From positions 496,001 to 560,000 of the forward strand of contig JACJID010000003.1 in assembly GCA_014138725.1 (NCBI GenBank): a DNA stretch of 64,000 nucleotides, in the 5' to 3' direction. Of this stretch, positions 1-64,000 are shown piece by piece. Every line of letters starts with the position of its first letter. Positions within the stretch are counted from its first letter, which is position 1. Under the pieces are notes generated by a model that saw only the letters and a program-made list of their open reading frames with translations, did no database searches and was not told where the DNA came from. The position numbers and the translations under genes are program-made. This DNA comes from Kutzneria viridogrisea (GTDB lineage: Bacteria > Actinomycetota > Actinomycetes > Mycobacteriales > Pseudonocardiaceae).

Positions 1-210
1 AAACCCGGTGGGGCCGAGCCCGAGCATCCCGCGCCCACGCTGGCGCTGACCCCGAAGGCCACCGCCGAGCCCGTGGCCACCAAGGCAAGCGTGGCCGACT
101 CCACCAGCGACTCCACCGGCGTCCTGCTCGGCGGGATCGCGACCGTGCTCGCCGTGGTCGCGGCGGTGTTCTCGGTGCTGGCCTGGCGCCGCTCGCGCGA
201 GTCGGCGTGA
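1..210 (+). CDS. C-terminal end of a YcnI-like (DUF1775) membrane-anchored protein, partial
   Basis: The frame is open from base 1 to a TGA at 208-210 and gives 69 residues. They comprise a polar Ala/Thr/Ser/Glu-rich stretch, one hydrophobic segment (about residues 41-61, rich in Val, Ala and Leu) and a short Arg-rich tail, which is a typical exported domain with a C-terminal membrane anchor. The 5' end lies outside the window, so the main domain is unseen. YcnI-like copper-binding proteins commonly precede CopC/CopD fusions in actinobacteria, and this gene overlaps the next one by four bases (GTGA), which suggests translational coupling. The family name rests on this context, not on visible domain residues. 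Confidence 0.6.
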   Translation, partial: KPGGAEPEHPAPTLALTPKATAEPVATKASVADSTSDSTGVLLGGIATVLAVVAAVFSVLAWRRSRESA

Positions 211-1883
211 GGGCGGCGGCACTCGTCCTGCTGCTGGCCGTCGCCGGGCTGCTGCTGGGCAGCGGTTCGGCGGCGGCCCACGCCATGCTCGAATCCACCA
301 ATCCCGTGCAGGGCTCCGTGGTGCAGGCCATGCCGAGCCGGATCGAGCTGACCTTCGGTGAGCCGGTGCAGGTCTCCGCCGACTCGGTCCGGGTCATCGC
401 ACCCGACGGGTCCACTGTGGACACAGGTAGGGCGGAACACCCCGAGGGGCACGGGGAGACCGTCGGCGTGCCAATGTCCGGCGCGGCCGAGGGCACCTAC
501 ACCGTGTCCTGGCACGTGGTCTCCGCCGACTCGCACCCCATCTCCGGGGCGTTCACCTTCTCCCTCGGCCACACCAGCACGCCAGCCTCCGCGCCACCGG
601 CCGCACAGCAGAGCGACTCGGCGGTGTCCCTGCTGTACGGCCTGACCCGCGCGCTGGGCTACGCCGCCTTCGCGCTGCTCGCGGGGTCGGCAGCCTTCGT
701 GTACCTGTGCTGGCCGCAGGGCGCGGTACGGCGGACCGTGCGCAGGCTCATCGGCGGTGCGTGGCTGGGCCTGCTGCTCACCACGATCGCCAGTGCGCTG
801 CTGCAAGGCCCCTACGGCGCGGGCCTCGGCCTGGACCACCTCTTCGACGGCGAGCTGTTTTCGTCCACAATGGACATAGAGCTGGGCGTAGGACTGGCCG
901 TGCGGGTCTGCCTGCTGGCCCTGGCCGCGCCCTACCTGGGTGAGCTGCTGGCCACGGTGGACTGGACCCCGGCGAGGCGGGCGCTGGTCGGGGCGGGCGG
1001 TGTGGTGCTGCTCAACGGCTTCGCCTGGACCTGGGCCGGGTCCGGGCACGCCATCGCGGGGTTGCAACCGGAGTTCGCCCTGCCGGTGGACCTGCTGCAC
1101 CTGGACGCCATGGCGGTGTGGCTGGGCGGGCTGGCGGTGCTGGCCGTGGTGCTGTGGCGCGGCCGGGAGCTGCCGGAGTCCATGGCGCTGGCGGTGCTGC
1201 GGTTCTCGAAGATCGCCTTCGGCTGCGTGGTGGTGCTGGTGGCCACCGGCACGTACCAGAGCTGGCGCCAGCTCGGCTCGTGGCAGGGCTTCACCGACAC
1301 CGGCTACGGCCGACTGCTGCTGGTGAAGGTCCTCGGCGTGGCCGCCGTGCTGGTCGCCGCCTGGTACTCCCGCCGCTGGGTGCGCGGCCAGGGCAGGATC
1401 CGGCTTCGGCGCTCGGTGCTGGCCGAGGCCCTCGGCGCCGTGCTGGTCATCGGCCTGACTGGATTTTTGGTCAGTGCCGAACCCGCCCGCACCGCCCTGG
1501 CCGACACGCCCAGGCGCCAGGCCACGCCCTCCGCGCAGACCGTGCCCTTCGACACCGGCGGCCCGCACGGCAGGGGCCAGCTGAGGATCAACGCCCTGCC
1601 GCTGCGGCCGGGCACCAACCTGGTGGACGTGCTGGTGGTCGACGAGACCGGCACGCCGACCGACGTGGCCGAGCTGACCGCGACGCTGAGCCTGCCCGAG
1701 CGCGGCCTGGGACCGCTCAAGATCGACATGGCGCACCAGGGCCGGGGCGGCTACCGGGCGGGCACCGCGGAGATCCCCCTGGCCGGGGACTGGCAGCTGG
1801 CGGTGACCGTGCGCACCAGCGATGTGGACCAGACCACAGTGACGGCCAGGCTGCTCGTCTCGGGAACCGGGGAGGGCGGCTGA
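207..1883 (+). CDS. CopC-CopD fusion copper protein (YcnJ-like) with C-terminal FixH/YtkA-like domain
   Basis: The 558-residue protein starts with GTG overlapping the previous stop. It has a signal peptide (about residues 1-24) whose predicted cleavage after Ala-Ala-Ala would expose His25, the position of the N-terminal copper-binding His of CopC. A CopC beta-barrel domain follows (about 25-120, with a DSHPISG segment), then a multi-span CopD membrane domain (about 145-430), then an extracytoplasmic domain of about 110 residues resembling FixH/YtkA. In this family the protein handles periplasmic or surface copper and its import. It forms an operon with the upstream YcnI-like gene and the copper ATPase 13 bases downstream. 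Confidence 0.88.
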   Translation: MRAAALVLLLAVAGLLLGSGSAAAHAMLESTNPVQGSVVQAMPSRIELTFGEPVQVSADSVRVIAPDGSTVDTGRAEHPEGHGETVGVPMSGAAEGTYTVSWHVVSADSHPISGAFTFSLGHTSTPASAPPAAQQSDSAVSLLYGLTRALGYAAFALLAGSAAFVYLCWPQGAVRRTVRRLIGGAWLGLLLTTIASALLQGPYGAGLGLDHLFDGELFSSTMDIELGVGLAVRVCLLALAAPYLGELLATVDWTPARRALVGAGGVVLLNGFAWTWAGSGHAIAGLQPEFALPVDLLHLDAMAVWLGGLAVLAVVLWRGRELPESMALAVLRFSKIAFGCVVVLVATGTYQSWRQLGSWQGFTDTGYGRLLLVKVLGVAAVLVAAWYSRRWVRGQGRIRLRRSVLAEALGAVLVIGLTGFLVSAEPARTALADTPRRQATPSAQTVPFDTGGPHGRGQLRINALPLRPGTNLVDVLVVDETGTPTDVAELTATLSLPERGLGPLKIDMAHQGRGGYRAGTAEIPLAGDWQLAVTVRTSDVDQTTVTARLLVSGTGEGG

Positions 1884-1896
1884 CCGACTCACTGGT

Positions 1897-4032
1897 GTGG
1901 TCGAACTAGCCATTGGCGGCATGACCTGCGCCGCCTGCGCGAACCGGGTGGAACGCAAGCTGAACAAGCTCGACGGCGTGCGAGCCAGCGTCAACTACGC
2001 CACCGAGAAGGCAACCGTGAGCACGACCGAGGACGTCACGGTGGCCGAACTCATCGCGCAGGTGGAGAACGCGGGCTACCGGGCGCACGTGGTCACGCCC
2101 GAGCGCGAGCCCGAGGCGGACCCGAGCCGTCCGCTGTGGCACCGGCTGGTGCTGGCGGTCCTGCTGTGCGCCCCGCTCGGCGACGTGTCGATCACGCTGG
2201 CGCTGGTGCCCTCGCTGCGCTTCACCGGGTGGCAGTGGGTCGTGCTGGCCATGGCGCTGCCCGTGGTGACCTGGGCCGCGTGGCCGCTGCACCGGGCCGC
2301 CGCGATCAACGCCCGGCACGGCAGCAGTTCGATGGACACCCTGGTCTCCGTGGGCATCATCGCCTCGACCTGCTGGTCGGTGTACGGCATGTTCTTCGAG
2401 GCCGACTCGGCACCGGCGAACTCGCTGTGGGAGCTGGTGACCCGGCCCGGTGGGGCGATCTACCTGGACGTGGCCGCGGGGGTCACCACGTTCGTGCTGG
2501 CCGGGCGGCTGTTCGAGGCGCGGGCCAAGCGCCTGGCCGGTGGCGCGCTGCGGGCACTGGCCGAGGTGGCGGCCCGCGAGGTGAGCGTGCTCGCCGAGGA
2601 CGGCACCGAACGGCGTGTACCGGTGGGCGCGTTGCGCGTTGGTGAGAAGTTCCTTGCCAGGCCTGGTGAAACCATCGCCGCTGACGGGGTGGTGGTCGAC
2701 GGTGCGGCGGCCGTGGACGCCAGCACCATGACCGGTGAGTCGGTGCCGGTGGAGGTCACCGAGGGCGATCCGGTCATCGGCGGCACGGTGGCGATGGGCG
2801 GGCGGCTGGTGATCGCCGCGACGCACGTGGGCGAGGACACCCGGCTGGCCCAGCTCGTGCGGCTGGTGGAGCGGGCGCAGAGCGAGAAGGCCGGGGTGCA
2901 GCGGCTGGCCGACCGGATCTGCGGGGTCTTCGTGCCCGCCGTGTTCGGGCTGGCCGCGCTGACCCTGCTGGGCTGGCTGCTGCTGGACGGCTCGCTGGGC
3001 AGGGCGATCGCGGCGGCACTCGCGGTGCTGATCATCGCCTGCCCGTGCGCGCTCGGCCTGGCCACGCCCACGGCACTGATGGTGGCCACCGGGCGCGGGG
3101 CTTACCTGGGCGTGTTCATCAAGGGCCACCAGGCCCTGGAGTCCGCGCGGGCCATCGACACCGTGGTGCTGGACAAGACTGGCACGATCACCACCGGCCG
3201 GATGGCCGTCACCGAGGTACGCGCCGAGGACCGCGCCCTGGCGCTGCGACTGGCCGGTGCCGTGGAAGCCGCCTCCGAACACGCCGTCGCACTCGCGATC
3301 ACCTCGCTGGCACGGGAAGAACTGGGCGAACTGCCCGCCGTCACGCAGTTCGAGAGCCTGCCAGGACTCGGCGCACAGGGCACTGTGGACGGTCACCGCG
3401 TTCGGGTCGGCTCACCGCGGATGTTCGGCCAGGACGGCGCTTCGGCTACCACCGCGTTGGTGTCCCGCGATGGTGTCCTCATTGGACGGTTCACCCTCGC
3501 CGACTCCGTCAAGCCCACCGCGGCCGAGGCCGTCGCGCGGCTGCACCGGATGGGCCTGCGCACCGTGCTGCTCACCGGGGACAACGAGACCACCGCGCGG
3601 GCGGTCGCCGAGCAGGTCGGCATCCCCGAGGTGATCGCCGGGGTGCTGCCCGAGGACAAGGCCGCCGCCGTGCGCGCGCTGCGGGCCGAGGGCAGGGCCG
3701 TGGCCATGGTCGGCGACGGGGTGAACGACGCGCCCGCGCTGGCCTGCGCCGACCTGGGCATGGCCGTGGTCACCGGCACCGACGTGGCCCTGGGCGCCGC
3801 CGACCTGATCCTCGTCCGCGAGGAACTGGACGTGGTCCCCCGCGCGATCGGCCTGGCGCGGGCCACGCTGCGCACCATCCGCGGCAACCTGGTCTGGGCC
3901 TTCGGCTACAACGTCGCCGCCCTGCCGCTGGCCGCGTTCGGCCTGCTCACCCCGCTGATCGCCGGGGCGACGATGGCGCTGTCCTCACTGTTCGTGGTCT
4001 CCAACAGCCTGCGCCTGCGCAGCTATCGGTGA
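1897..4032 (+). CDS. copA: Copper-transporting P1B-type ATPase
   Basis: The protein has 711 residues. An N-terminal heavy-metal domain carries GMTCAAC (Cys11 and Cys14). The transmembrane metal site is CPC (Cys382-Pro-Cys384), the signature of P1B-1 monovalent copper pumps. TGES, the phosphorylation motif DKTGT (Asp426), a SEHA motif in the nucleotide-binding domain and GDGVND (from Gly606) are all present, so all catalytic elements are intact. The expected role is ATP-driven export of Cu(I). The GTG start at 1897 places the metal-binding motif at the usual distance from the N terminus. The short gap after copC-copD supports one copper operon. Silver transport is possible for the same family. 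Confidence 0.93.
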   Translation: MVELAIGGMTCAACANRVERKLNKLDGVRASVNYATEKATVSTTEDVTVAELIAQVENAGYRAHVVTPEREPEADPSRPLWHRLVLAVLLCAPLGDVSITLALVPSLRFTGWQWVVLAMALPVVTWAAWPLHRAAAINARHGSSSMDTLVSVGIIASTCWSVYGMFFEADSAPANSLWELVTRPGGAIYLDVAAGVTTFVLAGRLFEARAKRLAGGALRALAEVAAREVSVLAEDGTERRVPVGALRVGEKFLARPGETIAADGVVVDGAAAVDASTMTGESVPVEVTEGDPVIGGTVAMGGRLVIAATHVGEDTRLAQLVRLVERAQSEKAGVQRLADRICGVFVPAVFGLAALTLLGWLLLDGSLGRAIAAALAVLIIACPCALGLATPTALMVATGRGAYLGVFIKGHQALESARAIDTVVLDKTGTITTGRMAVTEVRAEDRALALRLAGAVEAASEHAVALAITSLAREELGELPAVTQFESLPGLGAQGTVDGHRVRVGSPRMFGQDGASATTALVSRDGVLIGRFTLADSVKPTAAEAVARLHRMGLRTVLLTGDNETTARAVAEQVGIPEVIAGVLPEDKAAAVRALRAEGRAVAMVGDGVNDAPALACADLGMAVVTGTDVALGAADLILVREELDVVPRAIGLARATLRTIRGNLVWAFGYNVAALPLAAFGLLTPLIAGATMALSSLFVVSNSLRLRSYR

Positions 4033-4286
4033 TTCGGCGCACAGGCCAGGGGCGGGGGGTGTTCGTCACCATGCCGGTGGTCCTCCACAGCTCGCTCACA
4101 GTCCGATGCCCACCACGCTAGGCGGCAGATCACGGAGCTGGCTTGACCTGCGCTGTACCCACGTGCTTTCTCAGCCGCAAGGCGCTGACCTGGTAAAATG
4201 CGACCTGCTCGGCTGCCTCGCTGGACCGTGACCGGCAGAATCGGCAGAATCGCCAGGCAGTTCGGCCAGTACGGAGAGGACAGCGC
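4033..4286. other. Intergenic region with a candidate extended -10 promoter
   Basis: These 254 bases separate copA from the regulator gene on the same strand. An extended -10-like element TGGTAAAAT lies at 4191-4199, 88 bases before the regulator's GTG, and is AT-rich compared with its surroundings. A TTGACC at 4143-4148 is too far upstream to pair with it. No long hairpin was seen after copA. A purine-rich ribosome-binding site (GGAGAGGA, 4272-4279) precedes the downstream start. Promoter assignment is tentative. Confidence 0.4.
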
Positions 4287-7178
4287 GTGGCACAGGCCTT
4301 CGGTGACGCGCTGCGCGCTGGTCGCAAACGCCTGGGCCTGAATCAACAGGAGTTGGCCGACCAGGCCGGGGTGAGCGTCCGGACCGTGCGAGACCTGGAG
4401 CACGGCCGCGTCCGCACGCCCCGTGCCGAGTCGGTGCGCAGGATCCGCTCAGTGCTCGACCTCGTGCCACCGCCGGAACGCGGGGTGCGGCTCGCGGCGC
4501 TCGGTCCTGTCGAGGCCACCCGCGACGGCAAGCCGGTCGACCTGGGCTCGCCGCAGGCCAGGTTGGTGCTGGCCCTGCTTGCCGTGAACGCGGGCCGGGC
4601 GGTGGCCGTCGAGGAGATCGTCGACCTGGTGTGGGGCGGGCGGCCACCGAGGACCTGCCGGTCGCTGGTGCAGACCTATGTCTCCCGGCTGCGCAAGCTG
4701 CTCGGCGCGGAGCACCGGATCGAGCGCATCGGTGACGGCTACCTGCTGCGCTCGCCCAGCGACCTGTTGGACGTCGCCCGGTTCACCGAGCTTGTCGACG
4801 GCACGCCCTCCCACGCGGCTCTGGGTGAGGCGCTGGACCTGTGGCGCGGCACGCTGGCGGCCGAGCTGCGGGCACATCCGGGCGCGGTGGCGTTGGCCCG
4901 CCGCCGAGTCTCCTGCGCACTGGCCTATTCGGAACTTGCTGTCCGGTTCGGCGGACACGACAGGGCCGTACCCCGCATGCAGGCCGTGGCGCACGCCGAG
5001 CCGCTGCACGAGGCCGTGCACGCCAGGCTCATGCTCGCGCTGGCCGCGTCGGGTCACCGTGCGGCGGCACTGCGGATCTTCGGCGAGCTGAGGTCACGGC
5101 TCGCGGCGGAACTGGGCATCTCGCCCGGTCCCGATCTGCGGAGTGCGCAACACCAAGTGCTGCAAGAGGTTCCGCTGAGCACAGCAGCGGTCCCCGGCCA
5201 ACTGCCCTCGGACGTGTCCGGCTTCACCGGTCGCGCCGAGCAGCTCGGCCAGCTCGACGAGGTGCTCGCCGGTGGCACGATGGTGATCTCCGCGATCGGC
5301 GGCATCGGCGGCATCGGCAAGACCTGGCTCGCGCTGCACTGGGCTCACCGGCGCCGCGACTGGTTCCCGGACGGCCAGCTCTACGTCAACCTGCGGGGCT
5401 TCGACCCCACGGGGCCGCCGGTGGAGTCCTCGGCGGCTCTGGTCGGCTTCCTGGAGGCGCTGAGGGTCCCACCGAACGCGATCCCCGCCGACCTCGACGC
5501 GCAGGCGGCGCTGTTCCGCAACCTGGTGTCGCGGCGGCGGATGCTGGTCCTGCTGGACAACGCCCACGACCTGGCCCAGATCAGGCCACTGCTGCCCGGC
5601 GGTTCGCACTGCACCGTACTGATCACCAGCCGCAACCGGCTCGGCGGGCTGGTCGCCACGCACGGCGCCCACTTGATGTCACTGGATGCACTGCCCAGCA
5701 ACGAGTCCAGGACACTGCTGGTGAGCCACCTCGCTCCGGGGCGAGTAGCGGCAGAACCGGACGGGGTGCGTGAACTGGTCGACCAGTGCGCGGGACTGCC
5801 GCTGGCACTGGGCATCATCGCCGCGCGAGCCGCTGCGCAGCCGACGTTCCCACTGGCGGTGCTCGCCGCTGAACTGCGAGAGACCTCCGCACGGCTGGAC
5901 GCGTTGGACGCAGGTGACCTGAGCACGAACCTGCGTGCGGTCTTCGACTCCTCCTGCCAGGCGCTGACTGCCGAGGCAGCTCGAGTGTTCCGGCTGCTGG
6001 GGCTGGCCCCGGGCGCGGACATCGGCCTGGCCGCCGCGGCCAGCCTCACCGCACTGCCCGTCGCCCGGCTGCGCACGCTCCTGCGTGAACTCGGCAACGC
6101 CCACCTCGTGCAGGAGCACGTGCCGGGCCGCTACCGCATGCACGACCTCGTCAGATTGCACGCCGGCGAGCAGGTTCACCAGCACGAGAGCGAGCTGAGC
6201 CGGCTCGAAGCCCAGCGGCGACTCGTCGACTTCTTCGTGCTCAGCGCGTACGCGGCCGAGCAGGTGCTCAGGCCGCACGAACCGATCATCCCGTTGCACC
6301 GCCCCCGGTCGGGCTGCGTCCCGTTCTCACCCGTGGACGAGGAGCAGGCGCTCGCGTGGTTCACCGAGGAGGAGGAGTGCGTGATCGCCGCACAAACCCT
6401 TGCCGCGCAACGCAGTTGGCACACGCAGGTCTGGCAGGCCGCGGTAGCGCTGACCACCTTCCAGTGGCGTCAGGGGCACATCCACGACCACGTCGCCATC
6501 TGGCGCGCCGGGCTCACTGGCGCACAGCGACTCGGCTCCGCTGCCGCGCAGGGTTTCGCGCACCGGAGCCTGGGTTACGCCTGTACCCGGGCAGGTCTGC
6601 ACTCCGAGGCCGTCGAGCACACCACTCGTGCCCTGACGATGGCGCGGCAGGACGGTGACCTCGCCGGTCAGGCGCATGCGGAACGCGCGCTCGCGGAGGC
6701 GTGGGAACAGAAAGGCGGCTACCAGCAGGCCCTCGACCATTCGTTGCGCGCACTGCACGTGTTCGAGCAACTGGACAACCAGGAATGGCGGGCCGACGCG
6801 TTGAACGCCGCAGGCTGGTGCCACAGCCGCACAGGACAGCACTCCGCGGGCCGCGACCTCTGCGAACGCGCGCTTGCCCTGTTCCGCGCCCACCGGGACC
6901 GGCCAGGCCAGGCCGTCACCCTGGACAGCCTCGGCCACATCGCCCACCACACCGGGCAGTACCTCGACGCGCTGCGCCACTACAACGACGCACTCGACTT
7001 GTACCTGGAGATCGGGCACAGCTACCAGGAGGCCAACACCTGGGCTCGCATCGGGGACACCCAGCACGAGCTGGGCAACCGGGAGCAAGCCACCGAGGCC
7101 TGGCAGCGGGCTGTTGACCTCTACCTCGCCCAGCACCGGCTCGCCGAGGCCGAGCAGCTCCGCCGCCAACTGCCGTGA
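4287..7178 (+). CDS. SARP-type regulator with additional N-terminal XRE domain, NB-ARC ATPase and TPR repeats
   Basis: The protein has 963 residues. Residues about 5-60 form a Cro/CI-type helix-turn-helix. About 65-145 form an OmpR-type winged helix (Trans_reg_C) and about 150-290 a bacterial transcriptional activator domain, together the SARP core. An NB-ARC ATPase follows, with P-loop GIGGIGKT (about 339-346), a Walker-B-like VLLDN and an LITSRN segment. The C-terminal third is TPR repeats. AfsR/DnrI-type proteins of this layout activate secondary-metabolite genes, but no biosynthetic cluster lies directly beside it, so the target is unknown. The GTG start has a good upstream Shine-Dalgarno. 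Two unrelated DNA-binding domains in tandem are the notable feature. Confidence 0.88.
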   Translation: MAQAFGDALRAGRKRLGLNQQELADQAGVSVRTVRDLEHGRVRTPRAESVRRIRSVLDLVPPPERGVRLAALGPVEATRDGKPVDLGSPQARLVLALLAVNAGRAVAVEEIVDLVWGGRPPRTCRSLVQTYVSRLRKLLGAEHRIERIGDGYLLRSPSDLLDVARFTELVDGTPSHAALGEALDLWRGTLAAELRAHPGAVALARRRVSCALAYSELAVRFGGHDRAVPRMQAVAHAEPLHEAVHARLMLALAASGHRAAALRIFGELRSRLAAELGISPGPDLRSAQHQVLQEVPLSTAAVPGQLPSDVSGFTGRAEQLGQLDEVLAGGTMVISAIGGIGGIGKTWLALHWAHRRRDWFPDGQLYVNLRGFDPTGPPVESSAALVGFLEALRVPPNAIPADLDAQAALFRNLVSRRRMLVLLDNAHDLAQIRPLLPGGSHCTVLITSRNRLGGLVATHGAHLMSLDALPSNESRTLLVSHLAPGRVAAEPDGVRELVDQCAGLPLALGIIAARAAAQPTFPLAVLAAELRETSARLDALDAGDLSTNLRAVFDSSCQALTAEAARVFRLLGLAPGADIGLAAAASLTALPVARLRTLLRELGNAHLVQEHVPGRYRMHDLVRLHAGEQVHQHESELSRLEAQRRLVDFFVLSAYAAEQVLRPHEPIIPLHRPRSGCVPFSPVDEEQALAWFTEEEECVIAAQTLAAQRSWHTQVWQAAVALTTFQWRQGHIHDHVAIWRAGLTGAQRLGSAAAQGFAHRSLGYACTRAGLHSEAVEHTTRALTMARQDGDLAGQAHAERALAEAWEQKGGYQQALDHSLRALHVFEQLDNQEWRADALNAAGWCHSRTGQHSAGRDLCERALALFRAHRDRPGQAVTLDSLGHIAHHTGQYLDALRHYNDALDLYLEIGHSYQEANTWARIGDTQHELGNREQATEAWQRAVDLYLAQHRLAEAEQLRRQLP

Positions 7179-7221
7179 AGGTGGCTTTCACTGCACCCAA
7201 CGCAGCGAAAGCCACCTTCAC
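7175..7221. terminator. Bidirectional hairpin between convergent genes
   Basis: Perfect 15-base inverted repeat: GTGAAGGTGGCTTTC (7175-7189) and its complement (7207-7221) with a 17-base loop. The left arm contains the stop codon of the SARP gene, and the right arm ends six bases before the end of the convergent GH101 gene. There is no T-run on either side. A related sequence recurs at 55106-55122, so this looks like one member of a dispersed hairpin family used as a terminator. Confidence 0.7.
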
Positions 7222-7227
7222 GTCGGC

Positions 7228-10200
7228 TCAGCCCGCCAGGTTGATCTCGGCGACGGAGGTCCACGGGTTGCCGTTGACCTCGGACAGGGCGCGCAACCGC
7301 ACGTAGCGGGCGGTGCGCGGGGTGAAGCAGGCGGACTGTTCGGCGGTGCTGTCGGTCCAGGTGCCGGTGGCGGCGGGGCTGCCCCAGTTGACGCCGTCGG
7401 CGCTGGTGTAGACCTCGTAGTTGGCGATCCTGCCGTTGGACTGGGTCTGTCGCGGCAGGTAGTACAGGCAGCTCACGGTGCGCGAGCCACCCAGGTCGAG
7501 CTGGACCTCGTGCGGGGGCTGGGCGGTGGACTGGCTCCAGGCGGTGTGCCAGATGGTGGCGGGATCGCCGTCGAGCACGTTGGCGGCGGACCCGTTCTCG
7601 GCAGCGGTCTCCTGGCTGTCCACAGCGGACACCTTGAGCTGGGACTGCGGGATGCGGGTCGGCGCCGGACCGAGGTCGTCCACGGCCAGGTTGTCGATCA
7701 CGAGGTCGTGCTGCTCGTTGCCGGTGCCCTCGGTCAGCTTGTCCACGCCGATCCACGAGTTGCCGGTGGCGTCGAAGGTGGTGCTGAACGTGGTGGGCTT
7801 GTGCGCCGCGGCGAAGTTGGTGCTCGCCCCGCCGCTGGTGACGAACGAGTACTCGTTGTCGCCGGTGGCCTCGTAGCTGAACGAGACGCGGTAGCGGCGG
7901 CCCGGCTGGAAGCGCAGGGTCTGCGGCAGGGTCCGGTACACCGGGCCCTTGTTCTCCTCGTGCGACTTGAGCGAGGTGCCGCCCGCGATGACGTCGTCGA
8001 TCAGCTTGCCGTTCCAGCCAGCCTGGGTGTACGGGGCGTTGATCGGGGCGAGGTGCGTGCGGGCGTCATCGGGGTTGCCGCCGTTTCCGGAGTACACGAA
8101 CGGCCCCCAGGTGTCGCCGGTCTCGTGCTCGAAATCGGTGTAGTAGTAGTGGCCGTTCTGCGGGGTGCGCTCGGTCCGGACGACCCGCACGTTGTCGAAC
8201 GCGACGACGGGGTTGCCCGCTTCCGCCGACAGGGCAAGGGTAACCGTGCCCTGACCGGGCGGAACATCGAAGAGGACCTTCATGGGCTGGGTCGTGGTGC
8301 CCTGGTAGTCGCTGGTGCCGTCGTAGTTGCGGTAGGTGGAGGAATCGGTCCACGTGGTGGCGCCGCCAGCGGTCAGGCTTGCCTTGCGGGTACCGGAGGC
8401 GACCTGAACGTCCACAGTGGCCGAATAGGTGGCGCCGCCGGTGAGCCCGGTCAGGGTCTGCGAGACGGAAGCGGCCGGGCCGCCAGCGAGTTGCAGCTGC
8501 TTGTTACCGAGGGAAGTCGTTGCCACCGAGGCGTTTCCAGTGACCGTCCACTTGGACAGGTTGCCGGAGTTGAAGCCCGGGTCCTTCACCGGTGTGCCAG
8601 CACCGAAGTTCGGGTCGGCGACCGGACCGGGGTCGGTCGGGTAGACCACGTACGGGGTGTTGGCGGCGGCGTTGATCGTCACCTGGCGGTTGCTCACCGG
8701 CAGGTCGCCGACGAACTGCCGCCCGGTGTCGGTGAGCTTGTACAGCTTGACACTGGACTTGTTGCCCCACTTGGCGGGCAGAGTCCAGGTGGTCGAGCCG
8801 CCCGTGGGGTTCCAGTGGTAGAGCTTGGTTTCCGCTTGCTGGTCCCAGGGCAGCAGGTAGCTGCCCCCGTTGAGCACCAGGTGCCCGTCCTTGCTGATCT
8901 GCCTGGCCCCACTGGCCGTGGACACCGAGACGCCCTGGCCCAGCTGGATGTTGTTGGCGGTCCACTTCTGGATCGGGAAGCCCTGTAGGTACTTCGTGGG
9001 CAGGTCCACGGAGAACGTGATCTTGAGGAAGGCGTTGTAGTCGTTGAGGTTCTGCCAGCCCTCGTAGGCGGTGAGCTGGCCGCCGCCGAGCAGCGGGTCA
9101 CCGGCGATCCAGTCGTCGGTCTGCTGGTTGCGGATGAACCGCACGACCTGGCTGTTGATGCCCTTGTAGTCGCTGCCGCCGTACTTGACGTCGTTGGCCC
9201 AGTGGCTCCACACCGAGGTGCCCTCGAACTTGTCCGGGAACTCGGTGGCCACCTGGAAGCCGAGCCCGTTCATCTCGCGGGCGAACTTGTTGCTGGTGTA
9301 GCCGTCCCCGTACCAGGTGTCCACGTACAGGAAGTCCAGGCCCGGTGCCTGCTGGCGCAGCTGCGCGAGCCGCTGCTGGCGTCGCCCGCTCTGGCCGTCG
9401 TAGCGGTAGTTGATGTGGTAACTCTGGTCCAGCCAGTCCCAGCCCAGGTCGCTGGTGACGCTGTTGGCCAGTGCGGGGTCGAAGGCCGGTGAGCTCGGGT
9501 ACTCCTCGGTGTCCTGCAGGTGCACGCCGATCTGCGCGTTGTAGCGGTGCGCGGAGTCGATCAGCTTGTTCAGGTCGGCGACCCCGCCCTGCTTCTGGCC
9601 CACCCCGGCGTAGTCCGGGTGGCCGGAGTCGTGCCCCTCGTTGCCGTACCCCTTGAGCTCCACGAACTGGCCGAGGCCGTCGGTGTTCAGCGCCACCCGC
9701 TTGGTCTCGTCCAGGGTGCGGGAGAACGGGTTCCGGGCGGTGGAGGCGAAGTTCATCGGGATGCGCTGCACGGGCCGGCCCGCCACCTGCTGCCAACCCA
9801 GCGGGCTGCTCATGATGTCCCGGAAGGCGATCGCCCCGTCCTGCCAGTCCACAGCGGAGTCGCCGTTGCGATCACCCGTGATCACGATCTTGGCCTGGGG
9901 CAGTGGCTCGGTGTCGGAACGGGCCGCCCCACTGGACCGGTACAACCAGTCGCCGCTCCACAGCCCGAGCCGCTTGTAGCCGCCCTTGTCCACGGTCTGC
10001 TTGACGATCCGGCCGTTGTCCTTGGCGGTGGCGCCGGAAGGCTTGTCGTAGGTGGAGTTCGTCGCGATCGAGGCGGCGAGCTTGCCCGTGTTGATGATCC
10101 CGTACATGTAGCTGACCGGCGCGGCGTCGGCCGCCGTGCTCGTGGTCAACGCGCCGAAGGTGTCGCCGGTACCGGTCGTCGCGTTGTAGTTGCGCGCACC

Positions 10201-10674
10201 GGCCATGGCGGCGCCGGGCTGGTTGCTGCGCACGGAGATCAGGTTGTGGTTGGGGATGCTCAGCGAGTTGACCGGGTTCGCCGCGGTGTCGGCGATCCTG
10301 GTCACGGTCAGGTCGACCTCGTGGCCGCGGACCCGGATCGTGGCGTCCACCTCGACCCCGCCGTAGTCGGCGAAGGTCAGCGCGTAGTCCACGTGATCGG
10401 CGGACACCGTGCCGGAAACCCTTGGCGTGTAGGCCTTGCCGTTCAGTACGACCTGGGTCAGCACGTCCTCGTCACCGTAGATCACCGCCGAGCTGGCCCG
10501 GTCGGTGTAGCTGGCCACCCGGGGGAAGCCCTGGTCCAGGCTGACCGACAGCTCGGGGCTGGAGATCGTCACCAGCGAGCCGGCAGGGGTGGCCTGCGCT
10601 GGTGCCTGGACCACCGAGACGCTCGCGAGGGCGAGCAGCAGCGCGGTGGCCATGGCCCTTGTTCTACCGTTCAT
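7228..10674 (-). CDS. Secreted endo-alpha-N-acetylgalactosaminidase (GH101) with C-terminal F5/8C (CBM32-like) domain
   Basis: The protein has 1148 residues with a Sec signal peptide (about 1-29). The N-terminal and central parts match GH101: a supersandwich-like region, then a TIM barrel containing LYVDTW (Asp452) and ATEFPD (Glu478), which by position and motif are the likely nucleophile and acid/base. Jelly-roll segments follow (about 680-1000), and the C terminus (about 1010-1148) is an F5/8 type C sugar-binding module. GH101 enzymes release the core-1 disaccharide Gal-beta-1,3-GalNAc from Ser/Thr of O-glycoproteins. It heads a locus with a sugar transporter and sugar-phosphate genes on the same strand. 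Family assignment is by sequence reading only. Confidence 0.85.
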   Translation of the reverse strand: MNGRTRAMATALLLALASVSVVQAPAQATPAGSLVTISSPELSVSLDQGFPRVASYTDRASSAVIYGDEDVLTQVVLNGKAYTPRVSGTVSADHVDYALTFADYGGVEVDATIRVRGHEVDLTVTRIADTAANPVNSLSIPNHNLISVRSNQPGAAMAGARNYNATTGTGDTFGALTTSTAADAAPVSYMYGIINTGKLAASIATNSTYDKPSGATAKDNGRIVKQTVDKGGYKRLGLWSGDWLYRSSGAARSDTEPLPQAKIVITGDRNGDSAVDWQDGAIAFRDIMSSPLGWQQVAGRPVQRIPMNFASTARNPFSRTLDETKRVALNTDGLGQFVELKGYGNEGHDSGHPDYAGVGQKQGGVADLNKLIDSAHRYNAQIGVHLQDTEEYPSSPAFDPALANSVTSDLGWDWLDQSYHINYRYDGQSGRRQQRLAQLRQQAPGLDFLYVDTWYGDGYTSNKFAREMNGLGFQVATEFPDKFEGTSVWSHWANDVKYGGSDYKGINSQVVRFIRNQQTDDWIAGDPLLGGGQLTAYEGWQNLNDYNAFLKITFSVDLPTKYLQGFPIQKWTANNIQLGQGVSVSTASGARQISKDGHLVLNGGSYLLPWDQQAETKLYHWNPTGGSTTWTLPAKWGNKSSVKLYKLTDTGRQFVGDLPVSNRQVTINAAANTPYVVYPTDPGPVADPNFGAGTPVKDPGFNSGNLSKWTVTGNASVATTSLGNKQLQLAGGPAASVSQTLTGLTGGATYSATVDVQVASGTRKASLTAGGATTWTDSSTYRNYDGTSDYQGTTTQPMKVLFDVPPGQGTVTLALSAEAGNPVVAFDNVRVVRTERTPQNGHYYYTDFEHETGDTWGPFVYSGNGGNPDDARTHLAPINAPYTQAGWNGKLIDDVIAGGTSLKSHEENKGPVYRTLPQTLRFQPGRRYRVSFSYEATGDNEYSFVTSGGASTNFAAAHKPTTFSTTFDATGNSWIGVDKLTEGTGNEQHDLVIDNLAVDDLGPAPTRIPQSQLKVSAVDSQETAAENGSAANVLDGDPATIWHTAWSQSTAQPPHEVQLDLGGSRTVSCLYYLPRQTQSNGRIANYEVYTSADGVNWGSPAATGTWTDSTAEQSACFTPRTARYVRLRALSEVNGNPWTSVAEINLAG

Positions 10675-10701
10675 CGCGACTCCGCAGGGTTGGCGTCTGG
10701 A

Positions 10702-10794
10702 CGGGATTCGCGCGCCCCAGGGCGGGACTCGCGCGCGTGTGGGCGGGACTCGCGCTTGAGACGGCGTGTCCCGCTCAGGGGAGCGCGAGTCCCG
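10702..10794. repeat. Inverted 21-bp repeat cluster between the GH101 and SIS genes
   Basis: Three copies of CGGGAYTCGCGC start at 10702, 10723 and 10744, exactly 21 bases apart. They are followed by copies of the reverse-complement unit (GTGTCCCG, GAGTCCCG) at 10766 and 10787, again 21 apart. The two half-arrays face each other and can form large hairpins. The unit is the reverse complement of the one in the large array at 26626-27160. Confidence 0.75.
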
Positions 10795-10801
10795 CTCTGG
10801 G

Positions 10802-11683
10802 TCAGGTCAGGATGATGCTGCGCGTGACCCCGCGGGGCCGGTCGGGGTTGACGCCCTGCGCGACGGCCACCCGCACGGCCACCCGCTGGGCGCGGATCAG
10901 GTCCACTATCGGGTCCACAGTGGACAGCACGAGGGTCGCGCCGGTCGCCAGCACCTGGTCGGCCAGCCCCTCGGGTGCGGGCCCGAACACCCAGACGGCC
11001 GTGTCGTGGTCGGCGATGGACACCGGACCGTGCCGGTACTCCATGGCGGAGTAGGACTCCGTCCAGCCCCGCGAGGTCTCGCGGAACTTCAGCGCGGCCT
11101 CGTGCGCGATGCCGGTGCTCCAGCCGGTGCCGAGGAAGGTGATCTGCCTGGCCCGCAGCACGCCCTCGGGCAGTTCCTCGGTCAGGGCCTGCTCGGCCAG
11201 CGCGGGCAGCCCCGACACGTCCTCGCCCAGCGCGGCGCGCAGCAGCACCAGTTGCGTGGTCGGGAACCGGGTCTGCACCACGGAGACCTCGTCGGCGAAG
11301 TCCAGCAGCAGCACGTGGTTCGCGGTCTGGTAGACCGGCGTGCCCGGGGTCGCGGTGATCACGGAGGTCACGGTGCCCGCGGGCACCCGAGCCAGCGCCT
11401 CCAGGACCTCGGTCGTCGTGCCGGAGCGGCACAGCGCCAGCACCCGGTCGTAGCGGCGCCGGACCCCGGGCAGCTCGGAGGCGGGCCACGCGTCGGTCTC
11501 ACCCTGGCCCGCGGCCTCGCGCAGCGCGGCGTAGGACTGCGCCATGTAGTACGAGGTCCCACAGCCGATCACGGCGACCCGCTCGCCCCGCAGCGGCAGC
11601 GCCTCAGGTGCGGTGGCCGCGATATCCAGTGCCCTGCGCCAGCAGTCGGGCTGGCTGGCGATCTCCTCGTTGGTGTGGCTCAT
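10802..11683 (-). CDS. SIS-domain sugar-phosphate isomerase/deaminase, AgaS-like
   Basis: This 293-residue protein has two SIS domains as in the C-terminal half of GlmS. The first has VIGCGTSYYMAQ and LCRSGTTTEV, and the second has FLGTGWSTGIAHEAALKFRE and SAMEYRHGP. It lacks the glutaminase domain of GlmS, so it is not the biosynthetic enzyme. AgaS and related stand-alone proteins deaminate and isomerise galactosamine-6-phosphate to tagatose-6-phosphate. That fits an O-glycan locus with GH101 and a PfkB-type kinase, although fructosamine or glucosamine substrates cannot be excluded. ATG start with a GGGGAG ribosome-binding site. It starts just after the end of the DUF5107 gene. Confidence 0.8.
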   Translation of the reverse strand: MSHTNEEIASQPDCWRRALDIAATAPEALPLRGERVAVIGCGTSYYMAQSYAALREAAGQGETDAWPASELPGVRRRYDRVLALCRSGTTTEVLEALARVPAGTVTSVITATPGTPVYQTANHVLLLDFADEVSVVQTRFPTTQLVLLRAALGEDVSGLPALAEQALTEELPEGVLRARQITFLGTGWSTGIAHEAALKFRETSRGWTESYSAMEYRHGPVSIADHDTAVWVFGPAPEGLADQVLATGATLVLSTVDPIVDLIRAQRVAVRVAVAQGVNPDRPRGVTRSIILT

Positions 11684-11686
11684 GGT

Positions 11687-13596
11687 TCACTCCCCAGTCA
11701 TGCTGAAATCGTGGTGCGCGGGCAGCGGCAGGTCCGGGTTGATCAGCCGCCAGGTCTGGGCCAGCACGGTTGATCCCTCACGGATGTCGGCCAGCTCGAA
11801 GCCGTTGTCCAGCACTGATCGCGCGGCCTCGTGCTCGCCGAGCGCGTGCAGCACGCGGGCCTCGGCGAGCCTGATCCGGCCCACTCCTCGGATGTCCTCC
11901 GGCAGCAGCTCCAGCACCTGCGCGGCCTCCTGCGCCCGGTCGGCGGCCAACAGGGCTTGCAGGGCCTCGACCGCGAGTGCCGCCACACCGGGTGCGAGCC
12001 GGACGGCCTGCCGCAGCAGGTCTGCCGCGCGCTCGGGCTCGACCACCGCCAGGTTGCGCATCGCCCACGGGGAGGCGGCCAGCTCCAGGGAGCGGCGCCA
12101 GGACTGGGCGGCACCGCGCAGGTCTCCCGCGTGCCACCGGGCCACGCCCTGGTGGTAGGCCGCCGACCAGGACTGTCCCGCCTTGTCCAGCAGCGCGAGC
12201 CAGTGCGGGCCGACGAGGGTCGCGGGCGGCGGGTCGAGCGGATCCCCGACCGGCATGGCGCCGTCCAGCAGCGCGAGCCAGGGGTCCTGTTGCACACCAA
12301 GGGTGTCCACCGAGAACGGCGTGCCGGGCAGCTGTGACCGTCCACTGCGGACAAGCTCCAGCGCGCCCCAGCCCGAGCCCGTGCCGATCAGTCGCCGGGG
12401 CTCCGCGTCGGCCACGGTCCGCCACTGCGTGAGCCGGTCGTCCACAGTGGACTGCGACAGCGCGCTGCCCAGCGCCGACTCGACAGCACCCCGGGCCACG
12501 GCCCAGTCGGCGCCGTGCACGGCAGCGGGGTCGGCCTGCACGGCGCCGTACGCCTCCAGCCAGTCCCACTCCGCCAGCGCGGGCATCCTGAGGTGTTCCA
12601 ACTGGGTGCGCGCCAGCCCCGCCTGGATCTCCAGGTAGCCGTGACCGGAACCCTCGGGCGCCAGCCAGTCCTGCCAGCGACGCCCGCCGCGATTCTCCCC
12701 CCACACGAACAGCTTGCGCCCGCGCAGGCGGTCGGTGGAGGTCTGCACCAGGCCCGTGCCGGTCTCGTCCAGCGCCGCGATCCACGGGCGCTGCTCGGCC
12801 GGAATCTCGAAGAAGCAGTCGGCGGCGTCGGCGTGCCGCATGGAATAGGTGTTGTCGAACCCGTTGTGCACGGGCACCGGGATCAGGTCCAGCCGCTGGC
12901 CGTAGCCGAAGTGCCAGGCCTGCTCGGCGGGGGCGAGCACGCGGGTGCCCGGGCTCTGCTCGACGGCGATGTTGGACCACCAGTAGGCGGGCACCTCGTG
13001 CTGGTTCGGGTTGCGCACGCGGACCGCCACGAACAGGAAGGCCGAGTCCACGGGCAGCCAGAAGTCCAGCTGGCACACCAGGTTCCTGGTGCGCTCCCAC
13101 TCCCAGAGCCGCAGCATCGGCGTGCCGTCGGGCGCGGTCAGCTCGGCGGCGTGCATCGGGTCGCAGGTCAGCGTGGTGTGCCCGGTACTGCCCAGGTTCC
13201 ACTCCACGCCGCCGGCGAACCAGGCGTTGCGCAGCGCCAGGTTGGCCGGCTGCACCACCGGGTTGCGGAACAGCAGCTCCCTGCCAGTCTGCTTGTCCCA
13301 CAAGGAGTGCAGCCGACCCCCCAGCTCGACCAGCACGGTCGCCCGTAGCCGGGAGTTCTCCAGCACCACGACCCGCGTCGGGGTGTCCGCCCGCTCTCGG
13401 CCGTAGCCGTCCTGCAAGCGGTACGGCAGCACGCTGCCCAACCGGCCGTAGCCGATGTTGTCGGCCAGCTCGGCTGGCAGCTCGTCGAGGTTGCGGACGT
13501 GGTGGGTCTCGTTGAGGTTGTGCAGTGGCGGCAACGGGTTCTCCGCACCGACGGCCGCCACGGGCAGCACCAGCTCGGTCGCCGTCAGGGTGGTGG

Positions 13597-13600
<4 letters not shown>
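11687..13600 (-). CDS. DUF5107 protein with C-terminal TPR-like repeats
   Basis: This 637-residue protein lacks a signal peptide, so it is presumably cytoplasmic. The N-terminal half is a beta-rich DUF5107-type domain with sugar-enzyme-like Trp/Asn/His-rich segments (ELGGRLHSLWD, GGVEWNLGSTGHT, RNPNQHEVPAYWW). The C-terminal half is a helical TPR-like region with repeated Ala/Leu-rich pairs. The GTG start (13600) overlaps the stop of the transporter ATPase gene by four bases (GTGA), showing tight coupling to sugar uptake. Glycoside-hydrolase-like or epimerase-like activity is plausible from the fold-like features and context, but no catalytic residues can be assigned. Confidence 0.75.
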
Positions 13601-14667
<1,067 letters not shown>

Positions 14668-14675
14668 GACTTCTC

Positions 14676-15575
14676 CTACTTCCCCGCGCCGAGGGTGAGG
14701 CCGGTGATGATCCGGCGGGCCAGCACGATGTAGAGCACGAGCATCGGCAGCACCACGATGGCGACCCCGGCGATCAGGCCGCCGTACTCCGACTGGTAGC
14801 TGGCCGCGCCGTAGAAGGTGAACAGCGCGCGGGCCAGGGTGAACTGGGCGTTGTCCTGGAGGAACACGATGGACAGCAGGGTCTCGTTCCACAGCCCGAT
14901 CGCGTTGAGGATCAGCCCGGTGATCAGGCCGCCCCGCGCCAGCGGCAGCATGATCGAGAAGAAGGTACGCACCGGGGAGGCCCCGTCGATGGCGGCGGCC
15001 TCCTCCAGCTCGTCGGGCAGCGAGCGGAAGAACCCGGTGAGCAGGAAGACGGTGAACGGGATGGACAGGGCCACGTAGACCAGGAACAGGCCGAACAGCG
15101 AGTTGGTCAGGTGGATCTTGGCCAGGCCGACGAACAGCGGGATCACCACGGTCTGGAACGGCACACCCATGCCGATGGCGATCACGTTGGTCAACCCGTT
15201 GGCCCCGCGCACACCGAGCCTGGTCAACGCGTAGGCAGCGGGCGCGGAGATCAGCACGATGGCCACGGCACAGGCCGCGACGAGCAGCACCGTGACGAGG
15301 AAGGCGTGCCCGAAACCGGCCTGCTCCCAGGCGTAGGCGAAGTTGCGGAACGGCTTGCCCAGCGCGAACCAGTGCTTGGGCAGGCCGAACGGGTCGGTGA
15401 AGATCTCGACCGGGGTCTTGAACGAGGCCGCGACCAGCCAGTACAGCACCAGCAGGTTGAAGGCGGTGAACAGTCCGACGACGGTCAGGCCGACCGCGCG
15501 CAGCGGGCTGAACCGCTTGGACCCCGGCGCGGGCTTGGGCCGCCTCGGCGGGCGGCGAAGCTCCACAGTGGACAT
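14676..15575 (-). CDS. Sugar ABC transporter permease (MalG type)
   Basis: This 299-residue protein has six predicted membrane segments and the EAA loop (EEAAAIDGASPVRTFFSIMLP, about residues 193-213), with its conserved Gly, that contacts the ATPase. It is the second of two permeases in a CUT1-type importer. It starts with ATG and a GGGGAAGAG site nine bases after the MalF-type permease. Expected substrate from context is a Gal/GalNAc-containing oligosaccharide, but this is an inference. Confidence 0.9.
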   Translation of the reverse strand: MSTVELRRPPRRPKPAPGSKRFSPLRAVGLTVVGLFTAFNLLVLYWLVAASFKTPVEIFTDPFGLPKHWFALGKPFRNFAYAWEQAGFGHAFLVTVLLVAACAVAIVLISAPAAYALTRLGVRGANGLTNVIAIGMGVPFQTVVIPLFVGLAKIHLTNSLFGLFLVYVALSIPFTVFLLTGFFRSLPDELEEAAAIDGASPVRTFFSIMLPLARGGLITGLILNAIGLWNETLLSIVFLQDNAQFTLARALFTFYGAASYQSEYGGLIAGVAIVVLPMLVLYIVLARRIITGLTLGAGK

Positions 15576-15584
15576 CTCTTCCCC

Positions 15585-16544
15585 TCAGAACTGGATCGCG
15601 TCGCGGCGCATCAGCCTGCGCAGCAGCACCACGAGCACGGACACCAGCGCGATCATCACCACGGCGCAGGCACAGGCCGTGCCGTACTCGGGGGTGCCCT
15701 GGGTGCCGAAGGACCGGTCGAACACGTAGATGCCCAGGGTCCAGGCGCGGATCGGCGGGGAGTAGGTGCCGGGACCGGCCAGCACGAACACCAACTCGAA
15801 GATCTTGATGGCGTTGATGGTCCAGAGCACCCCGGCCACCCCGACCACGTCCCAGGTCAGCGGCAGGGTGACGTGCCGGAACTTCTGCCAGGGCGAGGCA
15901 CCGGCCAGGTCGGAGTCCTCGTACAGGTAGGGCGGGATGCGGTCCACGGCGGCCATCAGGATGGTGATGTAGAAACCCGCGCTGGCCCACATGATCGAGC
16001 CGGTGACGGCCCAGGTGACATTCTCCGGCTGGAGGAACTTCACCGCGCCCAGGCCCAGGTGCTCCAGCAGGAAGTTGGCCATGCCCTGCTTGCCGGGCTG
16101 GAACTTGAACACGAAGCCCAGGAACATGCCCAGCGCCACCGGGGCCACGATGTTCGGGAAGAACAGGATGGCCCGCACCAGCTTGCCGCCGCGCATGTCG
16201 CGCAGCACGGTGGTGAACAGGAACGCCAGCACGAAGGTGCCGATGCCGCCGATCACCACGTACACCAGGGTGTTCACGAATGAGTCCTGAAAGGACTCAC
16301 TGGCGAACATCTGCGCGTACTGGTCGATGCCGGTGAAGGTGGGCGTGTCGCCGGCCCCGGCCCAGTGGGTGAAGCTGAGTACCGCCGTGGCCACCGTGGG
16401 CAGCACCAGGAACGCGACGTACAAGGCCAGTGCTGGCAACAGGAACGGCCAGAACAGCCGCTTCTTGCCGACGAGGTGTTCGGCCGTGGTACCGCTGACG
16501 CGTGCGGGGGCACGCGTCAGCGGCGGGGTCAGCTGGGCAACCAT
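15585..16544 (-). CDS. Sugar ABC transporter permease (MalF/UgpA type)
   Basis: This 319-residue protein has an N-terminal cytoplasmic tail followed by six membrane segments. An EAA-like loop (EDSDLAGASPWQKFRHVTLP) is near residue 215. Its ATG overlaps the stop codon of the binding-protein gene by one base (TGATG), a sign of translational coupling. With the MalG-type partner it forms the membrane channel of the importer. Confidence 0.9.
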   Translation of the reverse strand: MVAQLTPPLTRAPARVSGTTAEHLVGKKRLFWPFLLPALALYVAFLVLPTVATAVLSFTHWAGAGDTPTFTGIDQYAQMFASESFQDSFVNTLVYVVIGGIGTFVLAFLFTTVLRDMRGGKLVRAILFFPNIVAPVALGMFLGFVFKFQPGKQGMANFLLEHLGLGAVKFLQPENVTWAVTGSIMWASAGFYITILMAAVDRIPPYLYEDSDLAGASPWQKFRHVTLPLTWDVVGVAGVLWTINAIKIFELVFVLAGPGTYSPPIRAWTLGIYVFDRSFGTQGTPEYGTACACAVVMIALVSVLVVLLRRLMRRDAIQF

Positions 16545-17953
16545 CAGGTCTGCGACTTCCAGTAGTCGGCGGTCTTCGCGGCGAGCTGGTCCACGAACTG
16601 CTCGGCGCTGAGCTTGCCCTTGAGCAGGTCGTTGTCGACCGGGTAGAACACGCCGTCGACGAACTTGCCACCGAAGGCCCCGTCCAGGCCGTCCATGAAG
16701 ATGTTGTGCTCCTTGGCGGTGTTGTCCAGCGCCGCCTTGACCTCCTTGAGGTCGGCGGGCACGTCCAGGTCCGGCCGGGAGCTGATGTTGTCGGCCACCG
16801 CCGGGATTCCCTTGAGAATGGCCGAGTTCAGGAAGTACGCCATGAACGCCTTGGCGGTCTCGGGGTGCTTTGCCTTGGCGGTCAACGAGAAGCCGATGGG
16901 CAGCTGCTCCACGACGTCGTGCGTGGCGCCCGCGGGCATCGGGAACTGGAACGAGCCGTAGTCGATCTTCTTGCCCCCGCCCTGCTTGGCCAGGTACTCG
17001 CGGGTCTCGCTGGGCGCCCAGCTGCCCACGAACAGGTAGCTGGCCTCACCGTCGGCCCAGCGCTGCTGGATCTGCGGGAACTTCGAGGCGTCCCAGCCGT
17101 CCACGAAGTAGTGGCCCTTGGCCAGCTTCTCCACGATCTGCGCCGCCTTGAGGAAGCCCGGGTCGCTCTTCCAGCTCTGGCCCGACTTGTCCGAGGCCGC
17201 CTTGATCAGCCCGCCCGGTCCGACGAAGCGCTCCGCGAGCTGGGTGAAGTAGTAGGCGTTGTAGAAGTTGATGTCCCCGTCCTGGCTGACCGCGGCCTTG
17301 CCCGCCGACTTCGCCTTGTCGAACAGGGCGAACAGCTCGTCGGTGGTCTTCGGGGCGGTGAAGCCGGGGACCTGCGACTTGTCGTACCACCAGGCGTTGC
17401 CGATGAGCTCGTACGGGATCTGCACGAGGTGACCGGCCGCGTCCTTGTTCTGCGGGGTGTCGTAGAAGGTCGCGGGCACGACGTCCTTGACGGTCTTGTC
17501 GCCCTCCCCGACCTTCATGCCCAGCACCTCGTCCACGCCCTGCGTGCCGCCCGGGGTGACCACGGCCGCCTTGACCTGACTGACGTCCTGGTCGAACAGG
17601 TCCGGCACGCTGTCGGTGTTCAGCGCGGGCGCGAGGTTCTGCGTGAGGAACTTGCGGCCCAGCCACTGCACGTCGACCTTGACCCCGGTCTGCTTGCCGA
17701 AGCAGTCGATGGCGTGCTTGAGGACCTTGCCCTGCGGCTCGTCGGCCGTCCACATGGACCAGTAGGTCAACTGCTTGTCGGTGGGCTGCACCGCGGACTG
17801 CGGGCAGGCCGAGGCGAGGTACTGGTCGGCGCCGGGCAGCGCCGTGTCCCCGGCGTCCGCGCCGCCGCTCGCACCACCGCAGGCCGACAGCACCAACGTG
17901 AGCGTCGCACCGCAGGCCACCGCGGCCACGGTTCGAGCAGGGAAAGGTCTCAT
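16544..17953 (-). CDS. Sugar-binding lipoprotein of the ABC importer
   Basis: From the ATG at 17953 the protein has 469 residues with a lipoprotein signal peptide ending in the lipobox LSAC. A longer in-frame reading to 18013 is less likely, because it would put about 20 polar residues before the signal sequence. The body is a family-1 extracellular solute-binding protein of usual length. It delivers the sugar to the two permeases. It is the first gene of the minus-strand operon. It is preceded by a strong promoter and an operator-like dyad at 17991-18018. Confidence 0.9.
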   Translation of the reverse strand: MRPFPARTVAAVACGATLTLVLSACGGASGGADAGDTALPGADQYLASACPQSAVQPTDKQLTYWSMWTADEPQGKVLKHAIDCFGKQTGVKVDVQWLGRKFLTQNLAPALNTDSVPDLFDQDVSQVKAAVVTPGGTQGVDEVLGMKVGEGDKTVKDVVPATFYDTPQNKDAAGHLVQIPYELIGNAWWYDKSQVPGFTAPKTTDELFALFDKAKSAGKAAVSQDGDINFYNAYYFTQLAERFVGPGGLIKAASDKSGQSWKSDPGFLKAAQIVEKLAKGHYFVDGWDASKFPQIQQRWADGEASYLFVGSWAPSETREYLAKQGGGKKIDYGSFQFPMPAGATHDVVEQLPIGFSLTAKAKHPETAKAFMAYFLNSAILKGIPAVADNISSRPDLDVPADLKEVKAALDNTAKEHNIFMDGLDGAFGGKFVDGVFYPVDNDLLKGKLSAEQFVDQLAAKTADYWKSQT

Positions 17954-17990
17954 GGGCACCACCTGAGCGCTTGATGCGTGTTTCTGCGCA

Positions 17991-18018
17991 GTTTTATGTG
18001 TCTTCACGCACATGTCAA
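17991..18018 (-). promoter_or_regulatory. Promoter of the sugar-uptake operon with operator dyad in its spacer
   Basis: On the minus strand a perfect -35 TTGACA (18018-18013) is followed after 16 bases by TAAAAC (17996-17991). The imperfect inverted repeat ATGTGT-CTTCAC-GCACAT (17996-18013) fills the spacer between them, so a bound repressor would block RNA polymerase. The regulator is not identified. Confidence 0.6.
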
Positions 18019-18045
18019 CACGCTTCGTGCAGTAACATCCAGTTC

Positions 18046-18984
18046 GTGATCCTGACCGTCACGCTCAACACCGCCCTCGACGTGACCTACGAGGTGGACG
18101 GCCTGCGCCCGCACTGTTCGCACCGGGTGCGCACCGTGCGCGGTCGCGCCGGGGGCAAGGGCGTCAACGTGGCCAGGGTGCTCACCGCGCTGGGGCACAG
18201 CACCCAGGTCACCGGCCTCGTGGGCGGCCCGACCGGCGAACTGGTCCGCGCCGACCTCGCCGCCTCGGGGCTGGCCGACCGGCTGCACCAGGTCGCCGGG
18301 GACACCCGCCGCACGGTCACCGTGGTCGCGGGCGACGTCGGCGACGCCACCGTGTTCAACGAGCCGGGGCCGCGGGTGGGCGAGCGGGAGTGGGCGGAGT
18401 TCCTCGCGCACTACCGGGAGTCCGTGCGCGGGGCGCAAGCCGTTGTGCTGTCCGGTTCCGTGCCGCCCGGGGTGCCGGTCACCTGCTACCACGACCTGAT
18501 CCGCGTCGCCGCCGCACGCGGGGTGCCCACCGTGCTCGACACCTCCGGCGCGCCGCTGCTCGCGGCGTTGCCCGCGCACCCCGACCTGGTCAAGCCCAAC
18601 GCCGCGGAACTGAGCGAGGTCACCCGCGTGGCGAACACCGGGCAGGCCGCCGAGCGGCTGCGCGAGGCCGGGGCCGGGGCCGTGGTCGCCTCGCTCGGCC
18701 CGGACGGACTGCTGGCCGTGACCGGACAGGGCCGGTGGCGGGCCGTTCCCGGCGAACACCTGCTCGGCAACCCCACCGGTGCGGGCGACGCCTGCGTGGC
18801 CGCACTGGCCGCGGCCCTCGCCCAGGCGCACGACGTGTCCAGTGTGGACTGGCCGCGCGCGCTCACCGAGGCAGTGGCCGTCTCCGCCGCGGCCGTGGCC
18901 GCACCGCTGGCCGGGGAGTACGACGACGCGGTGCGCGAGCGGCTGCTGGCGACGGTGCATGTCGACGGCACGTCCCTGTCATGA
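18046..18984 (+). CDS. PfkB-family sugar-phosphate kinase (1-phosphofructokinase/tagatose-6-phosphate kinase type)
   Basis: The protein has 312 residues from GTG 18046. It begins ILTVTLNTALD and has the GGKGVNVARVL motif and the GAGDACVAALAA ATP/anion-hole motif with the catalytic Asp, all typical of the FruK/LacC branch of PfkB kinases. The GTG is preferred because all family homology starts there. A -10-like TAACAT (18033-18038) lies seven bases before it with no Shine-Dalgarno, suggesting a leaderless transcript. In this locus, tagatose-6-phosphate from the AgaS-like protein is the logical substrate, although fructose-1-phosphate is the commonest annotation. No aldolase gene is adjacent. 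Confidence 0.82.
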   Translation: MILTVTLNTALDVTYEVDGLRPHCSHRVRTVRGRAGGKGVNVARVLTALGHSTQVTGLVGGPTGELVRADLAASGLADRLHQVAGDTRRTVTVVAGDVGDATVFNEPGPRVGEREWAEFLAHYRESVRGAQAVVLSGSVPPGVPVTCYHDLIRVAAARGVPTVLDTSGAPLLAALPAHPDLVKPNAAELSEVTRVANTGQAAERLREAGAGAVVASLGPDGLLAVTGQGRWRAVPGEHLLGNPTGAGDACVAALAAALAQAHDVSSVDWPRALTEAVAVSAAAVAAPLAGEYDDAVRERLLATVHVDGTSLS

Positions 18985-19033
18985 AAGTGCCGTTCGGGAC
19001 ACTAGATGTCTCGAACGGCACTTTCATGACAGG
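18975..19033. terminator. Long hairpin (27-base arms) after the kinase gene
   Basis: Arms 18975-19001 and 19007-19033 pair over 27 bases with one G-T wobble and a five-base loop (CTAGA). The stop codon of the kinase lies inside the left arm. There is no T-run. The AT-richer ATGAAAGTGCCGTTCG core recurs as a style of intergenic hairpin here (see 7175 and 55106). It likely acts as a terminator or RNA-stability element. Confidence 0.75.
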
Positions 19034-19066
19034 GCTTGAGGCGCCGGGCTGTGGCAGGCTGGGGAC

Positions 19067-19717
19067 GTGGCCCTGGTGTTGCGAGTGATCTCGCCGAGTG
19101 CGCTGCTCGAGCTGGCGAAGTCGACCGTGCAGACGGCGGTGGACACAGCGGTGGTCCTGGTCTCGGTACCGGCCCGCCTGCTGGGGGTGCTGGGCGGGGC
19201 GGAGGCCCTGGTGGAGCGGATCGGCGCCACGATCGACCGGGTGGACGACCTGCTGGCCCGCACGGAACGGGTGGTCGGGGCGGCGGAGGCCGCCGTGACC
19301 GAGGTGCAGGCGATCAGCAAGGCGGCGGCGGGCGTGATCGCGGAGACGGTCGCGGTGTGCAACCAGGCGGCGGCCGTGGTGGCGGCGGCCGGGCACACCT
19401 CGGACCGGGCGGGCGCGCTGGTGCGGACCTGGGAGCCGATCACGTCCGAGGCGGCCCCGCTGGCGGACCGGTTCGTGCGGGAGCTGTCCGCGGACGAGGT
19501 GGACGCGGCGATCCGACTGGTCGACGAGCTGCCCGCGCTGACCGAGCACATGACGGCCAACGTGCTGCCGATCCTGGCCACGCTGGACCGGGTCGGCCCG
19601 GACGTGCACGAGCTGCTCAACGTCACCAAGGACCTGCGCCAGGCCATCAACGGCATACCAGGCTTCGCCTTCTTCAAGCGCCGCGGCGAACACCGCGAGC
19701 AGCAGCACGAGGACTGA
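19067..19717 (+). CDS. Helical hypothetical protein
   Basis: This 216-residue protein from GTG 19067 is not recognised. It is almost entirely predicted alpha-helical and rich in Ala, Val, Leu and Asp. A weakly hydrophobic N-terminal helix (about 5-45) is followed by repeated amphipathic helices resembling a coiled-coil bundle (about 45-200) and a basic/acidic tail (RRGEHREQQHED). Actinobacterial proteins of this look are often membrane-associated, but no enzyme motif is visible. It stands alone between a strong hairpin and a pseudogene. Confidence 0.65.
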   Translation: MALVLRVISPSALLELAKSTVQTAVDTAVVLVSVPARLLGVLGGAEALVERIGATIDRVDDLLARTERVVGAAEAAVTEVQAISKAAAGVIAETVAVCNQAAAVVAAAGHTSDRAGALVRTWEPITSEAAPLADRFVRELSADEVDAAIRLVDELPALTEHMTANVLPILATLDRVGPDVHELLNVTKDLRQAINGIPGFAFFKRRGEHREQQHED

Positions 19718-19718
19718 G

Positions 19719-20445
19719 CTACCTGGCGGGCAGCAGTTCCCGCAAAAGGCTCCTCAGCTTGCCCCGAATGTCGTAGCACAGTCCAGCGACCATGGCGGCG
19801 CGGTCGGTGGTGCGGATCGCCGCGTGCACGCGGTTCCAGTGCGGGGTAGTCGTCCACAGTGGAGGGTCACCGAACTCGGCGAACGGCGCGTCGGCCTGCG
19901 CCCGGTCCTGTGCAGCGGTAGCGGGCCGAACAGGTCGGCCGGGTGGCGCACCACGGCCTCACGGGCCTGGTGGCCAGGCCGTTCTCCCTGCGCGCCAGTC
20001 CCGGGGCTCCAACTCGGTACCGGCCGCGACCAGGTCGGTGCGGGCCGCGTCGAACGCCCCGCGCAGCACCAGGTGCCGCTGCACCGCGATCAGCCGCTGG
20101 CCTGCGCTCCCAGGGCTCATCGCCAGCACGGCGGTGCGGGCGATGGGCAGCAGCGTGCCGTCCAGGTGCTCCAGGTCAGCGCGGAAGCCCTCGACCACTG
20201 CCCTGGGCACGTCCCCGGCCCGGACGGCCGGTCTGCTCGGCGGCCAGCTCCGCCAGTTGCGCGCGGTCCAGCGAGGCCAGGGGCCCGGCCAGTTCGCACA
20301 GCCCGCGCAGGTGCGCGTCGTCCACGATCATGGCGCCGGGACCGGCAGGTGCGCGGCTGTGGGCCACCAGCACACCCGCCGCGGGGTACTCGGCGCCCTG
20401 CGTTCAGGGCGCCGCGGGGTCGATGCCGGTCAACGAGGGTTGGCA
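19719..20445 (-). pseudogene. Frameshifted remnant of a hypothetical gene
   Basis: Coding-like minus-strand sequence is spread over several frames. Blocks recognisable as one protein are AGVLVAHSRAP (near 20370), VVEGFRADLEHLDGTLLP (near 20190), AVVRHPADLFGPLP (near 19940), APFAEFGDPPLW (near 19880) and a C-terminal LCYDIRGKLRSLLRELLPAR ending in TAG at 19721-19719. At least two frameshifts and one in-frame stop near 20407 separate the blocks. The family is not recognised. Sequencing error in this stretch is an alternative explanation. Confidence 0.6.
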
Positions 20446-20449
20446 GCGA

Positions 20450-21706
20450 TCACGGGCCACCCGCGCCCGGCGCTGTGGAGGACACCGACGGCGGTGCGGG
20501 CGGCGGGGTCGGGTTCAGGTACTGCTGCACCAGCCAGGCGCTGACGGCCACCAGCGCGGCGGTCACCAGGCCGATCGCGGCCCCGCGCTTGGTCATCGGG
20601 CGGCGGCGGGGGCGGCGGCGCACCGAGCCGCGCTGGGGCGCCTTGACCTCGGCCGGCGGGCGCTGCGGGGGCACGTCGATCGCCGGGCGGCTGTCCGGGT
20701 CGACGGTGGGGAACAGGATCACGGTCTCCTCAGAGGGGTCGGCCATGATCACAGTCTCGGCGATGCTCGATCCTGCCCGTTCGCGGGGCGGGGCCAAGGC
20801 GGCGATCGTGGCGGCGCCCACGGCGGTGATGGTCTCCGGTGCGCGGTCCACCAGCACCGGGACCCGCAGCCGCTCACCGAGCAGCGTGCGCACCAGCGGG
20901 ATGCGCGCCGAACCGCCGACCAGCACGACCGCGGTCAGCTCCTCGGGCGAGGTGCGGGCGGCGGCCAGGGCGCGTTCGGCCAGTTCAACGCCCCGGTCCA
21001 CGGTGGGCCGGATCGCGGCCTCGAAGTCGGCCCCGCTCACCGCCACGCCGGGATCGCGGCCCTCGGACAGGGCGTGCTTGGCGGCCACCGCAGCCACCCG
21101 CAGCTGGGCGAGTTGCTCACCGGACTCCCCGGCGAGAGCAGTGCTCTCGTCTGAGAGCAGGCCGATTACCGCCTCGTCCAGGGCTGAGCCCGCCAGGGCA
21201 TCGGAGCGGATCGGACGGCCCAGCACCTCGAACCGGGCACCGCCGGTGCCGCGCAGCACGGTGGCGGTCAGCTTGCCGCCGCCGATGTCGTGCACGAGCA
21301 GCCGGGCCGCCGAGTCCAGCCGGTGCCAGGTCGCCGTGCCCGCCACAGCAGCCAGCGGTTCGGGCACCAGCACGGGCGCGAGCAGTCCGAGTTCGCGCAG
21401 CGCCCGGTGCACCAGATCAATTCGATAAGGTCCCCACTGGATCGGGTGAGTGACTGCCACCCGTTCGGGCAAACCTTGTTCACTCTCTGCAACTTTCTGG
21501 ACGGTCCGAAGCACAAGGTGTGCCACCGCCTCCTGCCCGGGCAGCGCCGCATCGCCCGCGGCGAACAGCCCACGATCCCCCGCGATGCCCAGTCCCAAGG
21601 GCTTGGCTGGCGACCAAACAACCCCATCGCGCCTGGTGAGGGCCACAGCGGTGGCACTGGCACCGATGTCGATCCCCAACGCGTAAGACCCGGCCGAACG
21701 CGACAT
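20450..21706 (-). CDS. Hsp70-like ATPase with C-terminal membrane segment
   Basis: The protein has 418 residues. The actin-type ATPase fold is present: phosphate-1 YALGIDIGAS near the N terminus, phosphate-2 LLVHDIGGGKL (about 138-148) and adenosine motif AVVLVGGSARIP (about 259-270). There is no substrate-binding domain of DnaK. Instead an acidic/proline linker leads to a basic cluster (RRRPRRRP) and one membrane segment (GAAIGLVTAALVAVSAWLV) with a short Pro/Ser tail outside. This is a known actinobacterial Hsp70-like type of uncertain function, not a housekeeping chaperone. ATG start. Confidence 0.82.
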   Translation of the reverse strand: MSRSAGSYALGIDIGASATAVALTRRDGVVWSPAKPLGLGIAGDRGLFAAGDAALPGQEAVAHLVLRTVQKVAESEQGLPERVAVTHPIQWGPYRIDLVHRALRELGLLAPVLVPEPLAAVAGTATWHRLDSAARLLVHDIGGGKLTATVLRGTGGARFEVLGRPIRSDALAGSALDEAVIGLLSDESTALAGESGEQLAQLRVAAVAAKHALSEGRDPGVAVSGADFEAAIRPTVDRGVELAERALAAARTSPEELTAVVLVGGSARIPLVRTLLGERLRVPVLVDRAPETITAVGAATIAALAPPRERAGSSIAETVIMADPSEETVILFPTVDPDSRPAIDVPPQRPPAEVKAPQRGSVRRRPRRRPMTKRGAAIGLVTAALVAVSAWLVQQYLNPTPPPAPPSVSSTAPGAGGP

Positions 21707-22119
21707 GTCTGCAAGCTAACCCATTCGTGCAGCCTTGTCCCCAGGTGGGTCAGGCTCCGCTTTACCGGCAGCAACGATTACTTGATCAAGTCGCTGCGTC
21801 ACGAGGTGCCGCCACCGAGCAGCTCCAGCTGACCGGCGCCGTGCGCGAGGACCCGCCCACGGCGGTGCCCCGGCAGATGCGGCACGGCCAGGACACCCGA
21901 CGTAAACGGACTGCGGTCCACACAGACCGCGAGCACCCTGGTCGACCGCCGACGCCGTGCTGTACCTGATCGGTCAGATCAACGAGCAGGACCCGCGGCT
22001 GCTGTGGCCCCCGCTCGGGGCTGCTGGCGGTTCAACCGCGCGGTTGAGGGTTTGCCGCCGACGGCCCTGCTCAGGTGAGCAGGAGTTTCCGGGCTTGGTT
22101 CAATGAAAGCCTTGTTTAC
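21707..22119. other. Gene-poor interval with a palindrome and a possible gene fragment
   Basis: No convincing complete gene is seen. A perfect 16-base palindrome TCAACCGCGCGGTTGA lies at 22032-22047, 73 bases before the likely MFS start, and could be an operator. A coding-like plus-strand fragment around 21950-22015 (reading AVLYLIGQINEQDPRLL) has no plausible start and may be debris of a lost gene. Confidence 0.45.
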
Positions 22120-23442
22120 ATGAGCTTTTCTGACACGAGGACGCGCGGGGCCTTGGTCGTGATGGCGGGCGGGGTGCTCGTCGGCGCGGTCAACATCTAC
22201 CTGGCGTCGAGCTTGCTGCCAACCGCCGTGGCCGAGATCGGCGGCGCGGACTTCTACGCGTGGAGCATGACGGTCTACCTCGTCGCCATGGTGGTCGCGA
22301 CGATGCTCGTGGGCCAGGCCCTGTCCCGGTTCAGCAACCTCGGCGCCTACCTGCTCGGCTTCGCGACGTTCGCGGTGGGGTCGCTGGCCTGCGCGGCGAG
22401 CCCGGCGATGCCGGTGCTACTGCTCGGGCGCTGTGTCCAGGGTCTTGGTGCGGGTTTGTTGTCCGGCTTGGGTTTCGCCGTTGTCCACACTGCACTGCCG
22501 CAGCAGCTGTGGGCCCGGGGCAACGCGCTGATCTCCGCGATGTACGGGGTCGGCAACTTCCTCGGGCCCGCGCTGGGCGGCCTGTTCGCCCAGTGCGGGT
22601 CCTGGCGCCTGGCGTTCGTGGTGATGGCCATGGCCGCGGCGGCGTGCGGTGCGGCCGTTCCCCGTGTGCTGCCGCGCACCGAGCGGACCCGGACGCAGGC
22701 ACCGGTCCCCGCCGTGTCGCTCACGCTGGCCGTCGCCGCAACGGCAGCCGTCAGCGTGGCGGGAGTTCTTCCTGGTACGGCAACAAAAGCAGTCAGCATC
22801 GCGGCGGCCTTGCTGCTGGTTCTCGGATTCCTCGCCCAGGAGCGGCGCAGCGAGGTGCGGGTCTTCCCCGCCGCGACGTACCAGGCGGGGTCCCCGCTGA
22901 AGTGGATCTACCTGACGATCGGGCTGCTGGCCTTCGGTGTGGCGGTCGAGTCCTTCGTGCCGCTGTTCGGACAACGGCTCGGCGGCCTGCCCCCACTCGC
23001 GGCCGGCTTCTTCGGCGCGGCGGTCTCACTGGGCTGGTCCGCGACCCAGGTGCTCAGCTCCACCGCGGTGCAGGCGCGGACCGTGCGTCGGCTGCGCGCC
23101 GTAGGGCCAGTGTTGCTCGCGCTCGGATTCCTCCTCCAGGGCTTGGTTCAACGCGAGAACGCACCGATCTGGCTGGTGCTGCTCTGGGTTCCGGTGCTGC
23201 TCCTGGCCGGGTCGGGCATCGGTGTCGCCTACCCGCACCTGTCCGTGGCCGCGATGGCGGAGGGCGAGCAGGCCGCCGCCGCGATCGCGACCGTCACGAC
23301 GACCTCGACCGCGTTCGGCACGGCCGTCGCCGGTGTCCTGGTCAACCTGGGCGGGGACTCGGTGCTCGACTCGGCGCGCTGGCTGCTGTTCGGGTTCGCG
23401 GTCATCACCGCCACCGGGGTGCTCGTCCAACGCCGGGTGTGA
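22120..23442 (+). CDS. MFS transporter
   Basis: This 440-residue protein (start ATG 22120; an in-frame GTG at 22075 would add 15 residues) has about twelve membrane segments. The family features include a polar loop after TM2, a GRCVQGLGAGLLSG segment in TM4 and the antiporter motif GNFLGPALGGLF in TM5. Overall it is of the drug:H+ antiporter type. No Shine-Dalgarno precedes either start, so the start is uncertain; ATG 22120 fits the usual position of TM1. The palindrome at 22032-22047 is a candidate operator. Substrate unknown. Confidence 0.82.
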   Translation: MSFSDTRTRGALVVMAGGVLVGAVNIYLASSLLPTAVAEIGGADFYAWSMTVYLVAMVVATMLVGQALSRFSNLGAYLLGFATFAVGSLACAASPAMPVLLLGRCVQGLGAGLLSGLGFAVVHTALPQQLWARGNALISAMYGVGNFLGPALGGLFAQCGSWRLAFVVMAMAAAACGAAVPRVLPRTERTRTQAPVPAVSLTLAVAATAAVSVAGVLPGTATKAVSIAAALLLVLGFLAQERRSEVRVFPAATYQAGSPLKWIYLTIGLLAFGVAVESFVPLFGQRLGGLPPLAAGFFGAAVSLGWSATQVLSSTAVQARTVRRLRAVGPVLLALGFLLQGLVQRENAPIWLVLLWVPVLLLAGSGIGVAYPHLSVAAMAEGEQAAAAIATVTTTSTAFGTAVAGVLVNLGGDSVLDSARWLLFGFAVITATGVLVQRRV

Positions 23443-23515
23443 GCCACTTGTCGGAGGTCGTTCGCGTCCGTACGATCGGCGAGGTCGTGTGGACCCGAAC
23501 GACGGGAGCACCACC

Positions 23516-24940
23516 GTGGCAACTAGTCCCACCACCGCGCGGACCTCCGGTCTGGGCGTAGCGCACGTCGTCTTCTTCGTCATCGCCGCCTCCGCACCGC
23601 TGACCGTGGCCGCGGGCGGCATCCCGCAGACCTTCGGCGTCACGGCCACACTGGGCGTGCCACTACTGTTCCTGGTGCTGGCAAGCCTGTTGGCCGTGTT
23701 CAGCGCGGGCTACGCGGCGATGAGCAGGCGGATCGTCGGCGCGGGCGCCTTCTACTCCTACGTCTGCCACGGACTTGGCCGCACTGCCGGAGTGGGCGCC
23801 GCGTTCGTCGCACTGCTGTCCTACAACACGATGCAGATCGGCATCTACGGCCTGTTCGGCTTCACCACCGCAGACCTGCTGGAGCGCAGACTGGGGCTGG
23901 CAGTGCCGTGGTGGGCGCTGGTGCTGGGCTGCGTGCTGCTGGTGGGCGTGCTGGGTTACCTGCGGGTCGACCTCAACGCGAAGGTGCTGGCCGTGTTGCT
24001 GGCGCTGGAGTCGGCGACGGTGCTGGTGTTCGACCTGAGCCAGTTCGCGGCGGCCCCACAACCGGTGTCGCTGGCACCGCTCAGCTGGAGCGCGCTGACC
24101 GGGGGCTCGCTCGGCGCCGCGGCCTGCTTCACGATGGGCGCCTTCACCGGGTTCGAGTCGGCCGCGATCTACGGCGAGGAGTGCCGCGACCCGCGCCGCA
24201 CCGTGGCCCGTGCGACCTACGCGGCGGTGGGCCTGATCGGGGTGTTCTACTGCCTCACGGCCTGGGCGATGATCTCCGGTACGGGCATGGGCGCGATCGT
24301 GGACCGGGCTCGCGCGGAGGGCCCCTCGCTGGTGTTCACCCTCGCCGAGCACACCCTGGGCGGGCCGTTCGCCGACCTCGCGCAGGTCTTCCTGGTGACC
24401 AGCCTGTTCGCCGCCCTGCTGTCGTTCCACAACGCGGTGGCGCGCTACTTCTTCGCGCTGGGCAGGGAAGGCGTGCTGCCGGTGGCACTGGGCCGGACCC
24501 ACACCAGGCACGGGTCCCCGCACGTGGGCTCGCTGACCCAGACCGCGCTCGCGGCGGTCGTCGTGCTGGTGTTCGCCTTGCTGGGCAAGGACCCGGTGGC
24601 CACCCTGTTCACCTGGTTCACCAACATCGGCGCGCTGGGCGTGCTTCTGCTGCTCGCGGTGACCTCGGTCGCGGTGCTCGCGTTCTTCAGACGGGGCGGT
24701 GCCGACGGGGAGAGCCGTTGGCACCGGGCGGTCGCCCCCGCGATCTCGGCCGTGGCACTGGCCGCGGTGTTCGTCACGGCAGTGGTCAACTTCGACGCGC
24801 TGCTCGGCTCCGACAGCACCTCGGCGCTGCGCTGGGTCCTGCCCGCACTGGTGGGGCTGGCGGCGGTCGGCGGGGTCGGGTACGGCTGGTACCTGAGGCT
24901 GCGGCGCCCGGCGGTGCACGACCGGATCGGCAGGGGATGA
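23516..24940 (+). CDS. APC-family amino-acid/polyamine permease
   Basis: This 474-residue protein from GTG 23516 has a GGGAG site seven bases upstream. It has about twelve membrane segments. TM1 contains AASAPLTVAAGGIPQ, and TM6 contains FTGFESAAIYGEE, both typical of APC permeases with the unwound Gly-containing helices. Probable role is proton-coupled uptake of an amino acid or amine. The stop is three bases before the P450 start, so the two genes are probably co-transcribed, possibly linking substrate import with oxidation. Confidence 0.85.
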   Translation: MATSPTTARTSGLGVAHVVFFVIAASAPLTVAAGGIPQTFGVTATLGVPLLFLVLASLLAVFSAGYAAMSRRIVGAGAFYSYVCHGLGRTAGVGAAFVALLSYNTMQIGIYGLFGFTTADLLERRLGLAVPWWALVLGCVLLVGVLGYLRVDLNAKVLAVLLALESATVLVFDLSQFAAAPQPVSLAPLSWSALTGGSLGAAACFTMGAFTGFESAAIYGEECRDPRRTVARATYAAVGLIGVFYCLTAWAMISGTGMGAIVDRARAEGPSLVFTLAEHTLGGPFADLAQVFLVTSLFAALLSFHNAVARYFFALGREGVLPVALGRTHTRHGSPHVGSLTQTALAAVVVLVFALLGKDPVATLFTWFTNIGALGVLLLLAVTSVAVLAFFRRGGADGESRWHRAVAPAISAVALAAVFVTAVVNFDALLGSDSTSALRWVLPALVGLAAVGGVGYGWYLRLRRPAVHDRIGRG

Positions 24941-24943
24941 CGC

Positions 24944-26140
24944 GTGGAGCTGGCGGAGATCGACCTGACGGACCTGGACCGGTTCACCGACGGGGACACG
25001 CCGTGGCGAATGTTCGAGGTGCTGCGCGGGCAGGCACCCGTGCACTGGCAACCCGAACCCGCGCCGAACAGCGGGTTCTGGGCGGTGACCCGGCACGAGG
25101 ACATCCTCACCGTGGAGCGGGACCCCGAGACCTACACCTCGGAGCAGTTCGTCAACCTGGAGGAGGTCGACCAGGAGCAGATCGCGCGGCGCAGGTCCAT
25201 GCTGGAGACCGACGGCTCCGACCACACCGCGCTGCGCAAGATGCTGATGCGCGAGTTCACGCCGAAAGCCGTCGCCGCGTACGAGAGCTTCCTGCGCGGG
25301 CTGACCACGCGCACCCTGGACGCCGCCCTGCCACTGGGCACGTTCGACTTCGTCCGCGAGATCGCCGCCGACTTCCCGATCTCGGTGCTGACCCGCATGC
25401 TGGGCGTGCCCGCCGAGGACAGTCCCCAGCTGATCGACTGGGGCAACCGGATCATCACCAGCGAGGGCAGCGACGAGCGGCACCGGGACCTGCCCTTCCG
25501 CAGCCCGGCCGCACTGGAGGTCTTCGACTACGGCAGGCGGCTGGCCGCGCTGCGCCGTGGCGGCACCGGCACCGACCTGGTCAGCAAGCTGGCCAACGCC
25601 GGGCTGTCCCCCACCGAGTTCGACACGAACTTCCTGCTGCTCGTGGTCGCGGGCAACGAGACCACCCGGCACGCCATCTCCCACGCCCTGCTCGCGCTGA
25701 TCCACAACCCCGAGCAGTTCCGGCTGCTGCGCGAGGACCCGTCCCTGCTGCCGGGCGCGGTCGAGGAGTTCCTGCGCTGGTCCTCACCGATCTACCACTT
25801 CCGCCGCACGGCGACACGCGAGGTCGAACTGGGCGGTCAGCGGATCCGCGCCGGGGACAAGGTGGTGCTCTGGTTCGCCTCCGGCAACCGCGACGAGTCG
25901 GTGTTCGAGGACGCGGCCGCGTTCGACGTGACCCGGACCCCGAACAACCACGTCACCTTCGGCCGCGGCGGCCCGCACTTCTGCCTCGGCTACGCCCTGG
26001 CCCGCCTGGAACTGCGCGTGCTGTTCGAGGAGCTGCTGAGTCGTGTGCGGGCAGTGGAACTGGTGGGTGGGGTGCAGCGGGTGAGGTCCAACTTCGTGAA
26101 CGGGATCAGGGAAATGCGGGTGAGGGTTCGGGGGGTGTGA
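24944..26140 (+). CDS. Cytochrome P450 (CYP124/125/142-like)
   Basis: The protein has 398 residues. The I-helix AGNETTR, the K-helix ExxR (EEFLRW) and the heme loop TFGRGGPHFCLG (heme ligand Cys347) are all intact. The C-terminal RVRSNFVNGIREM resembles the end of actinobacterial CYP124/125/142 enzymes, which hydroxylate sterol or lipid side-chain termini. Substrate is not determined by this. The GTG start has AGGGGA upstream, overlapping the end of the APC permease gene. No ferredoxin gene is adjacent, so redox partners must be supplied elsewhere. Confidence 0.9.
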   Translation: MELAEIDLTDLDRFTDGDTPWRMFEVLRGQAPVHWQPEPAPNSGFWAVTRHEDILTVERDPETYTSEQFVNLEEVDQEQIARRRSMLETDGSDHTALRKMLMREFTPKAVAAYESFLRGLTTRTLDAALPLGTFDFVREIAADFPISVLTRMLGVPAEDSPQLIDWGNRIITSEGSDERHRDLPFRSPAALEVFDYGRRLAALRRGGTGTDLVSKLANAGLSPTEFDTNFLLLVVAGNETTRHAISHALLALIHNPEQFRLLREDPSLLPGAVEEFLRWSSPIYHFRRTATREVELGGQRIRAGDKVVLWFASGNRDESVFEDAAAFDVTRTPNNHVTFGRGGPHFCLGYALARLELRVLFEELLSRVRAVELVGGVQRVRSNFVNGIREMRVRVRGV

Positions 26141-26218
26141 GGGGGTGAGGAGGGACGGGGTGCTACGGGGTGCAGTGGTGTGACGGGGTGCGGCGGGGCT
26201 GGGGGTGAGGGTCGGCGC

Positions 26219-26374
26219 GTGTCGGCGGTGGCGGGGTGGTGTGTCGGACGTTTGGGGTCGGTGTGTCGGCGTGTGCGGGGTGGTGTGTCGGGCGTACGGG
26301 GTCGGCGCGTGTCGGCGTTTACGAGCCGGTGTGTCGGACGTTTGGGGACGGTGTGTTTGCGGTTGTGGTGTGGT
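26219..26374. repeat. 22-bp tandem array, about seven units
   Basis: Units starting GTGTCGG occur at 26219, 26241, 26263, 26285, 26309 and 26331, with a degenerate unit at 26353. Spacing is 22 bases except one of 24. The unit ends vary between GTCGGT and GGTGGT. There are no unique spacers between units. Confidence 0.85.
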
Positions 26375-26477
26375 TTCTCGGTTGGTGGGATGCGGGGGCG
26401 GGGTACGGGTGTGGCGGGGCTGGGGGCGTGGGTTGGTTTGGTGCGGGTCCCTCGCGGCGGCCTTGGATCGGGGTTTC

Positions 26478-26499
26478 CGGGGCATGGAGGGATGCCCCG
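26478..26499. repeat. Short hairpin between the two tandem arrays
   Basis: CGGGGCAT (26478-26485) pairs perfectly with ATGCCCCG (26492-26499) around GGAGGG. It may be a terminator for the P450 transcript, although it is over 300 bases from the stop codon. Confidence 0.45.
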
Positions 26500-26625
26500 A
26501 TTCGCCGACGAGCGTATGGCCGCCGCTACTCACACAAAACCAACCCGGTTGAGGTTGGTGCATAGGGGGTTGGGTGGTGCGGGTCGGAGGGTGAGGTGCG
26601 GGCGTGGTGGCGCTTGTGATGGGGC

Positions 26626-27160
26626 GAGTCCCGGTTTGGGGAGGGTGGGTTCCAGTCTGAGGTGTGTGAGTCCCGCTGTGTGGAGTGTGAGTCCCGCTCT
26701 GGGTAGGGCGAGTCCCGGCCTCTGGTGTGTGAGGCCCGGCCGCCGGTGGGCCGAGTTCCGCTGCCTGGGGTGCGATTCCCGCTCTGGGCAGGGCGAGTCC
26801 CGGCCTGGGGAGGGTGAGTCCTGCTCGGCGGAGAGTGAGTCCCGGTTTGGAGAGCGCGAGTCCCGGCTTCCGGTGTGTGGGTCCCGCTGTCCGGAGCGTG
26901 AGTCCCGGTCTGAGGAGCACGAGTCCCGCTCTGGTGAACGAGAGTCCCGGCTTGGGGAGGGCAAGTCCCGGCCTAGGGGGCATGAGTCCCGCTGCCTGGG
27001 GCGCGAGTCCTGGCTTGGTGAGCGGGTGTCCCGCTATGGGGGAGTGCGAGTCCCGCTCTGGGGTGTGTGAGTCCCGCTTGGGGGAGCACGAGTTCCGCTG
27101 TCTGGAGGGCGAGTCCCGGTTTGGGGTGTGTGAGTCCCGCTGTGTGGTGAGGGTGTGTCG
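26626..27160. repeat. 21-bp tandem array, about 26 degenerate units
   Basis: The 8-base core GAGTCCCG (and close variants such as GAGTTCCG, GGGTCCCG and GTGTCCCG) recurs at 26626, 26647, 26668, 26689, 26710, 26731 and onward to 27132. Spacing is 21 bases, with two steps of 22 (26731 to 26753, 27026 to 27048). The remaining 13 bases are degenerate, commonly GCTCTGGG or GCCTGGGG then a purine/GTG tail. The last, decayed unit ends about 80 bases before the HNH gene start. Confidence 0.9.
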
Positions 27161-27238
27161 GGTTTGGGTTGGTCACCCACATGGGTAGCCATTGGTGGGC
27201 AACGGTTTTGTGGTGAATTGGGGAGTAGAATTGTTGGT

Positions 27239-28354
27239 ATGACAGCATTCGTGGACGCTCGACCCGCCGCAGGGTTGTGGCGGTTGGGGGACGCGGAGCT
27301 GTTGGGCGAGTTGCAGGACGCGGAAGTGGTTCTGCGGCAAGCGTATGCGTGGGTGTTGGGGTTGGTCGCGGAGGCGGATGCGCGGGGTGTGGCGGAGCGG
27401 GTGGGGTATCCGAGCCTGGCAGAGTTGCTGCGCGGTGTGCTCTGCGTGAGCAAGAAGGAAGCCAGACAGCGGATCGCGCACGCGGGGGTTCCGGTGGCAG
27501 TTCCACTGGAGCCGGAGCAGTTGTCGGTGATCAACCGGGTGCTACGGGAGTTGCCGCCACACATCGGTGCGGCCGACCGGGAGCAGGCTGTCGAGGTCCT
27601 GGCAGCAGCGGCCCAGACGCTGGACGCCTCCAACCTGGTGCCACTGGGCCGGGAGATCGTCAACCGGCTGGACCCCGACGGGGCGCTACCGAGTGAGGAC
27701 GAACTCGCCCATCCCCGACGGGAGTTCCGTTACGACACACGGCGGGACGGATCAGTACGGTTCCACGGGTGCCTGGACGCGGAGACCGGCGCCCTGCTGG
27801 AGGCCATCCTCAGCCCGCTGGCGAAACCACACGACGCCCACGACACACGCACCCTGCCCGAACGGCAAGGGGACGCGTTCGCGGAACTACTGGAAACCAG
27901 CACCACGCCGACCGAAGGCGGGGAACGGCCCCACATCGCGGTGACCATCCCGCTGACAACACTCCAGAACGGGCTCGGCACCACCGAACTCTCCCCATCA
28001 GCGATCCGCAGGCTCGCCTGTGACGCGAAGGTCCTCCCAGTGATACTGGGCAGCAACTCCGAACCGCTCGACATCGGGCGGATCAGCTACACCGTGCCGT
28101 CCCACCTCCGACGAGCACTGATCGTCAGGGACCAGCACTGCGCATTCCCAGGGTGCAGGCGACGGCCGAGCAGTTGCCATGCACACCACATCATCCACTG
28201 GGTGGACGGAGGAGTGACGGCGCTGGCCAACCTGGTGCTGCTGTGCGGGATGCACCACCGACTGATCCACCACAGTGGCTGGACAGTGCGGATCGTCAAC
28301 GGCAGGCCGGAGTTCACCCCGCCGAGCTGGCTCAGGCGAAGGCGAAAACGGTAG
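27239..28354 (+). CDS. DUF222 protein with C-terminal HNH endonuclease domain
   Basis: The protein has 371 residues. An N-terminal helical DUF222 region (about 10-250) as in mycobacterial 13E12-type repeat proteins is followed by an intact HNH nuclease domain with zinc-type cysteines (CAFPGC, LCGMHH), the catalytic core HAHHIIHW and the GG.T...NL spacing (about 295-350). The ATG at 27239 has GGGGAG 13 bases upstream. This family is multicopy and often near repeats or mobile DNA in actinobacteria; its biological role is not established. It lies directly downstream of the 21-bp array. Confidence 0.88.
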   Translation: MTAFVDARPAAGLWRLGDAELLGELQDAEVVLRQAYAWVLGLVAEADARGVAERVGYPSLAELLRGVLCVSKKEARQRIAHAGVPVAVPLEPEQLSVINRVLRELPPHIGAADREQAVEVLAAAAQTLDASNLVPLGREIVNRLDPDGALPSEDELAHPRREFRYDTRRDGSVRFHGCLDAETGALLEAILSPLAKPHDAHDTRTLPERQGDAFAELLETSTTPTEGGERPHIAVTIPLTTLQNGLGTTELSPSAIRRLACDAKVLPVILGSNSEPLDIGRISYTVPSHLRRALIVRDQHCAFPGCRRRPSSCHAHHIIHWVDGGVTALANLVLLCGMHHRLIHHSGWTVRIVNGRPEFTPPSWLRRRRKR

Positions 28355-28357
28355 GCG

Positions 28358-28930
28358 CTACAGGCCGCGCAGCCCGGTGAGGACCCGTTCGAGCAGTTCG
28401 AGGTCGGGGCGTTCACCGGAGTTGACGTGCGCGGTGAGCACGCCGAGGTCGATCAGGTCGCCGAGCAGCACGCGGGCGACGCCGAGCGGGGCGGGCAGGG
28501 CGGCGGCGACCTCGGCGACGGAGCGGGTGTGGGCGCAGAGGTCGACGATGGGTTGATGTTCGAGGCCGAGCGGGGGCAGGGGGCCGCCGCGCAGGGACAC
28601 GAGGGTTTCCAGGCGCAAGTCGTAACGGGAGGTGGTGCGACCGCCGGTGCGGGCGTAGGGGCGTACGAGGGCGCTGGGCTCCTCGACCTCGCTGTCGAGC
28701 CAGAGGGGTTCCTCGGGTTCGGGGTCGGCGAAGAACTCGGCGACGGGCTCGGGCTCAGCGGGCGGTTCGGGCTCGGGCTCGGGGGTGGCCATGCCGTGGA
28801 AGCGGGCACCGCGAGGGGCCGGACGTGGGATGTCTGGCACCTCTTCGGGGGTGTCCTCGGGTTCCGACTGCCTGCGGCGGCGTTGCTTCGGGGAGCCGAA
28901 GCGCGCGCCGGTCTGTCCGACCTCGCCCAC
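28358..28930 (-). CDS. DUF742 protein, solitary
   Basis: The protein has 190 residues. A long acidic/proline-rich N-terminal extension (about 1-80, many Pro-Glu pairs) precedes a conserved DUF742 domain (about 80-190; LVRPYARTGGRT, LETLVSL, AHTRSVAEVAA, LGVARVLLGDL). DUF742 proteins (CvnC) normally sit in conservon operons with a histidine kinase, a Roadblock protein and a small GTPase; none is present here. The GTG start has no Shine-Dalgarno, but a -10-like TAGATT lies seven bases before it on the minus strand, suggesting a leaderless mRNA. It is convergent with the HNH gene (gap of 3 bases). Confidence 0.82.
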   Translation of the reverse strand: MGEVGQTGARFGSPKQRRRRQSEPEDTPEEVPDIPRPAPRGARFHGMATPEPEPEPPAEPEPVAEFFADPEPEEPLWLDSEVEEPSALVRPYARTGGRTTSRYDLRLETLVSLRGGPLPPLGLEHQPIVDLCAHTRSVAEVAAALPAPLGVARVLLGDLIDLGVLTAHVNSGERPDLELLERVLTGLRGL

Positions 28931-28987
28931 GGGGTCAAATCTAGTGTGCGCTGGTGCCGTGCGATGTCAGCGGTGTTTCAACTGCGT

Positions 28988-29548
28988 TCAGTGTGGGTGA
29001 ACGTCCCTGTTGATCCGCGCGGCGAGGCCGTCGAGCAGGATCTCCAGCTTGTCGTCGAACCGGCGGCGGTCCCGCCAGGTGGACTCCTGGTCGACGCGGT
29101 CCATGCCGCTCATCGCGAGGTCGGCGATGAAGTCCAGGGCGACCATGGCGTCACGGGCGTGAAAACCCAAGGCACGCAGGCGTTCCCCGTACTCGCCCAT
29201 CAGCCGCACCACGGTGGGCGGGATCACCGCGAGGGTGTGCACGGCCTCGGCGAGGCCGGGGTGCCGGTCGATGGCGACCCAGATCGCCTCGGCGAACGCC
29301 TGGAGCAGCTCGCGCCAGCCCAGTTCGAGGTTGGGCCAGTCGGCGGTGCGGAACGCCTGCTCCACGGCGACGGCGAGCAGGTCGTCCTTGTCGCGCACAT
29401 AGCGGTACAGGGTGGAGTGGCTGACCCCGAGGTGCCGCGCCACCGAGGACAGGCTGAGCTGCTCGATGCCCACGGCCAGCGTCGCCCGCGCCACGTCCTC
29501 GCGGCACAGGGTCGGTGGCCGACCCGGCCGTCTGCCGCCGATCACCAC
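28988..29548 (-). CDS. TetR-family transcriptional regulator
   Basis: This 186-residue protein has the Arg-rich RRPGRPP start and an N-terminal helix-turn-helix (about 15-55; LSLSSVARHLGVSHSTLYRYVRDKDDL). The C-terminal ligand domain resembles tetracycline-repressor-like TetR_C. The GTG at 29548 is chosen because it gives a normal N terminus and has a GGAAGG stretch upstream. It lies downstream of the SDR/MFS pair on the same strand, separated from them by a hairpin. It may control that efflux/oxidoreductase pair, but no operator was identified. Confidence 0.85.
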   Translation of the reverse strand: MVIGGRRPGRPPTLCREDVARATLAVGIEQLSLSSVARHLGVSHSTLYRYVRDKDDLLAVAVEQAFRTADWPNLELGWRELLQAFAEAIWVAIDRHPGLAEAVHTLAVIPPTVVRLMGEYGERLRALGFHARDAMVALDFIADLAMSGMDRVDQESTWRDRRRFDDKLEILLDGLAARINRDVHPH

Positions 29549-29621
29549 CGGTACCGCCCACCTTCCGCCTCGTCGGGTCCGGGTGCGCAGCGTACAGACG
29601 CGCCCGCTCCTCCGATACGGC

Positions 29622-29651
29622 AAGGCCCGGCCGCAGTCGCGGCCGGGCCTT
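29622..29651 (-). terminator. Hairpin terminator after the SDR gene
   Basis: Perfect 13-base arms AAGGCCCGGCCGC (29622-29634) and its complement (29639-29651) with a four-base loop. It starts 14 bases beyond the SDR stop codon in the direction of transcription. Confidence 0.8.
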
Positions 29652-29664
29652 CTCCGTTGGTGCG

Positions 29665-30444
29665 TCAGGGGATCAGCGTGGGGGCCACACCGCCATCCAC
29701 GCGCAGCGCGGCACCGCTGGTGGCCGAGGACAGCTCGGAAGCCACGTACACCACCAGGTTCGCGACCTCCTCGGGGCGGATCAGCCTGCCCAGCAGGGAG
29801 GTCGGCCGCGCCTCGGCCATGAACCGGCGCTCGGCCTCCTCGAACGGGATGTCCGCGCCGATCAGGTCGCGCACGAACTCCTCGACCCCGGGGGTCAGCG
29901 TGGGGCCGGGCAGCACCGAGTTGACGGTCACGCCCGTGCCCGCAGCGGCCTGCGCCATGCCGCGGGCCACCGCGAGCTGCGCGGTCTTGGTCATGCCGTA
30001 GTGCACCATCTCGGTGGGCGTCTGCACGGCGGACTCGCTGCTGATGAAGACCACGCGCCCGAAGCCGCGCTCGATCATGCGCGGGGTGTGGTGGCGGGCC
30101 AGCCGGACACCGGAGAGCACGTTGGTGTCGAAGAAGCGCTGCCACTGCTCGTCGGGGATCTCGAACACCGGGGCCGCGGCGAAGATGCCGGTGTTGTTGA
30201 TCAGGATGTCCACGTCGGGCAGCTCGGCGACCAGCTGGGCCACACCCTCGGCGGTGGCCACGTCGGCGGCGATCCCGGTGACCTCACCGGGGATCGACGC
30301 CACGGCTGCGTCCACCCGGTCCCTGCTCCGCCCGTTGACGACCACCTTGGCGCCCGCGGCGGCCAGGCCGGTGGCGATGGCCAGTCCGATGCCCGCGGTC
30401 GATCCGGTCACCAGGGCGGTGCGTCCGGTCAGGTCGATGTTCAC
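29665..30444 (-). CDS. Short-chain dehydrogenase/reductase
   Basis: The protein has 259 residues. The cofactor motif is TGSTAGIG, the structural motif is NNTG (in place of NNAG), and the catalytic Ser, Tyr and Lys appear in ISSESA and YGMTK. The position after the first beta-strand (NGRSRDR) suggests NADP preference. The gene starts five bases after the end of the MFS gene and is probably in the same operon. Substrate unknown; quinone, ketone or sugar oxidoreductases are common for this type. Confidence 0.9.
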   Translation of the reverse strand: MNIDLTGRTALVTGSTAGIGLAIATGLAAAGAKVVVNGRSRDRVDAAVASIPGEVTGIAADVATAEGVAQLVAELPDVDILINNTGIFAAAPVFEIPDEQWQRFFDTNVLSGVRLARHHTPRMIERGFGRVVFISSESAVQTPTEMVHYGMTKTAQLAVARGMAQAAAGTGVTVNSVLPGPTLTPGVEEFVRDLIGADIPFEEAERRFMAEARPTSLLGRLIRPEEVANLVVYVASELSSATSGAALRVDGGVAPTLIP

Positions 30445-30449
30445 TGCGG

Positions 30450-31616
30450 TCAGCTCCTCACGAGTACGGATTGCTTGCGGCGGTCCAGGGCACCGGAGAC
30501 CAGCGCGACGGCCAGCCCGGCGAGCACGAGCAGGGCGCCGATCCAGTTCGGCGCGGTGTAGCCGAGGCCGTGTTCGATGGCCAGGCCACCGAGCCAGGCG
30601 CCCCCGGCGTTGCCGAGGTTGAACGCGGCGATGTTGGCGGCGGAGGCCAGCGCGGGCGCGCCCTCGGCCTTGTCCATGACGCGCATCTGCAGCGGGGGCA
30701 CGGTCGCGAACCCGGCGGCACCCAGCAGGGCGATGGTGATCGCGGCGGGGACCTGGCCGTGTGCGGTGACCACGAAGGCCGCCAGCACCAGGGCCAGCGC
30801 GCCGAGGCTGGCGTAGACGCTGGGCATCACCCTGCGGTCGGCCCCCTTGCCGCCGATCAGGTTGCCCACCACCAGCCCCACGCCGAACAGCACGAGCAGC
30901 CAGGTCACCGCACCGGCGGAGAAGCCCGCGACCTCGGTCATCATCGGCGCGATGTAGGTGAAGGCGGCGAAGACCCCGGCGAAGCCCAGCGCGGTCATCA
31001 GCAGGGCCAGCAGCACCTGCGGACGGCGCAGCACGGCCAGTTCGGCGCGCACCCCGGCGTTGTGCTCCGCGGGCTGCGGCGGCACCAGCAGGGCCACCCC
31101 GACGAGTCCGATCACACCCAGCAGGGTCACCGCCCAGAACGTGGAGCGCCAGCCGAAGGCCTGACCCAGTGCGGTGCCCAGCGGCACGCCGAGCACGTTG
31201 GCCACGGTCAGCCCGGTGAACATCATCGCGATGGCACTGGCCCGCTTGTCCGGGGCCACCAGCGCGGCGGCCACCACCGAGCCCACGCCGAAGAAGGCGC
31301 CGTGCGAGAGGGCGGCCACGATGCGGCCGGTCAGCAGCAGGCCGTAGTCACCGGCCAGCGCGGAGATCAGGTTGCCCACGATGAACAGCACCATCAGCCC
31401 GACCAGCATGGTCTTGCGCGGCAGCCGGGCCGCGAGCAGCGTGAGCAGCGGGGCACCGACCACGACGCCCAGGGCGTAGCCGGAGATGAGTAGGCCCGCC
31501 GAGGGGATGGATACGTGCAGGTCGGCGGCCACCTCGGGGAGCAGACCCATGATCACGAACTCGGTGGTGCCGATGCCGAAGGCGCTGATCGCCAGCGCGA
31601 ACAGGGCGATGGGCAT
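30450..31616 (-). CDS. MFS efflux transporter (AraJ/DHA1-like)
   Basis: The protein has 388 residues from ATG 31616, preceded by GGAGG. Twelve membrane segments are predicted. TM1 begins ISAFGIGTTEFVIMGLLPEV, the typical start of AraJ/YdhP-like exporters, and motif C (GLTVANVLGVPLGTALG) is in TM5. Longer upstream readings run through the MarR operator region and are rejected. It is divergent from a marR gene with clear operator repeats between them, a classic arrangement for regulated drug efflux. Confidence 0.9.
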   Translation of the reverse strand: MPIALFALAISAFGIGTTEFVIMGLLPEVAADLHVSIPSAGLLISGYALGVVVGAPLLTLLAARLPRKTMLVGLMVLFIVGNLISALAGDYGLLLTGRIVAALSHGAFFGVGSVVAAALVAPDKRASAIAMMFTGLTVANVLGVPLGTALGQAFGWRSTFWAVTLLGVIGLVGVALLVPPQPAEHNAGVRAELAVLRRPQVLLALLMTALGFAGVFAAFTYIAPMMTEVAGFSAGAVTWLLVLFGVGLVVGNLIGGKGADRRVMPSVYASLGALALVLAAFVVTAHGQVPAAITIALLGAAGFATVPPLQMRVMDKAEGAPALASAANIAAFNLGNAGGAWLGGLAIEHGLGYTAPNWIGALLVLAGLAVALVSGALDRRKQSVLVRS

Positions 31617-31664
31617 TGGTCCTCCAGGTAGAATCCTCGTGAGCAATAACCGGCGTCCGCGATA

Positions 31665-31711
31665 GTTGCACACGCTTGATGTTGCAGACGCTTGATAATG
31701 TTGCACGCAAC
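31665..31711. promoter_or_regulatory. Operator repeats between divergent MFS and marR genes
   Basis: Two adjacent direct copies of GTTGCANACGCTTGAT (31665-31680 and 31681-31696) are followed by a near-palindrome GTTGCACGCAAC (31700-31711). The recurring GTTGCA half-site suggests a MarR-dimer binding region controlling both genes. Confidence 0.65.
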
Positions 31712-31743
31712 GAAGGCGAACGCAAGCCGAGCGAGGGTGACCC

Positions 31744-32190
31744 ATGACACTGGCCGACGAGGACGTGGCGATCCGCGCCCAGAACTGGTGCACGCTGGCG
31801 GCACTGCACGCCCGCATCGAGGACAAGCTGGAGCGCGCGCTACAGGGCTCGCACCAGTTGTCGGTGCGCGAGTACAGCGTGCTGACGGTGCTGGCCCAGC
31901 AGGACAACTTCCACCTGCGGATGAACCAGCTGGCCAGCGCGGTGGTGCTCAGCCAGTCGGCGACGACCAGGCTGGTGACCCGGCTGGAGGAGCGCGGCCT
32001 GTTGCAGCGCTACCTGTGCGCCGACGACCGCAGGGGCATCTACACCGAGGTCACCGAGGCCGGTCAGCAGATGCTGGAGCAGGCCCGCCCGGTCAACGAC
32101 AAGGCGCTCTCGGAGGCGCTGGCCGAGGCCGAGCAGCAGCCCGAGTTCGCCCCACTGGTCAAGGCGCTGGCCGCGCTGCCGCAGTCCTGA
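31744..32190 (+). CDS. MarR-family transcriptional regulator
   Basis: The protein has 148 residues. The winged helix is visible: LRMNQLASAVVLSQSATTRLVTRLEERGLLQR as recognition region and the wing DDRRGIYTEVTEAG. Helical ends form the dimer interface. The ATG has GAGGGTG upstream. It is divergently placed to the MFS gene with repeated GTTGCA half-sites in between, so auto-repression and repression of efflux are the likely roles. The 3' end overlaps the convergent PAP2 gene by about 32 bases. Confidence 0.92.
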   Translation: MTLADEDVAIRAQNWCTLAALHARIEDKLERALQGSHQLSVREYSVLTVLAQQDNFHLRMNQLASAVVLSQSATTRLVTRLEERGLLQRYLCADDRRGIYTEVTEAGQQMLEQARPVNDKALSEALAEAEQQPEFAPLVKALAALPQS

Positions 32191-32689
32191 CCCGCGCCGT
32201 CCACAGCAGGGCGAGAGTGGGCACGACCCCGCCGACCAGCAGGCCGACCAGCACGTCGTGCGGGTAGTGCGCCCCCACGTAGACCCGGCTGAACCCGATC
32301 AGCAGGGCGATGACCCACGCCACCAGCCCGATCCGCCTGTTGATCAGCAGCAGCGCCACGGCCGCCGCCCCGGCGATCGCGGAGTGGTTGCTGGGAAAGG
32401 AGAAGTCCCAGAAGTGCTCGCAGGGCAGCACCGTGCGCACCGGGGCCAGCGCGCGACAGGGCCTGGGTTCCTCCACGAACGACTTGATCGTGTTGCTCGC
32501 CAGCCAGCCGAGGAACACCCCGAACGGGGCCCAGACGACCAGTGCGCGCCGACCGGTGCGCCAGGTCAGCGCCCACAGGCCCACGAACAGCACGAACCCG
32601 TAGTCGGTGAACAGCCGGGCCGCGCCGTGCAGCCACGGGGTGGCGGCGGCAAGATCGGACACGGCGCGGAACCAGCTGTCGTCGAACAC
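32159..32689 (-). CDS. PAP2-family membrane phosphatase
   Basis: The protein has 176 residues with about five membrane segments. The three catalytic blocks of lipid phosphatases are present: KSFVEEPRP, FPSNHS and SRVYVGAHYPHD. The catalytic His residues lie in the second and third blocks. Such enzymes dephosphorylate undecaprenyl pyrophosphate or phosphatidate-like lipids outside the membrane. The first Met is used as start. It overlaps the marR end in convergent orientation. Confidence 0.9.
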   Translation of the reverse strand: MFDDSWFRAVSDLAAATPWLHGAARLFTDYGFVLFVGLWALTWRTGRRALVVWAPFGVFLGWLASNTIKSFVEEPRPCRALAPVRTVLPCEHFWDFSFPSNHSAIAGAAAVALLLINRRIGLVAWVIALLIGFSRVYVGAHYPHDVLVGLLVGGVVPTLALLWTARVRTAAARPAP

Positions 32690-32709
32690 CCCTCAGTTCT
32701 ACACAGTCC

Positions 32710-32937
32710 TCAGCCGGTGCCGATGCGCGGGAACGGATTGGTGGAGAAAACGACCTCCACCGGTACCTCGAAGTACTCCGCGATCCGCAGGGCCAGGTGC
32801 AGGCTGGCGCTGTACTCCCCGCGCTCCAGGTAGCCGACGGTCTGGTAGTGCACGCCCAGCGCCTCGGCCAACTGCCTGCGCGAGACCCCGCGCTCCACCC
32901 GCAGCACGGCGATCCGGTTGTAGACCTGCTCACTCAT
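32710..32937 (-). CDS. Small XRE-family regulator
   Basis: The 75-residue protein is essentially one Cro/CI helix-turn-helix (residues about 8-60; SRRQLAEALGVHYQTVGYLERGEY) with a short tail. Proteins of this size (YozG-like) commonly sit next to membrane-transport genes. Here it lies downstream of an ABC-2 exporter on the same strand and may regulate it. No operator is assigned. Confidence 0.85.
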   Translation of the reverse strand: MSEQVYNRIAVLRVERGVSRRQLAEALGVHYQTVGYLERGEYSASLHLALRIAEYFEVPVEVVFSTNPFPRIGTG

Positions 32938-33020
32938 CGCCGCGCCTCGCTTGCGCTCGGCGCAGCGCTTCGCGCGGGCACCGTGCCCGATGATTCACTC
33001 GCAAGCTCGCTCATCGCGTC

Positions 33021-33872
33021 TCAGCCAATCCGCTGCATCGCCTTCTCCCGCCGCGCCGCCACGCTGGACCCCGACTCGCGGCGTGCCATCCTGCGCAGCA
33101 CCACGGGCGCCAGCACCAATCCCAGCACAGCCCAGACCGCGAGCACGCCGAAGGTCTCCAGTGGACGCCAGGAGTGCGCGATCTCGGCGACCACCGCGCT
33201 GTCGGGCAGCATGGCCGAGCGCATGCCCAGGCCCAGCCAGTAGATCGGCGAGCACTGGGCGACCAGCTGCACCCACTGCGGCAGCACGGTGATCGGGTAG
33301 AAGATGCCGGAGATGACCGACAACCCCATGATCGGCAACATCACCAGAGCGGCGCTGCGCGGGCTGGTGAACAGCGAGCCGAGCACCGCGCCCAGCGGCA
33401 TGGTCGCCACCAGGCCGAGCACCAGCACCCAGGCCAGGGTCAACCAGGCCCCCAAGCTGGTCAGCCCGATCCCCTCGAACAGCAGCACCCCCGGCACCAG
33501 CAGCACCAGCACCGCGGCCACCGTGCTGCCCGAGATCGTCACGATCTTGCCGATCAGGTAGCCCAGCATGCCGTTGGGCACGGCCTTGGCGCGCAACAGG
33601 GTCCCGTCCTCGCGCTCCGCGGTCAGCGTCTGCGCCATGGCGAGCAGCCCGCCGAAGGCCACGTTCAACCCGAGCATGCTCGGCAGGGACATCGCCCCCA
33701 CCGAGATCGGCGCGTCCTTGACCGGGACCTGGCGCAGGAACAGCATCACCACCAGGAACACCGCGGCGGGCAGCAGGAAGTTGACCACGTCCTGGGCCGT
33801 GGACATGGTCTGCCGCAGCTCGATCAGGCCGCGACGCAGCCCCGCGCGCACGGCCGTGGTCACCGGGGTCAC
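33021..33872 (-). CDS. ABC-2 type transporter permease
   Basis: This 283-residue protein has six hydrophobic segments in the ABC-2 pattern, with a large loop after TM1 and the amphipathic TLTAEREDGTLLRAKA segment that precedes TM3 in this family. Its ATG overlaps the ATPase stop codon by four bases. The pair forms an exporter of the drug/daunorubicin-resistance type. Substrate unknown. Confidence 0.9.
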   Translation of the reverse strand: MTPVTTAVRAGLRRGLIELRQTMSTAQDVVNFLLPAAVFLVVMLFLRQVPVKDAPISVGAMSLPSMLGLNVAFGGLLAMAQTLTAEREDGTLLRAKAVPNGMLGYLIGKIVTISGSTVAAVLVLLVPGVLLFEGIGLTSLGAWLTLAWVLVLGLVATMPLGAVLGSLFTSPRSAALVMLPIMGLSVISGIFYPITVLPQWVQLVAQCSPIYWLGLGMRSAMLPDSAVVAEIAHSWRPLETFGVLAVWAVLGLVLAPVVLRRMARRESGSSVAARREKAMQRIG

Positions 33873-34732
33873 CTGGCCACCTCCTCGAACTCGCGCACCA
33901 GCGACATGTAGGTGTCCTCCAGACTCGCCCTGCGCACCTCCAGGTCGCTGATCTCCTCCCCGTACTGGGCGAACAGCTCCCGCACGAACCGGGTCGCGTC
34001 CCGCTCCGAGTGCACGAAGCGCTGCCCCGCCCTGGTCCAGCGGACCTCGGCCTCGGTGGCCATCTGCCGGGACAGCGCGTCCGCCGACCCGTCCGCGATC
34101 ACCTTGCCACCGGCCAGGATCAGGATCCGGTCGGCCAGCTTCTCCGCCTCGTCAAGGTCATGGGTGGTGATCAGGACCGTGGTGTCCTCATCGGACAGTC
34201 GGTGCACCAGGTCGTGGAACTCCCTGCGTGCCTCCGGGTCGAAGCCCACGGTGGGCTCGTCCAGGAACAGCACCTTCGGGCGGCCCACGATCCCGATCGC
34301 CACGTCCAGCCTGCGCCGCTGCCCACCGGACAGCCGCATGACCCGCTTGTCCGCGTGTTCGGTCAGCCCGACCGCCGTCACCAACTCGTCCACCTGCCAG
34401 GGCTGCTGGTAGCAGGTGTAGTAGCCGCGCAGGTGCGCCAGCAACTCGCGCACCCGCCACTTGCCGTGGTCCCGCCAGGACTGCAACACCACCCCGAGCC
34501 CGGCGCGCCAGCGCTCGTCCCCGTGCGCCGGGTCGACCCCGAGCACGCGGACCTCCCCCGCCGAGCGCATCCGGAAGCCCTCCAGGATCTCGATGGTGGT
34601 CGTCTTGCCCGCCCCGTTCGGGCCGAGCAGCGCGAGCACCTCACCGCGGTGCGCCTGGAAGTCCACGCCGGTGAGCACGTCCGCGCTGCCGTAGCGCATG
34701 CGCAGGTCGCGAACGTCGAGTACCGCCTCCAT
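33869..34732 (-). CDS. ABC transporter ATP-binding protein (export type)
   Basis: The protein has 287 residues. Walker A is GPNGAGKTT, the signature is LSGGQRRRLDV, Walker B is VLFLDEP and the H-loop is ITTHDLDEAE. The C-terminal extension (about 215-287) is typical of DrrA/CcmA-like export ATPases. ATG 34732 has GGGGA just upstream; the longer open frame is rejected because homology begins at this Met. A 22-base dyad lies 31 bases upstream and may be its operator. Confidence 0.93.
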   Translation of the reverse strand: MEAVLDVRDLRMRYGSADVLTGVDFQAHRGEVLALLGPNGAGKTTTIEILEGFRMRSAGEVRVLGVDPAHGDERWRAGLGVVLQSWRDHGKWRVRELLAHLRGYYTCYQQPWQVDELVTAVGLTEHADKRVMRLSGGQRRRLDVAIGIVGRPKVLFLDEPTVGFDPEARREFHDLVHRLSDEDTTVLITTHDLDEAEKLADRILILAGGKVIADGSADALSRQMATEAEVRWTRAGQRFVHSERDATRFVRELFAQYGEEISDLEVRRASLEDTYMSLVREFEEVAR

Positions 34733-34763
34733 ATCCCCTCCCCCTGTCGAACCCCTGCATTGA

Positions 34764-34785
34764 AATGTAGCAGACCTACTACATT
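34764..34785. promoter_or_regulatory. Operator-like dyad upstream of the ABC-2 exporter
   Basis: AATGTAGCAG (34764-34773) and CTACTACATT (34776-34785) form an inverted repeat with nine of ten pairs and a two-base centre. The ATGT...ACAT ends resemble PadR or BlaI/GntR-type operators. The cognate regulator is not identified. Confidence 0.55.
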
Positions 34786-34805
34786 CGCGAGGAGGAGTAC
34801 GACAA

Positions 34806-35630
34806 CTACTGCTGGGAGAGTGTGAGGGCCTCCTGCGCATCGGCGAGGTCCTCGGCAGTGGGCGGGGCGTCCTGGTCGACCTCGGCCCGCCAGTAGCCGG
34901 TGAACGCGATGCGCTTCTTGTCGAACCCGCGGTCCACGAGGTGCCTGCGCAGCGCCCGCACCGCGGCGGCCTCACCGGCCACCCAGGCGAAGCCCGTCCC
35001 CTCGGGCAACTGCGCCACGCGCGCCGCGTCGAGCAAAGTCCTGCCAGTACTGCGATGCACCCAGTGCACCGTCACGTCCGCCTTGGTGTCGAAGGACTGC
35101 TCCTCGGCGGAGTCGGCAACCTCGATGTACGCCAGGGTCTTCGTCCCGGCGGGCAGGGCCTCCAGCGAGGCACCGATCGCGGGCAGCGCGGTCTCGTCGC
35201 CGAGGAACAGCAGCCAGTCCTCGTCGCTGGGTTCGAGGTAGTGGCTGACCGCCGGACCGAGCAGGCCCAGCACGTCGCCGGGCACCGCCCTGCTCGCCCA
35301 GGCCGAGGCAGGGCCGGTGTCCCCGTGCAGCACGAAGTCGATGTCGATCTCGTGGCGCTCGGGCCGGTGCGCACGGATCGAGTAGCTGCGCATCCAGGGC
35401 CGCTCGGCCTCCGGCATCGCCAGGTAGGACTGGTACCAGCGCGCGATGTCCCCGTCGGCGGGCGGCTGCGGCACAGTCGGCTCGCCCTGCCCCGGCCTGG
35501 GGAAGAACAACTTCGCCTGCTGGTCCGGGGCGAGGTGCTCGAACTCGGCCAGTCCGCCGAAGGTCACCCGCGCCATGTGCGGGGTGAGGCGCCGGACGGC
35601 CGTCACCCGCATGAGCATGAACTGCTTCAT
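34806..35630 (-). CDS. Siderophore-interacting FAD/NAD(P)H ferric reductase
   Basis: This 274-residue protein has the SIP layout: FAD-binding beta-barrel (about 1-130; RSYSIRAHRP is the FAD motif) and a C-terminal NAD(P)H-binding domain (about 135-250; GDETALPAI, AGEAAAVRALRRHL). In this family the enzyme reduces Fe(III)-siderophores in the cytosol to release iron. A well-conserved iron box lies five bases upstream of the ATG, so iron-dependent repression is expected. No siderophore genes are adjacent. Confidence 0.92.
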   Translation of the reverse strand: MKQFMLMRVTAVRRLTPHMARVTFGGLAEFEHLAPDQQAKLFFPRPGQGEPTVPQPPADGDIARWYQSYLAMPEAERPWMRSYSIRAHRPERHEIDIDFVLHGDTGPASAWASRAVPGDVLGLLGPAVSHYLEPSDEDWLLFLGDETALPAIGASLEALPAGTKTLAYIEVADSAEEQSFDTKADVTVHWVHRSTGRTLLDAARVAQLPEGTGFAWVAGEAAAVRALRRHLVDRGFDKKRIAFTGYWRAEVDQDAPPTAEDLADAQEALTLSQQ

Positions 35631-35634
35631 GCGG

Positions 35635-35653
35635 TAAGGCTAGCCTAAGCTAA
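35635..35653. promoter_or_regulatory. IdeR/DmdR1-type iron box
   Basis: TAAGGCTAGCCTAAGCTAA, on the other strand, matches the known actinobacterial iron-box consensus (TTAGGTTAGGCTAACCTAA) at 16 of 19 positions. It abuts the start of the siderophore-interacting protein gene, where a bound repressor would block transcription when iron is plentiful. Confidence 0.85.
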
Positions 35654-35705
35654 TGGTTTGCGAGCAGTGTTCGCGGCGGCTCGGCTGAGCCGCCGCGAAC
35701 CCACG

Positions 35706-37301
35706 TCACAGGCCGATGACCGGCGGCACCACCTTCTCGTCGGTGCCGAAGATCTCGTCCGGGTCGGCCTCCACCAGCCAGGACGGCCGCTGGTGCTCCC
35801 CGTCCTCGCCCTTCTTGCCGCCCTTGCCGCCCTGTCCGGCCATGCCACCGGCGCCCGGCTGCCCCGCCGCGCCCCGGGCACCGCCCAGGCCACCGCGACC
35901 CGCGGCCTCCTCGGCCGCCATCGCACCCGCGCTCGCGCCCGCACCGGCACCCCTGGATCCGGCACCGCCAGCGCCCGCGCCAGCCGCGCCCGAACCCGCG
36001 CCCGCGCCCGCGCCGAAACCACCTCGGCCGCCCGGACCACCGGCCCCGGGTCCACCGGTACCTGAGCCAGGGCCGAAGCCCCGGCCACCGCCCGGGCCAT
36101 TGCCGCCACCCGGACCCGAGCCGCCGGGGCCACCCGGCGGCAGGCCGTAGCCCGGGCCGCCAGGGCCAGGCATGCCGGGACCAGGCCCGCCGTAGGTCGG
36201 CGGGTCACCCCAGCCCGGCGGGTAGCCGCCAGGCGGCATGATCCCACCCGGCGGGTAGCCGGTCCCCGGTGGCGTGCTGCCACCCGTGCCCTGCGTGCCG
36301 GTACTGCCACTGCCACCGCCCCCCGGCAGCTGCCCCGGCGGGGTCCAGCCGCCACCACCCGGTCCGACGCCACCGGTACCACCCGTGCCGCCACCACCCG
36401 GCCGGTAGCCGCCACCGCCACCACCCGGTCCGACGCCGCCCGGGTTGAAGCCACCCGTGCCGCCCCCGGTGTAGCCCGGTGTGCCGCCACCCGGCTGGGG
36501 AGTCTCGCCGCCACCCGGGTTCGCCACCTGCGGCGGCGGCGCGAACGCCGGCGCGCTCTGCGCCGTCGTCGACAGGGTCTGGTCGTAGGTCTGGACCGCC
36601 TGCGCCGCCTTCTGGTGGTCCGCCTTCTCCTGTGCCGCCTGCTGGCGGAAGCCGTCCGCCAGCTTCGCGTACTGCACCGGGTCCGTCTGCGCCGCCTGCA
36701 ACTGCTGCGCGGCCGTCGCCGGGTCGTACGGGTTGGCCGGCGGCTTCGGCACGTTCGCCTTCACCGAGTCCAGCGCGCTCGACTGCTGGTGGGTGAGCAT
36801 GCCCGCCAACTGCGAGGCCTTGCCCGCCTCACCCGACTTGTTCGCCACCTGGGCTATCGCCTGCCTGGCCGACTCCGCGCTGGCGCCCGTCCAGCTCGAC
36901 TCCGAGTTCGCGATCGCCCCCGCGATCCGGTCCCCGAACTTCGCCAGGCTGTTGCCGATGCCCACCCAGGTGTCCCCGGCACTCGCCACATCGCCCGAGT
37001 TGACCCCGTTGTTCACCTGGTCGTACAGCGCCTGGTGCGGGATGCCCTCGTAGTGGATGGCCGGATTGCCCGGGGCGGAGCGCTTCATCACGCCGTTGTT
37101 GAGCTGCTGCTCCTGCTGGTCGACCTTCTCCCCCGAGTGCAGCATCCCCAGCAGCGGGCCGAACAGCGGGCCGTACTTCGCCTCGCCCTCCTGGATCGCC
37201 TGCTGGCGCAACTGCTCGATCGTCGGCACATCGTTGTACTGCTTGATGTGGTACCGATCTCTGGCCGAATCCGTGCTGGGTACCTGACCATTGCTGACCA
37301 T
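35706..37301 (-). CDS. PPE-like ESX-associated protein with Gly/Pro-rich region
   Basis: The protein has 531 residues from ATG 37301. The N-terminal 200 residues are helical with a WTGASAESARQAI segment (WxG-like turn around residue 138), as in actinobacterial PPE-like ESX proteins. About 255-470 is a long low-complexity Gly/Pro region with many GPGGG-like units. The final 26 residues (PSWLVEADPDEIFG then VVPPVIGL) form a conserved-looking tail. It is probably exported or surface-attached through a type VII system. Its neighbours are a DUF3558 lipoprotein, a helical protein and EspG. Confidence 0.8.
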   Translation of the reverse strand: MVSNGQVPSTDSARDRYHIKQYNDVPTIEQLRQQAIQEGEAKYGPLFGPLLGMLHSGEKVDQQEQQLNNGVMKRSAPGNPAIHYEGIPHQALYDQVNNGVNSGDVASAGDTWVGIGNSLAKFGDRIAGAIANSESSWTGASAESARQAIAQVANKSGEAGKASQLAGMLTHQQSSALDSVKANVPKPPANPYDPATAAQQLQAAQTDPVQYAKLADGFRQQAAQEKADHQKAAQAVQTYDQTLSTTAQSAPAFAPPPQVANPGGGETPQPGGGTPGYTGGGTGGFNPGGVGPGGGGGGYRPGGGGTGGTGGVGPGGGGWTPPGQLPGGGGSGSTGTQGTGGSTPPGTGYPPGGIMPPGGYPPGWGDPPTYGGPGPGMPGPGGPGYGLPPGGPGGSGPGGGNGPGGGRGFGPGSGTGGPGAGGPGGRGGFGAGAGAGSGAAGAGAGGAGSRGAGAGASAGAMAAEEAAGRGGLGGARGAAGQPGAGGMAGQGGKGGKKGEDGEHQRPSWLVEADPDEIFGTDEKVVPPVIGL

Positions 37302-37314
37302 GACGCCGTCTCCC

Positions 37315-37866
37315 CTACGACTTCGGCAACTTCGGCTCGACCAACTTCGCCGCCTTCTCCGCAAGCGCGCACGCGTTGTCCTGGTTGCCACGAGAATCAA
37401 TGACAGCCACGTCAACTCGCGACTTTGCGGCTACACCGATTGCGACCAGGCAGCCGCCAGTGTCACCGCGCATTTCTCGTGCCGACCGAGAACCGACTTG
37501 AATATCGGACACAGTTCCAGTCACGACGAGATCAGCGACACCCTTTTTCTCCAGAATCGCAGGAGAAACGATGAAGTCGGTCGACGTGAAATCACACCCT
37601 CGCACACCTGCCAGATTGGTGCCATTAGCACTGGAAATCTGCCCCAGTTGTTGCTGCTCACTAGGCGACAGCAACTTGCACGGGTCAAGTGTGGCCAAGG
37701 ACGCCGGGCCTGAACCGGTGGCAGAGGTCGAGGTGGGCGCGTTACTCGCAGACGATCCACCCCCAGCCGCTGTCGTCGGCCCCGGCTGCCCGGGGACCTG
37801 TCCGCCACAGGCCACGACCCCGAATGCAACCGCTGCCGCAGCACCGGCGATCAGTACGCGCCGCAC
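37315..37866 (-). CDS. DUF3558-family lipoprotein
   Basis: From GTG 37866 the protein has 183 residues with a lipobox VVAC near residue 18. A Ser/Thr/Gly-rich linker follows, then the DUF3558 domain (about 55-183) with DPCKLLS and two further Cys that could form a disulphide. A longer in-frame start at 37893 adds nine residues but lacks a better ribosome-binding site. DUF3558 lipoproteins recur beside ESX accessory genes in Pseudonocardiales. No biochemical role is known. Confidence 0.82.
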   Translation of the reverse strand: MRRVLIAGAAAAVAFGVVACGGQVPGQPGPTTAAGGGSSASNAPTSTSATGSGPASLATLDPCKLLSPSEQQQLGQISSANGTNLAGVRGCDFTSTDFIVSPAILEKKGVADLVVTGTVSDIQVGSRSAREMRGDTGGCLVAIGVAAKSRVDVAVIDSRGNQDNACALAEKAAKLVEPKLPKS

Positions 37867-37895
37867 ACCCACACCTTTCGTTTGGAAGACCACTG

Positions 37896-38276
37896 TCAGG
37901 CCTGATTCTTGTTGACCAGCGTCGCGGCTGACTGGTCGCTGCCACGCTGCAGGGAAACAGACTTCTTAATCGTGTCTTCGATCTCGTTGAGATCGCTCTG
38001 CAACTTCCTCAGGAACGGTGCCAGTCCCTGAACCTGGTCGCCCGCGACCGATGCGAGGAACGGCTTGTACACACTAGCCCCTGGCGTCTGCCCGAGTGGG
38101 AGTTGCTGCTCGAGATGCTGAGCGTCGCTTAGGTGTTTCATCACCTCGGCCTTCATTGCGGCCACCGCCTTGAGGAGGGGGTCGGCGCCCTCCTCGGTGA
38201 TCGAGAAGCCGCCGCTGGCCGAGGCAGCCTTGAGCTGCGAGACCGCGCCGCTGATGCCGTCGATGGCCGCGTACAC
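37896..38276 (-). CDS. Small helical ESX-associated protein
   Basis: This 126-residue protein is predicted to be mainly helical with a central turn. A GTG start is preceded by GGGGAG. It lacks a clear WxG motif, but its size, position between EspG and the DUF3558/PPE-like genes and helical-hairpin look fit an ESX substrate or chaperone partner. Not recognised by a specific family motif. Confidence 0.7.
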   Translation of the reverse strand: MYAAIDGISGAVSQLKAASASGGFSITEEGADPLLKAVAAMKAEVMKHLSDAQHLEQQLPLGQTPGASVYKPFLASVAGDQVQGLAPFLRKLQSDLNEIEDTIKKSVSLQRGSDQSAATLVNKNQA

Positions 38277-38385
38277 CGTGAATCACTCCCCACCCTGAGC
38301 ATGCCAGACCCCACGTACACCGTAGCCGGGCACGGGGACATCTGTGCGTTGAGACGTTGAGACCGAGGTCATCGGTTCCACCCGG

Positions 38386-39156
38386 TCAGGAGAACCTGGC
38401 GAGCAACCGGTGCAGCTGGTGATCGAGCTTGGCCTGGTCGCCCGGGGTGTAGGTGACGTGCAGCCTGCCGTCGGCGCCGCGGTCGCTGATGACGAGGTAC
38501 CGGCCGGCGTCGGTGTCGAGCCAGCTGACGGACTCGCTGGGGCCGAGTTGCCCGTGCCGACCGTCCTCGGCGACGACGAACGCACCGCTGCCGAGCCGGG
38601 GCATCGCGAGGATGCGCTGGGCGGCCTCCAGGTCACGGCCCGCCTGGTCGGAGGGGCCGCCGGTGGAGTGCAGGTAGCTGGCTGAGGCGAAGTCCTCGTC
38701 GACGCGACGCGGGGCGGGGGCCGCGGACTCGGTGACGGTGACGGAGGCGCCGTGCGCGGGGGCGAGCGGGGGCAGCAGGCCGACCAGCGCGCGGACGGCG
38801 CCGTCCTCGGCGAGCACGTCGAACCGGATGCCACCAGAGGTCTGCACGCCGACGACGACCCGGTCCTGCGCGAACACGGCGAGCGCGATCAGCTGGCGCT
38901 CCCCCGCGCTGCCGAGCATGGACACCGACAGCCTGCCGGTGCCGAACAGCCGCAGCGTGTCCTCCAGTTCGGGCGCGAACCGGGAGCCGTGCACGAGTCC
39001 GCGCGCGGACAGGCTGGCGTTGACGCTGGCGTACAACCCGGGGCGGTCGACACCGCCGCCGAAGTACGGGAAGGCGAACGGGAACCTGCGCAGGTCGACA
39101 CCGAGCGCCTCACCGGCGGCGTCGAGTTCTGGGAATGTGCACTCCAGTACGGCCAC
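38386..39156 (-). CDS. EspG-like ESX secretion chaperone
   Basis: From GTG 39156 the protein has 256 residues. The fold-like pattern of EspG is visible: N-terminal strand-rich part with LDAAGEALGVDLRRFPF, central LGSAGERQLIALAVF, and C-terminal VSWLDTDAGRYLVISD. EspG proteins bind PE/PPE-type substrates in the cytosol before type VII secretion. The PPE-like gene 1.1 kb downstream on the same strand is the probable client. A longer start to 39189 adds Cys/Val residues without homology-like character. No ESX core gene is in the window. Confidence 0.82.
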   Translation of the reverse strand: MAVLECTFPELDAAGEALGVDLRRFPFAFPYFGGGVDRPGLYASVNASLSARGLVHGSRFAPELEDTLRLFGTGRLSVSMLGSAGERQLIALAVFAQDRVVVGVQTSGGIRFDVLAEDGAVRALVGLLPPLAPAHGASVTVTESAAPAPRRVDEDFASASYLHSTGGPSDQAGRDLEAAQRILAMPRLGSGAFVVAEDGRHGQLGPSESVSWLDTDAGRYLVISDRGADGRLHVTYTPGDQAKLDHQLHRLLARFS

Positions 39157-39205
39157 TGCACAATGCTGGCACACACACAGCGTCACCAACGAGCGATTCG
39201 CGGAT

Positions 39206-39781
39206 CTACCCCAGGGCGAAGATCACGCCCGCTGTGGCACCGGCTCCCAACAGGGCGCCGACAACCGCCTGCGCGACGGTGTGCTCGCGCAGTGCCACCC
39301 GGGAGAAGCCGACGACCACCACGAACAGGTAGCCCAGCGCCCACCACGGCCCGAGCAGGGCGGCGAAGGCGGTGACGGCGCCACCGGTGACGGCGGTGTG
39401 CACGCTGACCTTCCAGACCAGGGTGACCAGGAACAGCGGCAGCAGCACGGCGAGCATCGCCAGCAGGGCGCCGACGAGCACGGGCGGCGCGCCGAGTTGG
39501 GCGAGCAGCACCCCGCAGCCGCCGACGGAGGCCATCACCACCGGGATGACCACGATGCGGGCCTCACGGCGGCGCACGTGCGGGTCGTCCCACCGGCCGA
39601 GCACCATGCCCAGGCGGATCACCACCGCGGGCACGATCCCGGTGAACAGCACGGCGAGCAGCGCCCACCCCAGTCCCGGCCAGCCGCCCGCCCGCCAGCC
39701 GATCAGCACCAGTCCGGCCACGACCACGTTCTTGGGGTCCAGCACGTCGCTGACCACCCGGGCCACCCTCAGCGAGGCCAT
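39206..39781 (-). CDS. PAP2-like integral membrane protein
   Basis: The protein has 191 residues from ATG 39781 with about five membrane segments. The last third has H-T-A-V-T-G and [16 protein letters not shown], matching the second and third catalytic blocks of PAP2 proteins, while the first KxxxxxxRP block is not evident. It may be a divergent phosphatase or an inactive relative. It stands divergent to the M28 aminopeptidase gene. Confidence 0.72.
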
Positions 39782-39892
39782 GCTCGGCTCCTCGACTTGA
39801 TCAACTCCGAGTGGGGATCGTAGGAATGCGCCGGTGGCAGCAGCACGGAACACGCCGACGGCTCACCCCATTGATCCGATTATTCCGAAGTC

Positions 39893-39921
39893 TTGACGCT
39901 CTGCGCACCTGCTCGTTAACT
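39893..39921 (+). promoter_or_regulatory. Candidate promoter of the aminopeptidase gene
   Basis: TTGACG (39893-39898) and TTAACT (39916-39921) are separated by 17 bases, a normal sigma-70-like spacing. They lie about 60 bases before the GTG start, leaving room for a short leader with an AAGGAG ribosome-binding site at 39971-39976. Confidence 0.55.
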
Positions 39922-39981
39922 CAGTGCAACCGCCCGCCCCCGCACAGCACACCGGGCGGTCCCTGCGAACAAGGAGCAACC

Positions 39982-40923
39982 GTGAAACGACAGGCAACCC
40001 GCCTGGGAGTGACCCTGCTGGCGGCGACAGCGCTGGCGTTGGGCGCACCATGGGCCAGCGCGGCGCCACAAGCGCCCGCGACGACCGCCGCCGCGCCGGA
40101 CATCGACGTGGCCAAGGTCAAGGGGCATCTCGACCAGTTGCAGAGCATCGCCACGGCCAACGGCGGCAACCGGGCCACCGGCAGCCAGGGCCACGCCAAG
40201 TCGGCGGCCTACGTCAAGCAGCAGTTGCAGGCGGCCGGGTTCACCGTGACCAGCCAGTCCTGCACCAGCTGCACCGGCCAGGCCCCGAACGTCATCGCGG
40301 ACTGGCCCGGTGGGGACGCCAACCAGGTGGTCATGTTCGGCGCGCACCTGGACGGGGTGTCGGCCGGTCCCGGCATCAACGACGACGGCTCGGGCTCCTC
40401 GGCGCTGCTGGAGGTGGCACTGACCCTGGGCAGGACCAAGCCGGTGCTGGCCAAGCACGTGCGGTTCGCCTGGTGGGCCGGTGAGGAGCAGGGCCTGGTC
40501 GGGTCCCGGTTCTACGTCAACGGGCTGTCCTCGGCCGAGCGCGCCAAGATCAAGGTGTACTCCACCTTCGACATGATCGCCTCGCCGAACGCGGGCTACT
40601 TCGTCAACGGCACCAACGACTCGGCCACGGCTCTGCGCAACTACTTCGCCTCGATCAACGTGGCGGTGGAGACCACCAACGAGTGTTGCAGCGATGACGG
40701 CTCGTTCCGCAACGCGGGCATCCCCGTGGTGCTGGCCTCGACCGGGGCCAGCGCGCGCAAGACCTCGGCGCAGGCCGCCAAGTGGGGCGGCACCGCGGGC
40801 GCCGCGTACGACTCCTGCTACCACCGCGCCTGCGACAGGTTCCCGAGCAACATCAACGATGTAGCGCTGGACCGATTCAGTGACGCCATAGCCTCCGCCG
40901 TGTGGAAGCTCGGAGTTGGCTGA
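39982..40923 (+). CDS. Secreted M28 zinc aminopeptidase (Streptomyces griseus type)
   Basis: This 313-residue protein from GTG 39982 has a Sec signal peptide (about 1-28). The M28 dizinc site is visible: AHLDG (His and Asp), INDDGSG (bridging Asp), WAGEEQG (catalytic Glu followed by ligand Glu), DMIA (Asp ligand) and CYHRACD (last His). The length matches single-domain enzymes of the SGAP type. It releases N-terminal amino acids from peptides outside the cell. An AAGGAG site precedes the start. Confidence 0.93.
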
Positions 40924-41071
40924 GCCGCTGGTCAACGGCGCCGCGCGCGAGTTGTGCACAGGCCCCGAGTTGTCCACAGCCCGAGCCCGTTCAAGATCAA
41001 CTAGGCGCTTCGGGCGGTAGACTGGTTTCGGGGTCGCCCCCCTGGGAGTGGCGGGGGATGGGTACAGGGCG

Positions 41072-42148
41072 TTAGGCGTCGAAGTCCACTGTGAGAGTGT
41101 CGCCGACCGGGAAGGTCTGACAGGTCAGAACGAACCCGGCGGCGACCTCCGCGGGCTCCAGGGCGAAGTTGCGGCGCATGTCGGCCTGGCCGCCGACGAC
41201 CTTGGCGCGGCAGGTGCCGCACACCCCGCCCTTGCAGGCGAAGGGCAGGTCGGGGCGCACGCGCTGGGCGCCTTCGAGCAGGGTGGTGTCGGCGGCGATG
41301 GGCACCTCGGTGGTGCGGCCGTCGAGCACCACGGTCACGGCGGTGCTGGGGCCGGTGACGCCGGGCTCCTCGTGCCGCACGGGCTCGGGCGGCAGGTCGT
41401 CGACGAAGAACAACTCCTGGTGCACGCGCTCAACGGGCACACCGAGTTCGGCGAGCACCTCCTGCGCGTCGGTGACCATGCCGAACGGGCCGCACAGCCA
41501 CCAGTGGTCCACGCCCGGCACGTCGATCAGCAGCGGCAGCAGGGCGCGCAGCTTCTCGGCGTCGAGGCGGCCGGTGAACAGCTCGGCCTCGCGGGGTTCC
41601 CGGGACAGCACGTGCACCAGTTCGAGCTCGGCCCGGTGGGCGTCCTTCAGGTCGGCGAGTTCGTCGGCGAACATCACGGTGTCGGTGCGGCGGTTGCCGT
41701 ACAGCACGGTGACGGTCGACCGCGAACTGTCCAAAAGGGACGACGCGATGGACAGCATCGGGGTGATGCCGGAACCTGCGGCGATCAGCACGTGGCGGGC
41801 GTCCTGGGTCAGGTCGGGGCTGAACGAGCCGGTGGGCGGCAGGACCTCGACCTGGTCACCGGGGCGGACCTCGCGCACGAGCCACTGGGAGAACAGGCCG
41901 CCGGGGACCTCGCGCACGCCGATGCGCGGACGTGCGCCGACAGGGGCGCAGATCGAGTAGGAGCGGCGCTCGTCACGGCCGTCCACGACCCGGCGCAGGG
42001 TCAGCGACTGGCCGGGGCGGAAGGCGAACTCCTCGGCCAGCTCCGGCGGCACCTCGAAGCTGACGGCGACCGCGTCCTCGCACAGACGCTCCACTTCGGA
42101 CACGCGCAGCAGGTGGAACTCCGTGCGGCGCTTCACCGTGGCGGTCAC
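41072..42148 (-). CDS. paaE: Phenylacetyl-CoA epoxidase reductase subunit
   Basis: The protein has 358 residues. The N-terminal ferredoxin-NADP reductase part has FAD motif RRSYSIC and the NAD-binding GSGITPMLSI. A C-terminal plant-type 2Fe-2S domain has CKGGVCGTC and a final Cys in LTCQTF. It passes electrons from NADPH to the PaaAC oxygenase. It is the last gene of paaABCDE and follows paaD without a gap (GTG start directly after the stop codon). Confidence 0.95.
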   Translation of the reverse strand: MTATVKRRTEFHLLRVSEVERLCEDAVAVSFEVPPELAEEFAFRPGQSLTLRRVVDGRDERRSYSICAPVGARPRIGVREVPGGLFSQWLVREVRPGDQVEVLPPTGSFSPDLTQDARHVLIAAGSGITPMLSIASSLLDSSRSTVTVLYGNRRTDTVMFADELADLKDAHRAELELVHVLSREPREAELFTGRLDAEKLRALLPLLIDVPGVDHWWLCGPFGMVTDAQEVLAELGVPVERVHQELFFVDDLPPEPVRHEEPGVTGPSTAVTVVLDGRTTEVPIAADTTLLEGAQRVRPDLPFACKGGVCGTCRAKVVGGQADMRRNFALEPAEVAAGFVLTCQTFPVGDTLTVDFDA

Positions 42149-42649
42149 TCAGATCTCCTTGACGTGTTCGAACGGCTCGGCGCAGGACCGGCAGCGGCGT
42201 AGCGCCTTGCAGGCCGTGGCGCTGAACTCGGACTGCAGCACGGTGTCCGGGGAGCCGCAGAGCGGGCAGCGCACCAGTTGGGCGGGCGGCACCAGGGTCA
42301 GCGGCACGGGGCCGCTGGCACGACGGGGCGCGGGGCCAGGTGGGGCGATACCGGCCTCGGCGAGCTTGCGGCGGCCCGAGGGGGTGATCCAGTCGGTGGA
42401 CCAGGCGGGGGTCAGCACCACGCGGATCTCCACCTCGGAGTAGCCCGCTTCGCGCAGGCGGGCGTCCAGGTCGTCGCGCATGGTGTCCATGGCGGGGCAC
42501 CCGGTGTAGGTGGGGGTGATGGACACGACCACACGACCGCCCTGGCCGACCTCGACCTCCCGCAGCACACCGAGTTCGGCCAGGGTGAGCATGGGCAGTT
42601 CGGGGTCGGTGACCGTCTCCGCGACCTCGCGCGCCCCGCTGATCACCAC
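42149..42649 (-). CDS. paaD: Phenylacetyl-CoA epoxidase maturation protein
   Basis: The protein has 166 residues with the MIP18/DUF59 fold (VTDPELPMLTLAELGV, YTGCPAM) and a C-terminal zinc-ribbon-like CPLCG...CRSCAEPF. PaaD assists assembly of the PaaE iron-sulphur/PaaAC centre. The GTG start overlaps the end of paaC by seven bases, as is usual for this operon. Confidence 0.95.
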   Translation of the reverse strand: MVISGAREVAETVTDPELPMLTLAELGVLREVEVGQGGRVVVSITPTYTGCPAMDTMRDDLDARLREAGYSEVEIRVVLTPAWSTDWITPSGRRKLAEAGIAPPGPAPRRASGPVPLTLVPPAQLVRCPLCGSPDTVLQSEFSATACKALRRCRSCAEPFEHVKEI

Positions 42650-43506
42650 GTCGCGTCCGGGTGTGCGCGGGCCACGCTCTGCAACTCGGCGAGCAGGTAG
42701 CCCATCTCCTCGGTGTGCACGCCGTCGCGACCGGACCGGCCCAGCACGGTTGCCAGGGCTGGGGTTTCGGGCAGTTGCAGGGTGGCGGCGGTCAGCACCT
42801 GGGCGAGGACGGCGTCGAACTCGGCACGCAGCTCGGCGGGGTCCACGCCGATCCGGGACTCGACCGGGTGCCCGGTGAACAGCTCGCCGACGTAGGGCCA
42901 GACCGCGGTCAGACCGTTCTGCATGCGTTGGTGCGACAGTTCGGTGCCGTCCCCGAGCCGCACGACCCAGCGCGCGGCGTAGTCGCGGTGGTAGGCCACC
43001 TCCTTGACGCCCTTGGCGGCGATAGCGGCCAGCACCGGGTCAACGGAGTCGACCAGCCGCTGCAACAGGGCAAGGCGCCAGGTGGCGAAGACCAGCAACC
43101 GGGCCATGGAGAACGCGAAGTCGGCGTTGCCCACCTCGACCAGGCGCACGTTGCGGAACGCCTGTTCGGTGCGCAGGAAGGCGAACTCGTCCTCGCCGCG
43201 GTCGGTGCCGTCGGCCTTGCCCGCGCGGGCGAGCAGCAACCTGGCCTGCCCCAACAGGTCCAGGCCGATGTTGGCGATGGCGACCTCGTCCTCCAGCTCG
43301 GGAGCACGGGTGCACCATTCCTGCAACCGGTGCGACATGATCAGCGCGTCGTCCCCGAGCATCAGGCAGTATGCGGCCAGCTCTGCACCGTCCACACCGG
43401 ACGGAACCGTGGTGTCCACTCCGGACAGTGGGTCGGCGAACCCGGTGCCGAAGGCCCAGCGCGCGTCGCCCTCTTCGGTCAGCGCCTCGTACGCGTTGTC
43501 GAACAC
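42643..43506 (-). CDS. paaC: Phenylacetyl-CoA epoxidase structural subunit
   Basis: The protein has 287 residues and is helical, of the ferritin-like PaaA/PaaC family, with DDALIMSHRLQEWCTRAPELEDEVA near residue 55. PaaC is the non-catalytic partner that forms the core heterodimer with PaaA. GTG start, seven bases after paaB. Length is normal. Confidence 0.95.
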   Translation of the reverse strand: MFDNAYEALTEEGDARWAFGTGFADPLSGVDTTVPSGVDGAELAAYCLMLGDDALIMSHRLQEWCTRAPELEDEVAIANIGLDLLGQARLLLARAGKADGTDRGEDEFAFLRTEQAFRNVRLVEVGNADFAFSMARLLVFATWRLALLQRLVDSVDPVLAAIAAKGVKEVAYHRDYAARWVVRLGDGTELSHQRMQNGLTAVWPYVGELFTGHPVESRIGVDPAELRAEFDAVLAQVLTAATLQLPETPALATVLGRSGRDGVHTEEMGYLLAELQSVARAHPDATW

Positions 43507-43513
43507 GCTGTCC

Positions 43514-43804
43514 TCACATGTGGGGTACGTCGTCGGGGATGTCGTAGAACGTGGGGTGCCGGTACACCTTGTCCCCGCTGGGCGCGAAGAACGGGTCCTT
43601 CTCGTCCGGGCTGGAGGCGGTGATGTCGGCGGCCTTGACCACCCAGATGCTCACGCCCTCGTTGCGCCGCGTGTAGAGGTCGCGCGCGTGCCGCACCGCC
43701 ATCTCCTCGTCGGCGGCGTGCAGCGAGCCCACGTGCACGTGGTTGAGGCCGCGCTTGCCGCGCACGAACACCTCGTACAGCGGCCAGTTGCTGCGTGCGG
43801 TCAT
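43514..43804 (-). CDS. paaB: Phenylacetyl-CoA epoxidase small subunit
   Basis: The protein has 96 residues, typical for PaaB. The N-terminal [24 protein letters not shown] and the C-terminal tail ending PDDVPHM are conserved features. Its ATG overlaps the paaA stop by four bases. It bridges PaaAC dimers in the epoxidase. Confidence 0.95.
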
Positions 43805-44745
43805 GCTGCTGCTTCCCTCCGGGCGTGTTTGGCCGCGTGCGCCGCGGCGGCGTCGCGCACCCAGGCGCCGTCCTCGTGCGCCTTGCGGCGGTGCGCGACG
43901 CGCTGGGCGTTGCACGGGCCGTTGCCCGAGATGACCCGCTTCAGCTCGGACCAGTCGATCGCGCCGAAGTCGTAGTGACCGCGCTCGGCGTTCCACCTGA
44001 GGTCCGGGTCGGGGAAGCTCACCCCGAGCTTCTCCGCCTGCGGCACGCTCATGTCCACGAAGCGCTGGCGCAGTTCGTCGTTGGTGTGCCGCTTGATCTT
44101 CCATGCCATGGACTGCGCGGTGTTGGGCGAGTCGCCGTCGGGCGGGCCGAACATCATCAGCGAGGGCCACCACCAGCGGTTGACCGACTCCTGCACCATC
44201 TCGCGCTGCGCGTCGGAGCCGGACATCATGGTCATCAGCAGCTCGTAGCCCTGCCGCTGGTGGAAGGACTCCTCCTTGCACACGCGGATCATCGCCCGCG
44301 CGTAGGGCCCGTAGGAGCTGCGGCACAGCGGGACCTGGTTGCAGATCGCCGCCCCGTCCACGAGCCAGCCGATCACGCCCACGTCGGCGAAGCTCAGCGT
44401 GGGGTAGTTGAAGATCGAGGAGTACTTCTGGCGGCCGGTGACCAGCATCTCGGTCAGCTCGGCGCGGTCGGCGCCCAGTGTCTCCGCGGCCGAGTACAGG
44501 TAGAGCCCGTGCCCGGCCTCGTCCTGCACCTTGGCGAGCAGGATCGCCTTGCGCCGCAAGGAGGGCGCGCGGGTGATCCAGTTGTCCTCGGGCTGCATGC
44601 CGATGATCTCGGAGTGCGCGTGCTGCGCGATCTGCCGGACCATCGTCCTGCGGTAGCCCTCGGGCACCCAGTCGCGGGGCTCCACCCGCTGGTCGGCCGC
44701 GATGGTGGCCTCGAAGTGGGCGAGCAGGGCCGGATCCTCGGACAC
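43801..44745 (-). CDS. paaA: Phenylacetyl-CoA epoxidase catalytic subunit
   Basis: The protein has 314 residues. It is a ferritin-like diiron oxygenase with ligand helices visible as DEAGHG (first ExxH-type) and [10 protein letters not shown] (second), with further acidic residues before them. It epoxidises the ring of phenylacetyl-CoA. It is the first gene of paaABCDE. The GTG start has a GGAGAGAGG site, and a PaaR-like operator lies 13 bases further upstream. The C terminus is Ala-rich. Confidence 0.96.
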
Positions 44746-44757
44746 GACCTCTCTCCT

Positions 44758-44779
44758 TTCAACCGACCATTCGGTCAGT
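44758..44779. promoter_or_regulatory. PaaR-like operator upstream of paaABCDE
   Basis: The dyad core ACCGACCATTCGGT at 44762-44775, with CAGT on the right side, fits the published actinobacterial PaaR pattern (ACCG, six bases, CGGT within a 22-base site). It lies between paaZ and paaA, just before the paaA ribosome-binding site. Confidence 0.75.
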
Positions 44780-44817
44780 AATGAGTCTCGCTGACTGGGC
44801 GCCCGAGCGCAAGTGCA

Positions 44818-46845
44818 CTAGGCCTTGGCGACCAGGGTCAGCACGTCGTACTTGGCCACCGACTCGCCCTTGCCGTTGGTCACGTCGGCGTCCCAGCGGA
44901 CCTCGCCGTAGTCGGCGTTCTCGCGGGGCGTGATCTGCTTGGCGGTCAGCGTCACGGTCAGCTCGTCCCCGGGGTAGGTGGGGGTGAGGAAGCGCAGGTT
45001 CTCCAGGCCGTAGTTGGCCAGCACCGGGCCGGGCTCCGGGGAGACGAACAGGCCGGCGGCGAAGGACACCACCAGGTAGCCGTGCGCCACCTTGCCGCCG
45101 AAGAACGGGTTGGCCTTGGCGGCGTCGGCGTCGGTGTGGGCGTAGAAGGTGTCCCCGGTGAACTCGGCGAAGTGGTCGATGTCGTCCTGGGTGACGGTGC
45201 GCGGACCGGCCACCACGGTGTCGCCGATGCGCAGCTGTGCCAGGGACTTGCGGAACGGGTGCACCCCGTCGGCATTGCGGTCGGCACCCGCCACCCACTG
45301 GCCGGTGACCGCGGTGAGCACCTTGGGGCTGCCCTGCACGGCGGTGCGCTGCATGTGGTGGAACACCCCGCGGATGCCGCCCATCTCCTCACCGCCACCG
45401 GCCCGGCCGGGACCGCCGTGCACCAGCGCGGGCAGCGGGGAGCCGTGCCCGGTGGACTCCTTGGCGCTGTCGGCGTCGAGCACCAGCAGGCGGCCGTGCC
45501 ACGGGGCCACGCCGAGCACCACGTCCCTGGCGAACTCGGTGTCCCCGGTGACGACCGAACCGGCGAGGCTGCCCTGACCGCGGGCGGCGAGCGCGACGAC
45601 CTGCTCGGTGGAGGTGTAGGGCATCAGCGTGCTGACCGGGCCGAACGCCTCGACCTCGTGCGGCTGGGCCAGATCCGGGTCCTCGGCGCGCAACAGGATC
45701 GGGGACAGGAAGGCACCCCGGCTGGGGTCGGCGTCCACCACCTGGGGGTCGCCGGGGTCGCCGAACACCACGCGGCCCGCCTCCAGCAGGGCCTTGAGCG
45801 AGCGGCGGACCTCCTCGCGCTGCTCCAGGCTGGCCAGCGCGCCCATCCGCACGTCCGGGTTGGCGGGGTTGCCCACGGTGACCTTCGCCAGCCGCGCGGA
45901 GGCCGCCTCGGACACGGCGTCGAGCAGGTCGGCGGGCACGAAGGCGCGGCGGATCGCGGTGCACTTCTGTCCGGCCTTGACGGTCATCTCGGTGCACAGT
46001 TGCTTGACGAACAGGTCGAACTCGGCGGTGCCGGGCTTGGCGTCCGGGCCGAGGATCGAGCAGTTGAGCGAGTCGGCCTCGGCGTTGAAGCGCACCGAGC
46101 GGGACACGACCCTGGGGTGGGCGCGCAGCCGCTGCGCGGTGGAGGCCGAGCCGGTGAAGCCGACCAGGTCCTGTTCGGTGAGGTGGTCGAGCAGGTCACC
46201 GGCGCTGCCGCAGACCAGTTGCAGCGAGCCCTCGGGCAGCAGCCCGGACTCGATGATCAGCTCGACCAGGCGGGCGGTCAGGTAGGCGGTCTGGCTGGCG
46301 GGCTTGACCAGGGTGGGCACGCCCGCCACGAAGGCGGGGGCGAACTTCTCCAGCGGGCCCCACACCGGGAAGTTGAAGGCGTTGATCTGCACGGCCACAC
46401 CGCGCAGCGGGGTGAGGATGTGCTGGCCCGCGAAGGTGCCGCCCTTGCTCAGCGGCTCCACGGCCCCGTCCACGCAGACGGTGGAGTTGGGCAGTTCGCG
46501 GCGGCCCTTGCTGGAGTAGCCGAACAGCACGCCGATGCCGCCGTCGATGTCGAACATCGAGTCGCCCTTGGTGGACCCGGTTCGGGTGGACAGGGCGTAG
46601 AGCTCCTCGCGGTGCTCGCGCAGGTGCGAGGCCAGTGCCTTGAGCAGGGCGGCGCGCTGGTGGAAGGTCAGCTCGCGCAGCGCGGGGCCGCCGACCCTTC
46701 GGCCGTGCTCCAGCGCGGCGGCCATGTCGATGCCCGCCGAGGAGACGGTGGCGACCTCCTCGCCGGTGACCGCGTCGTGCAGCGGTACCCCCGGCTCGGT
46801 AGCGGTGTGCCAGCGGCCGTTGACGTAACTGCGCAGCGGTGCCAT
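44818..46845 (-). CDS. paaZ: Bifunctional oxepin-CoA hydrolase/3-oxo-5,6-dehydrosuberyl-CoA semialdehyde dehydrogenase
   Basis: The protein has 675 residues, normal for PaaZ. An N-terminal aldehyde dehydrogenase domain (about 1-510; the nucleophile Cys is in AGQKCTAIRRAF) is fused to a C-terminal MaoC-like hydratase (about 525-675; DDIDHFAEFTGDTFYAH). It opens the oxepin ring and oxidises the aldehyde product. It is transcribed toward paaA but has its own start region, with a PaaR-like box 27 bases upstream. It is divergent from paaG. Confidence 0.95.
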   Translation of the reverse strand: MAPLRSYVNGRWHTATEPGVPLHDAVTGEEVATVSSAGIDMAAALEHGRRVGGPALRELTFHQRAALLKALASHLREHREELYALSTRTGSTKGDSMFDIDGGIGVLFGYSSKGRRELPNSTVCVDGAVEPLSKGGTFAGQHILTPLRGVAVQINAFNFPVWGPLEKFAPAFVAGVPTLVKPASQTAYLTARLVELIIESGLLPEGSLQLVCGSAGDLLDHLTEQDLVGFTGSASTAQRLRAHPRVVSRSVRFNAEADSLNCSILGPDAKPGTAEFDLFVKQLCTEMTVKAGQKCTAIRRAFVPADLLDAVSEAASARLAKVTVGNPANPDVRMGALASLEQREEVRRSLKALLEAGRVVFGDPGDPQVVDADPSRGAFLSPILLRAEDPDLAQPHEVEAFGPVSTLMPYTSTEQVVALAARGQGSLAGSVVTGDTEFARDVVLGVAPWHGRLLVLDADSAKESTGHGSPLPALVHGGPGRAGGGEEMGGIRGVFHHMQRTAVQGSPKVLTAVTGQWVAGADRNADGVHPFRKSLAQLRIGDTVVAGPRTVTQDDIDHFAEFTGDTFYAHTDADAAKANPFFGGKVAHGYLVVSFAAGLFVSPEPGPVLANYGLENLRFLTPTYPGDELTVTLTAKQITPRENADYGEVRWDADVTNGKGESVAKYDVLTLVAKA

Positions 46846-46872
46846 CGATCCCTGCCTTCCGGAGAGGGAATT

Positions 46873-46894
46873 ACTTACCGTCCGTTCGTTCAGA
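46873..46894. promoter_or_regulatory. PaaR-like operator between paaZ and paaG
   Basis: The core ACCGTCCGTTCGTT at 46877-46890 differs from the other two boxes mainly in the right half-site. It lies midway in the 64-base divergent region and could control both genes. Confidence 0.65.
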
Positions 46895-46909
46895 TGCTAG
46901 CGTGGCGGC

Positions 46910-47701
46910 ATGGCCGAGGAAACCGTTCAGCTCGCCATCGGCGAGGGCGTCGCGACCATCGCGCTCAACCAGCCCGCCAAGCGCAACGCGCTGACGGTGG
47001 AGATGAAGGTGGCCCTGCTCGAGGCCGTCGAGGAGGTCGCGGCCGAGGACTCGGTGCGCGCCGTGGTGCTGACCGGTTCCGGGCGGGCGTTCTGCGCGGG
47101 CCAGGACCTTGGCGAGCACGCCGAGGCCCTGCGCGCCGACCCGGCCAGTGCGCTGGACACCGTGCGGGCGCACTACAACCCGCTCGTACAAGCCATCACG
47201 GACATGGACAAGCCCGTGCTGGCCGCGGTCAACGGCACCTGCGTGGGTGCCGGTCTCGGTCTGGCCCTGGCCTGCGACCTGCGCCTCGCCACCGCGAGCG
47301 CCAAGTTCGCCACCGCCTTCACCGCGATCGGCCTGAGCTGCGACTCGGGGCTGTCGGCCACGCTGGTGCGCGCGGTCGGCGCCGCGCGGGCGAGCGAGCT
47401 GGTGCTGCTGGGCGAGGCGTTCACCGCGGAACAGGCACTGGCCTGGGGTGTGGTGGGCCGGGTCGTGCCCGACGAGCAGTTCGCGGGCGCCGTGGAGCAG
47501 TTGGCCGGACGGCTGGCGACCGGTCCGACCAGGGCGTTCGCCGAGGCCAAGCGGGCCATGGCCGGGGCGTGGACCCCGCCGATCGGCGAGGTGCTCGCCG
47601 CCGAGGCCGCCGCCCAGTCACGGCTCGGCCTGACCACCGATCACCAGGGAGCCGTCGAGGCGTTCCTGGCCAAGGAGCAGCCGAAGTTCAGCGGGGCCTA
47701 G
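46910..47701 (+). CDS. paaG: 1,2-epoxyphenylacetyl-CoA isomerase
   Basis: The protein has 263 residues of crotonase fold. FCAGQDL, YNPLV and NGTCVGAGLGLALACD form the oxyanion-hole region. A catalytic-type Asp lies in LSCDSGL, matching the position of the PaaG Asp. The C-terminal AVEAFLAKEQPKFSG closely resembles PaaG. It converts the ring epoxide to oxepin-CoA. It is divergent from paaZ. Distinction from other crotonases relies on these features and the operon. Confidence 0.88.
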   Translation: MAEETVQLAIGEGVATIALNQPAKRNALTVEMKVALLEAVEEVAAEDSVRAVVLTGSGRAFCAGQDLGEHAEALRADPASALDTVRAHYNPLVQAITDMDKPVLAAVNGTCVGAGLGLALACDLRLATASAKFATAFTAIGLSCDSGLSATLVRAVGAARASELVLLGEAFTAEQALAWGVVGRVVPDEQFAGAVEQLAGRLATGPTRAFAEAKRAMAGAWTPPIGEVLAAEAAAQSRLGLTTDHQGAVEAFLAKEQPKFSGA

Positions 47702-48435
47702 TCCCGGCCACCGCCGAGCGTGCGCCGCCAGTCGGTGCGCACCACGCCGGACACGATCTCGTTCGCCGCACCGCTGGTGGTCAGTCCGCCGTCGCGGGCG
47801 TAGCGGCGCAGCTCGGCGAAGGCCGTGTCCATGTCGCTGTCCAGGTGCTCGGCGAGCACGCCCTTGGCCTGTTCGATGACGATCCTGCTGTGCAGCGCCT
47901 GCTGCAACCGCATGGCCAGCACCTCGTCGTTGCGGCCGGACCGCTCCTCCTGCAACAGGCTGATCGTGGCCACGTCGGCCAGCGCCTGCGCCACCCGCAT
48001 GCCCACCAGGTCCAGCGTGCGCGGCCGCACGTGGAACAGGTTCAGCGCACCGATAGTGCGCTCGCGCAGCCGCAGCGGCAGGGCGTCCACCGCCTCGAAG
48101 CCCGCCGCCAGCGCGGCCCGGGCGAACCGCGGCCAGCGGCTGGCCGCCATGTTCAGGTCCGCGACGCTGACCACGGCCCCGGACCGGTAGCACTGCACCG
48201 AGGGCCCCTGCTCGCTCTGCAACTCGAACAGCTCCAGCAGTCGCGCTCGCTCGCTGGACACGGCAATCGTGCGCAGCCGGTGGTGCTGGTCGGCCAGCAG
48301 CACCCCGGCGAGGTCCACGTCGAGCACCTCGACACAACTGTCGGCCACCAGGTCCATGAAGTCGATCGAGTCGAAATCGGTGACCAGGGTGTCGGTCAGC
48401 CGAACGAACATCTCGGCAAGCCTGTCAGCAGGCAC
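47698..48435 (-). CDS. GAF-ANTAR regulator, first of three
   Basis: From GTG 48435 (GGAGG eight bases upstream) the protein has 245 residues. The GAF domain covers about 10-165. The C-terminal ANTAR domain has LQQALHSRIVIEQAKGVLAEHL and the following helices with AFAELRRYA. ANTAR proteins bind paired RNA hairpins and act as antiterminators; the GAF domain would sense a small molecule. It is convergent with paaG, overlapping its end by four bases. The longer open frame upstream belongs to another frame region and is rejected. Confidence 0.88.
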   Translation of the reverse strand: MPADRLAEMFVRLTDTLVTDFDSIDFMDLVADSCVEVLDVDLAGVLLADQHHRLRTIAVSSERARLLELFELQSEQGPSVQCYRSGAVVSVADLNMAASRWPRFARAALAAGFEAVDALPLRLRERTIGALNLFHVRPRTLDLVGMRVAQALADVATISLLQEERSGRNDEVLAMRLQQALHSRIVIEQAKGVLAEHLDSDMDTAFAELRRYARDGGLTTSGAANEIVSGVVRTDWRRTLGGGRD

Positions 48436-48485
48436 CGATACCACCTCCACGCGGTCGCGCCGACGGGGTGGGGTTCCCACCGGGT

Positions 48486-49229
48486 TCACAGCGGATCCGC
48501 ATCGACACCTCTCGAGAAGCGTAGCGTCCTGTTCACCACGCCCGCGGCCACTTCGGCCAGCGGCAACTGGTTCGCGAACGCGTGGGCTCTCAGCCGGACC
48601 AGCGCCTCGCCCAGGTCGACTCTGAGCTGCACGGCCACCATGCCGGTGGCCTGGTGCACCACCGCCCCGCCCAGCGAGCCGTCGTCGTTGAGCCAGTGCG
48701 CCGTGTGCCCGGACCCGTGCGACTGGGCGTCGAGCACCAGGTTCAGCACGAGGTCGGCGAACACCTGCGCGTCGGCGATCTGGTCGGGCAGCAGCGCACC
48801 AGCGCTGTCCCGGTAGGTGGCGAACACCCCCAACTGCACGGCCCCCTTGCGCAGCGGGAAGGCGAACAGCGCGCGGGCGGTGGACTGCACGGCCGCCGGG
48901 GCGAACACCGGCCACCGTTGCAGGCTCTCCTCGCTGTCCAGGTCCGAGGCCAGCACGGGCAGGCCTGAGGCGAAGGCCTCCTCACACGGACCCTCGCCGA
49001 GGGTGAACTGGCTCTCCTCGAGGGAGGCGGCCAGCGGATCGCTCGCGTACGCGCGTTCCCGCTCGGCGGGCGAGGTCATCAGCGTCAGCCAGGACCCGGT
49101 GAGCTCAAGCGCGGCCACGCAGGCATCGCAGACAGCGGGAAAGGACACGTCGGTACCTGTCGCGCCGACGTGTCTGGCAACCGTGGCCCACGCGCGCATG
49201 ACCCGTTGGCCACTCACCGTCTGGACCAC
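48486..49229 (-). CDS. GAF-ANTAR regulator, second of three (divergent ANTAR)
   Basis: The protein has 247 residues. The GAF domain (about 30-165; FTLGEGPCEEAFASGLPVLASDL) is clear. The ANTAR-like helices (about 185-240; VVHQATGMVAVQLRVDLGEALVRLRAHAF) keep the pattern but differ from the usual SRxxIxQAKG core. GTG 49229 is chosen; an ATG at 49199 is an alternative. It lies 50 bases before the first GAF-ANTAR gene on the same strand. Confidence 0.8.
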   Translation of the reverse strand: MVQTVSGQRVMRAWATVARHVGATGTDVSFPAVCDACVAALELTGSWLTLMTSPAERERAYASDPLAASLEESQFTLGEGPCEEAFASGLPVLASDLDSEESLQRWPVFAPAAVQSTARALFAFPLRKGAVQLGVFATYRDSAGALLPDQIADAQVFADLVLNLVLDAQSHGSGHTAHWLNDDGSLGGAVVHQATGMVAVQLRVDLGEALVRLRAHAFANQLPLAEVAAGVVNRTLRFSRGVDADPL

Positions 49230-49280
49230 CTGATCGTCGTCTGCGACTCGGGCACCGGCAGGTGACCAATGGCAGGCACG

Positions 49281-50018
49281 CTACTCCTTGCGCAGCCGAC
49301 GTGCGCGCGCCTGGAGGGTCTGCTCGTCGACAACCGCACGTGCGACGTCGCGGAGCAGACGGTTGTGCGAACGCGCGTGCGTTCGCAACATCGCGAACGC
49401 GGTGTCCAGATCGGTGTCGAGACGTTCCGCGAGAATGCCCTTGGCCTGTTCAATGAGAATTCTGCTGGTGAGCGCCCCCTGGAGCTGGTCCACCGTGGTC
49501 TCGGTGCGCCGAATAGCGGTCTGTTGCAGGATGCCCAGCGCCACCAGACCCGCCACCATCCGCGCGACCTTTCCCGCGTCGCGGACCATCGATCCTCTGG
49601 TCGTGAGAAAGAGTGTCAATGCGCCGATGGTGTCCTCGCGCACGCGCAGGGGAACCGAATGGATGGCGCGGACACCGACCGTCAGCGCCGCCGCGCTGAA
49701 GGTCGGCCACCGGCCCGCCTGTGCTTCCAGGTCGAGGACCTCACTGGGCTCACCTCTGCCGTGGCTGGTGTTGCTCGGCCCGTCGGGGCAACTGAGTTCC
49801 ATCGCAACCAGTTGTCGCACAACCTCATCAGAGGCTCCAACGGGGCGAAGCACGCCCTGCCGGTCGGCGAGCACCAGAGCCGCGCCGTCCACGCCGAGCA
49901 GGCGCACGCTGCGCTGGGAGACCACGTGGGCCACCTGCTCGATCTCGATGTCATCGGCCAGGGTGTCCGCCAGCGTCAGAAAAGTCTCCGCCAGGTTGTC
50001 GGTCACCGAATAAGTCAC
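49281..50018 (-). CDS. GAF-ANTAR regulator, third of three
   Basis: From GTG 50018 the protein has 245 residues: GAF domain (about 10-165) and a canonical ANTAR domain (LQGALTSRILIEQAKGILAERL then AFAMLRTHARSHN). A -10-like TACTGT lies six bases before this GTG with no Shine-Dalgarno, so a leaderless transcript is possible; a GTG at 50006 is a second option. It resembles the first GAF-ANTAR protein more than the second. Confidence 0.86.
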   Translation of the reverse strand: MTYSVTDNLAETFLTLADTLADDIEIEQVAHVVSQRSVRLLGVDGAALVLADRQGVLRPVGASDEVVRQLVAMELSCPDGPSNTSHGRGEPSEVLDLEAQAGRWPTFSAAALTVGVRAIHSVPLRVREDTIGALTLFLTTRGSMVRDAGKVARMVAGLVALGILQQTAIRRTETTVDQLQGALTSRILIEQAKGILAERLDTDLDTAFAMLRTHARSHNRLLRDVARAVVDEQTLQARARRLRKE

Positions 50019-50285
50019 ATACGCACAGTACGCGGGGTGTACGCCATTACCCCCGATCGACCACCAAAGGAGTGCACAGGAAGACACCTGGCGGGTGAAT
50101 TACACCATAGTGATGAACGGCATGCCCCGAATGGACCCGTGAGGGCGGACAGAAACAAATCCATACTGGCCACTGCCTGCTCAGTTGATGTTCGAGTAGG
50201 ATCCAGCTTTTACGGGGACAGTTCCCCGGATCTGCGCCGCTCCAGCCCTTGGCGGCCCTCTGATGGGTACCGGCAGGAAGGCGGA
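50019..50285. other. Divergent intergenic region
   Basis: These 267 bases lie between the third GAF-ANTAR gene and the plus-strand hypothetical gene. They are lower in GC than the rest (runs such as AAACAAATCC near 50153). I see no clear gene. Promoters for both neighbours must lie here; only the TACTGT near 50027 is proposed. Confidence 0.4.
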
Positions 50286-51080
50286 GTGGTGGTCATCGCC
50301 CATGTCATGGAAGGTCTCGATTCCTGTTCGACGACCCAGCGCAGACTGCGTGCGCTGATGGCGTTGCTGGTGCTCAACCCCAGCCGGGGTGATCGCCCGC
50401 CCTCGGACACGGACAGCTCGCCGCCCGGCTGGCGGCAGTTGGCCCGCTGGGACCTCAGCGGGACGCTGGCCGCGGCCGACCAGATCCGGCTGCTGCCCGA
50501 CGAGCTGCTGTTCTCCGCCACCAGGCCGGACGAGCTCGTGGACGCGCTGATACCCACGCCGCACCTGATCCACCCCACCGGCTTGCCCGGTCTGCGGCTG
50601 CTCACCGCGGCGGCCGACGGCAGTTGGTTGCAGTGCCGCCACGTACCGACCCGAGCCCTGATCAGGATCGAGGCACTCGGCTCGGCCACGATCGACTGCG
50701 GCCGTCGCGGACGTCCGTGGCAGGCGGTGGACAACGGCTGGGCGCTGACCTCGCCCGAGATGCGGGCGATGACAGCGGTGCCCGCGGTGCACCCGCACGC
50801 CCGCACGCTGTTGTCCGCGCTGCTGGCCCGGCTGACCACGGCGGGCCCTGAGCGGTTCCGCGAGGCCAGCGCCGGGTTCGGCTGGCACCGGCTGTGGGGC
50901 CGCAGCAGGCACTGGGTGTTCTGGTGCGAGAACCGGGACGTCGTCATGGACCTGGCCACCGCCCTGGTCGACGCGGGCGTTGGCCTGCCGGGGGCCTCGT
51001 TGCTGTTCAGCACCGGCGCGTCGGCCACCGTGGGGTACGGCAACGCGGCGCTGCGGCTGTCCAGCCACGTCCGGCGCTGA
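50286..51080 (+). CDS. Hypothetical protein within the paa island
   Basis: This 264-residue protein from GTG 50286 (GGAAG five bases upstream; ATG 50307 is an alternative) is not recognised. It is soluble, without a signal peptide. It has an N-terminal helical part, a central beta-rich segment (IRLLPDELLFSA, LPGLRLLTAA, CRHVPTRALIRI) and a C-terminal part with WHRLWGRSRHWVFWCENRD. No catalytic motif is visible. It is convergent with paaH and seven bases from it. Its link to phenylacetate metabolism is only by position. Confidence 0.6.
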   Translation: MVVIAHVMEGLDSCSTTQRRLRALMALLVLNPSRGDRPPSDTDSSPPGWRQLARWDLSGTLAAADQIRLLPDELLFSATRPDELVDALIPTPHLIHPTGLPGLRLLTAAADGSWLQCRHVPTRALIRIEALGSATIDCGRRGRPWQAVDNGWALTSPEMRAMTAVPAVHPHARTLLSALLARLTTAGPERFREASAGFGWHRLWGRSRHWVFWCENRDVVMDLATALVDAGVGLPGASLLFSTGASATVGYGNAALRLSSHVRR

Positions 51081-51087
51081 GGCCAGC

Positions 51088-51932
51088 TCAGTTCCAGTCG
51101 TGGAAGCCCCGCCCCGTCTTGCGACCGAGGTCGCCGCGGGCCACCGTGTCGCGCAGCAGCGCGGGCGGGGCGAACCGCTCGCCGAGCGTGCGTTGCAGGT
51201 ACTCCGCGATGGCCAGTCGCACGTCCAGGCCGACCAGGTCGGTGGAGCGCAGCGGCCCCATCGGGTGCCCGTAGCCCAGTTCCATCGCGCGGTCGATGGA
51301 CTCGGCGTCGGCAACGCCCTCCTCCAGCATGCGGATCGCCTCCAGGCCGAGCATGACGCCCAGCCTGCTGGTGGCGAAGCCGGGTGAGTCGCGCACGAGG
51401 ACCTCGGACTTGCCGAGCTGGCTCACCCAGCCCAGCGCGCGGTCCCGGGTGAGCTCGGCGGTCTGCGGGCCGACCACCAGCTCCACCAGCTTGGACACCG
51501 GCACGGGGTTGAAGAAGTGCATGCCAAGGAAGCGCTCCGGGCGGTCCAGCACCGAGCCCAGCTCGGTGATCGACAGCGAGCTGGTGTTGCTGGCCAGCAC
51601 GGTGTCCGGGGACAGCACGCGTTCGGCGGCGGTCAGCACCTGGATCTTCAGCTCGACCGACTCGGGCACCGCCTCCACGACCAGGTCGGCCCCGGCGGGC
51701 AGCTCGGCCACGTCGGTGACCGTGCGGACCCTGGCCAGCGCGGCCTGCGCGGTACCGGTCAGCTTGCCGCGCTCGGCGGCCCGCTCCAGCCCGGTGCCGA
51801 CCCGTTCCAGCGCGGCGGCGGCCGTGGACTCGTCGCTCTCCACGACGACGACCTCGGCGCCGATCCCGGTGAAGACCTGCGCGATGCCCGCGCCCATCCG
51901 GCCCCCGCCGATGACTCCCACCAACACGGCGG

Positions 51933-51936
<4 letters not shown>
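51088..51936 (-). CDS. paaH: 3-hydroxyacyl-CoA dehydrogenase
   Basis: The protein has 282 residues. The NAD-binding [12 protein letters not shown], the catalytic HFFNPVP (His) and the GRGFHDW C-terminal motif are present. It oxidises 3-hydroxyadipyl-CoA in the lower pathway. The GTG start overlaps the thiolase stop codon by four bases, so the two are coupled. A longer start is rejected because its extra residues are only Arg/Gly-rich. Confidence 0.9.
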
Positions 51937-53099
<1,163 letters not shown>

Positions 53100-53152
53100 C
53101 GGCTCTCCTCTTGACACACCTCGGCGTGCTGCCCTGTACTTGGCGCACCATT

Positions 53153-53174
53153 ATTAACCGTCCATTCGGTCAGT
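53153..53174. promoter_or_regulatory. PaaR-like operator between paaJ and paaK
   Basis: The core ACCGTCCATTCGGT at 53157-53170 followed by CAGT is the best match of the three boxes to the ACCG-N6-CGGT pattern. It is 22 bases before the paaK start and 54 bases before the paaJ start. Confidence 0.8.
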
Positions 53175-53195
53175 TCGCAAGCACGGGAGCCGCTC

Positions 53196-54455
53196 TTGTC
53201 ACCAGAGGAACTCCGCGAGCTGCAACTGCGCCGTCTGCAGTGGACGCTGCGGCACGCCTACGAGAACGTGGCCTGCTACCGGGCGAAGTTCGACGCGGCC
53301 GGCGTGCACCCCGAGGACTGCCGCGAACTGGCCGACCTGGCGAAGTTCCCGTGCACCACCAAGCAGGACCTGCGCGAGCACTACCCGTACGGCATGTTCG
53401 CGGTGCCGATGGACCAGGTGCGCAGGGTGCACGCCTCCAGCGGCACCACCGGGCGGCCCACCGTGGTCGGCTACACGGAGCAGGACCTGGCCACCTGGGC
53501 CAAGGTGGTGGCCCGCTCCATCAGCGCCGCGGGCGGGCGGCCCGGGGACAAGGTGCACATCGCCTACGGCTACGGCCTGTTCACCGGCGGGCTGGGCGCG
53601 CACTACGGGGCCGAGGAGCTGGGCTGCACGGTGATCCCGGCCTCCGGCGGCATGACCGCGCGCCAGGTGCAGCTGATCCGCGACTTCCAGCCCGAGATCA
53701 TCATGGTCACGCCCTCGTACATGCTGACCCTGCTGGACGAGTTCGAGCGGCAGGGCGTGGACCCGCGCACGAGCTCGCTGCGGGTGGGCATCTTCGGCGC
53801 GGAACCGTGGACCGAGCAGATGCGCCAGGAGATCGAGCAGCGCGCGGGCATCGATGCCGTGGACATCTACGGCCTGTCCGAGGTGATGGGCCCCGGCGTG
53901 GCCCAGGAGTCGGTGCGCACCAAGGACGGCCTGCACATCTGGGAGGACCACTTCTACCCGGAGGTGTTCGACCCGCTCACCGAGCAGGTGCTGCCCGACG
54001 GCCAGCACGGCGAACTGCTGTTCACCTCGCTGACCAAGCAGGCCATGCCCGTCATCCGGTACCGCACCCGCGACCTGACGACCCTGCGCCCCGGCAGCGC
54101 CTTCCCCGAGTTCCGGCGCATGGACAAGGTCACCGGCCGCACCGACGACATGATCATCCTGCGCGGGGTCAACGTGTTCCCCACGCAGATCGAGGAGATC
54201 GTGCTGCGCACCCCGGGTCTTGCCCCGCACTTCCAGGTGGTGCTGACCCGGGTCGGCCGCATGGACCACCTCACGGTGCGCGTGGAGGCCCGGCACGACA
54301 CCCCCGCGCAGCGCCGCGCCACCGCCGCCGCCGAACTGGTCGCCGCCGTCAAGGACAACGTCGGCGTCAGCGTGGAGGTGGCGGTCGTCGACCCCGACAC
54401 ACTGGAACGTTCCGTGGGCAAACTTCGGCGAATCATCGACCAGCGAGTTGAATAG
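53196..54455 (+). CDS. paaK: Phenylacetate-CoA ligase
   Basis: This 419-residue protein has the adenylate-forming motifs ASSGTTGRPTVVGY, IYGLSEVMGPG, and YRTRDLT, with a C-terminal small domain containing GRTDDMIILRGVNVFPTQIE. It activates phenylacetate to phenylacetyl-CoA. The start is TTG at 53196 with GGGAG seven bases upstream; no ATG or GTG lies between the operator and the conserved N terminus. It is four bases from paaR. Confidence 0.95.
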   Translation: MSPEELRELQLRRLQWTLRHAYENVACYRAKFDAAGVHPEDCRELADLAKFPCTTKQDLREHYPYGMFAVPMDQVRRVHASSGTTGRPTVVGYTEQDLATWAKVVARSISAAGGRPGDKVHIAYGYGLFTGGLGAHYGAEELGCTVIPASGGMTARQVQLIRDFQPEIIMVTPSYMLTLLDEFERQGVDPRTSSLRVGIFGAEPWTEQMRQEIEQRAGIDAVDIYGLSEVMGPGVAQESVRTKDGLHIWEDHFYPEVFDPLTEQVLPDGQHGELLFTSLTKQAMPVIRYRTRDLTTLRPGSAFPEFRRMDKVTGRTDDMIILRGVNVFPTQIEEIVLRTPGLAPHFQVVLTRVGRMDHLTVRVEARHDTPAQRRATAAAELVAAVKDNVGVSVEVAVVDPDTLERSVGKLRRIIDQRVE

Positions 54456-54459
54456 CCAC

Positions 54460-55056
54460 GTGAGCACCCCAGCACCACGGCGCGGACGTCCCGGCTACGA
54501 CCTGGAGTCCCTGCTGACCATCGCCGTCAAGGTCTTCAACGAGCGCGGCTACGAGGCCACCAGCATGGAGGAGCTCTCGCGCAAGCTGGGCATCACCAAG
54601 TCGGCGATCTACCACCACGTCTCCAGCAAGGACGAACTCCTGCGGCTGGCCATGGACCGCGCGCTGGACGGGCTGTTCACCGTCGCGGAGGAGGCCATGG
54701 CCCTGGACGGCCGCGCCATCCACCGGCTCGAACACCTCGTCCGCGGCAGCGTCGCCGTGCTCGCCGACCGGCTGCCCTTCGTGACGCTGCTGCTGCGCGT
54801 GCGCGGCAACACCAAGGTCGAACGCGCCGCACTGGCCCGCCGCAAGGAGTTCGACCGCCTCGTGACCGACCTGGTCAAGCAGGCCGAGGCCGAGGGCGAC
54901 GTCCGCCCCGACGTGGATCCCGCCGTCACCGCACGCCTGCTCTTCGGCTTGGTCAACTCGCTGATCGAGTGGTACCGCCCGCGTGGCGGCACCAATCCCG
55001 CCACCCTCGCCAACGCCGTGTGCACCATCGCCTTCGACGGCCTGCGCACGAGCTGA
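54460..55056 (+). CDS. paaR: TetR-family regulator, PaaR
   Basis: The protein has 198 residues from GTG 54460. The N-terminal helix-turn-helix (about 15-55; TSMEELSRKLGITKSAIYHHVSSKDELL) is typical. The C-terminal domain (about 80-190) fits PaaR proteins of actinobacteria, which bind phenylacetyl-CoA. It is co-transcribed with paaK. Three candidate operators of the PaaR type are in the island (near 44768, 46883 and 53163). Confidence 0.88.
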   Translation: MSTPAPRRGRPGYDLESLLTIAVKVFNERGYEATSMEELSRKLGITKSAIYHHVSSKDELLRLAMDRALDGLFTVAEEAMALDGRAIHRLEHLVRGSVAVLADRLPFVTLLLRVRGNTKVERAALARRKEFDRLVTDLVKQAEAEGDVRPDVDPAVTARLLFGLVNSLIEWYRPRGGTNPATLANAVCTIAFDGLRTS

Positions 55057-55072
55057 ACCGGCGAGTTCCCTC

Positions 55073-55122
55073 GCGGCGAAAGGACCTTTCGCCGCGGTGA
55101 GCGCGGTGAAAGCCACCTTCAC
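55073..55122. repeat. Hairpin pair after paaR
   Basis: An 11-base palindrome around one central base (GCGGCGAAAGG...CCTTTCGCCGC, 55073-55095) is followed by GTGAAAGCCACCTTCAC (55106-55122). The latter shares 15 bases with the right arm of the hairpin at 7207-7221. Possible terminator and member of the same dispersed family. Confidence 0.65.
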
Positions 55123-55158
55123 GGCGCGTTTCCCCGCGGGAACTACACCGTTCCGGTG

Positions 55159-55236
55159 TTGCCCCCGCACGCGGAATGCTCGGATACTGCAGTACCGAAG
55201 TGGTCTGCACCACTTCCGCCGTCGGTCTGGACCACC
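55159..55236 (+). promoter_or_regulatory. LPMO promoter with two DasR-like (dre) sites
   Basis: A -35-like TTGCCC (55159-55164) and -10-like GATACT (55183-55188) are 18 bases apart. Just downstream are AGTGGTCTGCACCACT (55199-55214) and GTCGGTCTGGACCACC (55221-55236). Each matches the DasR core TGGTCTAGACCA at 10 of 12 positions. This fits GlcN-6-P-relieved repression of chitin genes. Confidence 0.65.
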
Positions 55237-55269
55237 TCGCGTTCCCTGCAACTCGTGAGGAGCCACACC

Positions 55270-55860
55270 ATGAGAAAGCGCTTCACCCTGCCCTTGATCG
55301 CCATCGCCGCCGTCGTGCTGCCGGTGCTGTTCGCCGGTCCCGCCTCGGCGCACGGCTACTCCTCGAGCCCGCCCGCGCGGTCCCAGCTCTGCGCGCAGGG
55401 CGTGGTCAAGAACTGCGGGCCGATCCAGTACGAGCCGCAGAGCGTGGAGGGGCCCAAGGGCTTCCCCGGCTCGGGTCCCGCCGACGGGCGGATCTGCGCC
55501 GGTGGCCTGGGCCAGTTCGCGCAGCTCGACGACCCGCGCGGCGGCAGCTGGCCCGCCGCCAAGCTGACCAGCGGTGCCTCGTACACCTTCACCTGGCACT
55601 TCACCGCGCGGCACGCCACCTCCTCGTTCCGCTACTTCGTCACCCGCAACGGCTGGGACCCGAGCAGGCCGTTGACCAGGGCCGCGCTGGAGTCCACGCC
55701 GTTCCTGAACGTGCCCTGGGGCGGCAAGCAGCCCACCGGAGACGTGTCCCTGTCCGGCAAGCTGCCCTCCGGCAAGTCCGGGCGGCACCTCATCCTGGCG
55801 GTCTGGGACATCGCCGACACGGGTAACGCCTTCTACTCCTGTGCCGACGTGACCTTCTGA
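55270..55860 (+). CDS. AA10 lytic polysaccharide monooxygenase (chitin-active type)
   Basis: The protein has 196 residues. The signal peptide ends at SASA-type residues so that the mature protein begins with His28 (HGYSSSP), the first His of the copper brace. The second is His115 in FTARHATSS, with the aromatic FRYF following. Conserved Cys and W/F residues are in place. No binding module is attached. It oxidatively cleaves crystalline chitin or cellulose; the dre-like sites upstream favour chitin. Confidence 0.92.
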   Translation: MRKRFTLPLIAIAAVVLPVLFAGPASAHGYSSSPPARSQLCAQGVVKNCGPIQYEPQSVEGPKGFPGSGPADGRICAGGLGQFAQLDDPRGGSWPAAKLTSGASYTFTWHFTARHATSSFRYFVTRNGWDPSRPLTRAALESTPFLNVPWGGKQPTGDVSLSGKLPSGKSGRHLILAVWDIADTGNAFYSCADVTF

Positions 55861-55867
55861 TCACGCA

Positions 55868-55897
55868 CCGTGTGGCCCGCGGCGTCGGGCCACACGG
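55868..55897. terminator. Bidirectional terminator between LPMO and VOC genes
   Basis: Perfect 12-base arms CCGTGTGGCCCG (55868-55879) and complement (55886-55897) with a six-base loop, then TTGTGTG. It lies eight bases after the LPMO stop, between convergent genes. Confidence 0.75.
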
Positions 55898-55969
55898 TTG
55901 TGTGACCGCGAACAGCACACGTGTGGGGCCGGGGCCCGGACCTTTCCGCGGGCCGGGCGTCCGGCTTCG

Positions 55970-56824
55970 TCATGAACCCGCCGAAGTGAAGCCCAACACC
56001 GCTCCTGCTGCCGCCACAAAGAAGCCCGACGCGGTGTCGACCGTCGCGAACCCGCTGCTGTGGACGAGTTCGCGGGCCTGCCGCAGATCGGTCACCGCAA
56101 CCGTTTGCGCCGCCACCCCTGGCACCGCGGGCGGTTGGCTGCCGGGGAAGATCGCCGCGTACTCCGCTGTCGTCACGATCTCCACCCGGCCGGTCCTGAG
56201 CTGGAACGCGTTGTCCCGCGCCGGGCGGTCCAACATCAGCTCGTACCTCGCCGTGTACTCGTCCCGCTCCGCCGTCGGCACCACCAGGTACACCGCCGCC
56301 AGGCCCCGCGCCCCGTTGGCGTGCACCAGGTAGCGCTGCTGGTGCACGAACTGCCTGGTCAGGTGCTCCGCCGTGTGCACGATGCCCTCCGGTGTGCGGG
56401 CCCGATCGATGTGCACGCTCCTCGCCCGCACCGTTCGCACCCCGTCCGGCGTGTCCACGTCGCGCTGCAAGTTCAGCACTCCCGAACTCGACAGCCCCAC
56501 CGCCCTGAGCCGCCGCTCCGCCGCCTCCGAGTCGTGGCAACCGAACGAGTAGCCGTGCAGCCCGTTGTAGCGGTCCACCAACGGCCTCACCCGCCACGGG
56601 TCCGGTGCCGACTCGTCCACCACGCCGATCAGCTCGATGAACGATTCCCCGAACAACGCACAGCGGTTCGCCGTGCAACTCGGCACCAGCGGGCCGCCCG
56701 CTCGTTCCGTCACGAAGTGCCGCGACTCCGGGCTCAACGTGAACCCCAACTGCTCGTACGCCCGCCACGCCGCCCCGAAGTCGCGCGTGATGAACACGGT
56801 GTGGTCCAGGTAGTCGATGTCCAT
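55970..56824 (-). CDS. VOC/glyoxalase-like domain protein
   Basis: The protein has 284 residues from ATG 56824. The N-terminal beta-alpha-beta unit (YLDHTVFITRDFGAAWRAYEQLGF) and the FIELIGVVDE strand with its Glu are typical of the VOC fold; a second module covers about 120-280. Family members include dioxygenases, isomerases and resistance proteins; metal ligands cannot be fixed with confidence. Function not assigned. Confidence 0.78.
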   Translation of the reverse strand: MDIDYLDHTVFITRDFGAAWRAYEQLGFTLSPESRHFVTERAGGPLVPSCTANRCALFGESFIELIGVVDESAPDPWRVRPLVDRYNGLHGYSFGCHDSEAAERRLRAVGLSSSGVLNLQRDVDTPDGVRTVRARSVHIDRARTPEGIVHTAEHLTRQFVHQQRYLVHANGARGLAAVYLVVPTAERDEYTARYELMLDRPARDNAFQLRTGRVEIVTTAEYAAIFPGSQPPAVPGVAAQTVAVTDLRQARELVHSSGFATVDTASGFFVAAAGAVLGFTSAGS

Positions 56825-56901
56825 GCCCCGACCCTGCCCAGCACCCGGCACGCCCTCCAGCCGCAGCCACCAGCCCGGCGAATTCCGACGGGGTGAGGGG
56901 G

Positions 56902-59595
56902 TCAGGTCGCGGATTCCGTCACGGAGAGCAGTTCGGCGCGGTTGTGCACGCCGAACTTGCGGTAGAGGCGGGTGAGGCTGGCCTCGACGGCCTTGACGGA
57001 GAGGTAGAGGTCGACGGCGATCTGGCGGTTGGTGGCGCCGGAGCGGACGAGTTCGATGAGCCGCTGCTCGGCGTCGGTGACGGGGGTGTCGGCGGCGGAC
57101 AGGCGGGCGAGTTCGTGCTCGGCGAACCGCTGCCAGGGCACGCAGCCGCAGCCGGTGAACAGGTCGAGCGCGCGGCGTGCGGCGGCGGTGGCGGCGGCAC
57201 GGCGACGGGCACGGCGTTCCACAGTGGACAGTGCGAGCCAGGCGCGGGCCAGTTCGAGCGGGTAGGGGTGCCGCTCGGGCAGGGCGGCGCGCAGCCGGTC
57301 GGCGGCCTCGCGGCTGTCGCCGAGCAGGGCCTCGGCACGGTCGAGGCCGAGCCGCACGACCCAGCGGCCCATCCGGTCCGCGCGGGCCCGCGCGTCCTTG
57401 ATGATCTCACCGGCCTGTCCCGGCTCACCGGTCAGCGCGAGGCATTCGGCCAGATCAGCGTCGATCATGAAGAAGGCGGGGTCCTGGTACCCGATGTCGT
57501 GCAACGTGGTTCGCGCGCGGTCGAACACGCGGACAGCGGGCTCGTACTCGCGCAGCAGCACGTGCGCACGGCCGCGCATGCCGAGGGCATAGGCGAGCCA
57601 CTCGCGGTCGTGCACGTGCTCGCCCGAGGCGATCGCGGCGTCGAGCAGTTCGGCGGCGGCCTCGGCGGTCCCGGTGTTGAGCTGACCGGCCGCGCGCATC
57701 GTGAGCCCTGGCCCCGGCGTGGGCTCGATGTCGGCGCGCAGCAGGCCGCCGGTCTCGGCGAACTCCGCCGCACGGGCGCACAGACCGGCTCGCTCGTGCA
57801 CCGAGGTGCAGGCGTACAGCACCGAGCACAGCTCGTGCATCCGGCCGCTTCGCTCCACTTCGGACAGTGCCTTGGCGGCGGCGTCCACGGCCTCGTCGGT
57901 CTGCCCGCGGCGCAGCAGGGTCACGACGGCGGCCAGCCTGGCGTGCACCGCCGCCTGGGTGACGCCCACCCCGTCGGCAGCGAGGTTGGCCCGCAGCACG
58001 AGCTCCCAGGCGAGCGGCTCATCCCGTTGCAGCTCAATGGGTATGCGCAGGGCCAGCACCTGGAGGAGCAGGTCCTGGTCGCGGACCATCTCGGCGAACT
58101 CCTGCGCGGCGACGAGTTCGTCCACGGCGACCAGCGGACGTCCCTGGCGCACGGCCAGTTCCGCGCGGTAGCGGTGCACCCAGCCGACGAGTCCGGGCTC
58201 GTCGCCCGCGTCCTCGGCGGCGGCTTCGAGCAACGGGGCGACCGCGGACTTGTCATGCCCGGCGAGTTCCCACAGCAGCAGCCGAGCTCGGACCCGCGCT
58301 TCGTGGTGCACGCCGCGAATCGCTGCCTGACAACAGAATCGCGCGTCGTCGGTGAGTCCCGCGGCGTAGGCGTGCCGGGCGGCCTCCAGCCACAGCAGGC
58401 CGATCTCCGGATCGTCGGCGGGCGTGTGACTGGCCGCGAGGCGGCACAGCTCGGCAGCGGCAGCCGGGGCGCCGCGTCCACGCGCGAGAGTCGCCGCGGC
58501 AAGGAGTTCCTTGGCCAGCAACGGATCCGCGCCGACGGTGGCGAGGGCACGGTGGCGGGCCTGACGCAGTGGATCGTCCACATGGGAGGCGAGCAGCTCA
58601 TGTGCGCGACGACGCTCGGCGGGGCTGGCGTCACCGTAGACGAGCTCGGCCAACAGCGGGTGGCTGAACCGGATCGTGCCATCGGAGCTGACGACCAGCA
58701 CGCCGGCCTCGACCGCGGCGGTCACGGCGGGATCGCCGGCGACCTGCACCTCACCGTCCGCGGCGATCGCGAGCAACACCGGGCGGCACTGCTCGGGCAG
58801 GCTGGCCAGGCGGTCGGCGACCAGGGAACGCAGCCGGTCAGGCACCGGCAGCGGTCTGTCCAACCAGGACTGACTGCCGCCGCGTTGCAGCATGCGCCCC
58901 AGTTCCAGGGCGTAGAAGGGGTTGCCACCGCTGGCCTTGCGCACCCTGCTGAGCGCGGTACCGGTGAGGGCGAGCCCGAGCCTGGACCGCAACAGCTCGG
59001 CGATCACCCCGTCGGGCACCCCGTCCAGTTCGATCTCGCTGACCGGCGGTGGGCACACGGCGGTGCCGACCAGCTCGGCACCGGGTGCGGCGCGCTCGGC
59101 GACCAGCACCCGCACGCGGTGACCGCCGATCCGCCGCGCGGCGAAGCGGAGCACGTCCAGGCTCGCCTGGTCCAGCCACTGCACGTCGTCCAGGGCGAGC
59201 AGCACGGGCCGGTCGGCGGCCAGCACACGCAGCAGGTCCACCACGGCCAGCCGAACGGCGAGCATGTCCATTGTGGACCCGTGGGTGGTGCTGGTGCGCA
59301 GCAGCGCGGTGTCCAGCGCGGACCTCAGGTGGCCGGAAAGCCGTTGCCCGTACTCGTTCAGGTGCGGGCCGAACAGGTCGATCAGGGCCACGTGCGGCAG
59401 CATCACCTCGGTGGCCCCCGGGGTGCTGCGCAGCACCAGCTCGCCCTCCTCGGCGGCCTCGGCGGCGAGCGCGTCGAGCAGCGTGGACTTGCCGACACCC
59501 GCCGGTCCGTGCAGCAGCACACCGCCCTCGGCGAGCCCGGCGCGGCACCGGGCCAGCACCTCGCGGCGCCCCAGGACGTTCCCATGCGGGTTCAC
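56902..59595 (-). CDS. LuxR-family (LAL) ATPase regulator
   Basis: The protein has 897 residues. Walker A GPAGVGKS is near residue 30 and Walker B VLLALDDVQWLD near 130, as in large ATP-binding LuxR regulators. A long helical TPR-like middle follows. The C-terminal LuxR helix-turn-helix (about 835-890; TNRQIAVDLYLSVKAVEASLTRLYRKFGV) is intact. ATG start is close to the neighbouring protease gene (convergent distance not needed). Target genes unknown; candidates are the adjacent secreted hydrolases. Confidence 0.88.
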   Translation of the reverse strand: MNPHGNVLGRREVLARCRAGLAEGGVLLHGPAGVGKSTLLDALAAEAAEEGELVLRSTPGATEVMLPHVALIDLFGPHLNEYGQRLSGHLRSALDTALLRTSTTHGSTMDMLAVRLAVVDLLRVLAADRPVLLALDDVQWLDQASLDVLRFAARRIGGHRVRVLVAERAAPGAELVGTAVCPPPVSEIELDGVPDGVIAELLRSRLGLALTGTALSRVRKASGGNPFYALELGRMLQRGGSQSWLDRPLPVPDRLRSLVADRLASLPEQCRPVLLAIAADGEVQVAGDPAVTAAVEAGVLVVSSDGTIRFSHPLLAELVYGDASPAERRRAHELLASHVDDPLRQARHRALATVGADPLLAKELLAAATLARGRGAPAAAAELCRLAASHTPADDPEIGLLWLEAARHAYAAGLTDDARFCCQAAIRGVHHEARVRARLLLWELAGHDKSAVAPLLEAAAEDAGDEPGLVGWVHRYRAELAVRQGRPLVAVDELVAAQEFAEMVRDQDLLLQVLALRIPIELQRDEPLAWELVLRANLAADGVGVTQAAVHARLAAVVTLLRRGQTDEAVDAAAKALSEVERSGRMHELCSVLYACTSVHERAGLCARAAEFAETGGLLRADIEPTPGPGLTMRAAGQLNTGTAEAAAELLDAAIASGEHVHDREWLAYALGMRGRAHVLLREYEPAVRVFDRARTTLHDIGYQDPAFFMIDADLAECLALTGEPGQAGEIIKDARARADRMGRWVVRLGLDRAEALLGDSREAADRLRAALPERHPYPLELARAWLALSTVERRARRRAAATAAARRALDLFTGCGCVPWQRFAEHELARLSAADTPVTDAEQRLIELVRSGATNRQIAVDLYLSVKAVEASLTRLYRKFGVHNRAELLSVTESAT

Positions 59596-59661
59596 GCATA
59601 GGAAAATAACTCGCAGCGGCCCGGAACTGGAAGCCCCGGACCGCCGCGCCGTGTGGCGGTA

Positions 59662-61764
59662 TCAGCTCAGCGACACGTCGTCGAGCAGGAAGTTGGTTGC
59701 CAGATAGGCATCCTCCACCCCGTAGAAGCGCAGGGTGACGTTCTGCCCCCTGTAGCCGGACAGGTCCACGGTGCGCAGCACGTAGCCGCTGCTCGCGTTG
59801 GCGTTGGAGTAGGTCGCCAGCGCCGTGCCGTTGACCTGCACCTGGAGCGTGTCGTAGGCGGTGCTACCGGACTCCTGCGTGCTGATCGCCAGGTAGAACG
59901 ACAGCTTGGGGGCGCCGCTGTTCGGGACCGTCACCGTCTGCGTGATGTACTCCGTGGCGGTGCTGCCGTTGCCCAGCAGCCACGCGTAGTACGAGCCGCC
60001 GTGCGCGGCGCTGTTCGCGCTGTTGGTGACCACGTTCGACCCGCCCCAGCCGTTCTGTCCTGCCTCGAAGCCACCGTTGGTGATCGCGTTGCCACCGGGC
60101 GGAGTCGAGGTGGTGGTGGTCGTCGTCGGCGGGGTGGTGGGCGTGGTCGTGGGCGGCGGCAGTGCGGTGCCCACGTTGACCGCGGCCCAGGCCACGCTGA
60201 CCAGGTAACGCTCCGTGCTGCCGCTGCCGTAGAGGTCCGCCGCCGCGTTCAGGGTCGCCGTGCGGGCGGCAGCGTAGTTGGTGGTGGAGGTCATGTACGT
60301 GGTCAGCGCGCGGTAGAAGATCGCCGCGGCCTTGTCCCGGCCGATGCCGGCGAAGCTGGTGTTGTTGCAGGTGGTGCCGTTGTGCGACCTGCCGCCGATG
60401 GTCTTCGCCCCGGTGCCCTCGGCGGCCAGGTAGAAGAAGTGGTTGCCGATGCCGGAGGAGTAGTGCACGTCCACCGAGCCCGCGTTGCTGCTCCAGCAGG
60501 ACAGGCTGCTGCCGTCCACGGACGGGTTGTCCATCCGCCGGAAGTAGCCGCTGGGCATGTTCAGCTGCTCGCCGATGTAGTAGTTGCCCGGGTCCCTGGA
60601 GTTGTTGGCGTAGAACTCCACCATGGTGCCGAAGATGTCGCTGGTCGCCTCGTTGAGGCCGCCGGACTCGCCCGAGTAGTTCAGGTTCGCGGTGGCGGCG
60701 GTGACCCCGTGCGTCATCTCGTGCCCGGTGACGTCGATGCCGATCACCGGCGTGTTGCCGTTGCTGGAGTTGCCGTCCCCGAACACCATGCAGAAGCAGC
60801 TGTCGTCGTAGAAGGCGTTGAGCAGGTTGGTGTCGGTGTGCACGTACGCCGTGGCGCCCCGCCCGTCGTTGCGGATGCCGGTGCGGCCGAACGTGTTCTT
60901 GTAGTAGTCCCAGGTCTTGGCCAGGCCGTAGTTGCCGTCGACCCCCGCGGAGGCCCGGTCGCTGTTGCTGCCGTTGCCCCAGACGTTGTCCGAGTCGGTG
61001 TACAGCGTGGCGCGGCTGCTGGGCGAGCTCTGCGGGCTGTTGTGCGCGTCGTAGATCGCGGTGTTGCCCCGGTTGGGGTCGATCATGACGTACTGGCCGC
61101 CCTGCTGGGAGGTGTCGATGTTGACCTGACCGTCCAGCACGCCGTTGCCGGTGGCGCGGTGCTCCTGGTGGTAGCGGTCGAGCAGCTCGCCGCTGGCCGC
61201 GTCGGAGATGACCACCTCGCGGCCGTCCGTGCCGTCCACGGTGCTGCGGTAGGCCAGGACTGGCTTGTGGTTCGCCGCGTAGACGACCAGCTCGGAGCCG
61301 GTGGTGCGGCCCGCGGTGAGCTTCGCGGCCCGGTCGCCCACCTGCTGGGTGCTCAGCTTGGGCGCGGTGCTCGGCACGGTGATCGTATCTCCGGAGGCCC
61401 GGTCCACGGTGGCGATCGAGCCGTCCGGCGTGCGGTGCACGATCAGGTCGCCACCCAGGACGGCGAGGTTGTCGTAGGTGCGGTCGTAGCGCACGTTGCG
61501 CGCGCCGTTGGTGTCGATCACGACGTCCTTGGCGCGCAGTTGCTCCTTCGCGCCGAGGTGCAGGGCCTTGGCCGTGGTGGCGGCCTCGTCCTGGGCGGTC
61601 CGCAACGCCTGCGCCCGCTGGTCCGGGCTGAGCGGTCTGGCGCCCGTGGTCGGGGCGGACTGGGGCTGGGCATCGGCCTGGGAGGTCGTCCCGATGGCCG
61701 TGCCGGTCACCCCGAGTACCGCGGCGACGGCGGCCACCGTCGCCACTATTACCTTGCGTGACAT
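59662..61764 (-). CDS. Secreted M4 (thermolysin-like) metalloprotease with C-terminal beta-sandwich domain
   Basis: From ATG 61764 (GGAGG upstream) the protein has 700 residues. It has a signal peptide (about 1-33), an FTP/PepSY propeptide (about 45-200), and the M4 catalytic domain with HEMTHG (His348, Glu349, His352), Glu372 in NEATSD and His434 in HYSSGIGNH, all catalytic residues present. A Thr/Pro linker (about 536-556) leads to a C-terminal jelly-roll domain (about 560-700) ending FLLDDVSLS. The length and layout fit secreted zinc proteases of actinomycetes. Confidence 0.93.
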   Translation of the reverse strand: MSRKVIVATVAAVAAVLGVTGTAIGTTSQADAQPQSAPTTGARPLSPDQRAQALRTAQDEAATTAKALHLGAKEQLRAKDVVIDTNGARNVRYDRTYDNLAVLGGDLIVHRTPDGSIATVDRASGDTITVPSTAPKLSTQQVGDRAAKLTAGRTTGSELVVYAANHKPVLAYRSTVDGTDGREVVISDAASGELLDRYHQEHRATGNGVLDGQVNIDTSQQGGQYVMIDPNRGNTAIYDAHNSPQSSPSSRATLYTDSDNVWGNGSNSDRASAGVDGNYGLAKTWDYYKNTFGRTGIRNDGRGATAYVHTDTNLLNAFYDDSCFCMVFGDGNSSNGNTPVIGIDVTGHEMTHGVTAATANLNYSGESGGLNEATSDIFGTMVEFYANNSRDPGNYYIGEQLNMPSGYFRRMDNPSVDGSSLSCWSSNAGSVDVHYSSGIGNHFFYLAAEGTGAKTIGGRSHNGTTCNNTSFAGIGRDKAAAIFYRALTTYMTSTTNYAAARTATLNAAADLYGSGSTERYLVSVAWAAVNVGTALPPPTTTPTTPPTTTTTTSTPPGGNAITNGGFEAGQNGWGGSNVVTNSANSAAHGGSYYAWLLGNGSTATEYITQTVTVPNSGAPKLSFYLAISTQESGSTAYDTLQVQVNGTALATYSNANASSGYVLRTVDLSGYRGQNVTLRFYGVEDAYLATNFLLDDVSLS

Positions 61765-61907
61765 GGTTCTCGTTCCTCCACCGGACCCGCTTGGCAGGGG
61801 GTTTCTCGGGTCCGTCAGGAGGGACGGTAAGTAGCACCTGTGGGCCCGGGCGAAGGGTGCGGGCGGGGTCAAGGGTTGGTCAAGGGTGAGCTGCGGGGGG
61901 CGGAACC

Positions 61908-63428
61908 CTACTCGGCCCGGGCCGACAGGACCGCCATCGCGGCGTTGTGGCCGGGGATGCCGCTCACCCCTCCCCCACGGCGCGCACCGGCACCGCAGAG
62001 CAGCACGCGGGGATGCGCGGTCTCGACGCCCCAGGTGCCGACCTGCTCGGGCTCCTCGGCGTACGGCCAGGACAGGTCGCGGTGGAAGATGTGCCCGGCG
62101 GGCAGCCCGAGGGCCTGTTCGAGGTCGAGCGGGGTCTTGGCCTCGACGCAGGGACGGCCGTCACGATCGGTCCACAGGCAGTCCTCGATCGGCTCGGCGA
62201 GCACGCTGTTGAGCGAGGCCAAGGTCGCGGCAAGCGCCTGCCCGCGAGCACGCCCGTTGTCGGCGGCGAACAGCCGGGCGGGCATGTGCAGGCCGAACAG
62301 GGTCAGGGTGTGCGCGCCGGGTTCGGCCACAATGGACGGATCGGCGAGCGAGTGGCAGTAGATCTCGCACGGGGGCAGGTCGGGGATGTGCCCGGCGGCG
62401 GCCTGGGTGTAGGCGGTGGCGAGTTGTTCGTACGACTCGTTGACGTGGAAGGTGCCGCCGAACGCCTCGGTGGGGTCCACGCGTGAGTCGCGCAGTCTTG
62501 GCAGGCGCTTGAGCACCATGTTCACCTTGAGCTGGGAGCCCTCGGCAGCGGACCCGGTGAACGGCTCGCCGAGCAACCGGGCAAGCGCCTGCGGCGAGGC
62601 GTTGACCAGCACGTGGTCGGCGTGCACCACGTGCTCGGCGCCCCCGGTCAGGTAACGGACCTCGCCGTCAGGGGTGATGCCGGTGACCTCGGCGCCGGTC
62701 TCCAGGCGGGCACCGGCCGCGAGGGCGACCCGGGCCAGTTCGGCGGTGACGGTGCCCATGCCGCCGACCGGCACGTCCCAGTCGCCGGTCCCGTTGCCGA
62801 TCACGTGGTAGAGCAGGCAGCGGTTCTGCCGCAGCAGCGGGTCCTCGGCGGGCGCGAAGGTGCCGATCAGCCCGTCGGTGAGCACCACCCCGCGCACGAC
62901 CTCGTGGTCGAAGGCGTTCTCCAGTACGGAACTGAGGGGCTCCTCGAACAGCGCACGCCAAGCCTGTTCGTCGGCGATCCGGACGCGCAGTTGCTCGCGG
63001 CTGGGCAGGGGCTGGGTCAGCGTCGGGAACACGTGCCGGGCCACCGAGCCGGTCATCCGGTAGAAGCGCTGCCACGCCTGGAAATCGGTGATCCCGCCCG
63101 TGAAGTCCACAAAGGACCCAGCGGTGCGCACGGCGCTCTGGTTGTCCACGAGCAGCCCACCGGAGCCGACCGGGGTGTACGAGGACACGTCCCGTCGGCG
63201 CAGCACGAGGTTCAGCCCCAGGTCGGCGATGATCTGCTTGGGCAGCAGGCTGACCAGGTAGCTGTAGCGGGAGAGCCGGACGTCCACGCCGGGGAAGGCG
63301 GGCGCGGACACGGCGGCACCACCGAGGTTGTCCAGGCGCTCCAACACCTGCACCGACAGACCGGCCCGGGCCAGGTACGCCGCGGCGACCAGCCCGTTGT
63401 GACCGCCGCCGACCACGACCACGTCCAC
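61908..63428 (-). CDS. FAD-dependent oxidoreductase (phytoene-desaturase/PYROXD2-like)
   Basis: The protein has 506 residues. The N-terminal Rossmann motif is VVVGGGHNGLVAAAYLARAG, followed by ERLDNLGG. A central PVGGMGTVTAELA segment and the C-terminal FAD-binding GAGARRGGGVSGIPGHNAA are typical of this NAD(P)/FAD amine-oxidase-like family. Probable role is oxidation or desaturation of an unknown substrate. Its ATG is three bases from the end of the amidohydrolase gene on the same strand, so they are probably co-transcribed. Confidence 0.85.
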   Translation of the reverse strand: MDVVVVGGGHNGLVAAAYLARAGLSVQVLERLDNLGGAAVSAPAFPGVDVRLSRYSYLVSLLPKQIIADLGLNLVLRRRDVSSYTPVGSGGLLVDNQSAVRTAGSFVDFTGGITDFQAWQRFYRMTGSVARHVFPTLTQPLPSREQLRVRIADEQAWRALFEEPLSSVLENAFDHEVVRGVVLTDGLIGTFAPAEDPLLRQNRCLLYHVIGNGTGDWDVPVGGMGTVTAELARVALAAGARLETGAEVTGITPDGEVRYLTGGAEHVVHADHVLVNASPQALARLLGEPFTGSAAEGSQLKVNMVLKRLPRLRDSRVDPTEAFGGTFHVNESYEQLATAYTQAAAGHIPDLPPCEIYCHSLADPSIVAEPGAHTLTLFGLHMPARLFAADNGRARGQALAATLASLNSVLAEPIEDCLWTDRDGRPCVEAKTPLDLEQALGLPAGHIFHRDLSWPYAEEPEQVGTWGVETAHPRVLLCGAGARRGGGVSGIPGHNAAMAVLSARAE

Positions 63429-63431
63429 GGC

Positions 63432-64000
63432 TCAGCCCTTCACCCGGCGGCCGGACTTCCAGACCCCGACCACGTGGTCGGGATCGGTGAGGACCGAGAT
63501 GTCGGCGATCGGGTCGGCGTCCAGCGTGATCAGGTCGGCCTCGTGGTCGGCACGGAGCTGACCGGTTCGCGGGGCCTGCGGGCCGACGGTGAGCGGCCCG
63601 TTCGCGGTGGCCGCCTCAATGGCCTGCAACGGGGTGAAACCCAGTGACACCAACAGGCTCAGCTCGCGGGCGTTGCTGCCCCACGCGCTGGGGGCAGCGG
63701 GTGAACTGGCGACCACGTCGGTGCCGGTGGCGAAGGTGACGCCCTTCGAGTGGGCCAGGGCGACGGCCTGCGCGTGCTGGTCGGCCAGGGCGGCGAGCTT
63801 GGTGGCGGCGTAGGGCGGCATGGTGTGCGAGGCGGCCAGCAGGTCCTCGATGATCAGCCGGGTGGCGACCAGCACGGCGCCGGTCTCCAGCATCGCGTCG
63901 CAGGCCTCCTCGTCCAGGTAGGAGCCGTGCTCGATGGTGCGCACCCCGGCCTCCAGCGCGGCCATGATGCCCGCCTTGCCGTGGCAGTGCGCGGCGACGA
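63432..64000 (-). CDS. Amidohydrolase, C-terminal part (partial)
   Basis: The frame is open to the window edge. HCHGKAG (about the first ten residues seen) has the metal-binding His of imidazolonepropionase/prolidase-type amidohydrolases, then RTIEHG with the next His and FATGTDV with the catalytic Asp. The C terminus has GPLTVGPQAP and the usual DLITLDADP beta-strand region. At least 189 residues are present, while full-length proteins have about 400. It hydrolyses a C-N bond in an unknown substrate. It is upstream of the FAD oxidoreductase in the same operon. Confidence 0.85.
   Translation of the reverse strand, partial: VAAHCHGKAGIMAALEAGVRTIEHGSYLDEEACDAMLETGAVLVATRLIIEDLLAASHTMPPYAATKLAALADQHAQAVALAHSKGVTFATGTDVVASSPAAPSAWGSNARELSLLVSLGFTPLQAIEAATANGPLTVGPQAPRTGQLRADHEADLITLDADPIADISVLTDPDHVVGVWKSGRRVKG

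Follow-up and report, generated by a model that had tools for sequence, protein, structure and literature searches.

What keeps an 8-base core (GAGTCCCG) in register through a tandem array of 21-bp units, while the 13 bases between successive cores drift, and what might such an array do in the spacer between a cytochrome P450 gene and a DUF222-HNH gene? The array lies in the window, by which we mean the whole stretch of 64,000 nucleotides of Kutzneria viridogrisea DNA that was analysed (Table 1). An anchored walk from 26626 to 27153 gave 26 positions; the steps between them measured 21 bases in 23 cases and 22 bases in two (26731 to 26753 and 27026 to 27048), and TRF agreed with the walk (26624-27141, period 21, 24.6 copies, 65% matches); the preliminary description of the locus, which counted about 26 units and two 22-base steps, was thus accurate. 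Fifteen of the cores were exact, nine had one mismatch and two had three (26647 and 27153), so that 24 of the 26 carried at most two mismatches. Within the window GAGTCCCG was observed 20 times against 5.4 expected, a number to which none of 100 shuffles got, and a second, smaller array built on this core lies at 10702-10794 (Table 1). We also agree that CRISPR-like unique spacers are absent, since the 13-base linkers between the 8-base cores have a common consensus, and a CRISPR locus is thereby ruled out. No Rfam family matched the 64-kb window at gathering scores. Strand asymmetry is strong over the spacer holding the array, with a GC skew of 0.38 and an AT skew of -0.37 at 26001-27000.

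Table 1. Features of the window around the 21-bp array and at the second, smaller array.
Feature	Position	Strand	Evidence or remark
Three-unit array belonging to the family	10702..10751	-	
Two units in opposite orientation (GTGTCCCG, GAGTCCCG)	10766..10794	+	End adjoins the stop codon of the minus-strand ORF 10802-11683
Cytochrome P450 gene, upstream; the spacer starts at its stop	24944..26140	+	Pfam PF00067, E 8.5e-23
Array of a second, related type (core GTGTCGG, period ~22/44)	26209..26381	+	Starts ~70 bp past the P450 stop
Conserved block, ~155 bp	26405..26562		Occurs with all 15 close copies of the DUF222 gene
Tandem array of 21-bp units with core GAGTCCCG; 26 positions in phase	26626..27160	+	Anchored walk, TRF
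DUF222-HNH cassette	27160..28349	+	Copy homology starts at 27151-27171 and stops at 28317-28355 (full-length matches)
DUF222-HNH (13E12/REP13E12-type) gene, 371 aa	27239..28354	+	Pfam PF02720, E 3.3e-32; PF01844, E 1.9e-5

A search of the source genome (10.25 Mb in 11 contigs) for the core at this spacing, as the preliminary description had proposed, revealed a genome-wide family of arrays. Exact core pairs with 12-15 bases between them (20-23-base spacing) numbered 1,069, of which 493 were forward and 576 reverse, and the reversed control pattern gave 0 pairs in the same genome. The 81 stretches sampled from it (1.664 Mb, which includes 4 kb twice because L058 and the window overlap) held 128 arrays of at least three units. 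The longest head-to-tail run in any array examined had 38 units. Three control words gave 0 arrays; a fourth, GACTCCCG, gave 110, presumably the same ones, and is a poor control at one mismatch off the core. Part of the stretches had been sited on or beside known arrays via the core pattern, with gene context ignored, and the blind-placed ones held 10 arrays in 520 kb (8 in 25 stretches of 500 kb in all, and 2 in L043), a density that corresponds to about 160 to 200 arrays per genome. The window array had no match in a plasmid collection, and three in-register cores were found in 4 stretches of viral contigs. Nowhere in the literature that we found, with thin coverage of subscription journals, were such arrays described.

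Most arrays lie at the ends of genes. Gene calls from an in-house codon-usage caller, to which atypical genes like DUF222 are invisible, placed 126 of the 128 arrays in spacers, with one overlapping a called gene and one free of context; this location and the occurrence of 20- and 22-base steps rule out a protein-coding heptad repeat. Convergent spacers held 79 of the 126, codirectional spacers 46 and divergent spacers a single one, in a sample where spacers of at least 40 bases number 151, 460 and 229, respectively, and where divergent spacers account for 23.6% of intergenic bases. An array of at least two units lay within 30 bp at 88 of the 148 gene ends of array-bearing spacers, and GAGTCCCG was read in the sense direction at 65 of these 88 (binomial p 8.5e-6, the two ends of one spacer being non-independent) and antisense at 23, which makes polarity a strong bias and no rule. 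Facing pairs in convergent spacers were sense-first in 12 cases and antisense-first in 1, and in codirectional spacers the corresponding counts were 28 and 6. The polarity of the arrays is not shared by isolated cores: among 25 found in spacers outside arrays, 1 sense and 7 antisense cores lay within 30 bp of a stop codon, 10 sense and 4 antisense cores lay farther away, and 3 more were in divergent spacers. None of the 8 tRNA genes in the sample had an array within 400 bp. The preliminary description had overlooked this family of polar gene-end arrays, as it had the DUF222-HNH element around the window array, and its interpretation is supported in one part, that selection acts on the phased core, the bound protein being putative.

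That part is supported by the way in which units differ from one another. In 334 triplets with exact outer cores and a free middle core, the middle core showed a per-site identity of 97.2% and was fully exact in 274, while adjacent linkers agreed at 55.6% in the same triplets and linkers from different arrays at 51.6%; in arrays of at least three units, 710 of 767 steps were exactly 21 bases. Cores are thus kept while linkers drift, as had been proposed. A logo of 710 units, in which the core columns are favoured because units were picked by core, had further fixed points in a Y before the core, a C at position 10 and a G at position 15. Linkers an even number of units apart were more alike than those an odd number apart, by 0.061 (null sd 0.008, maximum of 200 shuffles 0.023), and in one array (L193:8208-8908), likely a copy-number variable locus, the same two 21-base units alternate as about eight 42-bp dimers. 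Together these two observations indicate that arrays grow at least partly by steps of 42 bp. Slippage therefore exists, but alone it fails to explain the held core.

The reading that we favour, at a probability of about 0.4, is that the arrays are tandemly expanded gene-end elements of a terminator type, read by a putative sequence-specific factor. They look akin to dispersed gene-end elements of sister species, the inverted arms of which start, a few bases past the stop codon, with a word like GCGAGTCNCGCTC; in the lineage of K. viridogrisea the word may have been multiplied into 21-bp tandem arrays, so that the family would descend from such elements. Most likely they terminate transcription, or shield one gene from the transcription of its neighbour, and do so chiefly where genes converge. 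Less certainly, a DNA-binding factor may read the core, a suggestion made because single arrays have no RNA fold and because both the core and its phasing by two helical turns have been conserved; this putative reader, most simply a DNA-binding protein, would sit in a row along one side of the helix, and the bound protein might obstruct a polymerase arriving from the gene side. Where sense and antisense arrays face each other, the transcript can also form an inverted-repeat fold. Textbook terminators are scarce in GC-rich actinobacteria, and the way in which their transcripts end between convergent genes is poorly understood.

The arrays may alternatively be a selfish or neutral satellite, produced by slippage, unequal exchange or gene conversion and surviving only after genes, as the least harmful place. 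We consider this possible, if doubtful. The even-lag likeness of linkers and the two-unit alternation in L193, a sign of recent slippage, are what a satellite would show, and the presence of arrays inside a mobile-looking DUF222 element, the lack of sense bias among isolated cores near stops, and the 0 to 11 core pairs in each of six congeners (G221-G226) against 1,069 in the source genome fit it as well. Neutral decay should nevertheless hit core and linker alike, which is not what the triplets show, and tolerance predicts a location in 3' spacers but not a sense bias. A satellite also leaves unaccounted for the recurrence of core, place and bias with different linkers in another genus.

The search of relatives for the phased core, likewise proposed in the preliminary description, found at least one core pair in 68 of 390 genomes of the GTDB family (the source genome included), many of them single or in simple repeats. 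G212 has 185 pairs and G209 has 34, and arrays with the linker CCCCCAATCACGC occur in the group g11. Among 395 other genomes sampled across the phylum, 5 matched, one with a 10-bp simple repeat, one with a 23-bp tandem repeat and three singly. From G212, which belongs to another genus, 18 stretches were sampled (360 kb, 12 of them blind). Its units are 22 bases long (38 of 39 steps), and of its 12 array-bearing spacers 7 were convergent and 2 were called divergent; 4 of the 7 convergent ones held facing pairs, with arrays 5 to 19 bases from both stops, and where an array lay no more than 30 bases from a gene end, which was so at 13 ends, the core was sense in 11. Groups g11 and g20 contributed 11 arrays in 10 stretches, all sited on arrays, and none was divergent. 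A pattern for inverted pairs was found in 9 of the 390 family genomes, and since its backward control also matched about a dozen, polarity cannot be measured by this pattern. The core thus recurs in other genera with different linkers and a 21- or 22-base period: the array is not peculiar to this assembly, and core and linker do not drift equally between units or between species.

Orthologous spacers were compared with those of the congeners, most of which show synteny around gltA and thiE. In congener orthologues of four array-bearing spacers, excluding the gltA spacer of G226, where the upstream gene was uncalled, a tandem core pair was found in 0 of 19, and a gapless stem of at least 12 in 12 of 19 (gltA spacer 1 of 5, the next spacer 2 of 4, thiE 4 of 5 and the spacer of a SIS gene 5 of 5); some of the stem-negative spacers had gapped inverted repeats by eye. 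At two of the four sites, though not at the remaining pair, K. viridogrisea has the longer spacer (606 and 741 bases, congeners 44-256). In the spacer of the SIS gene, congener arms start with GCGAGTCCCG (G222), GCGAGTCACG (G223) and GCGAGTCGCG (G221), and the K. viridogrisea units are antisense to both genes, which speaks against simple growth in place. The congener hairpin sequences of the gltA spacer differ, and in a fifth compared spacer K. viridogrisea bears the second array type.

A related word is present singly in five of the six congeners. The 18-mer GAGTCNCGYTCTCNGGCA occurs 28 times in G221, 12 in G222, 64 in G223, 118 in G224, 151 in G225 and 0 in G226, against 2 in the source genome and 0 for the control. 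Its context was examined at 30 sites from 30 loci (two of them assigned to the source genome by their order, one with confirmation), of which 5 within genes or at edges were dropped. The remaining 25, one from the source genome, were convergent in 15 cases, codirectional in 10 and divergent in none; 20 were sense and 5 antisense, 14 lay at most 15 bases from a stop codon, and 13 lay 6-11 bp past it. The congeners mostly use GAGTCACG or GAGTCGCG beside GAGTCCCG, and the core is not universal. At the sixth core letter 27 of the 28 G221 sites have G, G223 mostly has A and the source genome has C, and the word is on account of these differences between species regarded as dialectal. Other hairpin words are common to congeners at convergent gene ends (L229-L240), for example AGGAAGGGACCATTCCTGACGTT in G223, with a near-identical one in G225.

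In eukaryotic rDNA, the Sal-box or Reb1 terminators of RNA polymerase I consist of protein sites that are set in tandem past a transcription unit and are polar, and the proposed array would work alike, no relation of sequence being claimed. By this analogy the arrays could be polar barriers, in which a dedicated DNA-binding factor on the phased cores past stop codons would halt a polymerase from the gene side, and word and reader would change together; we hold this to be unlikely.

Improbable, too, is that the arrays are plain RNA hairpin terminators, with sense and antisense arrays as the arms of a long inverted repeat and the core itself unread. Of the 18 convergent spacers in which two arrays face each other, 16 had a gapless stem of at least 12, several elements in G212 and the congeners are inverted repeats, and bacteria in general have stem-loops close to stop codons and between convergent genes (PMC1590033). 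Yet 55 of 87 array-bearing spacers contain just one array of at least three units, and neither the fixed word nor the 21-base phase is needed for a hairpin. In 81 single arrays (at least 4 units, at most 260 bases) no fold signal was seen, the mean z being +0.23 in sense and +0.02 in antisense, so that in a comparison with intrinsic terminators, for which only the stem-loop part was scored, facing pairs give stems and single arrays are unfolded. A hairpin within each unit (CGCTC tggg GAGCG in the consensus linker) was rejected, its stem pairs being outside the 14 strongest covarying pairs, and is also disfavoured by the array fold z near 0.

The distribution of stems in spacers of 40 to 900 bases was compared further. 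A gapless stem of at least 12 was found in 51 of 91 array-free convergent and 16 of 221 array-free divergent spacers, and in array-bearing convergent spacers in 32 of 49 unmasked and 15 of 49 with the arrays masked. Masked array-bearing spacers thus had fewer stems than array-free convergent ones (p 0.005), a deficit that was non-significant on length matching at 80-500 bp (12 of 33 against 27 of 49, p 0.12). Such a deficit is what one would expect if arrays had partly taken the place of hairpin terminators, but the fit is not strong.

The arrays might instead be sites of topology or nucleoid organization, their phased, GC-rich units drawing gyrase or a nucleoid protein to the region where genes converge, for which BIME and gyrase provide the analogy. 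Two helical turns correspond to 21 bp and convergent spacers are preferred, but neither the sense bias nor the closeness to stop codons is predicted by this explanation, which we judge to be quite improbable.

The gene beside the window array has the features of REP13E12, namely a DUF222 and HNH protein and several near copies. Fifteen close copies exist in the genome, of which 13 are unbroken (1 with an internal stop) and 2 are split, and the ~155-bp block was absent elsewhere in the 81 stretches. The block and the cassette form an element of about 1.3 kb, seen at 26405-28349 of the window and in 14 more copies (L060-L075), whose homology among copies ends close to the final codons of the gene and in some of which an array lies between block and cassette. 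All 15 close copies have an array of the same family upstream of the gene within the retrieved flank, which could suggest that arrays are a target or amplification platform of this element. Four copies, however, join block and cassette directly, and the window array is therefore an insert within a REP13E12-like element; in these four the array does not lie at the edge of the cassette. Loci with more distant homologues or pieces were array-free in 12 of 13 cases, and a close copy of block and gene occurred in only 6 of the 81 stretches against 128 arrays. The DUF222-HNH context is special to a minority of arrays, and very little probability attaches to the platform explanation.

Least credible of all is a DNA uptake sequence of a transformable actinobacterium, since coding DNA is not enriched in the core (it holds 32 isolated cores, and the seven permuted words range from 22 to 254), even if more than 1,000 copies of a short word, species dialects and inverted pairs at gene ends, which may serve as terminators, recall the uptake sequences of Neisseriaceae and Pasteurellaceae (PMC3630211 for Neisseriaceae). 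The arrays differ from those sequences in being tandem, phased and biased in orientation, and the core lacks their over-representation in genes. Phased arrays of uptake words are not known.

Other known repeats resemble the arrays in part. Like REP/BIME and similar 3'-end stem-loop repeats, the arrays are dispersed, extragenic, convergent or codirectional, and near stops, but their unit repeats head to tail and, with the fold z of the 81 single arrays given above, is not a folding palindrome. Mycobacterial MIRU minisatellites are also dispersed tandem repeats in actinobacterial spacers; their unit is about 46 to 101 bp, and the arrays do not belong to them, having units of 21-22 bp (735 of 792 steps were 21 bp when two-unit arrays in the 81 stretches are included) and drifting linkers. 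The TAACTGA direct repeats of Beggiatoaceae share with the arrays the many intergenic sets and the fixed word, and most are placed just upstream of start codons in that genome, whereas the arrays sit past stop codons (PMC4679880).

More than 1,000 near-identical sites, oriented, in phase and for the most part at gene ends, are available in one genome, and sister species can serve as its controls. Should a protein read the cores, these sites would represent a new bacterial way to end or insulate transcription; should nothing read them, they would be a striking satellite with a drift-resistant core. The phased GTGTCGG arrays (period 22 and 44), which are possibly related to the GAGTCCCG family, likewise occupy gene spacers (L042, L051, L058, L182, L184, L196 and others). 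A dispersed element composed of 19-bp repeats (GCGTCTTCGC, GCGTCTTCGCGCCGGT) and a long GATGATCAC hairpin was represented by 11 BLAST pieces in the sample (L207:14996-15260, L056, L091, L107, L173, L174 and L192); it lies near many arrays without always being flanked by one, and is therefore treated as a separate repeat.
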